A stretch of 64,000 bases of DNA from Actinostola sp. cb2023 (Eukaryota; Cnidaria; Anthozoa; Actiniaria; Actinostolidae): the NCBI GenBank assembly GCA_033675265.1, contig JAUJYZ010001162.1, forward strand, positions 304,001 through 368,000. Direction: 5' to 3'. The translations under genes and the position numbers were made by a program. Position 1 is the first letter of the stretch, and each line of letters starts with the position of its first letter. This document shows, in pieces, positions 1-64,000 of the stretch. Below the pieces are notes generated by a model. It searched no databases, had not been told where the DNA came from, and saw only the letters and a program-made list of their open reading frames with translations.

Positions 1-410
1 TGAGTATATTTCAATTCTGATTAATTTCTAATTTCTGTTTTTTTTATATCATATATTTTACATGAATATTTGCGCTATATATAAATATGAATAATATAAT
101 AATAATATTATTATTATTAGTCATTATCTGTATTAGAGTGATTCCAATAAACCTGGGCATTACTAACTACACTAATACACACTATTAGACACTTACTCTT
201 TTGTTTTCTTTGGTTTCTTTGCATCTAATAAACACTGACAGCTAATTAGTAGTGCCCAGGTTTATTGGAATCACTCTACCGTAATTATTATCGTCATCAC
301 TATGATTATCTATCTTTACTGATCACATCAACATTTGTTTGACTCGTATCATCATCATCATTATTCATCTCTGTGTTTATATTCCATCACTAGACTCGTC
401 ATGGCTGCAG
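1..410. other. AT-rich intron sequence 5' of the first visible EME1 exon
   Basis: No exon was found here. The stretch is AT-rich with (TAA)n and (ATC)n runs. It holds one short inverted-repeat element (134-278). Because the first visible EME1 exon at 411 needs a preceding exon in another reading phase, this is most likely intron, with the N-terminal EME1 exons lying before the window. Confidence 0.5.
134..278. mobile_element. Short MITE with 28-bp terminal inverted repeats
   Basis: Bases 134-161 and 251-278 are inverted copies of each other with one mismatch in 28. The ends read TAGAGTGATTCC and GGAATCACTCTA, so the terminal TA fits a TA target-site duplication as in Tc1/mariner-type MITEs. 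There is no coding capacity. The superfamily is inferred from the TA ends only. Confidence 0.65.
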
Positions 411-3400
411 TGGATCTGACACAAGTTCACACTCCATTGAATCATTTCGTCGCACACTATCCAATGCATATGATAAGAAAACTATATCTCTGGTAATAAC
501 AGGGCTTAACAAGTATTTCAGGTAAGCATAATCAGCCAGGTGAATTCATTGGGTGGAAACTATATCTCTGGTAATAACAGGGCTTAACAAGTATTTCAGG
601 TAAGCATAATCAGCCAGGTGAATTCATTGGGTGGAAACTATATCTCTGGTAATAACAGGGCTTAACAAGTATTTCAGGTAAGCATAATCAGCCAGGTGAA
701 TTCATTGGGTGGAAACTATCTCTCTGGTAATAACAGGGCTTAACAAGTATTTCAGGTAAGCATAATCAGCCAGGTGAATTCATTGGGTGGAAACTATATC
801 TCTGGTAATAACAGGGCTTAACAAGTATTTCAGGTAAACATAATCAGCCAGGTGAATTCATTGGGTGGAAACTATTTTGTGCTTCATCCTATCTCGGTGA
901 TTTATCCAAGCGCCTACAATAGAGTCGTTTTCGTATGAGTGGGAAACCTACGACACGGAGTTACGGTCACGGTACGAAATCGAAGACATTGTATTCAACC
1001 AATCACAGCGCGCAAAATCATTGCTCAACCAATCAGAATGCTTGGACACGGTACAGTTACTGCACGGCCGCACGAACCGTACCACTCATTATATTTTATT
1101 ATATTTTGTATGTAAACACGCCCCCCATTGAAATCAGCTTCATGTTGTTGGGGCTAGCGTGTTATTTTAAGATTAAATAAAGTATATTACCTTATTTTTT
1201 ACCTTTCTTACTCACACGACTCTATCGGTATAGGAACAACTGATTATTAACTATTGGTCTGCGAAATGCTCTGTTTCTAACCCATGGATTTCATGGGGGA
1301 GAGAAGGGTCACGGGGAGAGAAGGGTCGCGGGGAGAGAAGGGTCACGGGGAGAGAAGGGTCACGGGGAGAGAAGGGTCACGGGGATTGAAATCAGCTTCA
1401 TGGAGTTGGGGTCGCGGGGAGAGAAGGGTCGCGGGGAGAGAAGGGTCACGGGGAGAGAAGGGTCACGGGGAGAGAAGGGTCGCGGGGAGAGAAGGGTCGC
1501 GGGGAGAGAAGGGTCACGGGGAGAGAAGGGTCACGGGGAGAGAAGGGTCACGGGGAGAGAAGGGTCACGGGGAGAGAAGGGTCGCGGGGAGAGAAGGGTC
1601 GCGGGGACAGAAGGGTCGCGGGGACAGAAGGGTCGCGGGGAGAGAAGGGTCGCGGGGAGAGAAGGGTCGCGGGGAGAGAAGGGTCACGGAGAGAGAAGGG
1701 TCTCAGAAGCTCCCAATCTTTGCTCGCATTTCTCAGATGCAACACAACTTATTCTGAAGTAATTTGATGCATAAGTTTTTTTTTCGCTTTTGCTGCAGAG
1801 ACATCAAGTCCCAAAAAGCTCGCCAATATCGAAACGCAGTTCGTGGTGAAGCGGATGACATGGAAAACACGAAGTCACGGAATAAAGTGTCTTCTCCATC
1901 GTCGATAGTCTCTCAAGTCGACGTGGAAGAGTTTCTTGTCTTTGTTGAATTAACTACTGAACTCAAGCTCACTTTGTGCGAGACGATGCAAGACTTTGCT
2001 GATAATGTTAGCATGGTTACCAAAGCAATAGCCGAAGCACCATTCAAGTGAGTTATCTACCTTGTTCGACTTCCCTCTAATCCGTGTATCTCAGTGCAGC
2101 TTTAAATACCCGTAGAACGGAGCACTGATGGAGGGAGGGGCTAAAAGGGCACACCGTCCGCCCCCTGGTAGACCGCTTTTCGATGAAGCGTTGCATATCG
2201 ACCTTTACCTTTAGTCATGAGTTGACACTATTATTTTTCCCTTTGACGAAATTCATCGACAAAGTAAACTATAGATATATCAGTTGAGGGCGAGGACTTG
2301 CACCACATTCGTTTCTTCGTGACTTTACACGCTCAGTTCGACTTCCCTCTAAGCTGTGTCGCTGCGACGTAAAGCAGAGAATATACTATTTCTCATTCGC
2401 TTGACTGCCCTTCAAGCAAATAGACCAAGTTGAGGCGTTGAGTATGGTACAATGGATTGGAGCTACAACGTTAGCCTCAACTCGGTACTTTTGTTTGAAG
2501 GGCAGTCAAGCGAACGAGAAAATGGTATATTGATGGAAGTGGGAATTAGAGGGCGGACCATCGACCCTTTGAAGATCAGTGCTGGTCAATGCGGTAAACC
2601 GTTCTATTTTTTCTTCTATTTGGACCATCGACCCTTTGAAGATCAGTGCTGGTCAATGCGGTAAACCGTTCTATTTTTTCTTCTATTTGTATTTCAGGAG
2701 AAGTCAACCACAAGCGTTCAGCTTTTGTGTCGACTCCAGCAAATCTTCTGTCAAGGTAAGAAAAGCGTCCCAATATACAGTTACGTCACGGAGACAACTA
2801 CGTAACGCAACACTTCTACGGAATTTCCCCATCCTTTAATAATTAAACCATGACTTCTTGATACACAGCAGAACTGCTGCTACGTAACGCAACTACGTAA
2901 CGCAACACTCCTACGGAATTTCCCCATCGTTTAATTAAACCATGACATCTTGATACCCAGCAGAACTATTACGTAACGCAACTACGTAACGCAACACTCC
3001 TACGGAATTTCCCCATCCTTTAATACCATGACATCTTGATACCTAGCGTCACGTAGGTAGGAAACGTTACGCTACGAGTACACCGATACGTTGTGTTCCA
3101 TTCCTATCAGTAACGATGTGGAGATTGACGTTACGTTACGCTCACGCGTCTAAGACAAAGGATACATTGATAGCTGTCGCGTATATCTTGCTATTAATGA
3201 CATAATAATAATCGTTTTCATTCATCCATTCATTCATTCATCCATCCATTCATCTATCCATTCATTCTTCCATTCATTCATTTATTTACCATACAATTAC
3301 GCTCGTCCCGGGACCTCTATTTCAGGTAACCAAGGACGGTAATGGTCTGATAAAACTATGGCAGCAACAACTACAACAGTTTCACAATGTATCGTCCAAC

Positions 3401-4813
3401 ATGGCTGCTGCTATCGTTGCTGCTTATCCATCTCCACAACTACTAATAGAGGTAACTCATTTCCCATGACTACTAGTTCAAGGAAAGAAAGCCGAGGCAT
3501 TTATCGATTTATTTTTGTTTTCTGCTTGGACACCTTCCTAAGGCGGACTGTAAGTACTGGTGTGGCGTGTCAAAGGGTTTTTAAGTCAGTTCCTCATGTC
3601 TTTCATCGTCTTTATTTTTAAGGCTTACAAGGAATGTTCAAATAAGCACAGTGCCACTCTTTTACTCAAGGACATTTTGGTAAGTCCTCCTCTCCTCTCG
3701 TCTCTCCTCTCCTCTCCTCTCCTCTCTCTGTGTTCTGCTCTGTGTTCTAGGTACGTCTCTCCTCTCCTCCACTCCTGTCTGCTCTGTGTCCTCTCCTATA
3801 TCCACTATCCTCTGTTCTGTTCTAGGTACGTCTCTCTCCCTATGTCTCTCTGTGTCCTCTCCTATATCCTCTATGTCTGCTCTGTTCTCTACGTCTCTCC
3901 CTATCCACTATGTCTGCTCTGTCCTCTAGGTACTCTCTCCTCTCCACTCCTCTGTGTTCTCTCTCCACTATGTCTGCTCTGTGTTCTGTGTTCTATATCC
4001 ATACGTCTCTCTCCTATATCCACTATGTCTGCTCTGTGTCCTCTCCTATATCCACTATGTCTGTTCTGTGTTCTAGGTACGTCTCTCCTATATCCACTAT
4101 GTCTGCTCTGTGTCCTCTCCTATATCCACTATGTCTGTTCTGTGTTCTAGATACGTCTCTCCTATATCCACTATGTCTGCTCTGTGTTCTCTCCTATATC
4201 CACTATGTCTGCTCTGTGTTCTCTCCTATATCCACTATATGTCTGCTCTGTGTCCTCTCCTATATCCACTATGTCTGCTCTGTGTTCTCTCCTATTTCCA
4301 CTATGTCTGCTCTGTGTTCTAGGTACGTCTCTCCTATATCCACTATGTCTGCTCTGTGTTCTCTCCTATATCCACTATGTCTGCTCTGTGTTCTAGGTAC
4401 GTCTCTCCTATATCCACTATGTCTGCTCTGTGTCCTCTCCTATATCCACTATGTCTGCTCTGTGTTCTAGGTACGTCTCTCCTATATCCACTATGTCTGC
4501 TCTGTGTTCTAGGTACGTCTCTCCTATATCCACTATGTCTGCTCTGTGTTCTAGGTACGTCTCTCCTATATCCACTATGTCTGCTCTGTGTTCTAGGTAC
4601 GTCTCTCCTATATCCACTATGTCTGCTCTGTGTCCTCTCCTATATCCACTATGTCTGCTCTGTGTTCTCTCCTATATCCACTATGTCTGCTCTGTGTTCT
4701 AGGTACGTCGTGGTACAGGTGTGTTGGCCACTTCTCGACGCATTGGACCTGAACTATCGCGCCAAATTTATTTGTTATTTGATGCGACTGATGGAGAAAC
4801 ACTTTCCAAATAA
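411..4813 (+). CDS. EME1: EME1 (MUS81 endonuclease partner), 3' part, six exons
   Basis: Non-catalytic subunit of the MUS81-EME1 nuclease, which cuts branched DNA during recombination repair. Exons: 411-521, 1799-2047, 2698-2755, 3326-3451, 3623-3679 and 4703-4813; introns are GT-AG and the phases (2,2,0,0,0) join into about 236 open codons. Recognisable blocks in order are ISLVI...NKYF (exon 1), a degenerate ERCC4-fold segment with VEEFLVFVEL and TKAIAEAPFK (exon 2), FSFC (exon 3), a helix-hairpin-helix segment with VAAYPSPQLL (exon 4), AYKEC (exon 5), and VRRGTG plus SRRIGPELSRQIY before the stop (exon 6). These match my memory of the vertebrate EME1 C-terminus closely. The 5' exons lie outside the window. 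The acceptor of the first exon is uncertain (after 410 or after 393). Introns 1, 2 and 5 hold repeats that copy or abut the splice junctions. EME2 is the alternative name; many invertebrates have only one EME gene. Confidence 0.88.
481..870 (+). repeat. Five 78-bp tandem copies of an EME1 exon tail plus its splice donor
   Basis: Exact period of 78 bp, with unit starts at 481, 559, 637, 715 and 793. Each unit holds the last 41 nt of the first visible EME1 exon, the donor (TTTCAG then GTAAGC; GTAAAC in the last copy), and 37 nt of intron. Only the first copy is continuous with the exon; the other four lie in the intron. Reading through any donor meets an immediate in-frame TAA. Confidence 0.93.
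920..1224. mobile_element. MITE, TAGAGTCGTTTTCGTATGAG family, in EME1 intron
   Basis: Begins TAGAGTCGTTTTCGTATGAG and ends with a decayed inverted copy (CTCACACGACTCTA). Relatives in this window are at 28397-28568, 37052-37400 and, truncated, 46078-46128. Internal sequence shared by members includes CAACCAATCACAGCGCGC. The short open frame inside it is not a gene. Confidence 0.7.
1295..1703. repeat. 17-bp G-rich minisatellite in EME1 intron
   Basis: About 22 units of the 17-mer GAGAGAAGGGTCRCGGG. It is interrupted once at about 1384-1412 by a segment (TTGAAATCAGCTTCATG plus GTTGGGG) that also occurs in the neighbouring MITE at about 1130-1154. The long open frames on both strands arise because the unit has few stop codons; they look like coding sequence but are not. 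Confidence 0.92.
2056..2180. repeat. Degenerate relative of the 11.7-13.1 kb SINE tail
   Basis: Contains CGACTTCCCTCTAATCCGTG, CAGCTTTAAATACCCGTA, GAGCACTGATGGA and GGCACACCGTC. These match in order the SINE 3' part amplified at 11725-13066. The tRNA-like head is not present here. Confidence 0.6.
2555..2688. repeat. 67-bp tandem duplication just before an EME1 splice acceptor
   Basis: Two copies with period 67 (GGACCATCGACCC at 2555 and 2622), ending in the pyrimidine-rich TTCTATTTTTTCTTCTATTT. Only the second copy runs into the TTTCAG acceptor of the exon at 2698, so the intron has two polypyrimidine tracts in a row. Confidence 0.85.
2798..3050. repeat. Three imperfect tandem copies of about 80-90 bp in EME1 intron
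   Basis: Three copies of a block containing CTACGTAACGCAACACT, CTACGGAATTTCCCCATC and CCATGACATCTTGATAC, with small indels between copies. No coding content. Confidence 0.8.
3218..3278. repeat. (ATTC)n/(ATCC)n microsatellite
   Basis: Runs of CATTCATT and CATCCATC over about 60 bp in the intron before the exon at 3326. Confidence 0.85.
3680..4702 (+). repeat. Intronic minisatellite carrying repeated acceptor/donor junctions of the last EME1 exon
   Basis: It fills nearly the whole last intron. There are two interleaved unit types: a 32-mer (TCTCCTATATCCACTATGTC plus TGCTCTGTGTYC) and a 42-mer that adds the 10-mer TAGGTACGTC. The 42-mer ends TTCTAG then GTACGTC, matching the true acceptor and first 7 nt of the last exon (4703). 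Copies of AG|GTACGT fall at 3751, 3826, 4077, 4323, 4397, 4471, 4513, 4555 and 4597, with variants at 3930 and 4151. The last four are exactly 42 bp apart. The long open frames through it on both strands are repeat artefacts. Confidence 0.93.
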
Positions 4814-5239
4814 CTAAACAAAACCACCAAATAAGTAAGTATTATCCTCAGAGAAGAGGAGAGGAGGGGGATGGGTGGAAGGAAGAAAGGGCGTGTTTCT
4901 ACCTTATTATGTGACGGATATTGTTATCTTTAACTTGTGTATTGCACATTCTAATACCCCCACCACATCAACTCTTAAGAATAATCAAACGATATGACAC
5001 TTTATTCCATTTATTGATTGATTGAGAATGTCAATATCATTTTCGTTAAAAGCTGGCTTCGTTTATCTAATGTTGCCTTCCATTTAACCCGTCTTCATTA
5101 GTCACACTAGGTTCATCGTAACTCACTTTGCTCAACTCCTTCTTCTCTCAAGTCTTATTTGAGTTTTCCTGCAAAAGAGAAAACACAACTTAAAGATTCT
5201 AAGAGGCATTTCTGATTGTTTGAAGTAATGTCAGGTGCT
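4814..5239. other. Convergent 3' ends of EME1 and the neuropeptide gene
   Basis: No gene. It holds the 3' flank of EME1 and, in the other direction, that of the neuropeptide gene. On the minus strand AATAAA occurs at 5001-5006 and 5010-5015, about 230 nt after the neuropeptide stop codon, and is a plausible polyadenylation signal. I found no canonical AATAAA close behind EME1 on the plus strand; AATAAG follows its stop by about 15 nt. Confidence 0.5.
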
Positions 5240-5782
5240 TTAAACTTTGACAGTTCGTTTTCTTACCCGTTTTCCCCTTATATGGTAATAGGCTGGTTGC
5301 GTCAAATCCACGAACGGTGGTTGCTGGGCAACACGCTTGCCTCTGATGTGATAGAACGCGGGCGCAGTAAGGTCTACGTAGGGTGGATATTCTCTTTTCC
5401 CCCTTATATGGTAGTAGGCTGGTTGCGTCAAATCCACGAACGGTGGTTGCTGGGCAACACGCTTGCCTCTGATGTGATAGAACGCGGGCGCAGTAAGGTC
5501 TACGTAGGGTGGATATTCTCTTTTCCCCCTTATATGGTAGTAGGCTGGTTGCGTCAAATCCACGAACGGTGGTTGCTGGGCAACACGCTTGCCTCTGATG
5601 TGATAGAACGCGGGCGCAGTAAGGTCTACGTAGGGTGGATATTCTCTTTTCCCCCTTATATGGTAGTAGGCTGGTTGCGTCAAATCCACGAACGGTGGTT
5701 GTTTTGCTTCTTTCTTTTCTTTAGTTGCTATGACGACGGCTACTAGCACAGCGAAGCTAAAGGCACACAAGGAGCATCTCAT
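5240..5782 (-). CDS. Neuropeptide precursor with seven HIR-amide-type peptides
   Basis: A secreted prepropeptide of 180 aa in one exon. The start is the ATG at 5782; the upstream in-frame TTG is not used. It opens with a hydrophobic signal peptide (MRCSLCAFSFAVLVAVVIA) and a short Lys/Glu spacer, followed by seven peptides, each ending HIRGKR. Four are QPPFVDLTQPAYYHIRG and three are EYPPYVDLTAPAFYHIRG, strictly alternating and ending on the first kind. Gly before Lys-Arg is the standard signal for dibasic cleavage and C-terminal amidation, so the predicted products end in HIR-amide; the first kind starts with Gln and could form pyroglutamate. Each pair is encoded by a 126-bp unit, tandemly repeated with almost no change. 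The ending resembles an anthozoan HIR-amide neuropeptide family I recall, not checked. It converges on EME1. The plus-strand frame through the same DNA is a shadow. Confidence 0.93.
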   Translation of the reverse strand: MRCSLCAFSFAVLVAVVIATKEKKEAKQPPFVDLTQPAYYHIRGKREYPPYVDLTAPAFYHIRGKRVAQQPPFVDLTQPAYYHIRGKREYPPYVDLTAPAFYHIRGKRVAQQPPFVDLTQPAYYHIRGKREYPPYVDLTAPAFYHIRGKRVAQQPPFVDLTQPAYYHIRGKRVRKRTVKV

Positions 5783-6169
5783 GTTGCCGCTGTGCAAAAT
5801 AAAGCATGTGATTTTAACCGAGTTAGCGTTCTAGGCAGTGAAGTACGTCAAAGAATGCATTAGTCGTCCAAGTACTTAGACGTGTATTTTATTGAGTGTA
5901 AATTGATTTTTATGGTATATTCAAAGTAATAAAGCAATGAGCAATGTTATGACTAAAGCCGAACAATAATCACAATCTTTCTATCGCGTACAGTTCGTCG
6001 CATAATTTCGAGTACTCTTGAAGAAAAGAAAATGTTCACTCAAAAACTGTATTCTCGTTTGTATTAATAATTTCTTCAAATTGATAACTACTTTGCTAAA
6101 TGCTCGTGTAGTTTCTTCTCGGCCCTGTAGACAAGTAGATCTATCTTTAAATCTGCCCTTGAGGACAAA

Positions 6170-6412
6170 TGTTTAAAATGTTTTTGGAATGATTGACAAA
6201 ATAGGAACGAAAGAGATAGGCAGAGAAAATGGGTTGTTTACACTGGACAAATTTTTAAAATGTTTTTGGAATGATTGACAAAATAGCAACGAAAGAGATA
6301 GGCAGAGAAAATGGGTTGTTTACACTGGACAAATTTTTAAAATGTTTTTGGAATGATTGACAAAATAGCAACGAAAGAGATAGGCAGAGAAAATGGGTTG
6401 TTTACACTGAAT
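6170..6412. repeat. 82-bp tandem triplication
   Basis: Three near-identical copies with period 82 (TTTTTGGAATGATTGAC at 6181, 6263 and 6345), including AACGAAAGAGATAGGCAGAG and GGGTTGTTTACACTG. The copies differ at about one base (AGGAACG versus AGCAACG). Confidence 0.9.
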
Positions 6413-9400
6413 ACTGTTTTTCAACGAATAATATAAATTTATGGTACTTTTAAGGTACCTTTAAATATAAATTCATGCTGCAAAATCGCCACAAATAGTT
6501 ATAGTGCATACCAGTTCCGTTAGGTGTGTTCAATCCATGTGTTCACATTCGTGCCAAAATTCCGGTGATTTTTGTTAAAATTTAAAATAAAATTCATCGA
6601 AAACCCACCATGATACGAGTTTGCTTTTTCTTACCTTTTGTATTGGTTGCTTCTCCGTTAGTTGAGATGACTTCGAACCCGCCGTACTCTATAATGTCCT
6701 AATCATTATGGCTCGTGCTTTTATGCATTCCATTCTGACCACCCCAACGTCTCAATTATATCAATTTACCCGTTATTCGCAACGCCTGTCCCCACAACCT
6801 GTCAAATCCGTGCAACGTGACGTGCGTGGAACACATGCGTGAAGTGTGAGCTCGTTATCTACCGGATTTTTGCGCTCGGTAATCGTTAGTTGGCGTGTGA
6901 TCGCTTTAGTTGATGGGAAATCGTTTTTCTAATTAATCAGGACATGCCTCCGGTTTGTGTGTGTGTTTTACCCTAGTTGAGGCTCGAAACAAGACCCTGA
7001 TAGATGCATCTAGCGTATGACTCATTTCTCTAGCCCTTCTAGAGATTTTTTCCAGGATTATCTCACTAAGCTGAAGTACATTCTAAAAATGCACAAAAAA
7101 AAAATCTATATTTCCTCGATGAGAAGAGACTTCACACGATATTGAGTTCAATGAAGTAAATATTGTAAAAGTGCTTGTTCGACTGATATTTTGCCAAGCA
7201 ATATCCTTATTTTTTTCGGTGTGTCAATGGTACATGTCTTCTGGCTATATATATAGTTCATGCGTCTTGTCTGTAAAGATATAGAAAAGATATCAATATC
7301 AAATTGAAGCCGGTATAGTAACATTGATGGGTCTTGGTGAATAACTAGTAGCTCTCGCTTTTTTATATTTTCTTTTTACATTTCGCCCAAGCTGTAGTTC
7401 ATTGTCATTGTTTTTGCTTCTTAAATATGTGGTCAAAATAGGAGGCATATTTTACCGCTTTGTCGTTCCTCCACGCCATGTGTTTTGGCGTGGAGTATTT
7501 GTTTACTTTAAAATGTCGTTAACAAACAATCGCTAAGAGACTCGCTAAATGTCTAATTGAGAGCTTTTGTTCGACTACGCTAAAAATACAACGCAATTTG
7601 GTAATAACCTCGCCGCTCAATTCAGAAACAACACAGCGCTTTAGATATATTTTTCAAACACTTTTCAGTCCTTTTCTTCTTTCTAAGCTTTGAACTCAGT
7701 TGCAATATCTGCACCGAAACCTATAATTCAATTTATTTGATAATATAACGAAAGAATATCCCAGTTAAATCATCTTTCGAAAAAAAAACTACATTTGCAG
7801 GATATTTGTCAAATAAGATTGACTCTTTTCGATGGTTCTTGCCATTCAACTGGAAAATGTCTCAAGGAATTTTGACCGAAGATTAAACTCATTGAATTTC
7901 TCTTTCTCTGTCGAGTTCATGGTATCTTTGAGTGTCTATGGGTTGCAAAAAGGCTAGCTATTTCACCTGCTGCAGAACCGTTGTTCAGTAATTGGTATAA
8001 ATGACAACCGGAGGCTAAAACAATACGGCTGTTGTGCAATTAGTAGATAGGAAAAGCTGTCACTGTACAAATAGCTAGTATGAAATATTCAATGGATTTT
8101 TTAATCGCCTGGCGAGGATTTGTTAATATTCACCTCGAGTATTTGAAATCTTTTATCAATGTAAACAAAATTACAACAATGTCAGTGTTTGATATACGAA
8201 ACTAACACTATATTATTAATTGTAAACGCAAAGTGGAATTCATTGCATGACAGTGCGGTTAGCCCATGTAAATCCAATCTGTCTTTAGTCTTTGTCAGTC
8301 TTAGCATGAAATGTTTTATCAATTTCAGCAAAAAGATCAGTCTATGTAATACATGTAATGGTTGTCGAGGTACATTTTGAAAGTCGTTTTTGTAATTATA
8401 CAATCAATGCGTTTGACATTTCAAATATTGGTTGCAGATTGGGAGAAATATTGTGATGGCATTTGTTCGAGTTTCTTTTTTTGTTTCACGTTATTGTGGA
8501 CCACTAAAGCTCGTGCAGCTTTATAATCCTTGGAATGGGATTTCTGTGAGTTGAAAACAAGTCTTATTTTCTCTTATCTAAAGTACAATATGTTTTACGC
8601 TAAAAAAATAGAAGTTTTAATGTCTGTGAAATCAAGTTATTGCTGTTTAATTTGCAACTGAAAGCTTGACGAAGAGGACGTTACACGAAAATGTGTTGCT
8701 TCTTTTTTCTTGGCTATTTTAACAATGTCCACTTTGCTTATCAATGGCTACTCGTTTTCTACTTGTTGAAGTTGTCCTCTGTTCATCTTTTTCTTCGTGT
8801 TTAGTATTTTTCGTTGTTGTTTTATACGGCTCTAGTTTGATCAAAGTGGATGCTTCAAGATTCTTCTACCTTTTTTGTCTTCACTCTTCTTTACTTCTAG
8901 TACTTTCTTCGTGTTTTTTTTTTAGGTCAGTTTTCCAACGTCAGTCCGATAAATACACAGTAAATCAAACTGTCCTTGGTTGATCTGACTATACCAGAGG
9001 CCTTACTAATGACAAAGATGTAAGGTATCTTTAACAGGAACTGATAGCATTGATTAGAAGATAAAAAAGTTACTGAATGACTACGAGCTATAGAATACAA
9101 GATTAAAGCCTTTTAAAAATACTAAACCATGTAAGCGTGGGCTCAACCAATCACAGGGAAGACACAATCTATCGTAGACTTCTCTGGGATCATCAGCCTA
9201 GAGTCATTCCCAGTCCTTTCTCTGTTTCGCCTAGAGTATGCATGGGTATTTGTAGTTGTTAGTTTTAGACTTAGTTTCTATTTATATTTCTAAAACTCAT
9301 TAATAATTCATGAGCAATTGATCCAACCAGGTTGGTTGAATCGGTCACATGCATGGATCTGTATACACAGACACTGATGAATAAAACATCAGTGTCTATA

Positions 9401-9471
9401 ATAATAATAATCAAGTTCTTGAGAACGCATCATACATATATATCACTGATACAGCACTAAAGTTTTATTAA

Positions 9472-9510
9472 TCAGTTCTATATCAGTGATATCAGTGATA
9501 TAGAACTGAC
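9472..9510. repeat. Short near-perfect palindrome
   Basis: TCAGTTCTATATCA and its inverse flank a centre made of GTGATATCAG. The same CAGTGATA word appears just upstream (9441-9455), so this may be a decayed foldback element. Confidence 0.6.
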
Positions 9511-9729
9511 AAGGTCGTTGGCCTTTGCATGGCTTCCTACTTACGAATACAAAAGCTCTCCAATGTGGGATGACTTCAGGTGTATACTGCGCATGACAGT
9601 GACGTCAAAAGTACCTTTACAAGAAAGTTCTGTAATTTTCTTGTATTATTTGCTTAGATTTCGTGTAATACTGTTTTAAGTCAAGGTAAATTTGGATGGA
9701 GGTTTAGAAGCCATTTACAGCGTCCGTGT

Positions 9730-9797
9730 TGTATCGGAGATATAGATCCTCTCCTACGGCTACGGCTCGGATCCGCTATATGTAATAGATACAACAC
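9730..9797. repeat. Imperfect hairpin with GTGTTGTATC / GATACAACAC stem
   Basis: CCGTGTTGTATC at the left pairs with GATACAACACGG at the right, with a further partial stem (AGATATAGATCC against GGATCCGCTATAT). No coding content. Confidence 0.55.
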
Positions 9798-10237
9798 GGT
9801 CGCTCATGCAGTAAATATCACATATAAACTATCTTTATATTCTGGGGATATTTAGGTTGGTTTTTGAACATTTATATTTTTGGGGTTGGGATTTGGTGTT
9901 TTAAAATATTAAAATACCTAGTAGTGTCCTATTGTATTCTTCACCTGGCTTTGGGCAAATCGCAAAATAAATAAAATACTGTAAATAAAATAGATCGCCC
10001 AGTGAATTGACGAGTTTTAATAACTCTTGTCATTGATCCTCGCTACAGTGAAGTCTAACATACAATTTTCTGGATTTCTGCATGTGCTATCTATCTACAA
10101 TCTTTTGATCGTCTCTATCCCGTATAGGATGATTGGTTGCCATACCAACCTGAAATAGCAATCGAAAAGAGAAATCGTGTATAAGTTATTCGAGGATTTA
10201 GAACTGACGAAGCATTTGATTATCCTTCTAACTCTAT

Positions 10238-10293
10238 AATCATCATCATCATCATCATCATCATCATAATAATAATAATGATAATAATAATGG
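10238..10293. repeat. (ATC)n/(AAT)n microsatellite
   Basis: A run of ATC triplets passing into AAT triplets. Confidence 0.9.
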
Positions 10294-10545
10294 TTTATTC
10301 AATGGTATTTCCACGAGGTGGCTCTTCGCCCATTGAAATCTAAAACTAAAAAAAAACTAGGGTATAAATCAGAAAATTAAGGTTAACCGCTCAAGAAACA
10401 ATAGCTTTCTAATTTCTACCAAAGTTCGGTAACTTGTTTACTTCAGTAAACCACCAAGTATAAACACGGCCCAACTAAGATTGCTTCAATCAGCTCGTTA
10501 AAAGTCCTTGAATCTGAGGGAGACTTGAGACAGGATAATAAAACT

Positions 10546-10570
10546 CCCCCCCCCCCCCCCCCCCCCCCCC
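10546..10570. repeat. 25-base poly-C run
   Basis: Twenty-five consecutive C, then TCCCCC. Similar runs lie at 14596-14620, 24567-24588 and 37310-37324 (C) and at 63058-63081 (G). Confidence 0.95.
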
Positions 10571-10865
10571 TCCCCCATGTGCTATCAAGCTGAGAGTATT
10601 CTATTCTTGGTTTGCAATCAGTCCCTTGAGAATCAAGAGTGAAGAAACAATAGACACTAATGAGCAATATTTTGTTGAAGTTCAACCAAGATGGCCGCCG
10701 TGACGTGTATTGCAAACCAACAATTATATTGAAAACGTGCAAATCAGCTGACGAAAATTCCTCACGAGACCGGAAATGACGTCTATTGATATCAAGCAAT
10801 TGCGTTACAAGGGAGTCACGCATGCATAAATTATGTAACACAATTATGTCACGCCAATTATTACC

Positions 10866-13657
10866 TTACGCCGGCTGACAAATCTTGCGACAACTTCTCA
10901 ATGTTCCAAAGTTATTGTCGTTGCCACCGCAGCCCGAGTAAACGAACCTATGACAAGATCCAGTTTTTTGACTGTAGAAGTATCTGCCGAACTCAGTCTT
11001 GCAGTTTCCAACCTGTTTAGGATGTAGACATCGTGCAGGCAATTCGGACCTTGCCATCTGCAAACCTGTTGCATAAGTTTATTCACACGCATATTTACAA
11101 AAATGACAAATAGTGATTGGTATTGTATTGGCACTGACAACACTTGTATGCTCCTATTCATGGACTCCTGGCCCAACTGGATTGAACAATTGTGATAAAG
11201 CGCGCGGTTGAGGCAAGGGCAATTTAACCCCTGCCTCTCCTCCCCGCCTCGAAAAAATATCGTTTCGTTGAGTTTAATACAATGCAATACAATAACTTTA
11301 TTTATACACGATAATACTTTATAATACTCCAGTTTCGCGTTGTTTAGAGATGACCGCTGTCCATGACAAAAGACGCATTTGTACAGGCTTAGCCTCGATT
11401 CAGAAAACAGTCCGTGCAATTCAAAAATGTTTCTGTTGTTTCATGTCAACATTTTTCGTGTTCTTGTTGATATTTGTGAATGATTTGCACTGACTCTAGG
11501 CTAACCCTGTACAAATGCGTCTGATGTCAATAAGTACAGCGGTTTTACAGCGGGATCTGTGAACGCGAAAAGGGACTATTGTTACTAATTCCTAATGTAT
11601 TAGGAGCAAGGATGGCTTAGTTGGTTAGTACGCGGCCTTCTAAGCGAGAGGTGCCCGGTTCGATTCTTCATGACCTCACATCAGGCCTTGTTTCGACTTC
11701 CCTCTAATCCGTGTAGCTCAGTGCAGCTTTAAATACCTGTAAAACGGAGCACTGATAGAAAGAGGGGAGTAAAGTGCGCACCGTCGGCCTCAGGTTTGTC
11801 ATTTGAATCAGTATACTGTTTTTACTGTTACCGACATTAAATAAGGTTGCTTTAAATACCCGTAAAACGGAGCACTGATAGAAAGAGGGGAGTAAAGTGC
11901 GCACCGTCGGCCTCAGGTTTGTCAGTTGAATTACTGTTACGAGTTACCGACGTTAAATAAGGTTGCTTTAAATACCTGTAAAACGCAGCACTGATAGAAA
12001 GAGGGGAGTAAAGTGCGCACACCGTCGGCCTCAGGTTTGTCATTTGAATCAGTATACTGTTTTTACTGTTACCGACGTTAAATAAGGTTGCTTTAAATAC
12101 CTGTAAAACGCAGCACTGATAGAAAGAGGGGAGTAAAGTGCGCACCGTCGGCCTCAGGTTTGTCATTTGAATCAGTATACTGTTTTTACTGTTACCGACG
12201 TTAAATAAGGTTGCTTTAAATACCTGTAAAACGGAGCACTGATAGAAAGAGGGGAGTAAAGTGCGCACCGTCGGCCTCAGGTTTGTCATTTGAAATATAC
12301 TGTTAGGACTGTTACCGACGTTAAATAAGGTTGCTTTAAATACCTGTAAAACGCAGCACTGATAGAAAGAGGGGAGTAAAGTGCGCACCGTCGGCCTCAG
12401 GTTTGTCATTTGAATCAGTATACTGTTTTTACTGTTACCGACGTTAAATAAGGTTGCTTTAAATACCCGTAAAACGGAGCACTGATAGAAAGAGGGGAGT
12501 AAAGTGCGCACCGTCGGCCTCAGGTTTGTCATTTGAATCAGTATACTGTTTTTACTGTTACCGACGTTAAATAAGGTTGCTTTAAATACCTGCAAAATGC
12601 AGCACTGATAGAAAGAGGGGAGTAAAGTGCGCACCGTCGGCCTCAGGTTTGTCATTTGAATCAGTATACTGTTTTTACTGTTACCGACGTTAAATAAGGT
12701 TGCTTTAAATACCCGTAAAACGGAGCACTGATAGAAAGAGGGGAGTAAAGTGCGCACCGTCGGCCTCAGGTTTGTCATTTGAATTACTGTTACGAGTTAC
12801 CGACGTTAAATAAGGTTGCTTTAAATACCTGTAAAACGGAGCACTGATAGAAAGAGGGGAGTAAAGTGCGCACCGTCGGCCTCAGGTTTGTCAGTTGAAT
12901 TACTGTTACGAGTTACCGACGTTAAATAAGGTTGCTTTAAATACCCGTACAACGGAGCACTGATAGAAAGAGGGGAGTAAAGTGCGCACCGTCGGCCTCA
13001 GGTTTGTCATTTGAATCAGTATACTGTTTTTAATGTTACCGACATTAAATAAGGTTGCTTAACTTTTTTTACGATGCATGATGGTGGGGAGGGGAGGCAG
13101 GAGCCTGAACCACCTCATCCGCGCACTTTATACAATTGTTCAATCCTTTGGGTCAGGAGTCCATGAATAGGAGCATACAAGTGTTATATTATCGTGAGCC
13201 CGGGGGGTACTCCCTACAATGGACTATACGGGGAAGGTCCCGCTCAAAAGGGGTACATTTTTCAGGCTGGATGTGTTTAAAAGTGTAGGGATTACACGAA
13301 GTATAGAACGAAAACTGTCATTTAGGTATTCAAAGGGGCTTTCGAAATATCTCGAACAGACGCACCTACTAACGGCTGATTCATCCAAGTGAAAGCGGTT
13401 ATCATTTTCTATGGAAGATATTTCTCTCAAAAATGATATATAATGAAAGGGTAACGGTGAATCCTCCCTTTATAGAACTTTGTTGAGCTTGATCGATGAC
13501 GCGATTCTCTATCAGTTTATCTTCATATCTCTTTACAAAACGGTTTTCACAATGAACCACCACTAATCAGTAAATGAATAATGAACATTTCTAGATGAAA
13601 ACCATCCTACTTACATGCTGTTACGACCAGGATCGCGAAGATACACGTTTTCATCAT
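10866..13657 (-). CDS. Single-domain secreted Kunitz protein (Kunitz gene 1)
   Basis: A predicted secreted Kunitz-type inhibitor of 80 aa from two exons: 13615-13657 (signal peptide MMKTCIFAILVVTA, ending one base into a codon at GTAAGT) and 10866-11065 (acceptor CAACAG, stop TAA at 10866). The domain has all six cysteines and the usual FVYSGCGGN core. P1, the residue after the second cysteine, is Lys, which fits a trypsin-like protease target. In sea anemones such folds also occur as potassium-channel toxins; the sequence does not decide between these roles. The first exon lacks the CACGTG promoter element of its neighbours. The 2.5-kb intron holds a SINE whose tail is amplified about 11 times and a foldback element. 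Confidence 0.85.
11340..11560. mobile_element. Foldback element with inverted ends
   Basis: The left end (GACGCATTTGTACAGGCTTA) and right end (GTACAAATGCGTCTGATGTC) are inverted copies over about 34 bp. A relative lies at about 24605-24830. It sits in the intron of Kunitz gene 1. The open frame across it is not a gene. Confidence 0.55.
11604..11845 (+). mobile_element. tRNA-derived SINE
   Basis: A head with RNA polymerase III box A (TGGCTTAGTTGG, 11613-11624) and box B (GGTTCGATTC, 11657-11666) at tRNA-like spacing. It is followed by an unrelated body (CGACTTCCCTCTAATCCGTG) ending in TTAAATAAGGTTGCTT. A degenerate relative is at 2056-2180. It is not a functional tRNA gene: the expected cloverleaf does not close. 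Confidence 0.7.
11725..13066. repeat. About 11 tandem copies of the SINE 3' half
   Basis: Units of about 116-125 bp, each with GCTTTAAATACCYGTAAAAC, GAGCACTGATAGAAAGAGGG, GCGCACCGTCGGCCTCAGG and TTAAATAAGGTTGCTT. The first copy is continuous with the SINE head; later copies have no head. Minus-strand open frames through the array (for example 11852-12778) are artefacts of the repeat. Confidence 0.92.
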
Positions 13658-14328
13658 CGTCGTTTTCTTAGCTCGACTAGAATCAGTTTGTGAGGAAGTC
13701 TTTATTTGATGAGCAATAAAAGTTGTTATTTAAACTTCTTTGTCTCAAATGAGGATGCTTACAGAGTTGGATTATCTCATCCTGGCAACTGGTATTACTA
13801 ATAATGCCTGCCTAATTATATTAGCTCAATATTAAGTAAATCATAGGATTTCTACTGGAGTATCAGCAAGGAAAGGCTGCGAAGCACTCTAACTTTCCCT
13901 TTCTTTCTATTTCTAGATATCACTAGCTTAATTCTCGTACACTTTAGCAGGCATTGAAGCATGTTTTAAAGATAATGTATTGAATCGATCTGGTTAACCG
14001 AAATGCTTTGTGAGAGGGTTAATTGCTATGGCAACAGTGGTAGTCTTTCCTGGCATCTTGTTGATTAGCAGAATGAATGAATGCACTCGGGAGTAGATGA
14101 ATTGGTAATCATAGCTTTTCAAAGACAAGTTTGTAAAAGGTTGACGACCATACACTTGTGAAGTAACTAAGACTTCCATTATATCAGTTCACAATGAATT
14201 CAGACTTCATTTATAGGTTTTGTTTATCTGTCATTAGATCGTGTAATTGCGATTCTGTTTGACTTTTGGTTTCATCGAACCAGATTTCTTCAGTCATTCA
14301 TCATTCAATTCTCACTCATTCACCAGTA

Positions 14329-14366
<38 letters not shown>

Positions 14367-15855
14367 TATTATAAATGAGGCCATGGCTGTTTTATTTGAT
14401 GTTTTTTTTAAGGTTTGTTTTATACTTCTATCTTTGTCTAGTATTTATCACTATATTTTCACAAGTAAACGTGATCAGCCTCTACCGCAGTGCCAGCTAG
14501 TTTTGTACAATAATAATAATTTACATTTTTACATGTTATTTTGTAAGGCAAATGTCAAACTCCCCAGTCCCCACCCCTTGTTCCATCCCATGAAACCCCC
14601 CCCCCCCCCCCCCCCCCCCCTCCAAACTGGGTACTGTATAGATGCGCATGCGTGGACTTCGAAAAGCAGCGGTGACCTTGGGTACTGTCTTGATGTTTTG
14701 ATCAAGCAAACCTAAAACGGTCAAACCGTGACGGGTCTGGGGACGAGTCTTTGCTCTTGAGGTTCAATGTAGTTTTTCATTAAAGTTGTCACGACAAAAG
14801 GATTATACCAAAAACCTTTACCATCCGACAATTTCAGTTTAGGAAAGTCAGTCCAAAGAAATGCTGTTAAATTGTGCACAATATTTCGACTTTATTACAA
14901 GGTTAAGAGTGTAAGCCGAATATAAGTCACTGAGAAATTTACCCGATGATGACCTTGTAATAAAGTCGCAATATCGTAGTTTAACAGCCCATTTCATCTC
15001 AATTTAAGATGCATTTCTTCGGACTGACTTTCCTGCACTGAAAGGTTAATTGTACACTTTAATTTTTCCCTTAACAACCATGTTATTGATCTAGTTTGCC
15101 TAGCAACAAACGCCTACGATGAAATGAAATGAAATGATACACGCCAACAAAGTTAAACCATATTTCAACCGCGTTAAAAGTATGACAACTAAAGAACGTT
15201 TTATTGCAATAGATCTTTATTCAGTGTACGTGTGTAAGAACACTTCTCATCTAGATTTGTAGATCACCTCGGTCTGAATAGTCAAAAGATATTCAAATAC
15301 TATCGCTTAGCAACGAGAGTTAAATGATCCAGAGCTCGTTTGATCAATGACGTCAAGTGCTTCAGAGACAGATTGTAGATTACGTATCTATGATACGATT
15401 TATCTGTTGAAAGAATTCTAGAAACAACACAGCGGAGGTCTTCTTATGAAATCCACCGTCCCCTCCCCCGGTAGGGGCTATTTTTAAGAAAGTATGGTAT
15501 CTTGTGAAGACGACAGACTAAACTAAATGAATACACTGAAAACAAATGATATTTGTGAAAATAAAAGATCGCTCACAATAGATTAGACTGTGAGCCGAAC
15601 GGCGGAAGACAGGCGCGTCTTGTGATACATCTATTTTCTCGATTCAATGTTTATTCGAGTATATTTAGTTTATTAGCGTGTTTTAGAGGCCATTATTTTG
15701 TGTGTCACGTTCTTTACCTGACGCAAAAAGATCAGAGTCAACAAACAACTTTAAACACTTCTACATCGATGCATTGTTTATGTGTCTTGAAGCTGATTTA
15801 CTTTTCTGTCAAATGTTTACTCTCTTTAGTTCAAGCAAGTTAGTATTATATCATT
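13658..15855. other. Intergenic region between Kunitz genes
   Basis: No gene recognised. It contains an (ATT)n microsatellite (14329-14374), a 25-base poly-C run (14596-14620) and a foldback element (14832-15035). GTTTAAATAAC on the minus strand at about 13730, some 70 bp before the ATG at 13657, could serve as a TATA-like element for Kunitz gene 1. Confidence 0.45.
14832..15035. mobile_element. Foldback MITE
   Basis: GGAAAGTCAGTCC pairs with GGACTGACTTTCC at the far end, and ACTTTATTACAAGGT pairs with ACCTTGTAATAAAGT inside. The arms are imperfect with small loops. Confidence 0.65.
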
Positions 15856-18632
15856 TTAATGGTGAGTTTTTAGTCGATTATAGTCCATTATACTTGAGTA
15901 GTCTTCCCTTCCACTACTACATCGCCTCTCGCAGTCCTCAAGGGTCTCGAAGTTGTTCGCGTTTCCTAGGCAACCACCATATATGAACTTTTCACACTGT
16001 GCAGTCTCCTTGCTGTAGTAATACCTGGGAAATAACGCGTAGCATGGCCCAGAGTCTTTGGGAAGACTGCACGGCTGAACACCCCCTTATAAATAACAGA
16101 GATATCCGTTAATACTTCAACTTCGTGTTGCCCTAAAAATTAATTGCAAATGTTTTTATTCTATTCAGTTTATTGTTTTTTGGGGTTCAGTATTTTTTGT
16201 ATTTTGCTCACCTCTACATCTTTTGGCACACTCTTCGAGAGTCTCAAAGTTGTTCTCGTTTCCTAGGCAACCACCATATATAAACTGTTCGCATCGTCCT
16301 GTCTTCTTGTTGTGGTAATATTTGTGAAATAACGCAGAGCATGGCCCGACGTCTTTTGGTAAACTACAAATGTTTGCTTTTACACAGAATCAAGTGATAG
16401 TATTAGTGAGCTTATTCCATGGGTTCCCTGTGCTGCAGTTTAGCCGAGTAAAGTTGGGTCTAGTAAACTTTTCCAGCCGTACACCTTTTAGGAGCTCTTA
16501 CGTCATAGTACGTATCACGTGTTAAAAGGAAAATAACTCCTATCAGTGGAATATTGTTACCTACTCGACTCAACCCTTCCCGGTCAACATTATAAACAGG
16601 TAGCCCACATGATAGAAATTAAGCTAAAGCAATGACGTTATAACAGGAAGAGATAACATCATGTCTCGTTGAATAGAAATGATTGATTACCTCGGCCTCC
16701 ACATGTTTTCTCGCATTCTTCAATGGCTTCAAAGTTGTTCGCGTTTCCCTGGCAACCACCATAGCTAAACCTCTCACAGCGTTTTGTTCCAATGTTGTAA
16801 AAATACCTTGGAATCAGAGCTTCGCAAGGCCCGACCTTTTTGGGGAGTAAACAAACTCTGTTTCTAGAGCTGAGTACAGTTTCTTCTTCTGTCACAGCAG
16901 AAACACCTACAAGAAGTGGTATATAAAACTTGTACATTTAAAGTATATTTCAAATGATAGTTATTTCTTTCACCACATTCGCTTCTCCCATTCTTCCATC
17001 AAAGACGTCGATGAAAAGATAGTATTTTAGTTCTGTCAGTTCTATGGAAGTGTAAACCTTCATAATTCATCTTGCAAGACATAAAGACTCGTTCCAGCTG
17101 ACAAAGTTCTAGACGTTACCATAGCAATAGCATCTCCATGGAAACGTTTAGTTTGTTTTGAAGACAAGTTTGTCTTTCTTTTACACTAGTCTGGTGCATT
17201 GCATGGCCGTAAGTTTAGCTATAAACAGACTCGCAATATGTTTGACAAAATGCATAACTTCGATTAAGATTATTATTGGTCGATATTGATTATCTATTAG
17301 TAATATCATTTCATCTTCTTTGTCTATTTCACGGGTTTATGAAACAACCACTTTAGTATAATACACATTAAAAGTACACTGCGGCTAATTCCTTTGTGTT
17401 GTTTTGTTTTCATTTGGCTATTACACTAACTAATAGTTCACAGATCGGCATAGAGTGGATTTATTTAAAATCTAATAGTCAACTGATGTTAATTGTCAAG
17501 TGAAAACAACATAACACAATGGAATTAGAGTGTGCTAATGTCTATTACACTACCGTAAAGTTCCGAAAGTAGCGACCCCCCGAAAGTAACAGTAAAAATT
17601 GATGCTTGCTAACAAATCCCGAAAGTAACGATCCCCCGAAAGTCAGTAGCGATCCCCCCGAAAGTAGCGATCCTCCTCTAGAGCGATGATTAGATTAGAT
17701 GACGAACAGCAATATAGCAACAGCACGTAAAGAGCCAGAACATTTCAGTACCGCTACACATAAACAAATGTAACAAAAGAAATAGTCATAATAAAATAAG
17801 TTCCAGATCTTGTGAATGTTCATTGTTATGGCTCCTAAAAGTTAACGATTTTAGCACCCCGAAAGTAGCGACTACCCGAAAGTAGCGACTACCCGAAAGT
17901 AGCGACTACCCGAAAGTAGCGACTACCCGAAAGAAGTGACTACCCGAAAGTAGCGACTACCCGAAAGAAGTGACTACCCGAAAGAAGTGACTACCCGAAA
18001 GAAGTGACTACCCGAAAGAAGTGACTACCCGAAAGAAGTGACTACCCGAAAGAAGTGACTACCCGAAAGAAGTGACTACCCGAAAGAAGTGACTACCCGA
18101 AAGAAGTGACTACCCGAAAGAAGTGACTACCCGAAAGAAGTGACTACCCGAAAGAAGTGACTACCCGAAAGAAGTGACTACCCGAAAGAAGTGACCCCCC
18201 GGAAAGTAACAGTTACCTAAGGTTGCTAAATCCGAAAGTAACGACCTCGCTACTTTCGCGGAACTTTACGGTAATATCTATTTTACGGGTTAAATAAAAT
18301 CGCTCTAACTTTGCAACCTTTATCTGCATTCACACACCACACAAAAACGAAATAAAACAGAACAAGAACAACAATAAGAAGATCAAGGAAAACTTGACAA
18401 CGTGAACAATAAAATCACTACGTTTTAACCGGCTAGCACTTTCCCCCGACAAATTGTCTGGGATGATGATGTAGATGTCTCATTTCCCAAGAAAAATCAT
18501 TATTAGCAAAGTAAATGGCAAGCAGTGATTAGTAAACTAACATTTTAAGATCTACTTACATCCAAACATTATTAAACCCAACAAAGCGAGTGCTTTCAAG
18601 TGAGCAGCGTTGCCGTTCATATTGGTATCCAT
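15856..18632 (-). CDS. Three-domain secreted Kunitz protein (Kunitz gene 2)
   Basis: Predicted 227 aa from four exons: 18560-18632 (signal), 16691-16906, 16212-16376 and 15856-16085 (stop TAA at 15856). Every junction is phase 1. The first exon offers two in-frame ATGs, 18632 and 18620; the second starts [20 protein letters not shown]. Each of three domains has six cysteines and a YGGC core. P1 residues are Glu, Ser and Tyr, so none fits a classical trypsin target. A Ser/Gly-rich, charged tail of about 20 residues follows the last domain. The acceptor of the third exon (TGTGTAAAAG) has a weak pyrimidine tract and is the least certain junction. The first intron carries the 17551-18273 element. 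Confidence 0.82.
17551..18273. mobile_element. Inverted-repeat element with an internal 17-bp satellite
   Basis: The ends are inverted copies: TACCGTAAAGTTCCGAAAGT at the left and CGCGGAACTTTACGGTA at the right, flanked by TA. Inside, at 17861-18200, are about 20 copies of GAAAGWAGYGACTACCC, a word that also makes up the terminal region. A related end (TACTGTAAAGTTCCGAAAGT) is at about 54010. It lies in the first intron of Kunitz gene 2. Confidence 0.8.
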
Positions 18633-18695
18633 AGCGTTTTGAAGTACTAAATGAGGTGGCAAGTTCTTGTAGTGATACACTACTTATTTTGTAAT

Positions 18696-18741
18696 CACGT
18701 GACCTCGTAATTACCTGATCACGTGACCTCGTAATCACGTG
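18696..18741. promoter_or_regulatory. Three CACGTG palindromes upstream of Kunitz gene 2
   Basis: CACGTG at 18696-18701, 18720-18725 and 18736-18741, each in TCACGTGA context, 64-109 bp upstream of the ATG at 18632. CACGTG is the E-box core bound by USF/MITF/MYC-type bHLH-zip factors. The placement, repeated at other Kunitz genes, suggests a promoter element; this is inference. Confidence 0.5.
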
Positions 18742-19144
18742 ACACTCGGCACGTCATCTCGGCTTCAAGTGGAATTCGAGAGAGGCAAAGGAGTACACTG
18801 GTTCCAGTCTCGAAAGGCCCCCCTCTTCGCTCGCCTCCGTCCCCGCAACTAGTAGCCTCTGGAACCAGGGTAGGAAAAGAGAAGGTGAAAGGAGATACCT
18901 CTTCCTTTCTTTAGATTTCGAAAAAAATGTAGATTGTGTGTTTTTCATAATCTCGACAAGTCAACATCGTGAAACAACATGTTTATTTTGATACTCAAGT
19001 TTTAACATTATTAAAACATTATTGATACGTTGCATTATTTAGTTGATACTGTGAATTGTTTACTCTCTTATTGGATCATTTTAATCAGCGTAATTAACGA
19101 GATTCCAGCTATCGAACTTGAGCAGTTTTACATCATTTATAACA

Positions 19145-20997
19145 CTATAAAGCAGGTCCGGCGCATTTATTCTGACACTCCTCAAGTGTCTCGAAGTTGT
19201 TGGCGTTTCCTTGACAACCACCATAGTCGAACTGCTCGCACTTGGCTGTCTGTTGGTTGTAGTAATACCTGTATGTCAATGAAAAGCATGTCCCTGGGTC
19301 TTTAGGAAGCGAGCAAACTTCACCCGAGTTCAGAGTTTCTTCTCCCGCTGCAGTCAAACCTATAACAAAATAATATAATCATATATACTAACTGATAGAA
19401 CTACTTTTACAGAGTATTACTACAATTGAACCCATATAATTATATTGTTAGGGGACCCCTTAGCCGGCGCGTAGGCAAGCACGACAGTCAGGATCGGTTG
19501 TTCTGGTTTATTACAAGTTGCCCATAAAATACAATGTTAGTCACTCCGACGCTGCTTCTAGATCAACTACTTGTTACTTATAAGTGAATTCCTTTTATAA
19601 TGCTTAGCCAGACATGCCACAACAGGACGAGTGTTTTGGTTAACTCAATCAGGTTGGACGGCGCCTTTTCCAACGTGATTGGTTGAATGATAAAACATGC
19701 CAATCTAACAAAATAGTGGCCAACACAAAGATATCGGCTAACGCATTACTCGAGGAATGCCAAGGCTAAACTATCACGTGACATATCCCTTATTGACATT
19801 GTTGGAAATGATACGTAGTTTTAAATATTACAAGTATTCAATAACTTTCCTAGGAGAAACGTGAACGTAAAAGTCGGCCTGAACTTGACGTATATATTAC
19901 ACTATCTTTGAACGTTCATTACTGAATCTGGAAGTGCAACCTAAGCAAAATGAAGACATTCATCTTCGTATACGCTACCACTTAGCTGTTAGACTAAATA
20001 CACTGACACAAGGTCACTGAGCTATGATTCGGGTATTCCCCTGTTTCCTAAATTGGCTGAGCAAGACGTAATTCGTGAAAATGTAATAAATAATATATCT
20101 GCTGAAAAGCGTGGCATAACAATATATACTAACTTTTACCGAGTATTACTACAATTGAACCTATATAATTATATATACTAACTTTTACCGAGTATTGCTA
20201 CAATTGAACCTATATAATTATATATACTAACTTTTACCGAGTATTACTACAATTGAACCCATATAATTATACTAACCAATAGTCACTGACGTGATATTTT
20301 CAATGAAATTAAAGTCTTGGATTTTTTCTTTCTTTTTTCTTTTCTTGGATTTTTTCACAATGCCTTTTTACGTTCGTTTATAGACGATAGACCGGTCAGA
20401 GTCAATTCAATTCTTCGGGGGTTTCTTAATTACGAGGCCGAGTTGCAATCCCCCCGGCCATATACCGTAACCCTTACTATGCCGAAATAGCCTAATACTT
20501 CAGTTAACTGATCCAAGATTTCCCTGTAACAACAGATATCAAAATATAACTGATCAAATCAGAATACAATCTACTTACATCCAAACACCAGGATCAAAGT
20601 CAACAACACGAGAGATTTTATATTGCGCTGCGTAGAGTTGACGTCTAGTTTTACGGGTTAAATAAAATCGCTCTAACTTTGCAACCTTTATCTGCATTCG
20701 CACACACAAAAACGAAATAAAACAGAACAAGAAAAACAATAAGAAGATCAAGGAAAACTTGACAACAAGAACAATAAAATCACTACGTTTTAACCGGCTA
20801 GCACTTTCCCCCGACAAATTGTCTGGGATGATGATGTAGATGTCTCATTTCCCAAGAAAAATCATTATTAGCAAAGTAAATGGCAAGCAGTGATTAGTAA
20901 ACTAACATTTTAAGATCTACTTACATCCAAACATTATTAAACCCAACAAAGCGAGTGCTTTCAAGTGAGCAGCGTTGCCGTTCATATTGGTATCCAT
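19145..20997 (-). CDS. Single-domain Kunitz protein, probable chimera (Kunitz gene 3)
   Basis: Kunitz exon 19145-19359 (stop TAA, phase-1 acceptor after TTATAG). It has six cysteines, QFDYGGCQGN, and Phe at P1. The signal exon that corresponds to the one used by Kunitz gene 4 (20579-20621) has lost its ATG. The next upstream signal exon with a start is 20925-20997, the duplicated copy of the Kunitz gene 2 signal exon. Joining these gives 95 aa in frame with the same phase-1 junction. The mature part differs from Kunitz gene 4 at two positions (Leu for Phe near the first cysteine, Thr for Pro just before the second). If the swap is not used, this copy is a pseudogene. Confidence 0.7.
19446..20121 (-). 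mobile_element. Probable solo LTR, copy in duplication unit 1
   Basis: Read on the minus strand it begins TGTTATGCCACGC and ends GGGGTCCCCTAACA, so it has TG...CA and short inverted ends (TGTTA/TAACA). AATAAA (19507-19512 on the complement) lies about 65 bp before the end, as expected for an LTR. No internal retrotransposon sequence is adjacent. A clear target duplication was not identified in the AT-rich flanks. It lies in an intron of Kunitz gene 3. Confidence 0.6.
20579..20621 (-). pseudogene. Signal exon with lost start codon (ATG to ATA)
   Basis: Aligns base for base with the signal exon of Kunitz gene 4 (22828-22870), including the GTAAGT donor. The complement of 20619-20621 reads ATA instead of ATG. 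No other in-frame ATG with a signal peptide was seen just upstream, where the duplication junction falls. Confidence 0.85.
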
Positions 20998-21060
20998 AGC
21001 GTTTTGAAGTACTAAATGAGGTGGCAAGTTGCTGTAGTGATACACTACTTATTTTGTAAT

Positions 21061-21090
21061 CACGTGACCTCGTAATTACCTGATCACGTG
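21061..21090. promoter_or_regulatory. Two CACGTG palindromes upstream of Kunitz gene 3
   Basis: CACGTG at 21061-21066 and 21085-21090, 64 and 88 bp upstream of the ATG at 20997. The paralogous promoter at 18.7 kb has three, so one site and its spacer were gained or lost after duplication. Confidence 0.5.
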
Positions 21091-21492
21091 ACACTCGGCA
21101 CGTCATCTCGGCTTCAAGTGGAATTCGAGAGAGGCAAAGGAGTACACTGGTTCCAGTCTCGAAAGGCCCCCCTCTTCGCTCGCCTCCCCGCAACTAGTAG
21201 CCTCTGGAACCAGGGTAGGAAAAGAGAAGATGAAAGGACTGAGACACCTCTTCCTTTCTTTAGATTTCGAAAAAATGTAGATTGTGTGTTTTTCATAATC
21301 TCGACAAGTCAACATCGTGAAACAACATGTTTATTTTGATACTCAAATTTTAACATTATTAAAACATTATTGATACGTTGCATTATTTAGTTGATACTGT
21401 GAATTGTTTACTCTCTTATTGGATCATTTTAATCAGCGTAATTAACGAGATTCCAGCTATCGAACTTGAGCAGTTTTACATCATTTATAACA

Positions 21493-22870
21493 CTATAAAG
21501 CAGGTCCGGCGCATTTATTCTGACACTCCTCAAGTGTCTCGAAGTTGTTGGCGTTTCCTTGACAACCACCATAGTCGAACTGCTCGCACTTGGCTGTCTG
21601 TTGGTTGTAGTAATACCTGTATGTCAATGAAAAGCATGGCCCTGGGTCTTTAGGAAACGAGCAAACTTCACCCGAGTTCAGAGTTTCTTCTCCCGCTGCA
21701 GTCAAACCTATAACAAAATAATATAATCATATATACTAACTGATAGAACTACTTTTACAGAGTATTACTACAATTGAACCCATATAATTATATTGTTAGG
21801 GGACCCCTTAGTCGGCGCGTAGGCAAGCACGACAGTCAGGATCGGTTCTTCTGGTTTATTACAAGTTGCCCATAAAATACAATGTTAGTCACTCCGACGC
21901 TGCTTCTAGATCAACTACATTGTTACTTATAAGTGAATTCCTTTTATAATGCTTAGCCAGACATGCCACAACAGGACGAGTGTTTTGGTTAACTCAATCA
22001 GGTTGGACGGCGCCTTTTCCAACGTGATTGGTTGAATGATAAAACATGCCAATCTAACAAAATAGTGGCCAACACAAAGATATCGGCTAACGCATTACTC
22101 GAGGAATGCCAAGGCTAAACTATCACGTGACATATCCCTTTTTGACATTGTTGGAAATGATACGTAGTTTTAAATATTACAAGTATTCAATAACTTTCCT
22201 AGGAGAAACGTGAACGTAAAAGTCGGCCTGAACTTGACGTATATATTACACTATCTTTGAACGTTCATTACTGAATCTGGAAGTGCAACCTAAGCAAAAT
22301 GAAGACATTCATCTTCGTATACGTTACCACTTAGCTGTTAGACTAAACACACTGACACAAGGTCACTGAGCTATGAGGGGTATTCCCCTGTTTCCTAAAT
22401 TGGCTGAGCAAGACGTAATTCGTGAAAATGTAATAAATAATATATCTGCTGAAAAGCGTGGCATAACAATATATACTAACTTTTACCGAGTATTACTACA
22501 ATTGAACCCATATAATTATATTAACCAATAGTCACTGACGTGATATTTTCAATGAAATTAAAGTCTTGGAATTTTTCTTTCTTTTTTCTTTTCTTGGATT
22601 TTTTCACAATGCCTTTTTACGTTCGTTTATAGACGATAGACCGGTCAGAGTCAATTCAATTCTTCGGGGGTTTCTTAATTACGAGGCCGAGTTGCAATCC
22701 CCCCGGCCATATACCGTAACCCTTACTATGCCGAAATAGCCTAATACTTCAGTTAACTGATCCAAGATTTCCCTGTAACAACAGATATCAAAATATAACT
22801 GATCAAATCAGAATACAATCTACTTACATCCAAACACCAGGATCAAAGTCAACAACACGAGAGATTTCAT
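21493..22870 (-). CDS. Single-domain secreted Kunitz protein (Kunitz gene 4)
   Basis: Predicted 85 aa from exons 22828-22870 (signal MKSLVLLTLILVFG, ATG at 22870) and 21493-21707. The domain is canonical with six cysteines, QFDYGGCQGN, and Phe at P1, which would favour a chymotrypsin-like target if it is an inhibitor. The intron holds a solo LTR and the unused duplicate signal exon is downstream. Promoter elements (TATATA and CACGTG) lie 75-90 bp upstream. Of the two duplicate genes this one keeps the original first exon. Confidence 0.87.
21794..22468 (-). mobile_element. Probable solo LTR, copy in duplication unit 2
   Basis: Same element as 19446-20121 and at the same site in the duplicated unit, so it was inserted before the duplication. 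The two copies now differ at only a few bases by eye. Confidence 0.6.
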
Positions 22871-22897
22871 ATTGCGCTGCGTAGAGTTGACGTCTAG

Positions 22898-23430
22898 TTG
22901 AATACAAGTGAGTCTGATGTAAAGTCGATCTGTATGATAGACTATATATTTCTAATCACGTGACTCTGAAATCACTTGACTCTGAAATCACGTGATATAA
23001 TAGCCACATCATCAGCTCTCCCGGTAGAGCAGTGTTATGTTAGGGTACGTTAGTTGCTCTATCCGAGGTGACTATACTTGCCGACATCCGTGGGGGCTTG
23101 GACAGAATACGCCGATGTATGAGAGAGAACTGGGACTTTCTCTTCTATGAGATCATCGTAAGGGAGAGTAAAGACATAGCCGGGAGACATAGCCAGGACA
23201 TGCCAGTTGATAATGTGTTTTACTAAGAACTTTGACGCCGGATTCGATCATTTTATTGAACCGTCATGAGCTGATTTCTGGTTGCAATATGTGGTTACTA
23301 TGGGGGGAGGGGAGAAGGACTAAGAAATGAACAGAACAAGGACACTGAGCCAGTTAATGATGATTTTTAATATTCCATGCAGTATTTTTAACCCCTCTAG
23401 TTATACTAAACCCCTCTAGTTAATGAGCCT
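22898..23430. other. Intergenic region 5' of Kunitz gene 4 and 3' of Kunitz gene 5
   Basis: Beyond the promoter elements no gene was recognised. From about 23220 the sequence is related to 28930-29580 (GCTGATTTCTGGTTGCAA and repeated AAACCCCTCTAGTTATAC), which is the 3' flank of the related Kunitz gene 6. Confidence 0.45.
22943..22962 (-). promoter_or_regulatory. TATA and CACGTG elements of Kunitz gene 4
   Basis: A TATATA stretch at about 22943-22949 and TCACGTGA with its core at 22957-22962 lie 73-92 bp upstream of the ATG at 22870. A further CACGTG is at about 22989, with a CACTTG variant between them. Confidence 0.5.
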
Positions 23431-23434
23431 TGGC

Positions 23435-23471
23435 CATGGTCAGCGGTAACTCGTCTGACTTGATCACCAGT
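23435..23471 (-). other. Conserved downstream (3' UTR) exon of Kunitz gene 5
   Basis: Strong acceptor TTTGTTTGTTTGTTGTAG before 23471, then a segment conserved with 29601-29637 and partly with about 36585-36625 (GATCAAGTCRGACGAGT). The coding exon at 23596-23657 has a stop 7 nt before a GTGAGT donor, so this would be spliced 3' UTR. The lower end is not defined. Confidence 0.55.
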
Positions 23472-23595
23472 CTACAACAAACAAACAAACTTGGTTTTCT
23501 TGGGGTTTGTAGTTTTGTTAAAGAGAAAAAGGTTTGAATGTCGACTTTCTAAACGATATTGATTAGAGACTGATTAAAACAAAATACTCACCATT

Positions 23596-26500
23596 TCAAA
23601 ACGCTCCTTGGAACGGTTCGCTAGGGCCCTCCTCAATAGCATCTCTCGAGGTTTTCCCTATTTAAATATGATAATAATCAGTGAATAATAATAACCTAAC
23701 ACGTTCAAACATGGACACAGACCGCTATGAGTTCATAATGTTAATATGCATTCGTATATAGTGAAATATGCACGTATATACTTTTCGTCAGTTTCTTTAA
23801 CTAAATTATTTCATGGAAACTTGTGAAGGTTGATGATTAGATGGTTGCAGGAACCCAGAGTTTCTATCTTATTGATATTTTATTACCACGATTTCCGAAC
23901 GGCCGCGACAACGATGTTTAGGTCGATATAAGCGAGTATGAGATGTATTATAGTGCATGTGTGTGTTCATACAGTCATTCTCAAAAACGTTGTCCAGATG
24001 AAAAGACTACAATAAAGTCACCAGATTCATTATGTTTTCAATTTCTGTACACGGAACTGCAAGTTGATACCAGCGCAAAACTAATGAATCATGTGACTTT
24101 ATTGTAGTATTATAGTCTTTTCGTCTGGACAACCTTTTTGAGAAGGACTGTATATTAGAGCATGATTTCGTATGGCTGTGAAAACACGGCACGGTCACGG
24201 CACGAAATCAAACTTCACGGCATGGGCACGAAATGGTCACGGCACGTCCTACCCTGGGTCCCATAGGCACCCACTCGGCCTCTGGCACCCAGGGTAAGTA
24301 CGTCGATGCGATATCTTCTCTAATACCTTTGCACTTTTTTTCACATTCGTTCAGGGACCTGAAGACGTTAGCGTTGCCAGCACATTCACCAAAATTGAAC
24401 TGCCCACACTGTCCTTCGTCGATATCATAGTAGAAACGACCACAGGGAACAACTGCTTTTGGTAACTTACACTTCTTCTTAGGATGAGCTACAGTCAGGC
24501 CTGGAACGCAACGATACCATGCATTACAAACGTGTTTTATTTTAAACGTGTTTTTTATTCACAGTACCCCCCCCCCCCCCCCCCCCCCGGAGTCCCTTTT
24601 GGCGTTCACAGATACCGCTGTAAAGCCGCTGTACTTATTGACAACAGACAGACGCATTTGTACAGAGTCAGTGTAGATTATTCACAAATATCAACAAGAA
24701 CACGAACAAATGTTGACATGAAACAAAAGAAACATTTTTGAATTGCACGAACTGTTCTCTGGATCGAGGCTAACCCTGTAGTAAATACGTCTTGTCAAGG
24801 ACAGCGCCGGTCATCTCCAAACAACTCGAAACTACTATTGACTGAGGGTGGGAGGGCTAGGACGGGAAAGTATTTGATTCGAGGTCATTATGATGTACGA
24901 GTTCATTTTCTACAAGAAAACTAAAACAAAAGTTTGGCTTTCTCAATATCGAAGGGAGCCTTCTTTCGCCATTTTTGATTTTAAATAGTGTTTGAACTAT
25001 GCCATGTTTCTCGCTTCCACGCCGAGAGGACCCTGGGAATGAGCGTGTCTTTACCGCTAGCCAGTACTCCGGCGACGGAACACATGAACTGAATTTTATA
25101 TTAATTTGAAATTGAATTGAATTTTATATTAAAAATTGAATTTTATTGAATTGAATTTTATATTAAAAATTGAATTTTATTGAATTGAATTTTATATTAA
25201 AATTGAAGCTGGATTTATATGTGAACAATATAATACGGCATATTTCGTGGAGAACCAGAGATGCTAAGTTACATGCCATGCAGCGTGATATCATCTAGCG
25301 TTCTATCGCCTAGGTGCAAAGTAATTCAGTCAATCTATCTGACACTAATAAAGTAGCTTTGAAACTAAATGAACAACTTGACATTTTGTTGAATACTTCT
25401 CATTAAGTCTAACATGATGGAGGGTGTTTGTTGTTAGCACCTTCTTATTGTCTTGAAGTTCCCTGTTTGTCTTTCAAACCGACTTTAAACTTACTTATTT
25501 CTTGTAATATCTTTTCCCGCCTCTCATCAAACGTTTATACAACTTCTCCCGTGGCTTGAGGGAAATTTAATCACTAATTTCCCTAATTGTCAAGGTATCA
25601 GTTTGTAATGATCATGATCACCGAGGAAATAAAGTGAATGTAGTTCACTAGAGCGGTAACTACAATCTTTTTCTCAAAGAGCGTTGATTACCCCACATTC
25701 TGGGGAATGTAGAAATTGGGATGCTTTGTTTCATTTGTACAATGATCAAGTATTTTTAGTCAGTTTAGGCATATTTAATCGTCATTTTGATCACAAATCA
25801 TGGCGGAAAGTTGTTTTGCCTTTGTAAAAGACGCTGAAGTTGACCGGCAATCAAGGGAAAGTGCCCGAAAATACGAAAAAACAACTTCATACGGCTATGA
25901 CACTCAGAGCGTAGAGCGCGTACCAAGTTTGTAATTGCTGTCGTAGTACGAAGATTTCGGTACATGATAACAGTAAAAACAAATAACAATCTTGAATGAA
26001 AACTTGAAGATCTGGCTATGGCTATAGCTTGAGATACTCTGTCAAAGTTACTGGTACGAGAACTTCGGACTATTTCTCGATCACCTACAGCGTTTCGGCA
26101 AGATGGTGGCCAACCAGGTTCGTCGAGGTTTCAGAAGAGAAATACTGAAAGAAAACGTTGTCCCGAAAAACACAAATATGCGACAAAATATAGGATAAAG
26201 TTGTGAGTTCATACTTTGATAAGTTAGATAGTTTTCTCAATCTGCTTGGTTAATTAAAGTTACTTGAAAAGGCCGTGAGCAAACATTGAATTCAAGCATA
26301 ACAGCGAATGATTGCCGATACTTTTCATAAGATTTCTCCACGTTTCCTTGTTTGTCTTGTTATTATAACTTATTCAACTCAGTAATCACTCAAACAATTC
26401 TAATTGTTGAGTATTGAAATAGTGTTTTTAGTTGTCTCAATAAGCACACAAGAGCAAATGCATGGAACTCTTTCAGTGACATTTACTTGCCAGTTGAGAG

Positions 26501-27882
26501 ATTCGATCTAAATACATTTTAGTTCGTTTTTTGCACTAATGGAATTATGTCATACTTGTGTATCCTGACACAGGATAAACGTATAACCATACTAACCAAG
26601 GATTTGGACACTAAGCATTAATACAGTCTTTTATCGTGATTTCGGTAATCCTCTTGATACTTTAAGGAAACTAGGTCAATACATGGACAAAGTGAAATCC
26701 GATTTTAACAGATAATTGCATCCTTGAGTGGGAAAGTACTTATCGCGATACAACTATCAACACATGACAGGTGTTGCATCCTTGAGTGGGAAAGTACTTA
26801 TCGCGATACAACTATCATTTAATAACTTAACTTGACTGGTGAAGTTAAGAGCGAGTCTCTTTGTTTAAGTTGGTATTAACTGAAATGAACCACTAAGCTT
26901 CAGTTGAGACTTTGGTCAAAATAAAGTACTAAAATATTTGTCATGACAATGGGCTAAAGGCAAGAAATAAAGAGTTCCCCCCCTCCCATCCCCCGGGCAT
27001 ACCCCAGGAATTTGTAAGGTCCTAAGGGCGGGGATTTTGTACAAGAACCGGGGGTGGGGGGTGGGGATAACTTGACCGAGCGTATAATCAATGGCGGAAT
27101 TCATAATAATGGCATTCGCCGGTAAAGAGACTACTCTTGTCGCCGCCGATTGGCTTGAAAAACAAGGTCTTGCAAAGTTAATGGCTTTGTTTTATAAAGA
27201 AACACTTCATGATTTTAAACATGAAGTTGTTGGTTGCTTTTCCGGGGGCGGGGAATTTGTTATTTCTGGCGGCCCGGGGGCAGGGAATTTGTAGTCCCAC
27301 GAAAAAAAAAAGACAAATTCCCGGGGGTCAGCCCCGGAGGGGATGGTAACAGCTGGAATTGATCCATGCATTAAACTCCGGCATGAAGGTTTATCATGTT
27401 ATTTCAAAACTCATAGGACAAAAATATGATTATCATAGCTGGAAAGAGCTCGTTGAAATTAGTAAAAATGTGAAGTTTGAAAAAGATCGCTTCACAAATT
27501 GCGAAGATAGGAATTTTCAAAAATCGAAATTTTCTATGAAAACCTTTGGAAATTTGCTCTTGCCTACCAACAAAGGTTTTCATACAAAATTTCGATTTTT
27601 AAAAATTCATATCTTCACAATTTGTGAAGCGATCTTTTCCAAACTTCACAATTTTACTAATTTCAACGAGCTTTTTCCAGCTATGATAATCATATTTTTG
27701 TCCTATGGCTCCCACCCTCATTCGGACAGAGTGGTCCAAGGTCCCATAAATTTCCCGGTCGAAAATCGTAGAAGGGAGAATTAGTGGTTTGTATGTCCCT
27801 AGAATGACAAAGGAAACCGAGGCGATCATGGTATTAACTTACATATGGCCAGGGCAACGCACACGTAGAAAAGCACTTTCAT
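23596..27882 (-). CDS. Kunitz protein with shortened binding loop (Kunitz gene 5)
   Basis: Predicted 91 aa from exons 27843-27882 (signal MKVLFYVCVALAI), 24327-24500 and 23596-23657 (20-residue tail and stop TGA). The six cysteines remain, but between Cys2 and the conserved aromatic pair there are only GR before FYY. The sister gene at 33 kb has GRHVPR there: an in-frame 12-nt loss removes most of the protease-binding loop. The usual YGGC core is changed to FGEC. It may be a non-inhibitory Kunitz fold or a decaying copy; the frame and splice sites are intact. The tail ends PFQGAF, like PFQGFF in Kunitz gene 6. The long first intron is full of repeats. Confidence 0.8.
23970..24152. mobile_element. 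MITE, TACAGTCATTCTCAAAAACG family
   Basis: Terminal inverted repeats of about 60 bp (TACAGTCATTCTCAAAAACG, then TTGTCCAGAT; GACTACAATAAAGTCA). A second member is at 57750-58008. Confidence 0.8.
24567..24830. mobile_element. Poly-C run and adjacent repeat element
   Basis: A 22-base poly-C run (24567-24588) follows AGTA and precedes GGAGTCCC, like the GAGTACCCCCC ends of MITEs at 32.9 and 63.3 kb. After it, 24605-24830 is related to the foldback element at 11340-11560 (GACGCATTTGTACAGAGTCA; GAGGCTAACCCTGTA). It lies just upstream of the Kunitz gene 5 domain exon. Confidence 0.55.
25085..25205. repeat. AT-rich tandem repeat (ATTGAATTTTATATTAAAA)
   Basis: Three to four imperfect copies of ATTGAATTTTATATTAAAA. 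Two further copies occur at about 28676-28735 in front of the same flanking sequence, showing shared origin of these intron and intergenic segments. Confidence 0.75.
26705..26818. repeat. Direct duplication of about 42 bp
   Basis: TGCATCCTTGAGTGGGAAAG and the following TACTTATCGCGATACAACTA occur twice, with TCAACACATGACAGGTGT between them. Confidence 0.8.
26975..27345. mobile_element. GC-rich MITE-like element with a short open frame
   Basis: CCCCCCTCCCATCCCCCGGG at the left and AATTCCCGGGGGTCAGCCCC at the right enclose repeated GGGGCGGGGAATTTGT words. A 67-codon open frame (27091-27294) has unremarkable composition at its start and repetitive Gly codons at its end; no family was recognised. 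It lies in the first intron of Kunitz gene 5. Confidence 0.45.
27411..27711. mobile_element. Large foldback element with arms of about 140 bp
   Basis: The left arm starts ATAGGACAAAAATATGATTA and the right arm ends with its inverse. The arms pair through AGATCGCTTCACAAATTG and further, leaving a short centre near 27560. Both strands show the same open frame because of the palindrome, not because of a gene. Confidence 0.85.
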
Positions 27883-27956
27883 CTTCACCAATGCTGAATG
27901 TCGTCGTGTTTGCAAAGTGATCTTCAAACTACGCTTTGTCCGCTCCTTGATCTGCA

Positions 27957-27984
27957 ATATATAATCGACTAACTACATCACGTG
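27957..27984 (-). promoter_or_regulatory. TATA and CACGTG elements of Kunitz gene 5
   Basis: A TATATA-containing stretch at 27957-27965 and CACGTG at 27979-27984, 75-102 bp upstream of the ATG at 27882. A CRE-like TGACGTCA (about 27990) follows. The Kunitz gene 6 promoter aligns with this but lacks the TATA-bearing 33 bp. Confidence 0.5.
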
Positions 27985-29600
27985 ACCATGACGTCACCCT
28001 TCAATTAGAATGTTGCCTCGTTCTCATGATGCCACGTCCCCACGGTACTTCTTCTCCCATCATACATCACTTGTTTTTGAAAATGTTACCAACCAGCCTC
28101 GTTCCCATGGCGATATCATCTTTTGAGACCCTGCGTTGGATGAACTGATGATTCCTTTTGATTGGATAATACGGTGGGCCATATCTAAACCTGAAAATTA
28201 CACCCTATTCCGTATGTTAAGACGATCATAACTGAATAAATCTGAAAATCTCTCTATTTTAGACCGTGCAGGATTCTGGAGTATTTTGAGAAACTTCTCG
28301 AGACGGCTTTCAAGAACTCGTTACAAGCGGGTATAGCAACTCGGGGATTCTGATAACCATACATTATCTCAAACCTAATGGGCAAGATGTATTCGATAGA
28401 GTCGTTTTCGTACGAGTGGGAAACCTACGGTACCGTGACACTCAAATGGCTTCATTTCTGAACCAATCAAAAAGCGTGCAGATGCATCTCAACCAATCAA
28501 ACTCTTTCTATACAGCAAGGCGCGGTGAGGTGACGGTGCGGCAACATTCCCACTCATACGATAACTATATACAGAGACTAAAACGGTAAATGAGTAAACC
28601 CTAAGAAACTCAAAACTACGCATACTGAAAGAGACTTTTAAGCATAAAGATTTACCTACATATAATTACGGTATGAAGTGAATTTTATATTAAAAATTGA
28701 ATTTTATTGCATTGAATTTTATATTAAAAATTGATGCTGGATTTGTACCTGAACAATAGCATATTTCGTGGAGAACCGGAAATGCTAAGTTACATGCCAG
28801 CGTGATATCATCTAAAGTTATTTCGATCAACGATTACCGCCTACCGGTTATTAAAGTTATTTCGATCAACGACTACCGGTGTAACTGCTTGGATTATGTG
28901 AGCGTCAGTTAATAATGAGTTTTACAATAAAGAACTGACTTTGATGCCACGTATTCGATCATTTTCTACCAGTGCATCTTCTTTTACTAACCGACATTAG
29001 CTGATTACTGGTTGCAAGATGGTGTTACTGTGGGAGGGGGGGAGGGGAGAAGGAAGGTAACGTCTGTCCCCCCGGCTCGACCCAATTCCTCCTCTCCTCC
29101 TCCTGGGATCATGGACTGAGGAAGTCTCTCAGCCTAAAACCTCGCCGCAGTGAGTAGTTGACGAGGCACTGGTGCCCAGGAGGAAAGAGGACAGGAGAAG
29201 GCCAAAACTGAAGTGAGAGGTCACTCTTGTATCTAGTCGAACTTAGTTCATGTTAGTTGACGTTTTATAAAAGTAAAATAAAGTAGTTTATTTAAACACG
29301 TATCGTCCTAGCTCTTTCAAAATACGAACGTGCAATATAATAAATACTCTAATTAACAAAGCTAATAACTAATTTTATATAAATTAAATATAATAGATAA
29401 ATGATATTCTATATTAAACTTTTATGCTTGGAATGTGACCAAGAAATGAACACAACAATGACCATGAGCGGCCAGTAAATGATGAATTTTAATAACAATT
29501 TTGTCACATGATTCTGTCAGTCATTTCACTCAGTACTTTAAACCCCTCTAGTTATACTAAACCCCTCTAGTTATACTAAACCCCTCTAGTTATACTTGGC
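27985..29600. other. Intergenic region between Kunitz genes 5 and 6
   Basis: No gene recognised. It contains a TAGAGTCG-family MITE (28397-28568), AT-rich copies of the 25.1-kb repeat, a segment shared with 25.2 and 34.3 kb (CATATTTCGTGGAGAAC), and a segment shared with the region 3' of Kunitz gene 5. Confidence 0.45.
28397..28568. mobile_element. MITE, TAGAGTCGTTTTCGTACGAG family
   Basis: Left end TAGAGTCGTTTTCGTACGAG, right end with the inverse CCCACTCATACGATAACTAT. About 170 bp, with internal CAACCAATCAAA as in other members. Confidence 0.75.
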
Positions 29601-29637
29601 CATGGTCAGCGGTAACTCGTCTGACTTGATCACCAGT
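29601..29637 (-). other. Conserved downstream (3' UTR) exon of Kunitz gene 6
   Basis: Same acceptor and same sequence as 23435-23471. If it is spliced to the coding exon at 33074-33114, the 3.1-kb satellite array lies inside a 3' UTR intron. Confidence 0.5.
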
Positions 29638-29794
29638 CTACAACAAACAAACAAACTTGGTTTTCTTGGGGTTTGTAGTTTTGTTAAAGAGAAAAAGGTT
29701 TAAATGTCGACTTTCTAAACGATATTGATTAGAGGCTGAATCAAAGGCGCCCATTGTCTAGTCCAGTTTGCTATGACTAAGACTAGCGAGCAGA

Positions 29795-32469
29795 GCCGGA
29801 CTAGAAACGGGTTGGGACTAGGACTGAGCGTAAGGCAAAGTGGGCTAGAAACGGGTCGGGACTAGGACTGATCGTAAGACAGAGCGGGCTAGAAACGGAT
29901 CGGGACTAGGACTGAGCGTAAGGCAAAGCGGGCTAGAAACGGGTCGGGAATAGGAATAAGCGTAGGATAGAGCGGGCTAGAAACGGGTTGGAATTAGGAC
30001 TGAGCGTAAGGCAAAGCGGGCTAGAAACGGGTTGGAATTAGGACTGAACATAGGGCAAAGCGGGCTAGAAACGGGTCGGGACTAGGACTAAGCGTAGGAC
30101 AGAGCGGGCTAGAAACGGGTTGGAATTAGGACTGAGCATAAGGCAAAGCGGGCTAGAAACGGGTCGGGACTAGGACTAAGCGTAGGATAGAGCGGGCTAG
30201 AAACGGGTTGGAATTAGGACTGAGCGTAAGGCAAAGCGGGCTAGAAACGGGTTGGAATTAGGACTGAGCGTTAGGCAAAGCGGGCTAGAAACGGGTGGGG
30301 ACTAGGACTGATCGTATAGGACAGAGCGGGCTAGAAACGGGTCGGGAATAGGAATAAGCGTAGGATAGAGCGGGCTAGAAACGGGTTGGAATTAGGACTG
30401 AGCGTAGGATAGAGCGGGCTAGAAACGGGTTGGAATTAGGACTGAGCGTAAGGCAAAGCGGGCTAGAAACGGGTTGGAATTAGGACTAAGCGTAGGACAG
30501 AGCGGGCTAGAAACGGATCGGGACTAGGACTGAGCGTAAGGCAAAGTGGGCTAGAAACGGGTCGGGACTAGGACTGATCGTAAGACAGAGCGGGCTAGAA
30601 ACGGATCGGGACTAGGACTGAGCGTAAGGCAAAGCGGGCTAGAAACGGGTCGGGAATAGGAATAAGCGTAGGATAGAGCGGGCTAGAAACGGGTTGGAAT
30701 TAGGACTGAGCGTAAGGCAAAGCGGGCTAGAAACGGGTTGGAATTAGGACTGAGCATAGGGCAAAGCGGGCTAGAAACGGGTCGGGACTAGGACTAAGCG
30801 TAGGACAGAGCGGGCTAGAAACGGGTCGGAATTAGGACTGAGCGTAAGGCAAAGCGGGCTAGAAACGGGTTGGAATTAGGACTGAACATAGGGCAAAGCG
30901 GGCTAGAAACGGGTCGGGAATAGGACTGTACTAAGCGTAGGACAGAGCGGACTAGAAACGGGTTGGAATTAGGACTGAGCGTAAGGCAAAGCGGGCTAGA
31001 AACGGGTCGGGAATAGGAATAAGCGTAGGATAGAGCGGGCTAGAAACGGGTTGGAATTAGGACTGAGCGTAAGGCAAAGCGGGCTAGAAACGGGTTGGAA
31101 TTAGGACTGAGCATAGGGCAAAGCGGGCTATAAACGGGTCGGGACTAGGACTAAGCGTAGAACAGAGCGGGCTAGAAACGGGTTGGAATTAGGACTGAGC
31201 GTAAGGCAAAGCGGGCTAGAAACGGGTTGGAATTAGGACTGAACATAGGGCAAAGCGGGCTAGAAACGGGTCGGGACTAGGACTAAGCGTAGGACAGAGC
31301 GGGCTAGAAACGGGTTGGAATTAGGACTGAGCGTAAGGCAAAGCGGGCTAGAAACGGGTTGGAATTAGGACTGAGCGTTAGGCAAAGCGGGCTAGAAACG
31401 GGTGGGGACTAGGACTGATCGTATAGGACAGAGCGGGCTAGAAACGGGTCGGGACTAGGACTGAGCGTAGGGCAAAGCGGGCTAGAAACGGGTTGGGACT
31501 AGGACTGAGCGTAGGGCAAAGCGGGCTAGAAACGGGTCGGGACTAAGGACTGATCGTATAGGACAGAGCGGGCTAGAAACGGGTCGGGACTAGGACTGAG
31601 CGTAGGGCAAAGCGGGCTAGAAACGGGTTGGGACTAGGACTGAGCGTAGGGCAAAGTGGTCTAGAAACGGGTCGGGACTAGGACTGATCGTAGCGGGCTA
31701 GAAACGGGTTGGGACTAGGACTGAGCGTAGGGCAAAGCGGGCTAGAAACGGGTCGGGACTAGGACTGAGCGTAGGGCAAAGCGGGCTAGAAACGGGTCGG
31801 GACTAGGACTGAGCGTAGGGCAAAGCGGGCTAGAAACGGGTCGGGACTAAGGACTGATCGTATAGGACAGAGCGGGCTAGAAACGGGTCGGGACTAGAAC
31901 TGAGCGTAGGGCAAAGCGGGCTAGAAACGGGTCGGGACTAAGGACTGATCGTATAGGACAGAGCGGGCTAGAAACGGGTCGGGACTAGGACTGAGCGTAG
32001 GGCAAAGCGGGCTAGCGGGTTGGGACTAGGGGCTAGAAACGGGTCGGGGAACTGAGCGTAGGGGACTGATCGGGTATAAGGACTGATCGTATAGGACAGA
32101 GCGGGCTAGAAACGGGTCGGGACTAGGACTGAGCGTAGGGCAAAGCGGGCTAGAAACGGGTTGGGACTAGGACTGAGCGTAGGGCAAAGTGGTCTAGAAA
32201 CGGGTCGGGACTAGGACTGATCGTAGGACAGAGCGGGCTAGAAACGGGTTGGGACTAAGGACTGATCGTATAGGACAGAGCGGGCTAGAAACGGGTCGGG
32301 ACTAGGACTGAGCGTAGGGCAAAGCGGGCTAGAAACGGGTTGGGACTAGGACTGAGCGTAGGGCAAAGTGGTCTAGAAACGGGTCGGGACTAGGACTGAT
32401 CGTAGGACAGAGCGGGCTAGAAACGGGTTGGGACCAGGACTGATCGTAGGGCAGAGCGGGCTAGAAACG
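29795..32469. repeat. Large 44-bp minisatellite, about 60 copies
   Basis: Units of 42-46 bp built on GGGCTAGAAACGGGTYGGGA, CTAGGACTGAGCGTAGGGCA and AAGC. Variant units (GGAATTAGGACTGAGCGTAA; GGACAGAGC) recur in the same order, giving a higher-order pattern. One last partial unit (about 32920-32946) is separated by an inserted element at 32469-32919. Confidence 0.95.
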
Positions 32470-32919
32470 CCGGGGGGAGGGGGGAGGGGGGACAACCGGC
32501 CATTTTTTGGGTAGGGGTTTTGCCGCCATGATCCCAAAAACCTTACCCTATCCCAGACCTAAAAACGGAAATTTTCCGTACCCTATCCTAAACCTATGCT
32601 TCAAAATCTACACCCTATCCCAGAGCTAAGCTTGAAAATCAATACCCTATCACAGACTAAAATTGAAAGTTCGTGACCAATTTGAAGCTAAGAATTTTTA
32701 TTTTGCCGCTACGATTATTTATAAGCATTAGAGATCTTCAAATGCTCGTAAAAATGCAAAAAGAATGATAACTACTTGGTTCGTTGTAAAAAAAAACATA
32801 CCCTATCCCTGCAGTGCAAATGGGCAAAATATATACCCTATCCCAGACCTGAGAAGCTCGAAAACCATACCCTATCGGCATATACCCGTATAGCTTATAT
32901 AGGGGAGTACCCCCCCGGG
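32469..32919. mobile_element. MITE with CCGGGGGG ends inserted in the 44-bp array
   Basis: Left end CCGGGGGGAGGGGGGAGG, right end GGGAGTACCCCCCCGGG. Array sequence (TAGAAACGGG) resumes directly after it. Inside are repeated ACCCTATCCCAGACCT phrases. A single related end (CCCGGGGGGTACTCCCT) is at about 13198. Confidence 0.7.
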
Positions 32920-33073
32920 TAGAAACGGGTCGGGACTAGGACTGAGCTGAACCTGACTTTGGGCGGAACTCCGCAGGTCAACAAATCAGAGGCTCAAGTT
33001 TACAATGTTTTCTCTAGTGAGTGAGTGATCACGTGACATCGAAACCCCAACATAAGACAAATCACTCACCATT

Positions 33074-35516
33074 TCAAAAAAATCCTTGAAACGGATTGCT
33101 GTTACCTGACGAACCTAATACGAACATGGAAACAGTTCATTATGAGTTCACACTGACGTACTATATAAGCGAGTGTGTCATGATGTGCTCATATTCATAT
33201 ACACTTACTAGATCCGTCGCACGCGTTTTTACATTTGCTCATGGACCTGAATCTGTTATCATTGCCACCACATCCACTATAATAGAAGTGTTCACACCGG
33301 CCTTTGTCTGTATTGTAGTAGAAACGAGGAACATGTCTACCACAGGGACCAACTACTTTGGGAAACTTACACTTCTCAGGAACGGCTACAGTCAGGCCTG
33401 GAACGCAACGATACCATGCATTACAAACGAGTTTATTCACAGCGGACACCATTACATTACTACAAAGTTACATCTGTTTATACATCCTCGGGAACCCAGG
33501 GGTATATTCTGTCACTCGTTATTCGCTCCCAGAGAAATATCCCTGGGAACTAAGTCTGTTGGAACTTGTTCCGTAAGTCAAAATTCAAAATGGCGGCTAT
33601 CCTATTCAAACCAGAATATACTTGATACTGATTGGTCGACCTTCATAGGTCGACCAATCAGAAACGAGAGTAATTTTGAGCGTTGTACCATGGTACAAAT
33701 CAGAAAAGCTGGAGCCTGTCCAGGGGTACTGACACTACTACATGAACGTGGACATGAACATGCCGCGATGAACAAAGTTTTCTAATTTGTACCTTGGTAA
33801 ACCTTCCAACTGTAAGCACCGCCAAAGACATTTCGTTAGTGTTCGTTGATGATACTCTGTACATAGTGACGTCATGTGCATGTGCCCCGTTATAATGGGC
33901 GACTTGCATGATGGCGTCATATGCTACAAGTACCAGAATGCTTTGCCCATTTTCTTTTGTTAGATAATTAGCACCAATTGTCTTACTATTCTCATGAGGG
34001 AATAAAAATCTGAATAAGAAAGAAAATTCCCAGAGCATTCTGGTACTTGTAGTAAAATTATTGTTGTATTATGTTGGGCTCCCTGTGCACGTCCCGTAAG
34101 CTGCTTGTGTATTAACCGGGTTCAACTGTAATGTATACACCTATTTCAAAAAACGTACGTTGGCATCTGAAATCTGAATCTGAATCTGAATCTGAAATCT
34201 GAATCTAAGATTTCAGATATCAGATTATTCAGATTTCAGATTATTCAGATTCAGATTTCAGATCGATGCCAACGTTTTTTGAAATAGGTGTATATTATCT
34301 TATTTGTATCTGAACAATAGCATATTTCGTGGAGAAACAGAGATGCTAAGTTACATGCCAGCGTGATATCATCTAGCGTTATTTCGACCAACCACTACTG
34401 ATCGCCTAGGTGTACAACTGCATGGATTATGTGAGATATTGGCATGTTGGAAGTCAGATTTCAAGGGTATGACTGATAATTTACAATAAAATAGGGAAAA
34501 CTGAAAGAACTGTTTTTAGTGGTTGAAACGAAATATTTGTTGCTGAAAGTAATAGATTTTATGCAATATTACACGCACGATTAGCAGTCATGTCATAGTT
34601 AGACTGCTAAACAGCCCCTACTTCTTCGCGAAACTCCGTCGAGAAGAGGTGAAGTTCCATCGTGTCGTTGATCGGGCCGAACTTCAACGTGGGGGGTGTT
34701 TTGCAGTCTGTAGTCAGTGTAGTTTCTCACAAAGTAATTCTGTATCATATATACATAATAATAATTATATTACAAAATAATAATATACATGTAATTTTTG
34801 CGCTATATAGGTATTAAATTATTATTATTATTATCTGTCTGACACTAAACGACACTACTCGGTCATACTCCCGGTTTCAGTCATCCCCGATCAGCCAAAC
34901 AATCAAAGCCATACTGACAAGTAGCTTTGAAACTAAATGAACAAGTTGACATTTTGTTGAATACTTCTCATTAAGTCTAACATGATGGAGGGTGTTTGTT
35001 GTTTAGCACCTTCTTAATTGTCTTGCAGTTCCCTGTTTGTCTTTCAAATACTTTAAACTTACTTATTTCTAGTATTATATTTTGACTTCAAAAGTAGCAA
35101 GAGCCGTACACGAATACCTAGCCTGCGAATACAGCCACTTTTTGGCGCTCGCCACAGGGTCTCTCTTTGCGGGAGACCCAGTGGTGCGACCGCCATAAAG
35201 CGGCTGTAGTCGCAGACTAACGAATACCCTGCCAGAAAACGTTGGATCGATCTGTGATAGATATAAATGGTCGAAAGTATATATAATCGAATGATAGTCC
35301 AAAGACTCGGCAAGACCAGTACAACGTATTAAGTGAAATATAGTCACTTAAACAAAATACGTTGCACTGGTCTTGCTGAGTCTTTGGACTATCATTCGAT
35401 TATATTTTCCCGCCTCTCATAATAATAATAATCATCACCAAACGTTTATACAACAAGAAACTGTTTTAAAACTTACATATGGCCAGGGCAACGCACAAGT
35501 AGAAAAACACTTTCAT
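33074..35516 (-). CDS. Single-domain secreted Kunitz protein (Kunitz gene 6)
   Basis: Predicted 89 aa from exons 35477-35516 (signal MKVFFYLCVALAI), 33209-33397 (domain) and 33074-33114 (13-residue tail ending PFQGFF, stop TGA). Six cysteines, full-length binding loop GRHVPR, Gly at P1, core YYSGCGGN. Sister of Kunitz gene 5 across signal, acceptor (CGTTCCAG), tail and 3' UTR exon. Its promoter keeps CACGTG but has lost the TATA-bearing segment. The 44-bp array lies downstream, within the putative 3' UTR intron. Confidence 0.85.
33892..34060. mobile_element. Truncated GCGACTTGCATG-family MITE (empty site for 35.9 kb insertion)
   Basis: Matches 35869-36419 (GATGGCGTCATATGCTACAA; CATTCTGGTACTTGTAGTA) but lacks the right terminal repeat and lacks the 367-bp inner element. 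Its GCACCAATTGTCTTAC is the uninterrupted target. It lies in the first intron of Kunitz gene 6. Confidence 0.75.
34132..34294. mobile_element. Palindromic MITE, TATACACCTATTTC family
   Basis: Ends TGTATACACCTATTTCAAAA and its inverse. The inside is a palindrome rich in (ATCTGA)n. A second member with a different inside is at 52132-52371. Confidence 0.8.
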
Positions 35517-35579
35517 CTTCACCAATACTGAATGTCGTCGTGTTTGCAAAGTGATCTTCAAACTACGCTTTAACTACAT

Positions 35580-35585
35580 CACGTG
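35580..35585. promoter_or_regulatory. CACGTG palindrome upstream of Kunitz gene 6
   Basis: In context CATCACGTGACCATGACGTCA, 64 bp upstream of the ATG at 35516, identical in context to the site at 27979. The spacing is shorter because 33 bp including the TATA-like stretch are missing. Confidence 0.5.
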
Positions 35586-35868
35586 ACCATGACGTCACCA
35601 TTCAACTAGAATTTAGCCTCGTTCTGATGTGACCTCGTCCCCATGGTACTTATTCTCCCATCGTGCATTACTTGTATTTCAAAAAGTTTTAATCATGCGA
35701 ATGCGTGTAGTGTTTTGTAAGCCCTTTACAGAGATGGTAATTAAAAAGTATATCTTACTGATTATCACTGTCATTACAGACATTTATTTGAAATGCTTTT
35801 CATATTTAAAAACACTAGATGATATTGTCAATCTTCATATTGCCGTCAAGTGGTAGAGTTCTTCTGAA

Positions 35869-36419
35869 TAGGCGACTTGCATGATGGCGTCATATGCTAC
35901 AAGTACCAGAATGCTTTGCCCATTTTCTTTTGTTAGAAAATTAGCACCAATTGGCCATTACAAAAAAGAGCAGGGTACTGGGAACGAGTTTATTAGAAAA
36001 TGTAATTACGAAATTAAGTTTACGACATGAAATAAAATTCCCAAATTATCATATGTGCAAAGTCTGATGTGATTTAGTGAATTCTGTAGAATTAAAACAA
36101 CGTGATTTTGCAAGTTTACCTGAATGTTGTTTGGGTAGACAACGTAAAAAAATACAGAGTTTGTATGGGAAAACTACATCTTTGATGCCTCAGCATCGTT
36201 AATTTAAGCAAAGTTCACCAAACTTTCCAGAGCCGTTTGATCGCTCTTCAGAAAATGATTTTGCAAGTTTCTTATGAATTAGTTTTGACGGACTTGGTCC
36301 CATTTTTTGTAATGGCCAATTGTCTTACTATTCTCATGAGGGAATAAAAATCTGAATAAGAAAGAAAATTCCCAAAGCATTCTGGTACTTGTAGTAAAAC
36401 AACCCATGCAAGTCGCCTA
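35869..36419. mobile_element. MITE with a second MITE nested inside it
   Basis: Outer ends TAGGCGACTTGCATG and CATGCAAGTCGCCTA. The inner element 35952-36318 has ends GGCCATTACAAAAAA and TTTTTTGTAATGGCC and is flanked on both sides by AATT, the probable target duplication. Confidence 0.85.
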
Positions 36420-36713
36420 TTGCGAGTTTATTCAAAGTCTACAATAGAAACTACAATATGCCGATATGTTTTGCATTGATCACACAGACCGGCCGGCGCT
36501 TTAGAGCCAATATAATGACTCGTATTCTTTACTTCAGTAACAGTCTATTCAGTCTACCCCGCAGTCATTCCAGGTGTTAGCGCGGGCAGACTCGTCCGAC
36601 TTGATCGTTGATCGTTTTTCTGGAATAACAAGTTGTAAAAACAAGAGTTTTATTGAAGACACAGTCATCGAAATCCACAAAATCTGTACCACAGGTTTAA
36701 CTGAATCAAACCT

Positions 36714-39700
36714 TTAAGGATCGATTCTTGTGTTGTATCCTAGGCATACATGTTCACATTGCGCTGTGGACACAAAGTTGTTGACATTCCCACCACACCC
36801 ACTGTAGACAAACACCTCGCAATCCCCTGTTCTTGTATTGAAGAAGTATCGGGTCTGACTATCATAACAGTGTCCAACTTTCTTTGGTAAACGACAATCG
36901 TTGTTGATAGGCTGACGTACACCTGCAGTACAGGGGCCAACAATCGTACCTATAAAACATGTACTGCAAGATAACTTACTAGAGCAATTGTAGTATGTGG
37001 ATTAGAGTGTAACGGACTTTGAGATGAAGTCTATGTAAACGCAGCCAGTGTTAGAGTCGTTTTCGTATGAGTGGGAAACCTACGGCACGGAGTTCGGTTA
37101 CGGTACGGAATCGAAGACATCTATTCAACCAATCACAGCGCGCAAAATCATTGTCTCATTGCAAAATCGCCGCAGGACATGTACCGTCAGAGCCGTACAT
37201 CCCAAAATTCAAGGGGGAGGGGTACGTATATAACATCAAAAAATAAATAGAAATAGTACAGTTCTCAGTACTTTTTGGTGTCTTTTTCGCCTTGTTTGGG
37301 GGGAAACTGCCCCCCCCCCCCCCCACCCTCCCCCTGAGCTGTGTTCGGCCCTCAGACCGTACCGTAGCATCCTCCCACTCATGCCAAAAACGACTCTCTA
37401 CTACTTGTACAACTAAAGCCATCTATTCTTGTATGACAAGAGTTCTGAATTCTTACCAGCGTCACCGATGCACAATTGTTCACAATCTTGTTTGTGGATA
37501 AAGTTGTTAGCGTTGCCATGGCATCCACCATAACAAAACAGTTCACAGTACTTTGTGTATTGATTGAAGTAATATCGGGGAATATTTGCCACACCAGAAC
37601 CAACTTGTTTTGGTAAGCGACAGACTTCGCTGTTTGTCGTCGGTCGAACAGCTGTAATATATGAACATTATTCCTCATGTAAAACTACTTTAATGCGAAA
37701 CTTCGCCGAGAAGAGTTGAGCTTCGAGTGGGAATTCGAAGTTTTAACCGGCTGAGGAAGAAAGAGCGGGGAAATGAGGCGAGACGGGGAGACAGGCAAAA
37801 AGTAGGGACCACATTTTGTTTGCCTCATTCCCTCGCGGACACCTCCATCCCAAAGGACCTGGACGTTTCTTTCTCCTTTTATATAAACCTTCAATAAGCG
37901 GACACTTTAACCGCTTCGGTGGAGGCTAAATGGGATACCTCAAAAGGACCTCATTAATATAAAACAATAGAACGATGCAGTAACACAATAGATTGGTTCT
38001 ATTCTTTGGTTGGCTAAGGGCGGTTTGGGTTATGGAAACAAGTCCTTTACCTTACTCTTCAGGCTCCCAACGGTGGTTATGTTTCTAAGTGAACACTCCA
38101 TTGGTCACGTGGTTACACAGGGTTCCCATAACATGAATAGATGTAATACTTACTGACCGAGAGCCCGTTGGTCACGTGGTTACACAGGGTTCCCATCACA
38201 TGAATAGATGTAATACTTACTGATCGAGAGCCCGTTGGTCACGTGGTTACACAGGGTTCCCATCACATGAATAGATGTAATACTTACTGATCGAGAGCCC
38301 GTTGGTCACGTGGTTACACAGGGTTCCCATCACATGAATAGATGTAATACTTACTGATCGAGAGCCCGTTGGTCACGTGGTTACACAGGGTTCTCATAAC
38401 ATGAATAGATGTAATACTTACTGATCGAGAGCCCGTTGGTCACGTGGTTACACAGGGTTCTCATAACATGAATAGATGTAATACTTACTGACCGAGAGCC
38501 CGTTGGTCACGTGGTTACACAGGGTTCCCATAACATGAATAGATGTAATACTTACTGACCGAGAGCCCGTTGGTCACGTGGTTACACAGGGTTCCCATCA
38601 CATGAATAGATGTAATACTTACTGATCGAGAGCCCGTTGGTCACGTGGTTACACAGGGTTCTCATAACATGAATAGATGTAATACTTACTGACCGAGAGC
38701 CCGTTGGTCACGTGGTTACACAGGGTTCCCATCACATGAATAGATGTAATACTTACTGACCGAGAGCCCGTTGGTCACGTGGTTACACAGGGTTCCCATA
38801 ACATGAATAAATGTAATAATTACTGACTGAGAGTCCATTGGTCACGTGGTTACACAGGGTTCCCATTGATGTAATACTTACTGACATGTGGTTCATGATG
38901 AAGGCACAAATGTTCACAATGCTCTTTGGAGTTAAAGTTGTTAAAGTTGCCACCACATCCACCATAATAGAACTTATCACAGCTTCCTGTATTAATATTG
39001 AAATAGTATCGGAGGATATGTCCATGACACGGACCAACTTTCATAGGTAAATAGCAGATGGTTCTAGGATCGCTGCGAGCCTCTGCGGCAACCACACCTA
39101 AAAGTTAAATAACACTACTTGAACCTTGTGCACTGATTTGTGTATATTCCATGGTTTCTTGATTGAGAAAAGAAACTGATGTTGTTTATGCTATTAGCTG
39201 TCTATGTACGCTGGGACTCTAACCGGTCCATCTGAGTCCCGTGTATAAATAAAGTGATTATTGATCAGCAAATACTATAGAGTTTTACTTCTTTCGATTA
39301 GCCTGCGTGGCGGACGAAAGGGTGGGGATCGTGCATGCAAAACAGCCCCTGCTTCTTTACGAAACTCCGTCGAGAGAGAGTTGAAGTTCGGTCGACAAGT
39401 TGATCGGGCCGCGAGAGAATGAGGCGAGACGAAAAGACGAGAGGGGAGTGAGGCGAGAAGGGGAGACGTGCGCATGCGCGCGCCTCACTCCCCTCTCGTC
39501 TTCTCGTCTCATTCTCTCGCGGCCCGATCAACTTCTCTACCGTATTTCAACTCTTCTCGACGGAGTTTCGTAAAGAAGCAGGGGCTGTTTAGCAGTCTAC
39601 CGTCATGCAGTCCCCCTCCGATCCCCACTCTTTGGGACGCCACGCAGGCTACTTTCAATAGCCTGCTGTGCCTTAGGGTTGGTGACGTAGACGACTTTTA

Positions 39701-40200
39701 ACTGAATGATAACAGGTTAACACCAGGGGGGTGGGGCAGGATAATTTGTAACTATCTTCAACTAACAAAAATTGAACTAAAACAAGATTTCTTTGAGTGT
39801 ATCAGAGAATAACATTATTTTGAAAGAAATGTTGTACGAGGTTCGCGCGCTCTATGAAACTGACAGGTATCTTTGAGACGAGTGAGTGTCTCGTCGCGTG
39901 TTGTCTGATCAGTTGTTTACCCAAAAAACAACATCTTTTAAGATGTAAAACAAGTTATTGAGTAGCAGTTTCAAGAATGCTTAAAATATCTCAAGTACTT
40001 CTTTGCTGGTTTCTAAGGTTAGAAATAACGGTGTACCGGAAAGTAAATATAAAGCAGCCGAAAACTACCTGCCTCATTGAGAACAACCAATTAATACAGA
40101 GAATACAGAGAATTTTAAAAGCATTAATATCAACAAATATACAGAGCTTGATCTACTTACACATGGCCAAACCCAGGACAAGACACAAGTAGAAAGTCAT
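36714..40200 (-). CDS. Three-domain secreted Kunitz protein (Kunitz gene 7)
   Basis: Predicted 228 aa from exons 40161-40200 (signal MTFYLCLVLGLAM), 38882-39097, 37457-37651 and 36714-36949 (stop TAA at 36714). All junctions are phase 1. Domain 1 is canonical with His at P1. Domain 2 lacks the second cysteine (VGSG instead of VGxC) and has an extra one in FCYGGC. Domain 3 has six cysteines, Tyr at P1 and one extra cysteine upstream if the first of two possible acceptors is used. The intron after domain 1 starts with a 67-bp array that repeats the splice donor. Promoter and first exon are near-identical to Kunitz gene 8. Confidence 0.84.
37052..37400. mobile_element. MITE, TAGAGTCGTTTTCGTATGAG family, with poly-C run
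   Basis: Left end TAGAGTCGTTTTCGTATGAG, right end CCACTCATGCCAAAAACGAC. Contains a 15-base poly-C run (37310-37324). It lies in the last intron of Kunitz gene 7. Confidence 0.8.
38090..38881. repeat. Twelve 67-bp units carrying a Kunitz-exon splice donor
   Basis: Exact 67-bp period (TTGGTCACGTGG at 38100, 38167, 38234 and so on to 38837). On the minus strand every unit contains TCAGTAAGTATTACATC, identical to the real donor and first intron bases of the exon ending at 38882. Each unit also has a CACGTG word. Confidence 0.93.
39299..39651. mobile_element. Large palindromic MITE
   Basis: Ends TAGCCTGCGTGGCG and CGCCACGCAGGCTA. The arms pair over about 150 bp through AGCCCCTGCTTCTTTACGAA and GAGAATGAGGCGAGAC. 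CTTTCGAT at the left and CTTTCAAT at the right may be an 8-9 bp target duplication (Mutator-like). A fragment of the same family is at about 34608-34700. It lies in the first intron of Kunitz gene 7. Confidence 0.8.
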
Positions 40201-40560
40201 TTTCGTCTTAACTTTCACCGATATACTGAACCACGTCTGAGATGTTGAGAGGTGATGTATCCCACCCGTACCTTAATGCCGTCTTATATCTGCGATATAC
40301 TGACTGGTATGTCACGTGACACCTGTTAAGCTTACTAGTGAACGACGTCAAAGCATTTCAACCGTCTTAACTACTACATGCCTTATCAATAATGTACATG
40401 AACCAAACACCAAACTTTGTTTGATTTCAACAACATTTATACTTGATTTTAATTCGCCAGTTTTAACTGAGAAAAGGCTACAGTTTTTAGATTTCTCATA
40501 TAAGCTATCGACAATAAAGTTGGGATTATTCAACCAATAAACCCTTATTCTAATTTTCTC
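39770..40560. repeat. Segmental duplication, partner of 50085-50890
   Basis: Shared blocks run from AAAACAAGATTTCTTTGAGT through the signal exon and promoter to AATAAAGTTGGGATTATTCA, with very high identity by eye apart from an unrelated block just before the signal exon (about 40020-40140 versus 50270-50510). Confidence 0.88.
40283..40318 (-). promoter_or_regulatory. TATAAG and CACGTG elements of Kunitz gene 7
   Basis: TATAAG on the minus strand at 40283-40288 and TCACGTGA with its core at 40313-40318, about 85 and 113-118 bp upstream of the ATG at 40200. The same arrangement is present at 50642-50677. Confidence 0.55.
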
Positions 40561-43160
40561 TTGTTTTAACTGAAACAAACTGAATGGTTGGGCTGCCTGT
40601 GGATTCTGTTGTGTTTTGGAATAAAATTGTAGTTGTGTGCGTGCTACTGGCTACTGACGCCACTCACGCCATCGAGCGCTCACTACAAAAACCGTGTGCT
40701 TACCGGGATAATAGATCATAGATAATTGTCGACAGGGAATCAGCCAATCAGAGCGCGCGTACCATGTAAGCTATACTCAAGAGACCATGAGGGACAGAGA
40801 GGGAGTCTCGCGCTATTCTTGGGATATATTTAACAATTAGACAACGAGTACGAGTTGGCTATGAGCAGATAGTCAACGAGGCTCCTGCCGAGTTGACTAT
40901 CTTAGCTCATAGATAACGAGGGCGAGTTGTCTAATTGTTTTAGTATAAACAAACTAGCATACTTACTTTTATACCAATATTTCTTGTTTAATTTGCATAG
41001 GTAAAAAGAATAAGAATTTTATGCTGGTCATAAGTACACATTTTACCATCAACAAATTGAAAACTAAACCAGAAAAGTTGGTTCTTTTGTTGAAAAACTT
41101 TCATAAATCAAATAACAAATGAACAAACCACGAGTCAAGAGTGGTGTAGCCTTCGTTTATTACCTTTATCACTATCAGTACTCCATTTGGCTTTGGCTTT
41201 GCTCAGCCAGTTTTAAAAGTTGAAAAAAATCGGCCTGAAAAATCTTCAACTTTAACGATCGTTTCTCGCTCAGTTTCTGCAGTGTTAGCCAAAGAAAACT
41301 TGCTGGAATTGTCAATGAGATGTCTATTTATGTGCTTTTTCCATTTCTTGTTCTTGAGATTTGTTTCTCGGTCTATTTTAGCTCTTTTTAGCGAGAAAAC
41401 AACTATCGGGTTTGTCCGCCATCTTGCTTCATCTTTCACGGCCAATGGTTACCATGGTGATTCGCTACTAGGGGACTATCACTATTAGACCCCTAGTAGC
41501 GTAGCCAATCAGATTGCAGGATATGTGATAGACCACTAGTTTGTTTATAGATTATTAGACTTTTGAGACGGCAGTAATGAGTCAGATGATAACAAAGAAA
41601 ATGTAAATGTCCCGCGGAAAGAAACTAGTGAATGCTTTTTGTCAACAAAATTGCTTCTTTCATCTGCACCAAAATGTCTAATTCTTCTTCCATTTGAGAC
41701 CTGCTTTCTGATCAGTGTTATTTTTCGTTTCCCTTTCTTTGCTGAGAGAGTGTCTTTCCCAAGTTTAATTTGGCAAAGTGCTGCACAAGTCAGAAATTCG
41801 GTATGACTAACATAAGCTTATTCGTCAGTTCAGCATCAATTGATTTGAGAAATAATATTACTTGATTCTGACTGAGCAAAGTCATAAACAAGGGAATACA
41901 ATATACCGGTGATGCGGCCTCTATTTTAAATGGTACTCGATGGATAACAAAGTAATTTTGAACGGTTTTGCGCTCAACTTTTTATTTTCACTGAAGCGGC
42001 ATAAGCCAACTTGTAGTTGTAGACTCAGTGAATCCAGTAAACGTTGAATCAAAGCTTGAATGAAGTAGACCGTAGTTTTTACAGAGATTTCAAGTCATTC
42101 AGATGCCGTTATACACACAAAAAATATTCACAATCCATTTTTAAGTCATTTTAGGTAAAGAAAATACACAAGCACACAACAAACACGCTTACTTTCACTG
42201 CTTGTTTGATTCACTCATGACTCGTCTTGTCGCTCATCATCATGTTTCACGGCAAATTTGTTTTTGAATAGCCTTGTGAAAACTCTTCAAACACCACAAC
42301 GATAATTACAAGATACCACTAAACCACATCCAAGAATAAATTGAAGTCACTTTCTGACGAAATAGTCTGACGAAAGATACGAAAATACGTCTTTGAAAGT
42401 CTTCGGCGAAGCCGGCAGCTTTGCATCCACACGCTACAACAATCAACAGCCTTTTTGGAAAACCAGCAATTTTCACGACTTTATCCCGTTAGATTTTCCA
42501 TCGGATTTAGTCTTTAATGCACTTTCAAATCGATTACATCTATTCTTGGGAATGTTTTTCTTAATTGTTCAAGGCAGAACAGCAAGAAGAAAGTACAAAC
42601 AGCGACCTTCTTCATGCAGCGACCTTCTTCTCGTTCTTGTTGAGTTGGCAGTAGTTTTCGGCGTCCATGTTGTCCATTCAATCCTACAGACCACAACACA
42701 AGGCGACTTTTGGACTCTGTTCGAACTTAAACAACTCCTTTCCATATAAAATAAATTCTTGCGATGCTTTTCTGATGATTTCAGTCAAAATCAGAGTCAA
42801 AATACTCGGCCTAAAAAAACAATTTGTACATCTGCTTTGAACCGGAAGTTAGTTTTCTCGGAAGTCCGCATTCTAAAAATAGATTTAGTGAAATTAAGAT
42901 ATCCCAGACCCTATACTGGAAGACTCCCTCTCTGTGGTCTCTTGCTATTCTATAATAATAATAAAGAATTAAATATGATGAAGAATTATAAAATAACTAT
43001 AACGCGAGCTCTGATTGGGCAAAGGATGCGTGTTCTATGAGAGTGCATAACGCGCACGGTCATATGTGGAAGTCGTCATAATGATCAATTATTTTTACTC
43101 GGGCTCCCTGTGGGAGGCCCGAGTCTAAAAATGCAAACTGCCATGTTTGGTCGTCAAATC
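40561..43160. other. Intergenic region without a recognised gene
   Basis: Contains inverted-repeat structures (TAGACAACGAGTACGAGTTG pairing with AACTCGCCCTCGTTATC-type words at about 40833-40944, and CGCTACTAGGGG with CCCCTAGTAGCG at about 41462-41502). Open frames such as 42393-42749 have no recognisable domain. Confidence 0.4.
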
Positions 43161-44022
43161 AATCTCGTTCCCAGAGCCTGCGTTACTTTCGGCCAGCGAC
43201 GAGAACGTAGGCTCTGGCATAATCCATTTTTGGGAACAGGATTTCTTGTTCTTCCGGTTTTAGAGCGCATGCGCAAGTTAGCTGGGCAGTTGGTTGTTGT
43301 CGATTCAAATTGTCGATTCAGTTTCAGTGGAATCCTTCGAAAGGTTTCATTAGGGAATAGAGTACGCTTTAAAAGCACTTGGTAAAGAAGATACAACAGT
43401 GAAAGAAGCGCAGTATCTGAAGTCTTTATTAAAAGCAGTGGTTTTACAGCAGAAGGATATGCGAACAGTTCTTCCTACGGGTTTATATTTACTCGTGTCT
43501 ACTTTACATATCAGTTAATTATTTGAATCTATCATCTTCATCTTCTCTAGTTATTGTTGTCTCTCCTTCAAATGTATTTCTTTTGAATCTTTCGCCTTCG
43601 TAAGCACCTCGATTGGCACCGCCTTTCAGTTGCTAGCCTAAGAATATTAGATTTACGATCGACATATGAATTTTGAGCTTCGTTTGAAAACTTTCCAAGA
43701 CACTTCGAGATACATATAAGCTTAGATAAACTGGATTTTTCTCTGTGCTGAGATATTTTAATATTGCAGATCGAGGCGACATGTTTAAAATAACATGTCA
43801 ATGAAACCGTTGAAAAATGTTAATTTTTGTTTTGAACGGAAGTTGGGACACCGGGTTGTTTTGACAACTCAATTTTCATTGGATATATTTCATTTCCGGA
43901 ATCTTGCGCGTGCGTAGTTTCTAAAATGGAATAGCCAATCAAATTGTCTCAAAAATGGATTATGCCAGAGCCTACGTTCTTCGCCGCTGGTCGAAAGTAA
44001 CGCAGGCTCTGGGGACGAGATT
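43161..44022. mobile_element. Inverted-repeat element with 11-bp target duplication
   Basis: 862 bp. Ends AATCTCGTTCCCAGAGCCTG and its inverse pair over about 65 bp. The flanks at 43150-43160 and 44023-44033 are identical (GTCGTCAAATC). A 9-11 bp duplication suggests a Mutator-like (MULE) non-autonomous element. No transposase seen. Confidence 0.8.
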
Positions 44023-44236
44023 GTCGTCAAATCTGCAATGGGCCACTATTGCGCATGCGCTCTGTGCCGCTTTCATGATACATCGCAGGCTCAGATATAC
44101 GAATAGTTGCCGATTGACTTTCCGAAAACTCGTCGGTGGAGTATGTTAATCACGGGGCCATGGTAATCTTCTCTTTATCGTTCCAATTTTAGTATGCAGT
44201 ACGAACTGTATGTTTAGAAAAGGAGCCCGGGTTAAC

Positions 44237-45780
44237 TTAAAGGGGCACTGTCACGACGCGCGCATGCGTCAATTTTAATGATATGCTGAGATTTTTAATG
44301 ATATGCAGAGGTCAACGAACTCGTTTGTTTACGAAGAGAAATGCGCTAGTAAATTTCAATGTTGTGTTTTGAAAGTGTTTTACCGTCAAGCTTTCGCAGA
44401 GTGCTTCCAAGTTATTCAGAATATACAACCTTTACAGCGCAGGAGGGGTTAGTGGTCCCCTGGGACAATAACATCTGTTCTATTCACCCAGCCAGAAGTC
44501 TTCCCAGAAAAAAAATTCCCAGGAGAGAAAATATCAGAAAATTTTTTCCCAGGAGAGAGAATATTTCCTAACCAAAAAACAAACAAACAAACAAAAAAGG
44601 TACTCAAATAAGGTACTTTTTATGAAATAAAACAATTCCCAGGTACAGAAATATTTCCTAATATTTTAATGGGATAATAGTTCTAATTATTAACTTTAAT
44701 AGAATATATTTTTCACAGGAACCTATAATTGTTGCATATAATATACAAATAGTCAAATACAAAACTCATCTTAGGTTTCCCAGGAAAGTACTGGTAGAAC
44801 AGTTATTTCACAGAACAGACACCACTAACCCCTCCTGACAGCGTGTGACCTAAATATTTCATGAAATAAGTACTTATTATAGCGACTTCTGGTGAAGGAA
44901 CGGCGATAAATAGCAGACAATCCGAGGTGACAACTCAGGTCTCAGATAAAGTTATTCACATTTCACATCGCTAAAAACCAAGTCCGTATTACTTCTTTGC
45001 TTCAAAAAAGACTAACGAAGATGTACATGTCACTACTGTATAAGGTACTCGTGTTTTCTTAAATTGTAAGAGTACAAAAGAGTGCAAAAAGAACTGCACA
45101 ATATAATTCCCGTGTGAAAAGTATAATCACTGAGTTCTCTTTGCCGTTGTGTCACTACTTCCAAACCTCGCAGAAATAAAAACTCATACAATGTGACAGT
45201 TGTTTGCAATAGCTTCAGTTCATATGAACTCGAAAGAATACATTGATATGATGTATACAACTGAGTTCTTTTTGAGAACATAATAATTCGAGTGAATAAG
45301 TCAATGAACGCGTTGTCAATGAACATTGTTGTTGTCGTTCGGCCGAATACTTTCCTACCTCCTTTGGTACTCCAGAGCTGTTAAAGAGAAGTATAGCGAA
45401 CTCAGAATCTGTAGTATAACCGTATTCTATCTTCCCAGTAAACCAAAACTTATAAACCTGTCGCCTGAATACATTCGTTGTCAACCACTACATCCCGGCG
45501 GCCGCCATGAGAAGCCATCGCCATCGCTCTCGCCGATTAAATAAAAAGCGTATAAAATTGGACTTCAAACCAAAAATAACTACCTACAAATACGAAACAA
45601 CAATCAATCTAAGTACTGAATAAGTATCATCTTCTAGAGTGCAAGGATTACAATGATATAATTCGATATATTAACACACTGAATTTGAATTTTCCTCGGG
45701 TCTCTTGAAAGCGTTGGTCAACGATTTCAAGATTGAAGCCAAGATTCGCGCATGCGTGTGTCGTGACAGTGCCCCTTTAA
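44237..45780. mobile_element. piggyBac-like non-autonomous element with TTAA ends
   Basis: 1544 bp between TTAA (44237-44240) and TTAA (45777-45780). Terminal repeats AGGGGCACTGTCACGAC and the exact inverse GTCGTGACAGTGCCCCT, followed by GCGCATGCG on both sides. TTAA target sites are the hallmark of piggyBac-type transposons. No intact transposase frame was recognised inside. Confidence 0.75.
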
Positions 45781-45990
45781 GCTACTTGTAGCCTCTTCTT
45801 ACGGCGTTTTATCCGAGGATATTGGTTCCGAGGATATTGGGTTACCTGTGGTGGGGGTTAATTAACCGCGGGGGACTAAGGCGAGGGGGAGGAACGCCGC
45901 GGTTAATTAACCTCCACCACAGGTAACCCAATATCCTCGGAACCAATATCCTCGGATAAAACGCCGTAAGAAGAGGCTACAAGTAGCTTA
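45778..45990. repeat. Near-perfect palindrome with 90-bp arms
   Basis: TAAGCTACTTGTAGCCTCTT at the left and its inverse at the right, pairing through CGTTTTATCCGAGGATATTG and GGTTACCTGTGGTGG to a GC-rich centre of about 30 bp. It abuts the TTAA of the piggyBac-like element. Confidence 0.9.
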
Positions 45991-46077
45991 GGGTTAACTC
46001 CACTTGTGGAGTCTAGTTGAAGAAATATAAGGCAGCTTGATCTATATATACACACGATTAGTTGATTAGATTAGAAC

Positions 46078-46128
46078 GTAGGGAAACCACCACGGCCGTG
46101 GTTTCCCACTCATACGAAAATGACTCTA
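46078..46128. mobile_element. Truncated TAGAGTCG-family MITE end
   Basis: GGTTTCCCACTCATACGAAA then ATGACTCTA is the right end of the family. Most of the element is missing and a small hairpin (GGGAAACCACCACGG) takes its place. Confidence 0.6.
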
Positions 46129-46359
46129 TATTTGAGTTTGCACATTCAAGTTAAAGTGAATTGAAAAGCGCCACGCGAAAGCTAAAAATTCTGAAACGTG
46201 TCGTGCAGTTCAAGCTTACTGATGGGATTTGCAGTCATTACACAGACACGTACTTTGGATATCATGAGTTTTATTTCCTTATTTTCTTCTTATTCTAGTG
46301 ATTTCTATTCCACGTGAGTAATTCCTGGCCTTTTTGTTGGAGGGTATCAACTCATCATC

Positions 46360-49300
46360 TCAGTGATGTTTTTCTAGAATAATAAATGAGAAGGAAAACA
46401 TCAGTTTTATTGAAGAAACAAAGCAGTAAACGCTTTCACTGTCGAATGGTCGATTGTTTGTTTGGTTAGAGTCGTTGCCACGGTTACAAGGAACTATTGT
46501 TAAAAAAAATATTAGGGTTTACTGGGGCGGTCTCATGACTCATTATTTCGGCAATGATTAGTTTAGCATACGGCGAGTTGCATGTGAGATGGCGCATTAA
46601 AAAACGCGTTGGATTCTACGTATAGAGTAGTATTGTGTTGTACATCCATGGGAAGGAGTACACGTTTTCTACGTTCGTAGAGTATGTAGTATTGTGTTGT
46701 ATATCCATGGGAAGGAGTACACGTTTTCTACGTTCGTTTTTACATTGTGAAAACGGTGCTGTTTTGTCACTATGGAGTATATAAAGGGTCTATGGAACTC
46801 CACAGAACCCGCATTTCACTTACTGTGGCATGTCTTGGGCTTCTTGTGTGGTGCGGGACACTTGTCGTTCATTGGATGATGAATGGCCCCATTGGAATCT
46901 AATAATATAAAACATATGACAGCATGATAAAAATACTCGAACCTTGAGTGAGTATTCGAGTTTTACATGCATCTAGGAGAGGATGGTTTCAGAGTAAAAT
47001 GGCAGGAAACGATTTTAGTACTAATACGCCGTACAAATTAATCAGCTGTGAATGAATGAGTACTGAAATGGGGAAACCTTACGCGATGTGAATAGAGTTC
47101 AACACACTGTTATTATTAGTCTTACTATTGTTGACAATGCCTAGGCATTCGTATAAACATTGTCCTATGTGGACAAAGTTGTTAGCGTTGCCTCCACATC
47201 CACCATAACAAAACAGTTCACAGTTCCTTGTGTACGGGTTGAAGTAATATCGGGGGAGATTTCCAGCACCATAACCAACTTGTTTCGGTAGATTGCAGAT
47301 TGGGTTGATTGGAGGATCTGAAAAGTAAGAATATATTTCTTATTCAATACTTTTAGACTTTATGTAGTGGTGTTTCATACGGTCCTATGAATACTGAATG
47401 CTGCCGATATTCTAATTCCGCCCCATTCATACCTATTCCACCCCATTCCGGCGATGTGTATATGGTCACAATGTTTTGGGTCAATACTGGTATTTTTCGA
47501 GTGGCATTCGTCTGCCTTCTGAGCCAGGAAACCGGCAGCCCTCGTGGAGAGCCGCCAGCTAGCCTGCAGATAACCGGTTACCCCAAGGGGATGCCCCAGG
47601 GTTGCCCCAGGGTATTTCGCCGGAACTTGTGATGTCCCACAAGTAGCTTTTTAAACGCATATTTGTATGTCATAATGGACGACTTACTGAGGCCCTACAA
47701 TGGAGACATATTTTGCTTATGCAGCATATCACCTTACTATGTGGTCATACAGCAAAACTTACAGACAGTTGGGGCGATACTGATGCACGCTTTCTCGCAA
47801 TCCTTTTGGCACACAAAGTTGTTTGCATTGGCACCACATCCGCCATAAATGAACTTCTCACACTTCCCTGTGATCGTATTGTAGTAGTACCGGTGAAAAT
47901 ATCCACGACACACACCAACTTGCTTCCCTATATTACAGTTCTTGTTTGCTGATAGAATTTCACTGCGAGCCTCGGCTGTCACACCTATAAATGTTAAACA
48001 TTCCTTGTTCAGTTGAACCCTGTTGACTATCGACCATCGACCATGGTGAACCAGGATTTGTAATACTGACGAGATTATATACTTCAGCGAACTCGTTGTG
48101 GTTTAATCTTTTCACTGGTTTATAACTAGGTTATATAGGTTTAGGGTTTTATGGTGGGTAAGCTATGTGTTTGGGTTAGGTTTAGGGTTTTATGGTGGGT
48201 AACTATGTGTTTGGGTTAGGTTTAGGGTTTTATGGTGGGTAAGCTATGTGTTTGGGTTAGGTTTAGGGTTTTATGGTGGGTAAGCTATGTGTTTGGGTTA
48301 GGTTTAGGGTTTTATGGTGGGTAACTATGTGTTTGGATTGGGGTTAGGGTTTTATGGTAGGTATGCTACGTGTTTGGGTTAAGTTTAGGGTTTTATGGTG
48401 GGTAAGCTATGTGTTTGGGTTGGGTTTAGGGTTTTATGGTGGGTAAGCTATGTGTTTGGGTTAGGTTTAGGGTTTTATGGTGGGTAAGCTATGTGTTTGG
48501 GTTGGGTTTAGGGTTTTATCGTGGGTAAGCTATGTGTTTGGGTTAGGTTTAGGGTTTTATGGTGGGTAAGCTATCAGTGTGTTTGGGTTAGGTTTAGGGT
48601 TTTATGGTGGGTAAGCTATGTGTTTGGGTTGGGTTTAGGGTTTTATGGTGCATGGGTAAGCTATGTGTTTGGGTTAGGTTTAGGGTTTTATGGTGGGTAA
48701 GCTATGTGTTTGGGTTAGGTTTAGGGTTTTATGGTGGGTAAGCTATGTGTTTGGGTGAGGTTTAGGGTTTTATGGTGGGTAAGCTATGTGTTTGGGTGAG
48801 GTTTAGGGTTTTATGGTGGGTAAGCTATGTGTTTGGGTTGGGTTTAGGGTTTTATGGTGGGTAAGCTATGTGTTTGGGTTAGGTTTAGGGTTTTATGGTG
48901 GGTAAGCTATGTGTTTGGGTTAGGTTTAGGGTTTTATGGTGGGTAAGCTATGTGTTTGGGTTAGGTTTAGGGTTTTATGGTGGGTAAGCTACGTGTTTGG
49001 GTTAGTTTAAAAGAATTTAATTGAAAAAATGTGGATTAAAATATGTAAAGTAGTGAAGAACCAGTATGTCAGTAAAGGGTTTTCTGTCTACAGGACTGAG
49101 CCGTGATTACTCCTTTGATTTGGGTCAGCGGGCATTCATGAGTATTTACTAGTATCGATAATAAATCGATAATAAAACCTTCAATCAACAAAAACATATT
49201 GTCTGAGCTTTTGTTTCTTTCAGTCTGCGTACGTGGCCAGTAAGCTCAGGGCAAGTGACGTAGACGAACTGTTCGAAAACAGGTTATATTAACAGGTTAA

Positions 49301-50561
49301 CACCAGGGGATGGTGCAAGGTAGTTCGTAGCCATCTACTGTTCAATAACAGGTTATATTAACAGGTTAACACCAGGGGGTGGGGCAAGGTAGTTCGTAGC
49401 CGGCCATCTACTGTTCAATAACAGGTTATATTAACAGGTTAACACCAGGGGATGGTGCAAGGTAGTTCGTAGCCATCTACTGTTCAATAACAGGTTATAT
49501 TAACAGGTTAACACCAGGGGGTGGGGCAAGGTAGTTCGTAGCCGGCCATCTACTGTTCAATAACAGGTTATATTAACAGGTTAACACCAGGGGATGGTGC
49601 AAGGTAGTTCGTAGCCATCTACTGTTCAATAACAGGTTATATTAACAGGTTAACACCAGGGGATGGGGCAAGGTAGTTCGTAGCCGGCCATCTACTGTTC
49701 AATAACAGGTTATATTAACAGGTTAACACCAGGGGATGGTGCAAGGTAGTTCGTAGCCATCTACTGTTCAATAACAGGTTATATTAACAGGTTAACACCA
49801 GGGGATGGGGCAGGGTAGTTCGTAGCCGGCCATCTACTGTTCAATAACAGGTTATATTAACAGGTTAACACCAGGGGATGGTGCAAGGTAGTTCGTAGCC
49901 ATCTCCTGTTCAATAACAGGTTATATTAACAGGTTAACACCAGGGGATGGTGCAAGGTAGTTCGTAGCCATCTCCTGTTCAATAACAGGTTATATTAACA
50001 GGTTAACACCAGGGGGTGGGGCAAGGTAGTTCGTATCTATCTTCAACTAAGATAATCCTATCTCGATGATGTGAACCAAAAACTGAACTAAAACAAGATT
50101 TCTTGGAGTGTATCAGAGAATAACATTATTTTGAAAGAAATGTTGTACGAGGTTCGCGCGCTCTATGAAGATTGAGACGTCAGTTTAATGCGTTAAACAA
50201 GATGTAAAACAAGTTATTGAGTAGCATTTTCAAGAATGCTTAAAATATCTCAAGTACTTCTTTGCTATACATGCCTCCTTGAAAACGACAAATTAAATCA
50301 GAGAATTAAGCACAATCTTAATCAGGATGCTTGTTTTATCAACAAAACTACAAAGCTTAAAATTATTAGAGAAACTTGTTCTCAAAACTGTGGAAGGAAA
50401 CTGACAACAAGTTGACAAAAGTATCTGACTTATTCCTTCGTGAAAATTAACGTTCTACAAAGTGAAAAATCTGACAAAAACTGGAAGAAACATCAAATTA
50501 ACAGTCTATTGATCTACTTACACATGGCCAAACCCAGGACAAGACACAAGTAGAAAGTCAT
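46360..50561 (-). CDS. Two-domain Kunitz protein with a truncated third domain (Kunitz gene 8)
   Basis: Predicted 180 aa from exons 50522-50561 (signal MTFYLCLVLGLAM), 47763-47984, 47126-47317, 46824-46898 and 46360-46373 (stop TGA); all phase 1. Domain 1 has Arg at P1, compatible with trypsin, and an extra cysteine between positions 4 and 5. Domain 2 has VGYG in place of VGxC and a new cysteine in FCYGGC, as in domain 2 of Kunitz gene 7. The 75-nt fourth exon encodes only a stretch with two cysteines (KCPAPHKKPKTCH) that aligns with the start of Kunitz gene 7 domain 3; the remaining four cysteines are absent. The last exon adds Lys/His residues. The two short exons are less certain than the rest. 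Confidence 0.78.
46624..46738. repeat. Tandem duplication of about 58 bp
   Basis: AGTATTGTGTTGTAYATCCA then TGGGAAGGAGTACACGTTTT occurs twice with TACGTTCG linkers. It lies between the last two exons of Kunitz gene 8. Confidence 0.85.
48137..49005. repeat. 41-bp minisatellite with telomere-like words
   Basis: About 21 copies of a 41-mer made of GGGTTAGGTTTAGGGTTTTA and TGGTGGGTAAGCTATGTGTTT. Each unit holds TTAGGT and TTTAGGG, close to but not the TTAGGG telomere array. It lies in the first intron of Kunitz gene 8. Confidence 0.93.
49277..50036. repeat. Alternating 69/73-bp minisatellite
   Basis: About 11 units of AACAGGTTATATTAACAGGT, TAACACCAGGGGATGGTGCA, AGGTAGTTCGTAGCC and CATCTACTGTTC. 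Units with and without CGGC after GTAGC alternate in the first part, so the higher-order period is about 142 bp. The paralogous intron of Kunitz gene 7 has one unit only (about 39706-39770). Confidence 0.92.
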
Positions 50562-50890
50562 TTTCGTCTTAACTTTCACCGATACTGAACCACGTCTGAG
50601 ATGTTGAGAGGTGATGTATCCCACCCGTACCTTAATGCCGTCTTATATCTACGATATACTGACTGGTATGTCACGTGACACCTGTTAAGCTTACTAGTGA
50701 ACGACGTCAAAGCATTTCAACCGTCTTAACTACTACATGCCTTATCAATAATGTACATGAACCAAACACCAAACTTTGTTTGACTTCAACAACATTTATA
50801 TTTGATTTTAATTCGCCAGTTTTAACTGAGAAAAGGCTACAGTTTTTAGATTTCTCATAAGCTATCGACAATAAAGTTGGGATTATTCAA
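50085..50890. repeat. Segmental duplication, partner of 39770-40560
   Basis: See the partner: shared intron end, signal exon, 5' flank with TATAAG and CACGTG, and further upstream sequence. Confidence 0.88.
50642..50677 (-). promoter_or_regulatory. TATAAG and CACGTG elements of Kunitz gene 8
   Basis: TATAAG on the minus strand at 50642-50647 and CACGTG at 50672-50677, about 83 and 111-116 bp upstream of the ATG at 50561; same layout as Kunitz gene 7. Confidence 0.55.
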
Positions 50891-50914
50891 CCAATAACCA
50901 ATAACCACACGTTA

Positions 50915-51240
50915 ATAGACCTTTTTACCGATACGGCGGCCATCTTGAATTATGGGATGCCCAGGGTGCAAGCTAGTAACCATTTGGCCATGAAAAACTA
51001 CGAAAACCTAATTTAAAGCAATGAATTTGTACAAATAAACTATACAACAATACACAACACATGTAGATAGTAAGCCATACAACACTATGGTTAGAGTGAA
51101 ATAGAAAAATAATATATTGACGCGACTCCACATGTACAGTTTTTGGGAGTTTTTGGGTCATTTGCACCCTGAGCATCTCATAATGTTATAGCCAAAACAA
51201 TAGAATCCAAAATGACCGCCGTATCGGTAAAAAGGTCTAT
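50915..51240. mobile_element. MITE with ATAGACCTTTTTACCG ends
   Basis: Left end ATAGACCTTTTTACCGATAC and right end GTATCGGTAAAAAGGTCTAT are exact inverses; pairing continues through GGCGGCCATCTTG imperfectly. Inner words GGTGCAAG and TTGCACCC also pair. Confidence 0.85.
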
Positions 51241-51322
51241 TCAGTGATCAGCACACAGGCAGCCCAACCATTGTTTCTGAGGCTAATTAGAATATAAATA
51301 AAAAGATATTTGTATGCGCGCG

Positions 51323-51939
51323 TCGGGTTTCCTGTGGTAGAGCGCACGCGCGCGCAATGCTGACGTGTTATGTTGAGCTCCCTGTGTGCGTCCGCAAGAC
51401 GCACCAGCAGTGGTAGTTTCAACACTACATTGCTGCGGGCGCGACCTGCGGGATGTGCACAGGGATCCCAACATCATACATTTCTATGCACAGGGAACCC
51501 AACATAAGAGGATTTGAGGGGATTTAAGCTCTGTCATGGTTCTGCACTGAAGCGTAAACAGACAGAAATGGAACTTATTTATAAACTGGGAACATTACAA
51601 CCTCGCGGAATGAACATTAATTTTCATTATATATAAATTTTATAGCTTGTACACCCTTTATTTCAATTCAATTTCACTGTAATTCCATCCTTGTTAGTCG
51701 ATCAGCGCGCGCGCCTTTAATTATAATCACGTGTAAACACAACGGTTGATCACACTGATGAAGGGCTATGCCCGAAACGTCTGTAAAAAATACAATTGAC
51801 CCTCTAAATAATTTTGTTTACCATTGTTTTATCTAAAAAGTAAGTGTCACGCATCTCAATCAAGAACTTCTAGTTCATTTTCTGTATTATGAACCCAACA
51901 TAATACGTATTGCGCGCGCGCTCTACCACAGGAAACCCA
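51323..51939. mobile_element. Inverted-repeat element with GGGTTTCCTGTGG ends
   Basis: GGGTTTCCTGTGGTAGAGCG at the left pairs with CGCTCTACCACAGGAAACCC at the right, with GCGCGCGC tracts inside both. It includes GGGCTCCCTGTG-like words seen elsewhere in the window (34077, 43100, 59070). Confidence 0.75.
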
Positions 51940-52131
51940 TCAAAAAAAGACGGGTAGGTGTTTCATGGTACGCTTATGCCAAATGCATATACTTGAACAC
52001 ATGTAATACAGTGAATTAAAATTGAATACAGTAAATCCACTAGATTACAGTGATATTACAGTTTATAGAACGAGGATATCAAGAAGAAAAAACATAAAAA
52101 AATACACATTTATTTAAGAATATGCATTCGG

Positions 52132-52371
52132 CGTATACACCTATTTCAAAAAAGGTTGTCAGAGAGAAAGTAGATAGGAGAATGCTTATTCAAAGACCAA
52201 AGTTGACTGCTGGTCAGTTTAAATTATTCCATTTTGGTTTCGTAATAATTACTTACAATTACTGAAAGCTTTATGAACTAAATTGTCAGGTTATTTTCAT
52301 ATACATACACACATCTATAGTTCCATCTGGTCTTAGAATGACCACAACCTTTTTCGAAATAGGTGTATACA
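52132..52371. mobile_element. MITE, TATACACCTATTTC family
   Basis: Ends GTATACACCTATTTCAAAAA and TTTTTCGAAATAGGTGTATAC. Related to 34132-34294 by the ends only. Confidence 0.75.
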
Positions 52372-55230
52372 CATGTACACGTAACATGAAACAGTAACAT
52401 TAACGCGCGCATATGAATATATTTGTATCTATTATAATTTTCAAGTAGCCTCAGAACCAATGGCAGAGCTGCCTGTCATCACTAATATCGTATTTTATCA
52501 ATCAGTTTACTTGTAATAATTGATTGACAGTAATGTTTGTTTGATGAGTGATGATGAGTGCTGAGAGGCCTCGGGGTTTTTGTTCCTTGCTAAATCACTA
52601 TTTCCTTGTAGATCGGTTCGGCTCCACGTCCCCTTTAGGTCTCAGAGCCGTAGTGATGAATACCTGTAATAGTTGATTTTTTCTTCACTGGTTTCAATTT
52701 TTATGAGGGTTGTGTTTACGGGTCAAGTTTAAGTTTTATAGTGGTATTAAAGCTAACTGAAAACCCTAGACCATATGCATGGTCTCTCGGTCCCCCAAAA
52801 AAGTTAAATCGATGAAACATTTTGAACCACAAAATCCAAATTCTCTGTAAAAATTCTGCTTTCTGATTGGCTTATTTGCAGTTTTTTACTGATAAATGTA
52901 TCCATTCCCATGAATCACTGCGGTAAGCCCGGAAGGAGCTTGCACATCCGAGAACTTTTCAAAATGGCTATTTCTGTTCAACGAATTAAAGATGTAACTA
53001 TCATTACAATGATAACCATCACAACATTTCATGTCGTTTGTATGTTTTATTTTTATCTGTTATTATCTAGATCCCATCTATTTATTTGTCATCAGATTTA
53101 TTTCTTCATAGACAATCACATTCCTGAAAATACAAAACAAGAAATCATGAGTTCGGTGTCAGCTGTCTTAGCTTGAACTGATCAATTAATAGCTAATAAG
53201 GGTCGAGAGAGAGAGTCTCCTAATTCCAAGTACTCAAGTATATTAGGCTTGGCTTTTGGCCAAATATCCGTAAAATTCTTTTTTTAGTTTTTTCCGCTGA
53301 AACCATTTCAGTAAAAGGAAGAATATTCAACTGTGGGATTGTCATGTCACGTGATCAGATCATTGTAGATTATGGCCAAAAATGGTTTCAATTTGGTTGA
53401 CATTTTATTTAATATTGGTAAGGCCTATTTCAAACGCCGTACTTTCCAAGAGCCGTTCTTAATTACTTCAAAGAAAGCCGCCTCATTATCTATTGTTTGA
53501 AATGAGAACGGCTCATGATTAGCACGACGTCTGGACTAGGCTTTAGGTGATATTGCAAGTAGTTTTATAGCCTATTTCTGCACAATTTACTGTAAAACAG
53601 AACTGATTTCCACAGTCGACGATACCAGCTCAGAATGGGAGTAAACGGCAAGGTTAAGAGTTCTAGTAAAATCGATGATTGATCAACGAGTACCAAAAAA
53701 TTAAAAACCTTATAGATTTTAGCTAAAGAACTACAATAACCGAACTAACTATGGATAAAACAGTGCTTGGTCAATCGTTGCGTGATTCTGTCGTAGAACG
53801 TGCTATAAACTAGATAGACATCGCAGCGAAGTCTGTTTACACAGAGGTTCGCATGTTCTAAAAATAGCTTTATCGATCTATTATAATCTTATAAGATATC
53901 CCAATGCCTATAGTTACAGTGGTCCTTCTCTGTCTCCTTATTTTCTATCGCCTAAATGAAACAAGACGCTCTAGTAGCGTGAAGTCGGGCTATTAACGTT
54001 TTTACTGATATACTGTAAAGTTCCGAAAGTTAGCCTCCTCCGCAGGCTATAGTCTATAGCTCGGAATACTGAATATTGGTCCACAGGCCGGCCATACCAA
54101 ACGTTATGACAATGACAATGACAGTTGCGTGACGAGGGAGACTGTTTGTCGGTGAGTCATAGATAAACATCTCCAATCAGACGTATTTGGATCGTATTTG
54201 GTACGTCTTGAGGTTGCATCGGGTCAGATGGTTCTGATAACTTCCATCGTTTGTTTTTGTTTAAGATATTTAAGCTTTCAAAGGCTTCAATAGCACTATA
54301 CACGTACTGAAGTAATTCTATGCTCAAACGGGTCAAATAGTTCGCTCTTGTTTATGTTGGTGCCCATGCGTCTCTCATTATGAACTTCATTTCAGAATTT
54401 CAGAACACAATTACACCAGGACACGAGTGAACGCTCAATGAGCGTCTTGTTCATTTAATAGATTAATAGAATGGTTAATAGAATGGTCTTAAAGTATTGT
54501 ATATGTACAATAATCAAATCTCCCAGCACAAGAATAGCTTTCACTAATATCACAATCATCAAGAGTATTTACCATGTCAGTTCTACTGAATACATGAAAT
54601 TCCATACACAGGACGTGACGAGATAAACGATGTGCGATGTCTCGTCTTGATAAGCCATGTGGTTTGAGCATGCGCTGTAGAACCCAGTTGGCGGTTTGAA
54701 GCCTAAGACGAAGAATACGACCGCTCTGCATTTTTAGAGTCGGGTCTTCCACAGGAAGCCCGACTAATAACTTTAGCTTCAATAGCACCGCTTCCCGTGA
54801 TGCTTTGTGTGACGTTTTGGCAGTTGCGTACTTTCCTCGTACTCACTTGTAAAGAGCATTGAGATTTATATGTAATGCGCTTTTTCAAGAATTAAATTAT
54901 TACTGATTATTATTATTATTATTATTTCCTATCGATCCCAAATATGGTCTCATGCTCGAGAGTTCAGCGAGTGCTCTTCGGCGCGGGCTCGGAGCACTCG
55001 CTGGACTCTCGAGCATGAAATGGTCTACGATTATCTTGGACATAAATAATGAAGTTGGCATTACTGATCCGAAAAACTTTACTTTTCTTTCATACTTTAC
55101 CTAGATGCATATTCACTGGATAAAAACGTAAAATCTGGGTTTACATTTGGTCAATTTTGGAGTACTGTCACATGGATCATGTATGACAAATACCTAGACT
55201 TCATCAGTTTACTACTTACATTTGAACCGT
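52372..55230. other. Intergenic region without a recognised gene
   Basis: Open frames (for example 52910-53176) have no recognisable domain. Contents: an end related to the 17551-18273 element at about 54010, hairpins at about 54735-54765 and 54950-55022 (CATGCTCGAGAGTTCAGCGA with its inverse), and an (ATT)n run at about 54905-54930. Confidence 0.4.
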
Positions 55231-56460
55231 TCAATGACATGCCGCAGTACACTCATTGTTAGTCTTGAAGTTGTTAGCGTTGCCATCGCAACCACCATAA
55301 ATAAATTGTTGACAATTTCCTGACTTTGAATCGTAGTAGAATCTTGGCATTGCTGCTCGGCATGGTCCAACGACTTTAGGAAGAAGGCAGGCTTGATTGA
55401 CGGTTGAGCGTGACAGAGAGAAACCTACAAGGAGTATGACTAGAATGAAGTAAAATGTGTATCAACTACAAAGATTTCTTCCCTCCAATCTACCGGACAA
55501 ACGCTGGTAGGATAAAAACAAGAGAGTTGTTGAAATAATGTAAACTAATAAAAACAATTGAGAATATTTATACTTTATACTATCGATCCAACGTGTAGCA
55601 CTTTTAAACGTTTAAAAAATTGAAGGTGGTTTTGAGTTGTCTGTACTCTTATTGACAACGGCTGAGAGCCAATCAGATTGCGAGATTTCGCTCTGTTATT
55701 GTAAAAAATTCAATTCCTTAGGGGAAAGGTATTCCTTTATCCTGCCCCCTGTCATGGCTGCCGGCACGTGATCGTGCAAAACCTCTATTGCTGGTTTGCA
55801 CTCAATCCCTGGAGATGGAAACTACAAAGACCCAACGGTCAGGTACAAACAAGAGAATTTAATGAGGATATTTTCAAATGAATGAAACTTCTCAGGCATG
55901 CGCACCAACATGGTTGCCATGACGTCACGTGCAAACCTGAAATAATGGACGTGTTCATGTTCTTTTTGAATTCTTTTTTTAAGATGAACTATTATTTTGG
56001 CAGTTATTAATAAAAACAGGACTTGTGGATTGATAAGAACGCGGTACGCGTACCGCAGTTTTATGAATCCACAAACTACCAAAATAATAATATACCAAAA
56101 TAAACGTAATAAATAATTAGCGCTAACATGTACAGCCAAATTACTACGAATCTGCAGCTCTTTATGAAAAATAAATCAAGTCTTCAATGATTTATTCTTC
56201 ATAGAAAGGAAACACACAACACACTGACTTGTCTGCTCATTCCGCAAAGCAAATCTTGGTGAAATACGTGCTTGTATAGTAAAAACTAACAAACAATAGA
56301 CTTTCAACTTTCAAATCAATGGGTTAAAAGTAGCGCTTTTGAATATCAGTATTTCAGTAGTTTAACGGCAAAATACAATGTACTAGACGTACTTACAGGC
56401 ACTAAGGACTAAGCCCAAAAGAAGAACTGTTTTCACACTAACGCCATCGTTTTGCTGCAT
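55231..56460 (-). CDS. Single-domain secreted Kunitz protein (Kunitz gene 9)
   Basis: Predicted 85 aa from exons 56397-56460 (ATG at 56460; signal [20 protein letters not shown]) and 55231-55424 (acceptor TTGTAG, stop TGA right after the sixth cysteine and one His). Six cysteines, FIYGGCDGN, binding loop [10 protein letters not shown] with Arg at P1: the most conventional trypsin-inhibitor-like domain of the cluster. A GTAAG 15 nt after the stop could be a 3' UTR donor, as in Kunitz genes 5 and 6. No CACGTG was seen upstream of its first exon; an AT-rich TTTAAATA lies about 65 bp upstream. Confidence 0.87.
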
Positions 56461-56832
56461 CGTGTAATCCAAATTGCAGCCAAATTCGTCTGTGAATCAT
56501 TCAAAATGCAAACTACTGCGAAGCTATTTAAATGTCAATCATACCATATATGGAAGTCATACAGGCATTTTGATGGCTTTCTGGCCGAATGAATACATCT
56601 GTGTAAGCATTGCCAACTGGGATCACAAAGCTCGGGACAAGAAAATTGCTAAAGCGAGTTTTTGTTTGTTCAGCTTCACGTTGGAGAACAATGTGTTTGC
56701 ATACATTGACACTGACTTGAATTCAGACTTTTTGTAACACGTTTTGCTTACTCGTTTTCCCAAGGCGTCTTGGTTTCAAATTAATCCACTCACATTGCAT
56801 TCATGCCAGATATATCCGCTCAGAAACGCAAC

Positions 56833-57330
56833 TACCTTATTCGTACTTAATTTCGCGCGTACGTAATTTCGCGATTTTGTTAATTCCTACAGCATTTCGC
56901 GAGGCTTTATTTTCGCGAGAAAATGAATAAAGAGCATTAAATTTCGCGAAAGCGGTGTCAACAACATTTATTTTTTCTAAAAAAAAACTTATGTCTATAC
57001 AAACAGGAACAAGCCGAGATGACAGTCAACTAGACTATAACTAGATGCAAACTTGTGGCAAAAATTGCTTACGCTATACGGTTGCTCAGTTGCAAATGGT
57101 AGTATTATGTTGTTGAATAAGTCGTTTTAAAAAACAATTTCTCAGTATTAAATAACGTATATTGTTCATGTTGATTAAATGGTTTCGATATGTTTTTTTT
57201 CTCTGGGTATTATATTTCGCGTGTTTAAAGTCCGCGAGCCTTTTTTTTCGCGAGGCTTTAATTTCGCGATTTTTAAAAATCGCGAAAATCGCGAATTTAA
57301 AGCCTCGCGAAATTAAGTACGAATAAGGTA
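56833..57330. mobile_element. MITE with TACCTTATTCGTACTTAATT ends
   Basis: 498 bp. Left end TACCTTATTCGTACTTAATT, right end AATTAAGTACGAATAAGGTA, exact inverses; more pairing through TTTCGCG and CGCGAGGCTTTA words, which recur many times inside. TA ends. Confidence 0.85.
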
Positions 57331-57612
57331 TATTGAAAAACAAATTGCGCGGGTTACGTATCTACCGACGGGGCGTAAAACGAAGATATCCAAATATAAC
57401 TATAGATTATTGGAAGAAAAACCTTTATAGCTCGGGGAATCTCAATATTTTTTTGTTTGAAATAAAAAAATAAGCGTCATTAAAGCCTCGCGAAATTAAG
57501 TACGAATTGTATATTGAAAAACAAATTGCGCGGGTTACGTATCTACCGACGGGGCGTAAAACGAAGATATCCAAATATAACTATAGATTATTGGAAGAAA
57601 AAGGGGAATCTC
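57310..57612. repeat. Direct repeat of about 120 bp including a MITE end
   Basis: CGAAATTAAGTACGAAT, TTGCGCGGGTTACGTATCTA and CCGACGGGGCGTAAAACGAA occur at about 57305-57420 and again at about 57490-57600, so MITE end and flank were duplicated together. The second copy has lost AAGG from the end. Confidence 0.8.
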
Positions 57613-57749
57613 AATATTTTTTGTTTGAAGTTTTTGCTCATAAACTTGTTTCAGTATGTTTAGGTTTCGTGTTTGTTTAGCTTAATTGAGTGTCGGTGTT
57701 TTACTATTAATTTTGGGATTCATCCGACTCCATTATGGCAGTTCTGAAT

Positions 57750-58008
57750 ACAGTCATTCTCAAAAACGTTGTCCAGATTCAGACTACAATACTACAATAA
57801 AGTCACGTGATTCAATATGTGTTCAATTTCCTCGCGTGGAATTTCAATTTGAGATGCAAAAGTACACGGCATTGTGAGAACTGAATGTAATGGCGCTGGT
57901 ATCAACTCGCAGTTCCGCGCGCAGAAATTGAAAACATAATGAATCATGTGACTTTATTGCAGTATTGTAGTCTTTTCATCTGGACAACCTTTTTGAGAAT
58001 GACTGTAT
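57750..58008. mobile_element. MITE, TACAGTCATTCTCAAAAACG family
   Basis: Left TACAGTCATTCTCAAAAACG and right inverse; same family as 23970-24152. Confidence 0.8.
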
Positions 58009-58506
58009 ATGCCTTTTAAAATATGTCCAATAAGTGTTTATTATATCGAACAATAGCCTGTGTGGACAGGCTCTCCCTCCCCCTCCCCTTGGAGAGCCTG
58101 TACAATTAAGCCTACATACAACTAGAATAATGTACTGATAACAATAAATGTATTTGTTGCCATAATTCAACAAAGTCAGTGTACCGGCATTCATCACTCT
58201 ATAAAAGTAACAAGACGTTGTATTGAGTAAATAAATATAACTTAGAAAACAATTAAATAATCACAATGTTAGCTACAGTACTTACTATTGTAATGGGCTC
58301 CTGCTATTGTTGAAAGTCATTTTTTTCTGGTCTGAAACCACAGGTAGCCCAATGCAAGCTAACCATTCGAAGCTGAGGGTATAATTCAAACTGCTATAAT
58401 CGTAGCGGCACCAAATTTTCCCCAAAATTAAATAAACTCACAAAGAACAAATACAAACAATTTAAAAACGATTTATCGTATTTTCGATTTTTAATGATTA
58501 TAATCT

Positions 58507-58799
58507 CTATAGCCTCCCTCTGAGCTGAGTCAGGTAGTAGATGAAGTTATTTTTAGAACACCATTTCCCGCGAAAACTGGTTTCAGTAAACGATTCAGAT
58601 TCAGAAGAAACTTCAAGATTATCACTAGAAATATCGGAACTCTCGCTTGTAGAAACTCTCTCTTCCGCCGCCATTTTGAAACGATTTGAGCCATGTAACG
58701 TATGCAAATGAGATGACGTGTCGTCTTCGGATTGGCTAGACAGAAAAGCCTTTGTCTTAATTCGCGCGAAAAGCAAGCTAAAAATAGCTTCATCTACTT
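58507..58799 (-). mobile_element. Possible inverted-repeat element with Ser-rich open frame
   Basis: GTAGATGAAGTTATTTTTAG (58537) and CTAAAAATAGCTTCATCTAC (58779) are inverse with one mismatch. Between them on the minus strand is an open frame beginning MAAEERVSTSESSDISSDNL and ending at 58507. The Ser/Glu-rich composition could be the N-terminus of a real protein or part of an element. No family recognised. Confidence 0.3.
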
Positions 58800-59376
58800 C
58801 TGTGTTGGGGTAAAGGAGAAAAGGGAAAGATGGACGCTCCTACTAATGGGCTCCTGTCTCTATATATCAAGCTTTTTCCCTTCACCTCCCCCTCTCTTCC
58901 CCTCCTTCTTCAGGGTGAGGGGAGACATTAAAAAATGCTGAAATTCGCTTGAAATTTGTACAGGATAGTAAATAAAGACCACAAGAGACTACCACAGTTT
59001 CAAGTCTTTTATTACAGTATTTACAGGAAATAATATGTTTACGATATTCTCCACAAAACCACAGCTTGGGCTTCCTGTGGGTCAAGTGCACCCATTTTTT
59101 CATTTATCTGAAAACTTTGGGCTTCCTGTGTTCTGCGGGAGAATGAGTACTAGGTAGTCCCAGTCTTCCCTCGTTCATTATTTTTTAAATGGCGGACAAA
59201 ATGACAGAAAATTCCACATACATTTTCTGTAAGTTTTGCGTTTAAAACCGCCGCCAGAAATGCGATATTAATGCAGAAATCTTTGATGATTCTGTGAGTT
59301 TATATGTGGAAGATTTTGGAGCAAGAAAGAAAGAAGAACATTCATTTTTGATACCAGTTTACTCAGTCATGCCCGC

Positions 59377-62300
59377 ATGGTGAGTTGGTTGATAAAATGT
59401 TTTCAACGTGTGAGTGCCTATATCTGGCGGACTCTCTTTTCCATGTGGGATGCAAGTATGAATGGCATGAGTAAGACTTTATTCATATTACAATATATCT
59501 TCCTTGGATTGGTATGTGTGGGAGTTGATTATTTGGTCTCACTGCCCATCATCACCTACAATGACTTTAGCAGAGCATTGGCAGATAACTTAGGGCATGC
59601 CCTCATTGGTGGAGTCAGTTGGTTAGTTGTAGTGGGCATTCACAAGGAGGGTATTCGTCAAGGAATTGGTTGTGCTATCATGTCTAGTGCCATTGACTTG
59701 GATCATTTTGTGATGGCAAAATCTCTGAATCTCAAGGTATTAATTTTACTCCTTAGATAGGTACTAGGCAGGTCCACATCAGTATTTAAGTCTTGGGCTG
59801 AAACAAGTTACCGTAAAATGTTGTAAGCTGACATAGAACTGAGGACCGTGAGTTACATTATGGTTCTGAGTTTTATGTAGTCTTGTAAACAGACTGGTAA
59901 ATTACAAGTAAACAATGATAAATATATTTACTAGGCTTTTGTCTGTAATATATTGTAATCCATTTAATTTAATAATAATAATAATAATGCTTGTATAGCG
60001 CCTATACAGGACTGTTCTAAGCGCTGTCATACAAAGAAAAAAATGAATGACATAAAATTAAAATAAGCTTAGCAATTCTTTCTTTGTTTACATACCCGTT
60101 CTTTCTTCGATTTACGTAAGACATAATTATCACCATGACTTCCATATTCGTTGATATAACTGGTGTGTTTTTACGAATACGATCATAGATGAAGGCTTTC
60201 AGCTTTCTGTTAGACGTTTCAGCATTCGCACTGGTAATCTACGTGGGTCTACTGGGGTCACGATCCCGTTCACAATCATGTCTAGCACATACAACAAGAC
60301 TACAGTTACAGAGCTGTATAATAAATAAACTTGGTATACAATGAGATCTGTATATTCAGTTAGGTGGAGCTACCGCGAACGTCATGTGCGTTTGTATATG
60401 GAGTGAGCGTATTAGACTTGGCAGCATTCATGGCTTTACAACAGCAAGCTTACATAATATTTCCTCGACAAGATCTCAAAGCATGTGCTAGGCCGGAGAC
60501 CAATCGAACATGCAAGGACAAGCATATACGTAGGCATAATGTATTTACATTCGCTCTCATTTGCACTACATTCGGCTCGTCACGTTGTTGGAGTCATTGC
60601 TTGATTTCATTAGACGTCACTTCCGGTCTCGTGAGGAATTTTCATCAGCCGAATTGCACCTTTTCAATCGAATATGCCCTATGCACGCGTCCTGATTTTC
60701 GATATCAGAATACTAGAATCTGTCACATAAAAATAACCACTGCCATCTGAAAAAGCATTTATTCATCGATATTTTTGGAAAAGTTCAAAAGCATTGGATA
60801 AAATCCCGCGAAGATATCATAAATGATATTTATATGGTTTAGTTTGGGGTTTTTACCGTCATTAGTACACAGCCTCGTTCTGATGTACATCAATTTTCCA
60901 AATTGCTTCATTTCAAGGTTTAATATGTTCCACTAAAAGAAGAGATTTATATAAGATAAGTGTAAAAGTTTTAGAGCGAAATGACATGTCCTTGCAGAGT
61001 TATGAACGTTTTTAATTCTGAAAATACACCAGAACGAGGCTGTGTACTCATGACGGCAAAATCCCATACTAAACTCTATAAATGTCATTTACGATATCTT
61101 CGCGAGATTTTATCCAATACTTTTGAACTTTTCCAAAAATATTGATGAATAATTGCTTTTTCAGATCATTGGCAGTGGTTATTTTTATGTGACAGATTCT
61201 AGTATTCTGATCTCGAAAATCAGGACGCGTGCATAGGGCGTATACTCTCTGCTTGGTAGCACATGGAGGGCAGTGTTTACCCGTCATTTGAAGCAAATAA
61301 TGAGATTCAAGGAGTTTTAACAGCTGATTGAAACCAAGCAATTGAACCATCCAGCAGTGTTGCAAAGAAACAACAGCTTTGTAACCTTTCCTTACAACGA
61401 TGAAGAAAAGAGCCCATTTTATAACTCGATCGGGCTACGCCCATCGAGTAATAAGTTCTTATATAGTGCAATTCACATAAAGTCTCAATGCGCTTTACAA
61501 CTGATGGAGGACTCTTTCGGGTTGTAATGTAGTAATTTATTTTAATTCGTGTAAACACAAAGGATGGGCTTTTCTCAGACGTATATCCCTGTCCTGAAAT
61601 CCTGAAAATTCGAATAACAATAGTTCATATTGTTGTGTGCCTCGTTCTACAAAGAGTTCTTGATTTGAATAACAAAGGTTTTTCAGGACAGTTATATACT
61701 GAGAAAGAGCCCAAAGGATCTTACAGTGTACATACATGTATGGGTTGCATACGATAGGTGCCCATAGCAGTCAAGCAGCTTAAATGTACATTGTACAATC
61801 ATGAGGAGTTAGTATGTAAAAGTACAGTGTATGTTATGCCTCCAATATTAGCCATATCGAAATTTCAGAATCGCACTGAATCATGGGGCTGTTTTGGGGA
61901 CACACTTTTCGAAATTGTGCCTGAAAACATAGTCTCAGTACCAAAATGCACAATAATAAAGTGATTTACAAAAAATTGGACTAAGAGTAGACATTTAAAA
62001 GCATTTTGCTACAATAGACCTCTTTAGCTTGTATGCAAATTGCCCATTTCAGATCATGTGATGTAAACACTGATATTCTCTGGAGAATTAGTCCTTTCAA
62101 TATAAACGAATAAATTTCAGAAATATAAAGGAACAATTCTCCAGAGAATATCAGTGTTTACATCACATGATCTGAAATGGGCAATTTGCATACAAGCTAA
62201 AGAGGTCTATTTGAAGAGCAATGGTGTCCCTCAAAACAGTCCCACAATCCAATGCGAGCATTAACTTCAGAATGACAAATTGAATTAAGTAGGCAGTCAG

Positions 62301-62759
62301 TTTTTGTTAGGTTTTAGGTGGTTCTTGTGCTCACAACTTATAGTAAAAAATATAATAATTATTATAACATACAGTAAGATTTCAAATTTTTCTTCACAGG
62401 ATGCAATTTCACTGCATAGTAGACCACCACTCCACACAACCACAATGATCCCAGTTGTTGCTCCTATCTTACAAGTATGGTGTGCCCAGTATATACATTG
62501 TCTTTGTGATTTACCATATATGTTTGTTGTTGCTGTTCTTTCTCATCATTTACGAGATGCATGTAGAAGAGGGCTGTGGTTTTGGCCACTTGGTTCAACC
62601 CCACCTCTCTACTATGGAATCTATATCATTTGTGTTACCTTAGTTCCAATGGTAATCAAGGATGCTAAGAATGGTATTAAGAGACTTTCATCTACATGTA
62701 GTTTTAATACCCCAGTATTACCATTGCACAATGCAGTGGATCAGATCAGTGAGGTGTGA
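59377..62759 (+). CDS. TMEM267: TMEM267 multi-pass membrane protein, two coding exons
   Basis: Predicted 239 aa from exons 59377-59736 and 62400-62759, joined in phase 0 (AAG|GTATTA and TTCACAG|GAT). Function unknown in the family; a multi-pass integral membrane protein. Family landmarks I recall from the vertebrate protein are present in order: FSRALADNLGHALIG, SWLVVVGI, a conserved acidic stretch IDLDHF, the exon junction after SLNLK, then TMIPVV, SHHLRDACRRGLW and PLGSTPPL. Hydrophobic segments fit about five helices. The start ATG at 59377 has a good context (CCCGCATGG) and length fits the family. The 2.7-kb intron contains two large foldback elements and no other exon. It is the only plus-strand gene 3' of the Kunitz cluster. 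Confidence 0.92.
60673..61245. mobile_element. Foldback element with arms of about 180 bp in the TMEM267 intron
   Basis: Left arm 60673-60860 (TATGCCCTATGCACGCGTCC; TTGGATAAAATCCCGCGAAG) and right arm about 61065-61245 (its inverse), with a further pair ACACAGCCTCGTTCTG and CAGAACGAGGCTGTGT nearer the centre. The open frames in both arms are mirror copies. Confidence 0.8.
62013..62212. mobile_element. Palindromic MITE with arms of about 80 bp in the TMEM267 intron
   Basis: AATAGACCTCTTTAGCTTGT at the left and ACAAGCTAAAGAGGTCTATT at the right. Pairing is essentially perfect through CAAATTGCCCATTTCAGATC and ATATTCTCTGGAGAA, leaving a centre of about 40 bp. Confidence 0.9.
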
Positions 62760-62806
62760 TCCTAACATTGATTTATAAAAAAATGTTTAAATATTAAACA
62801 GTTATA

Positions 62807-62812
62807 AATAAA
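62807..62812 (+). terminator. TMEM267 polyadenylation signal
   Basis: AATAAA 48 nt after the TMEM267 stop codon. Confidence 0.6.
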
Positions 62813-63053
62813 TATATTGTTTAACCCATTCGCTCCTGAGCTATTTTGAGTTTTTCTGGACCTAATCACGCCATAGGAAATTTCGATTCCATATAAGGGG
62901 TTTCCATGGAAATCTTGACAGTTCTGAATGCCCGTGGGCTCGCGTTTTCACGTGGTTTGCCTTTCTTCTTGGAATCTCCTCGAGGCCAGTAGTTTTAACT
63001 GCTTGAAGAGGCCAATTTTGCATTTTAGAGTGTTTTATAGCCATTATTCACCT

Positions 63054-63330
63054 CCCAGGGGGGGGGGGGGGGGGGGGGGGGTACTCAGGAGTATCAGTGA
63101 CGGGGAAGTGCAAATACCTTTTTGGGGTTTGAAATTCGCGGCTTGGGACTTTTTTTGGGTTATCAATTTTCTACCGTTCTCGATTTTATGCGGAGAAAAA
63201 TTGGGGTTACGATTTTGGGCCGTTGGACTTTTTTTGGGTCTTGTTTTTGCGTAATGGACTTTTTTTGGGGTTAAAAATTTGGCCTCATTCGCACCTCCCC
63301 GTCACTGATACCCCTGAGTACCCCCCTGGG
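63054..63330. mobile_element. MITE with poly-G and GTACTC ends
   Basis: Left CCCAGG, 24 G (63058-63081), GTACTCAGGAGTATCAGTGA; right TCACTGATACCCCTGAGTAC then CCCCCCTGGG. Between are GACTTTTTTTGGG words. The poly-G lies within the left terminal repeat and is expanded relative to the six C at the right end. Confidence 0.8.
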
Positions 63331-64000
63331 TATTCACCACAGAAGCCCCCAGAACAGCATCATTAAGCTTGACTGGTGTGGTAGAGACCGTTCTGCTGAA
63401 AGAACCCAGCAGCGAGAAGCGATTTTCACGAAGACATCTCGGCACTGTCGTTGACGAATTCAAAATGGCGGACTCAACTGTGAAATTGTCTCTGGTTGTT
63501 CAGTTTGGTGGATTCCAGGACCTACAAAGGCATTTTTGACGACTTTGGACTTGTAAAGAATGCAACCGGTGCAATATTTTGCCTGTAGGACCGAGTGGCT
63601 CGGCACTGACAAAAAGTCTAAAAAACGGAAAGGGCGGGATGCTTGCTGTTGAAAATTCCCGTATGTTCCCGGCATCCTTTTCAGGCATGCAGAAGGAAAA
63701 CACGTGTTTGCGAAAGTGGTCCAAAGGAAATGGCTATTGTTCGGCGAGTTAAGGAAGAGAGAGGGAAAAATTCACGAATATATCAAGAAGAGAGATGGAA
63801 GTTTGCTGAGAAAGTGGCGTTTTGTTTCGCAATGATGTATTTTGGAAGAAAATCTGAGTCAAATGTCTTCATTTTCGAGGTGTGAAATTGCGTCAAAAAC
63901 ACGCATTTTTGATTTCTATGAAAAACAAATTGAACTAATGCCCAGAAATCGGACCTGTAAGTCAGTTTACTTGAGGTTAATATTTGAAGAGTTATCTAGT
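63331..64000. other. Window end, no recognised gene
   Basis: A possible start (ATGGCGGACTCAACTGTG at 63464) gives only 24 codons. Open frames at 63500-63885 overlap on both strands without known domains. Nothing was called. Confidence 0.35.

Follow-up and report, generated by a model that had tools for sequence, protein, structure and literature searches.

The first 4.8 kb of the analysed window (the whole stretch of 64,000 nt, positions 304001-368000) contained the 3' part of EME1. Six EME1 exons were placed on the forward strand of the window, one ending at 521 and the others at 1799-2047, 2698-2755, 3326-3451, 3623-3679, and 4703-4813, and another EME1 exon match was found ~8.3 kb before the window. 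The 199-residue protein obtained from the script-joined exons matched solved EME1 structures (PDB, best E 1.5e-43) and the Pfam family PF21292 (EME1-MUS81_C, E 9.5e-35), which identified the gene as EME1. The exon ending at 521 gave a weak match when searched alone (E 0.004 for P0004 and 0.14 for P0003) and ran in phase onto the next exon (..NKYF-R-DIK). Matches of the EME1 protein included three relatives (best 56% identity), birds, and a spider. When the 424-Mb genome was searched with EME1, matches were obtained at one locus only, by which a second EME1 copy, or another haplotype with a different repeat copy number, was rejected.

The last EME1 intron (3680-4702, 1023 nt, phase 0) is bounded by the penultimate exon (3623-3679, ..LLLKDIL|), which was placed by homology, and by the last exon (4703-4813), which encodes VRRGTGVLATSRRIGPELSRQIYLLFDATDGETLSK followed by a stop codon. 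The boundary was fixed by homology, with DIL|VRRG aligning to DIQVRRG of solved EME1. The last exon thus starts with the conserved VRR(G) motif, and VRR was present in all four relatives examined. The true donor was TTG|GTAAGT (3680-3685), the true acceptor was the AG at 4701-4702, and the opening 7 nt of the last exon (GTACGTC) lay inside a tandem repeat.

This repeat is a junction-copying minisatellite (3734-4709, +) composed mostly of 42-nt units that contain TAGGTACGTC and 32-nt units that lack it; the 42-nt array had a Tandem Repeats Finder score of 662. From position 4010 onward the units measured 42 nt (with the junction) or 32 nt, apart from one of 34 nt, and before 4010 they were irregular. 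The 32-nt unit equals the 42-nt unit minus exactly TAGGTACGTC, a loss that could have been promoted by the flanking TCT repeats. The 5' (donor-side) end of the array was the most diverged, and the units near the last exon were uniform, with four successive identical 42-nt units at 4436-4603.

Past the donor's own AG, the intron contained 12 AG dinucleotides, comprising 11 decoys and the true acceptor, and all 12 occurred within TCTAG. This AG total is not unusually low for the composition of the intron (12 versus a shuffle mean of 16.4, P 0.13); the notable feature is that every AG past the donor is a copy of the junction, not how many there are. The first-pass annotation had reported nine units carrying TTCTAG|GTACGTC, identical to the true 3' splice site and the first bases of the last exon, and a sequence count bore this out: ten exact copies were present, namely nine decoys and the true site.

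In these nine of the 11 decoys, the last intron bases and the seven exon bases GTACGTC were unchanged. The intact AG|GTACGT copies (all +) were found at 3749-3756 (the first decoy, 71 nt past the intron start), 3824-3831, 4075-4082, 4321-4328, 4395-4402 (where the 68 nt upstream, including the AG, are identical to those of the true site), 4469-4476, 4511-4518, 4553-4560, and 4595-4602 (the last decoy, 106 nt ahead of the intron end). The annotation had also taken every copy to be a candidate recursive site, with an acceptor directly followed by a donor, which holds for the intact decoys and fails for the other two: decoy 3929 (3928-3935, +) reads AG|GTACTC and has a damaged donor, and decoy 4150 (4149-4156, +) reads AG|ATACGT, an acceptor without a donor that is predicted to be a dead end whichever GT donors are allowed. 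Decoys 4396, 4470, 4512, 4554, and 4596 matched the true site over 36-68 nt upstream and 7 nt downstream. Beyond +7 the true site and the decoys differed, the former running into exon and the latter into pyrimidine-rich repeat.

The array shows two features of tandem duplication across an intron-exon boundary: its direct copies span the intron end and the exon start, and the donors were recruited from formerly exonic bases, GTACGTC in nine of the 11 decoys being the first seven bases of the exon. That the duplicated part is spliced out is expected from the reading frame and homology. When the genome was searched for an 84-nt double unit, 12 matches were returned, every one at the EME1 locus; the search skips simple repeats and very common words. 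The array has therefore most likely grown in place, and we regard repeated tandem duplication across this boundary as its almost certain origin, with slippage or unequal exchange as the presumable cause. The identical adjacent units and the diverged 5' end fit recent growth on the exon side. The first decoy would define an intron of 71 nt, which fits a short ancestral intron that was lengthened afterwards. Insertion of a dispersed satellite, a transposon, or an introner into the last intron would agree with the presence of other AG|GTA tandem arrays in the genome, but this origin is very improbable, as the double unit had no match in that search outside the EME1 locus, where an introner should have similar copies, and the array unit ends in the last exon's own bases. 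A scan of viral contigs for the array unit gave no matches. A coding repeat in the EME1 frame was also considered and rejected, since retention of the intron reaches a stop at 4148-4150.

The closest precedent for the last-intron array is a potato intron. PMC4974935 describes how it arose from a tandem duplication that spanned the border of an intron and an exon; exon bases supplied the donor, and RNA confirmed the intron. According to that account, the potato duplicate, like the EME1 array, holds the 3' end of the intron and the 5' start of the exon, so that branch site, tract, and AG were inherited and the GT donor came from former exon bases. In the potato case as described there, the copies number two and RNA supports a new intron bounded by exons, whereas the EME1 array, read from genomic DNA, has eleven extra junction copies, all within one lengthened intron. 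Among the best literature matches, which covered few subscription papers, the titles and abstract openings did not describe a minisatellite of copied splice junctions.

A second junction-copying minisatellite was found in EME1 at 479-875 (+), with a 78-nt unit in 5.1 copies. Each unit joins 43 nt from the 3' end of the exon that stops at 521 (..ISLVITGLNKYF) to the initial 35 nt of the next intron. The junction TTTCAG|GTAAGC was present in five copies, the fifth reading GTAAAC, with donors after 521 (the true one), 599, 677, 755, and 833; the later copies carry in-frame stops. This array is the mirror image of the one in the last intron, at a different junction that is also AG|GT. Here TATTTCAG|GTAAGC reads as an acceptor followed by a donor, so that in principle a second splice could repair the choice of a late donor.

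Both arrays resemble the Rogers model, in which an exon segment with AGGT is tandemly duplicated; the review PMC3443670 states that the model has been verified in vivo, and the Drosophila survey PMC2891723 also treats such duplications. In the model as reviewed, the duplicated AG|GT provides both donor and acceptor and the coding sequence is unchanged if the new intron is spliced. The AG of the model is exonic, whereas the last-intron array has its AG in the intron. A better fit to the model is the 479-875 array, with an exonic AG (..TATTTCAG) and an existing donor as its GT. The arrays were also compared with the ratcheting points, or zero-length exons, of recursive splicing, which PMC2773006 and PMC5126111 describe in large introns. 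As in those descriptions, an acceptor is directly followed by a donor and no bases would be left in the mRNA after both steps. In contrast, the EME1 intron is only ~1 kb long (1023 nt), far from the very long host introns of ratcheting points, and its sites are tandem copies. The last-intron site ttctag|gtacgt departs at two positions from the ratcheting-point consensus (y)nncag|gtaagt, and four of the five sites in the 479-875 array (atttcag|gtaagc) depart at one.

We next considered what splicing to a decoy would yield. For all 11 decoys, joining to exon 3623-3679 would give a truncated or out-of-frame product without the EME1 C-terminus. The annotation's claim that only the last acceptor keeps the frame thus stands in its outcome and not to the letter: the true site shares its phase with decoys 4150 and 4396 (552 and 306 nt from 4702), but both of these decoys reach a stop in a later unit. 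An intact decoy joined to exon 3623-3679 would give ...TTG|GTACGT, potentially a GT donor again, and to this extent the anatomy supports the annotation's idea of stepwise removal.

The strength of such donors was estimated from their pairing with U1, using an 11-base 5' end that begins five of the eight fetched U1 candidates, the other three being different or unreadable. The true donor paired at -9.1 kcal/mol, the decoys in place at -6.4, and the restored TTG|GTACGT at -4.9. Other EME1 donors gave -11.1 (521), -5.7 (2047), -9.5 (2755), and -6.6 (3451), so each of the five natural EME1 donors examined pairs more strongly with U1 than the restored donor does. Among the 107 GT sites of the intron, the decoy donors (-6.4) were the best U1 matches after the true donor. 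The Rfam cut-off for U1 was exceeded at sixteen places in the genome (42 candidates scored), and one of the fetched copies (L036-L043), L042, had an altered 5' end, ATACTTCACC.

Possible splicing paths were enumerated in a model in which the leftmost donor is always used and the minimum intron is 40 to 100 nt. Under this model the correct mRNA could be reached from ten of the 11 decoys if any GT is accepted, or from nine if GTACGT is required. When introns had to be 60 nt or longer, the paths ended only in the correct mRNA or in the trap at 4150, and in 3929 as well if GTACTC is not a donor; six of the 11 decoys could end only correctly. Four upstream decoys could end either correctly or in a trap, and 4596 also became a trap when the minimum intron exceeded 106 nt. 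When splicing was allowed in any order with a minimum of 60 nt, 8 (any GT) or 16 (GTACGT only) end products resulted, the correct one included, some of them with stranded 42-nt pieces. Three of the decoy-to-decoy intervals measure only 42 nt, which is probably too short for an intron. Given these traps and stranded products, rescue from a decoy would be possible but not guaranteed.

Minisatellites are common in this region, with arrays covering 17% of the window and 9% of the 100 kb upstream. Fourteen merged arrays of at least 120 nt were present in the window, one of which (29797-32469) had a 44-nt unit in ~60 copies. On the reverse strand, a motif scan found a cluster of at least 11 Kunitz-type inhibitor domains (10878-55389), and the three frames tested against Pfam were all confirmed. 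A Kunitz gene on this strand also has tandem copies of a donor, CA|GTAAGT (38101-38883, -), its exon end being placed from the frame and paralogues. The presumed true CA|GTAAGT was accompanied by 10 further exact copies, mostly 67 nt apart. Since this array lacks AG|GT, leftovers there would not be precisely removable.

The association of arrays with splice junctions was assessed on 25 inferred junctions, 10 from EME1 (donor 521 being entered as 522) and 15 from Kunitz exons picked by eye, mostly from the motif scan; three Kunitz exons (at 37413, 24208, and 10878) were omitted, as was 19163, one member of a near-identical pair. Two of the 25 junctions lay inside arrays versus 4.3 expected from circular shifts, or three of the 25 if the Kunitz donor 38882, which is 16 nt off the Tandem Repeats Finder bounds and was scored as outside, is counted. 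Five of the 25 were within 50 nt of a large array, where 4.3 were expected. Preferential birth of minisatellites at splice junctions was rejected on these counts.

Searches for similar arrays elsewhere pointed the same way. At least three YAG|GTRNG sites were found in 3 of 53 array loci (period of at least 20, 164 kb) versus 2 in the reversed control, no clear excess. Genome-wide, tandem TTNTAGGTA...TTNTAGGTA occurred 1474 times versus 1374 in the reversed control, which is little excess; in one matching array (C19), the edges, read by eye, were without an obvious coding frame. The strict tandem TTTCAGGTAAGT was absent from both the genome and its control, which says little because the pattern is unable to match the 479-875 array (GTAAGC). 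Nothing in the small TTNTAGGTA excess suggests that the ladder was selected for recursion, and, together with the lack of enrichment at junctions, it gives no sign that minisatellites are drawn to junctions. The passive duplication that the annotation had offered as its alternative is better supported as regards the origin of the array, and the AG|GT ladder is best regarded as a chance product that has persisted.

A need for Val-Arg in the protein at the junction (GTN CGN) likely explains why the last exon starts with GTACGT, and with these bases at the exon start any tandem copy of the junction would be an acceptor-donor module. The spliceosome is predicted to use the exon-adjacent acceptor either directly, helped by the real exon beside it, or following one or several removals at decoys. 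With the GT donor restored after joining to an intact decoy, a wrong choice would usually not be final. We give an even chance to the reading, drawn from the sequence, that the array expanded passively and is tolerated because use of a decoy likely restores a donor and can be re-spliced. Recursive rescue is a plausible reason for the tolerance of the array. Against efficient recursion stand the weak restored donors, the three 42-nt steps, and the one dead-end decoy.

Single-step, exon-defined splicing of a neutral array is nearly as likely, and we put it a little short of even. The true acceptor would then win by exon definition and the decoys would be ignored. The true site and the five decoys noted above are alike locally, but the sequence beyond +7 is exon at the one and pyrimidine-rich repeat at the others. 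The real exon sequence may make the single step win, in which case rescue would perhaps never be needed. The weakness of the restored donors, the absence of junction enrichment in arrays, and the small TTNTAGGTA excess over the control all agree with this explanation. However, identical acceptors closer to the donor usually compete, and silence of all 11 decoys would itself need an explanation. It is also conceivable, though improbable, that the decoys are used productively to lower EME1 through transcripts that end in the array without the VRRG C-terminus. All 11 decoy products are indeed truncated or frame-shifted, but the analysis gave no evidence of selection, and the array is confined to this locus and looks recent. 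In a terminal intron, moreover, the decay of such decoy transcripts is not guaranteed.

Returning to tolerance through re-splicing, a broader form of it would take in both arrays. It is possible, though rather doubtful, that EME1 is spliced through self-healing ladders, with acceptor-donor minisatellites at a 5' and a 3' junction. If so, splicing could start at almost any rung with the leftovers being removed later, and the copy number of the arrays could drift freely while the mRNA stayed unchanged. The last intron of EME1 represents a natural competition assay in which the true site and five decoys diverge only at a greater distance from the junction. Such an assay would reveal directly how one of several identical acceptors is chosen by the spliceosome, and whether an unstable tandem repeat can give rise to recursive splicing by accident. 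It would also suggest why AG|GT junctions can survive duplication, since splicing could remove the errors made there.

A reverse-strand reading frame (5240-5830, -) that lies tail to tail with EME1 had a signal-peptide-like start and, in frame, a coding repeat of 126 nt that yields ..PAYYHIRGKR and ..PAFYHIRGKR. It had no Pfam family and no homologue at E 0.001 among 4627 candidates, and from its sequence looks like a putative secreted precursor of amidated peptides, with GKR sites. A TMEM267/C5orf28-like protein was also recognized, with search matches that included a sea anemone.
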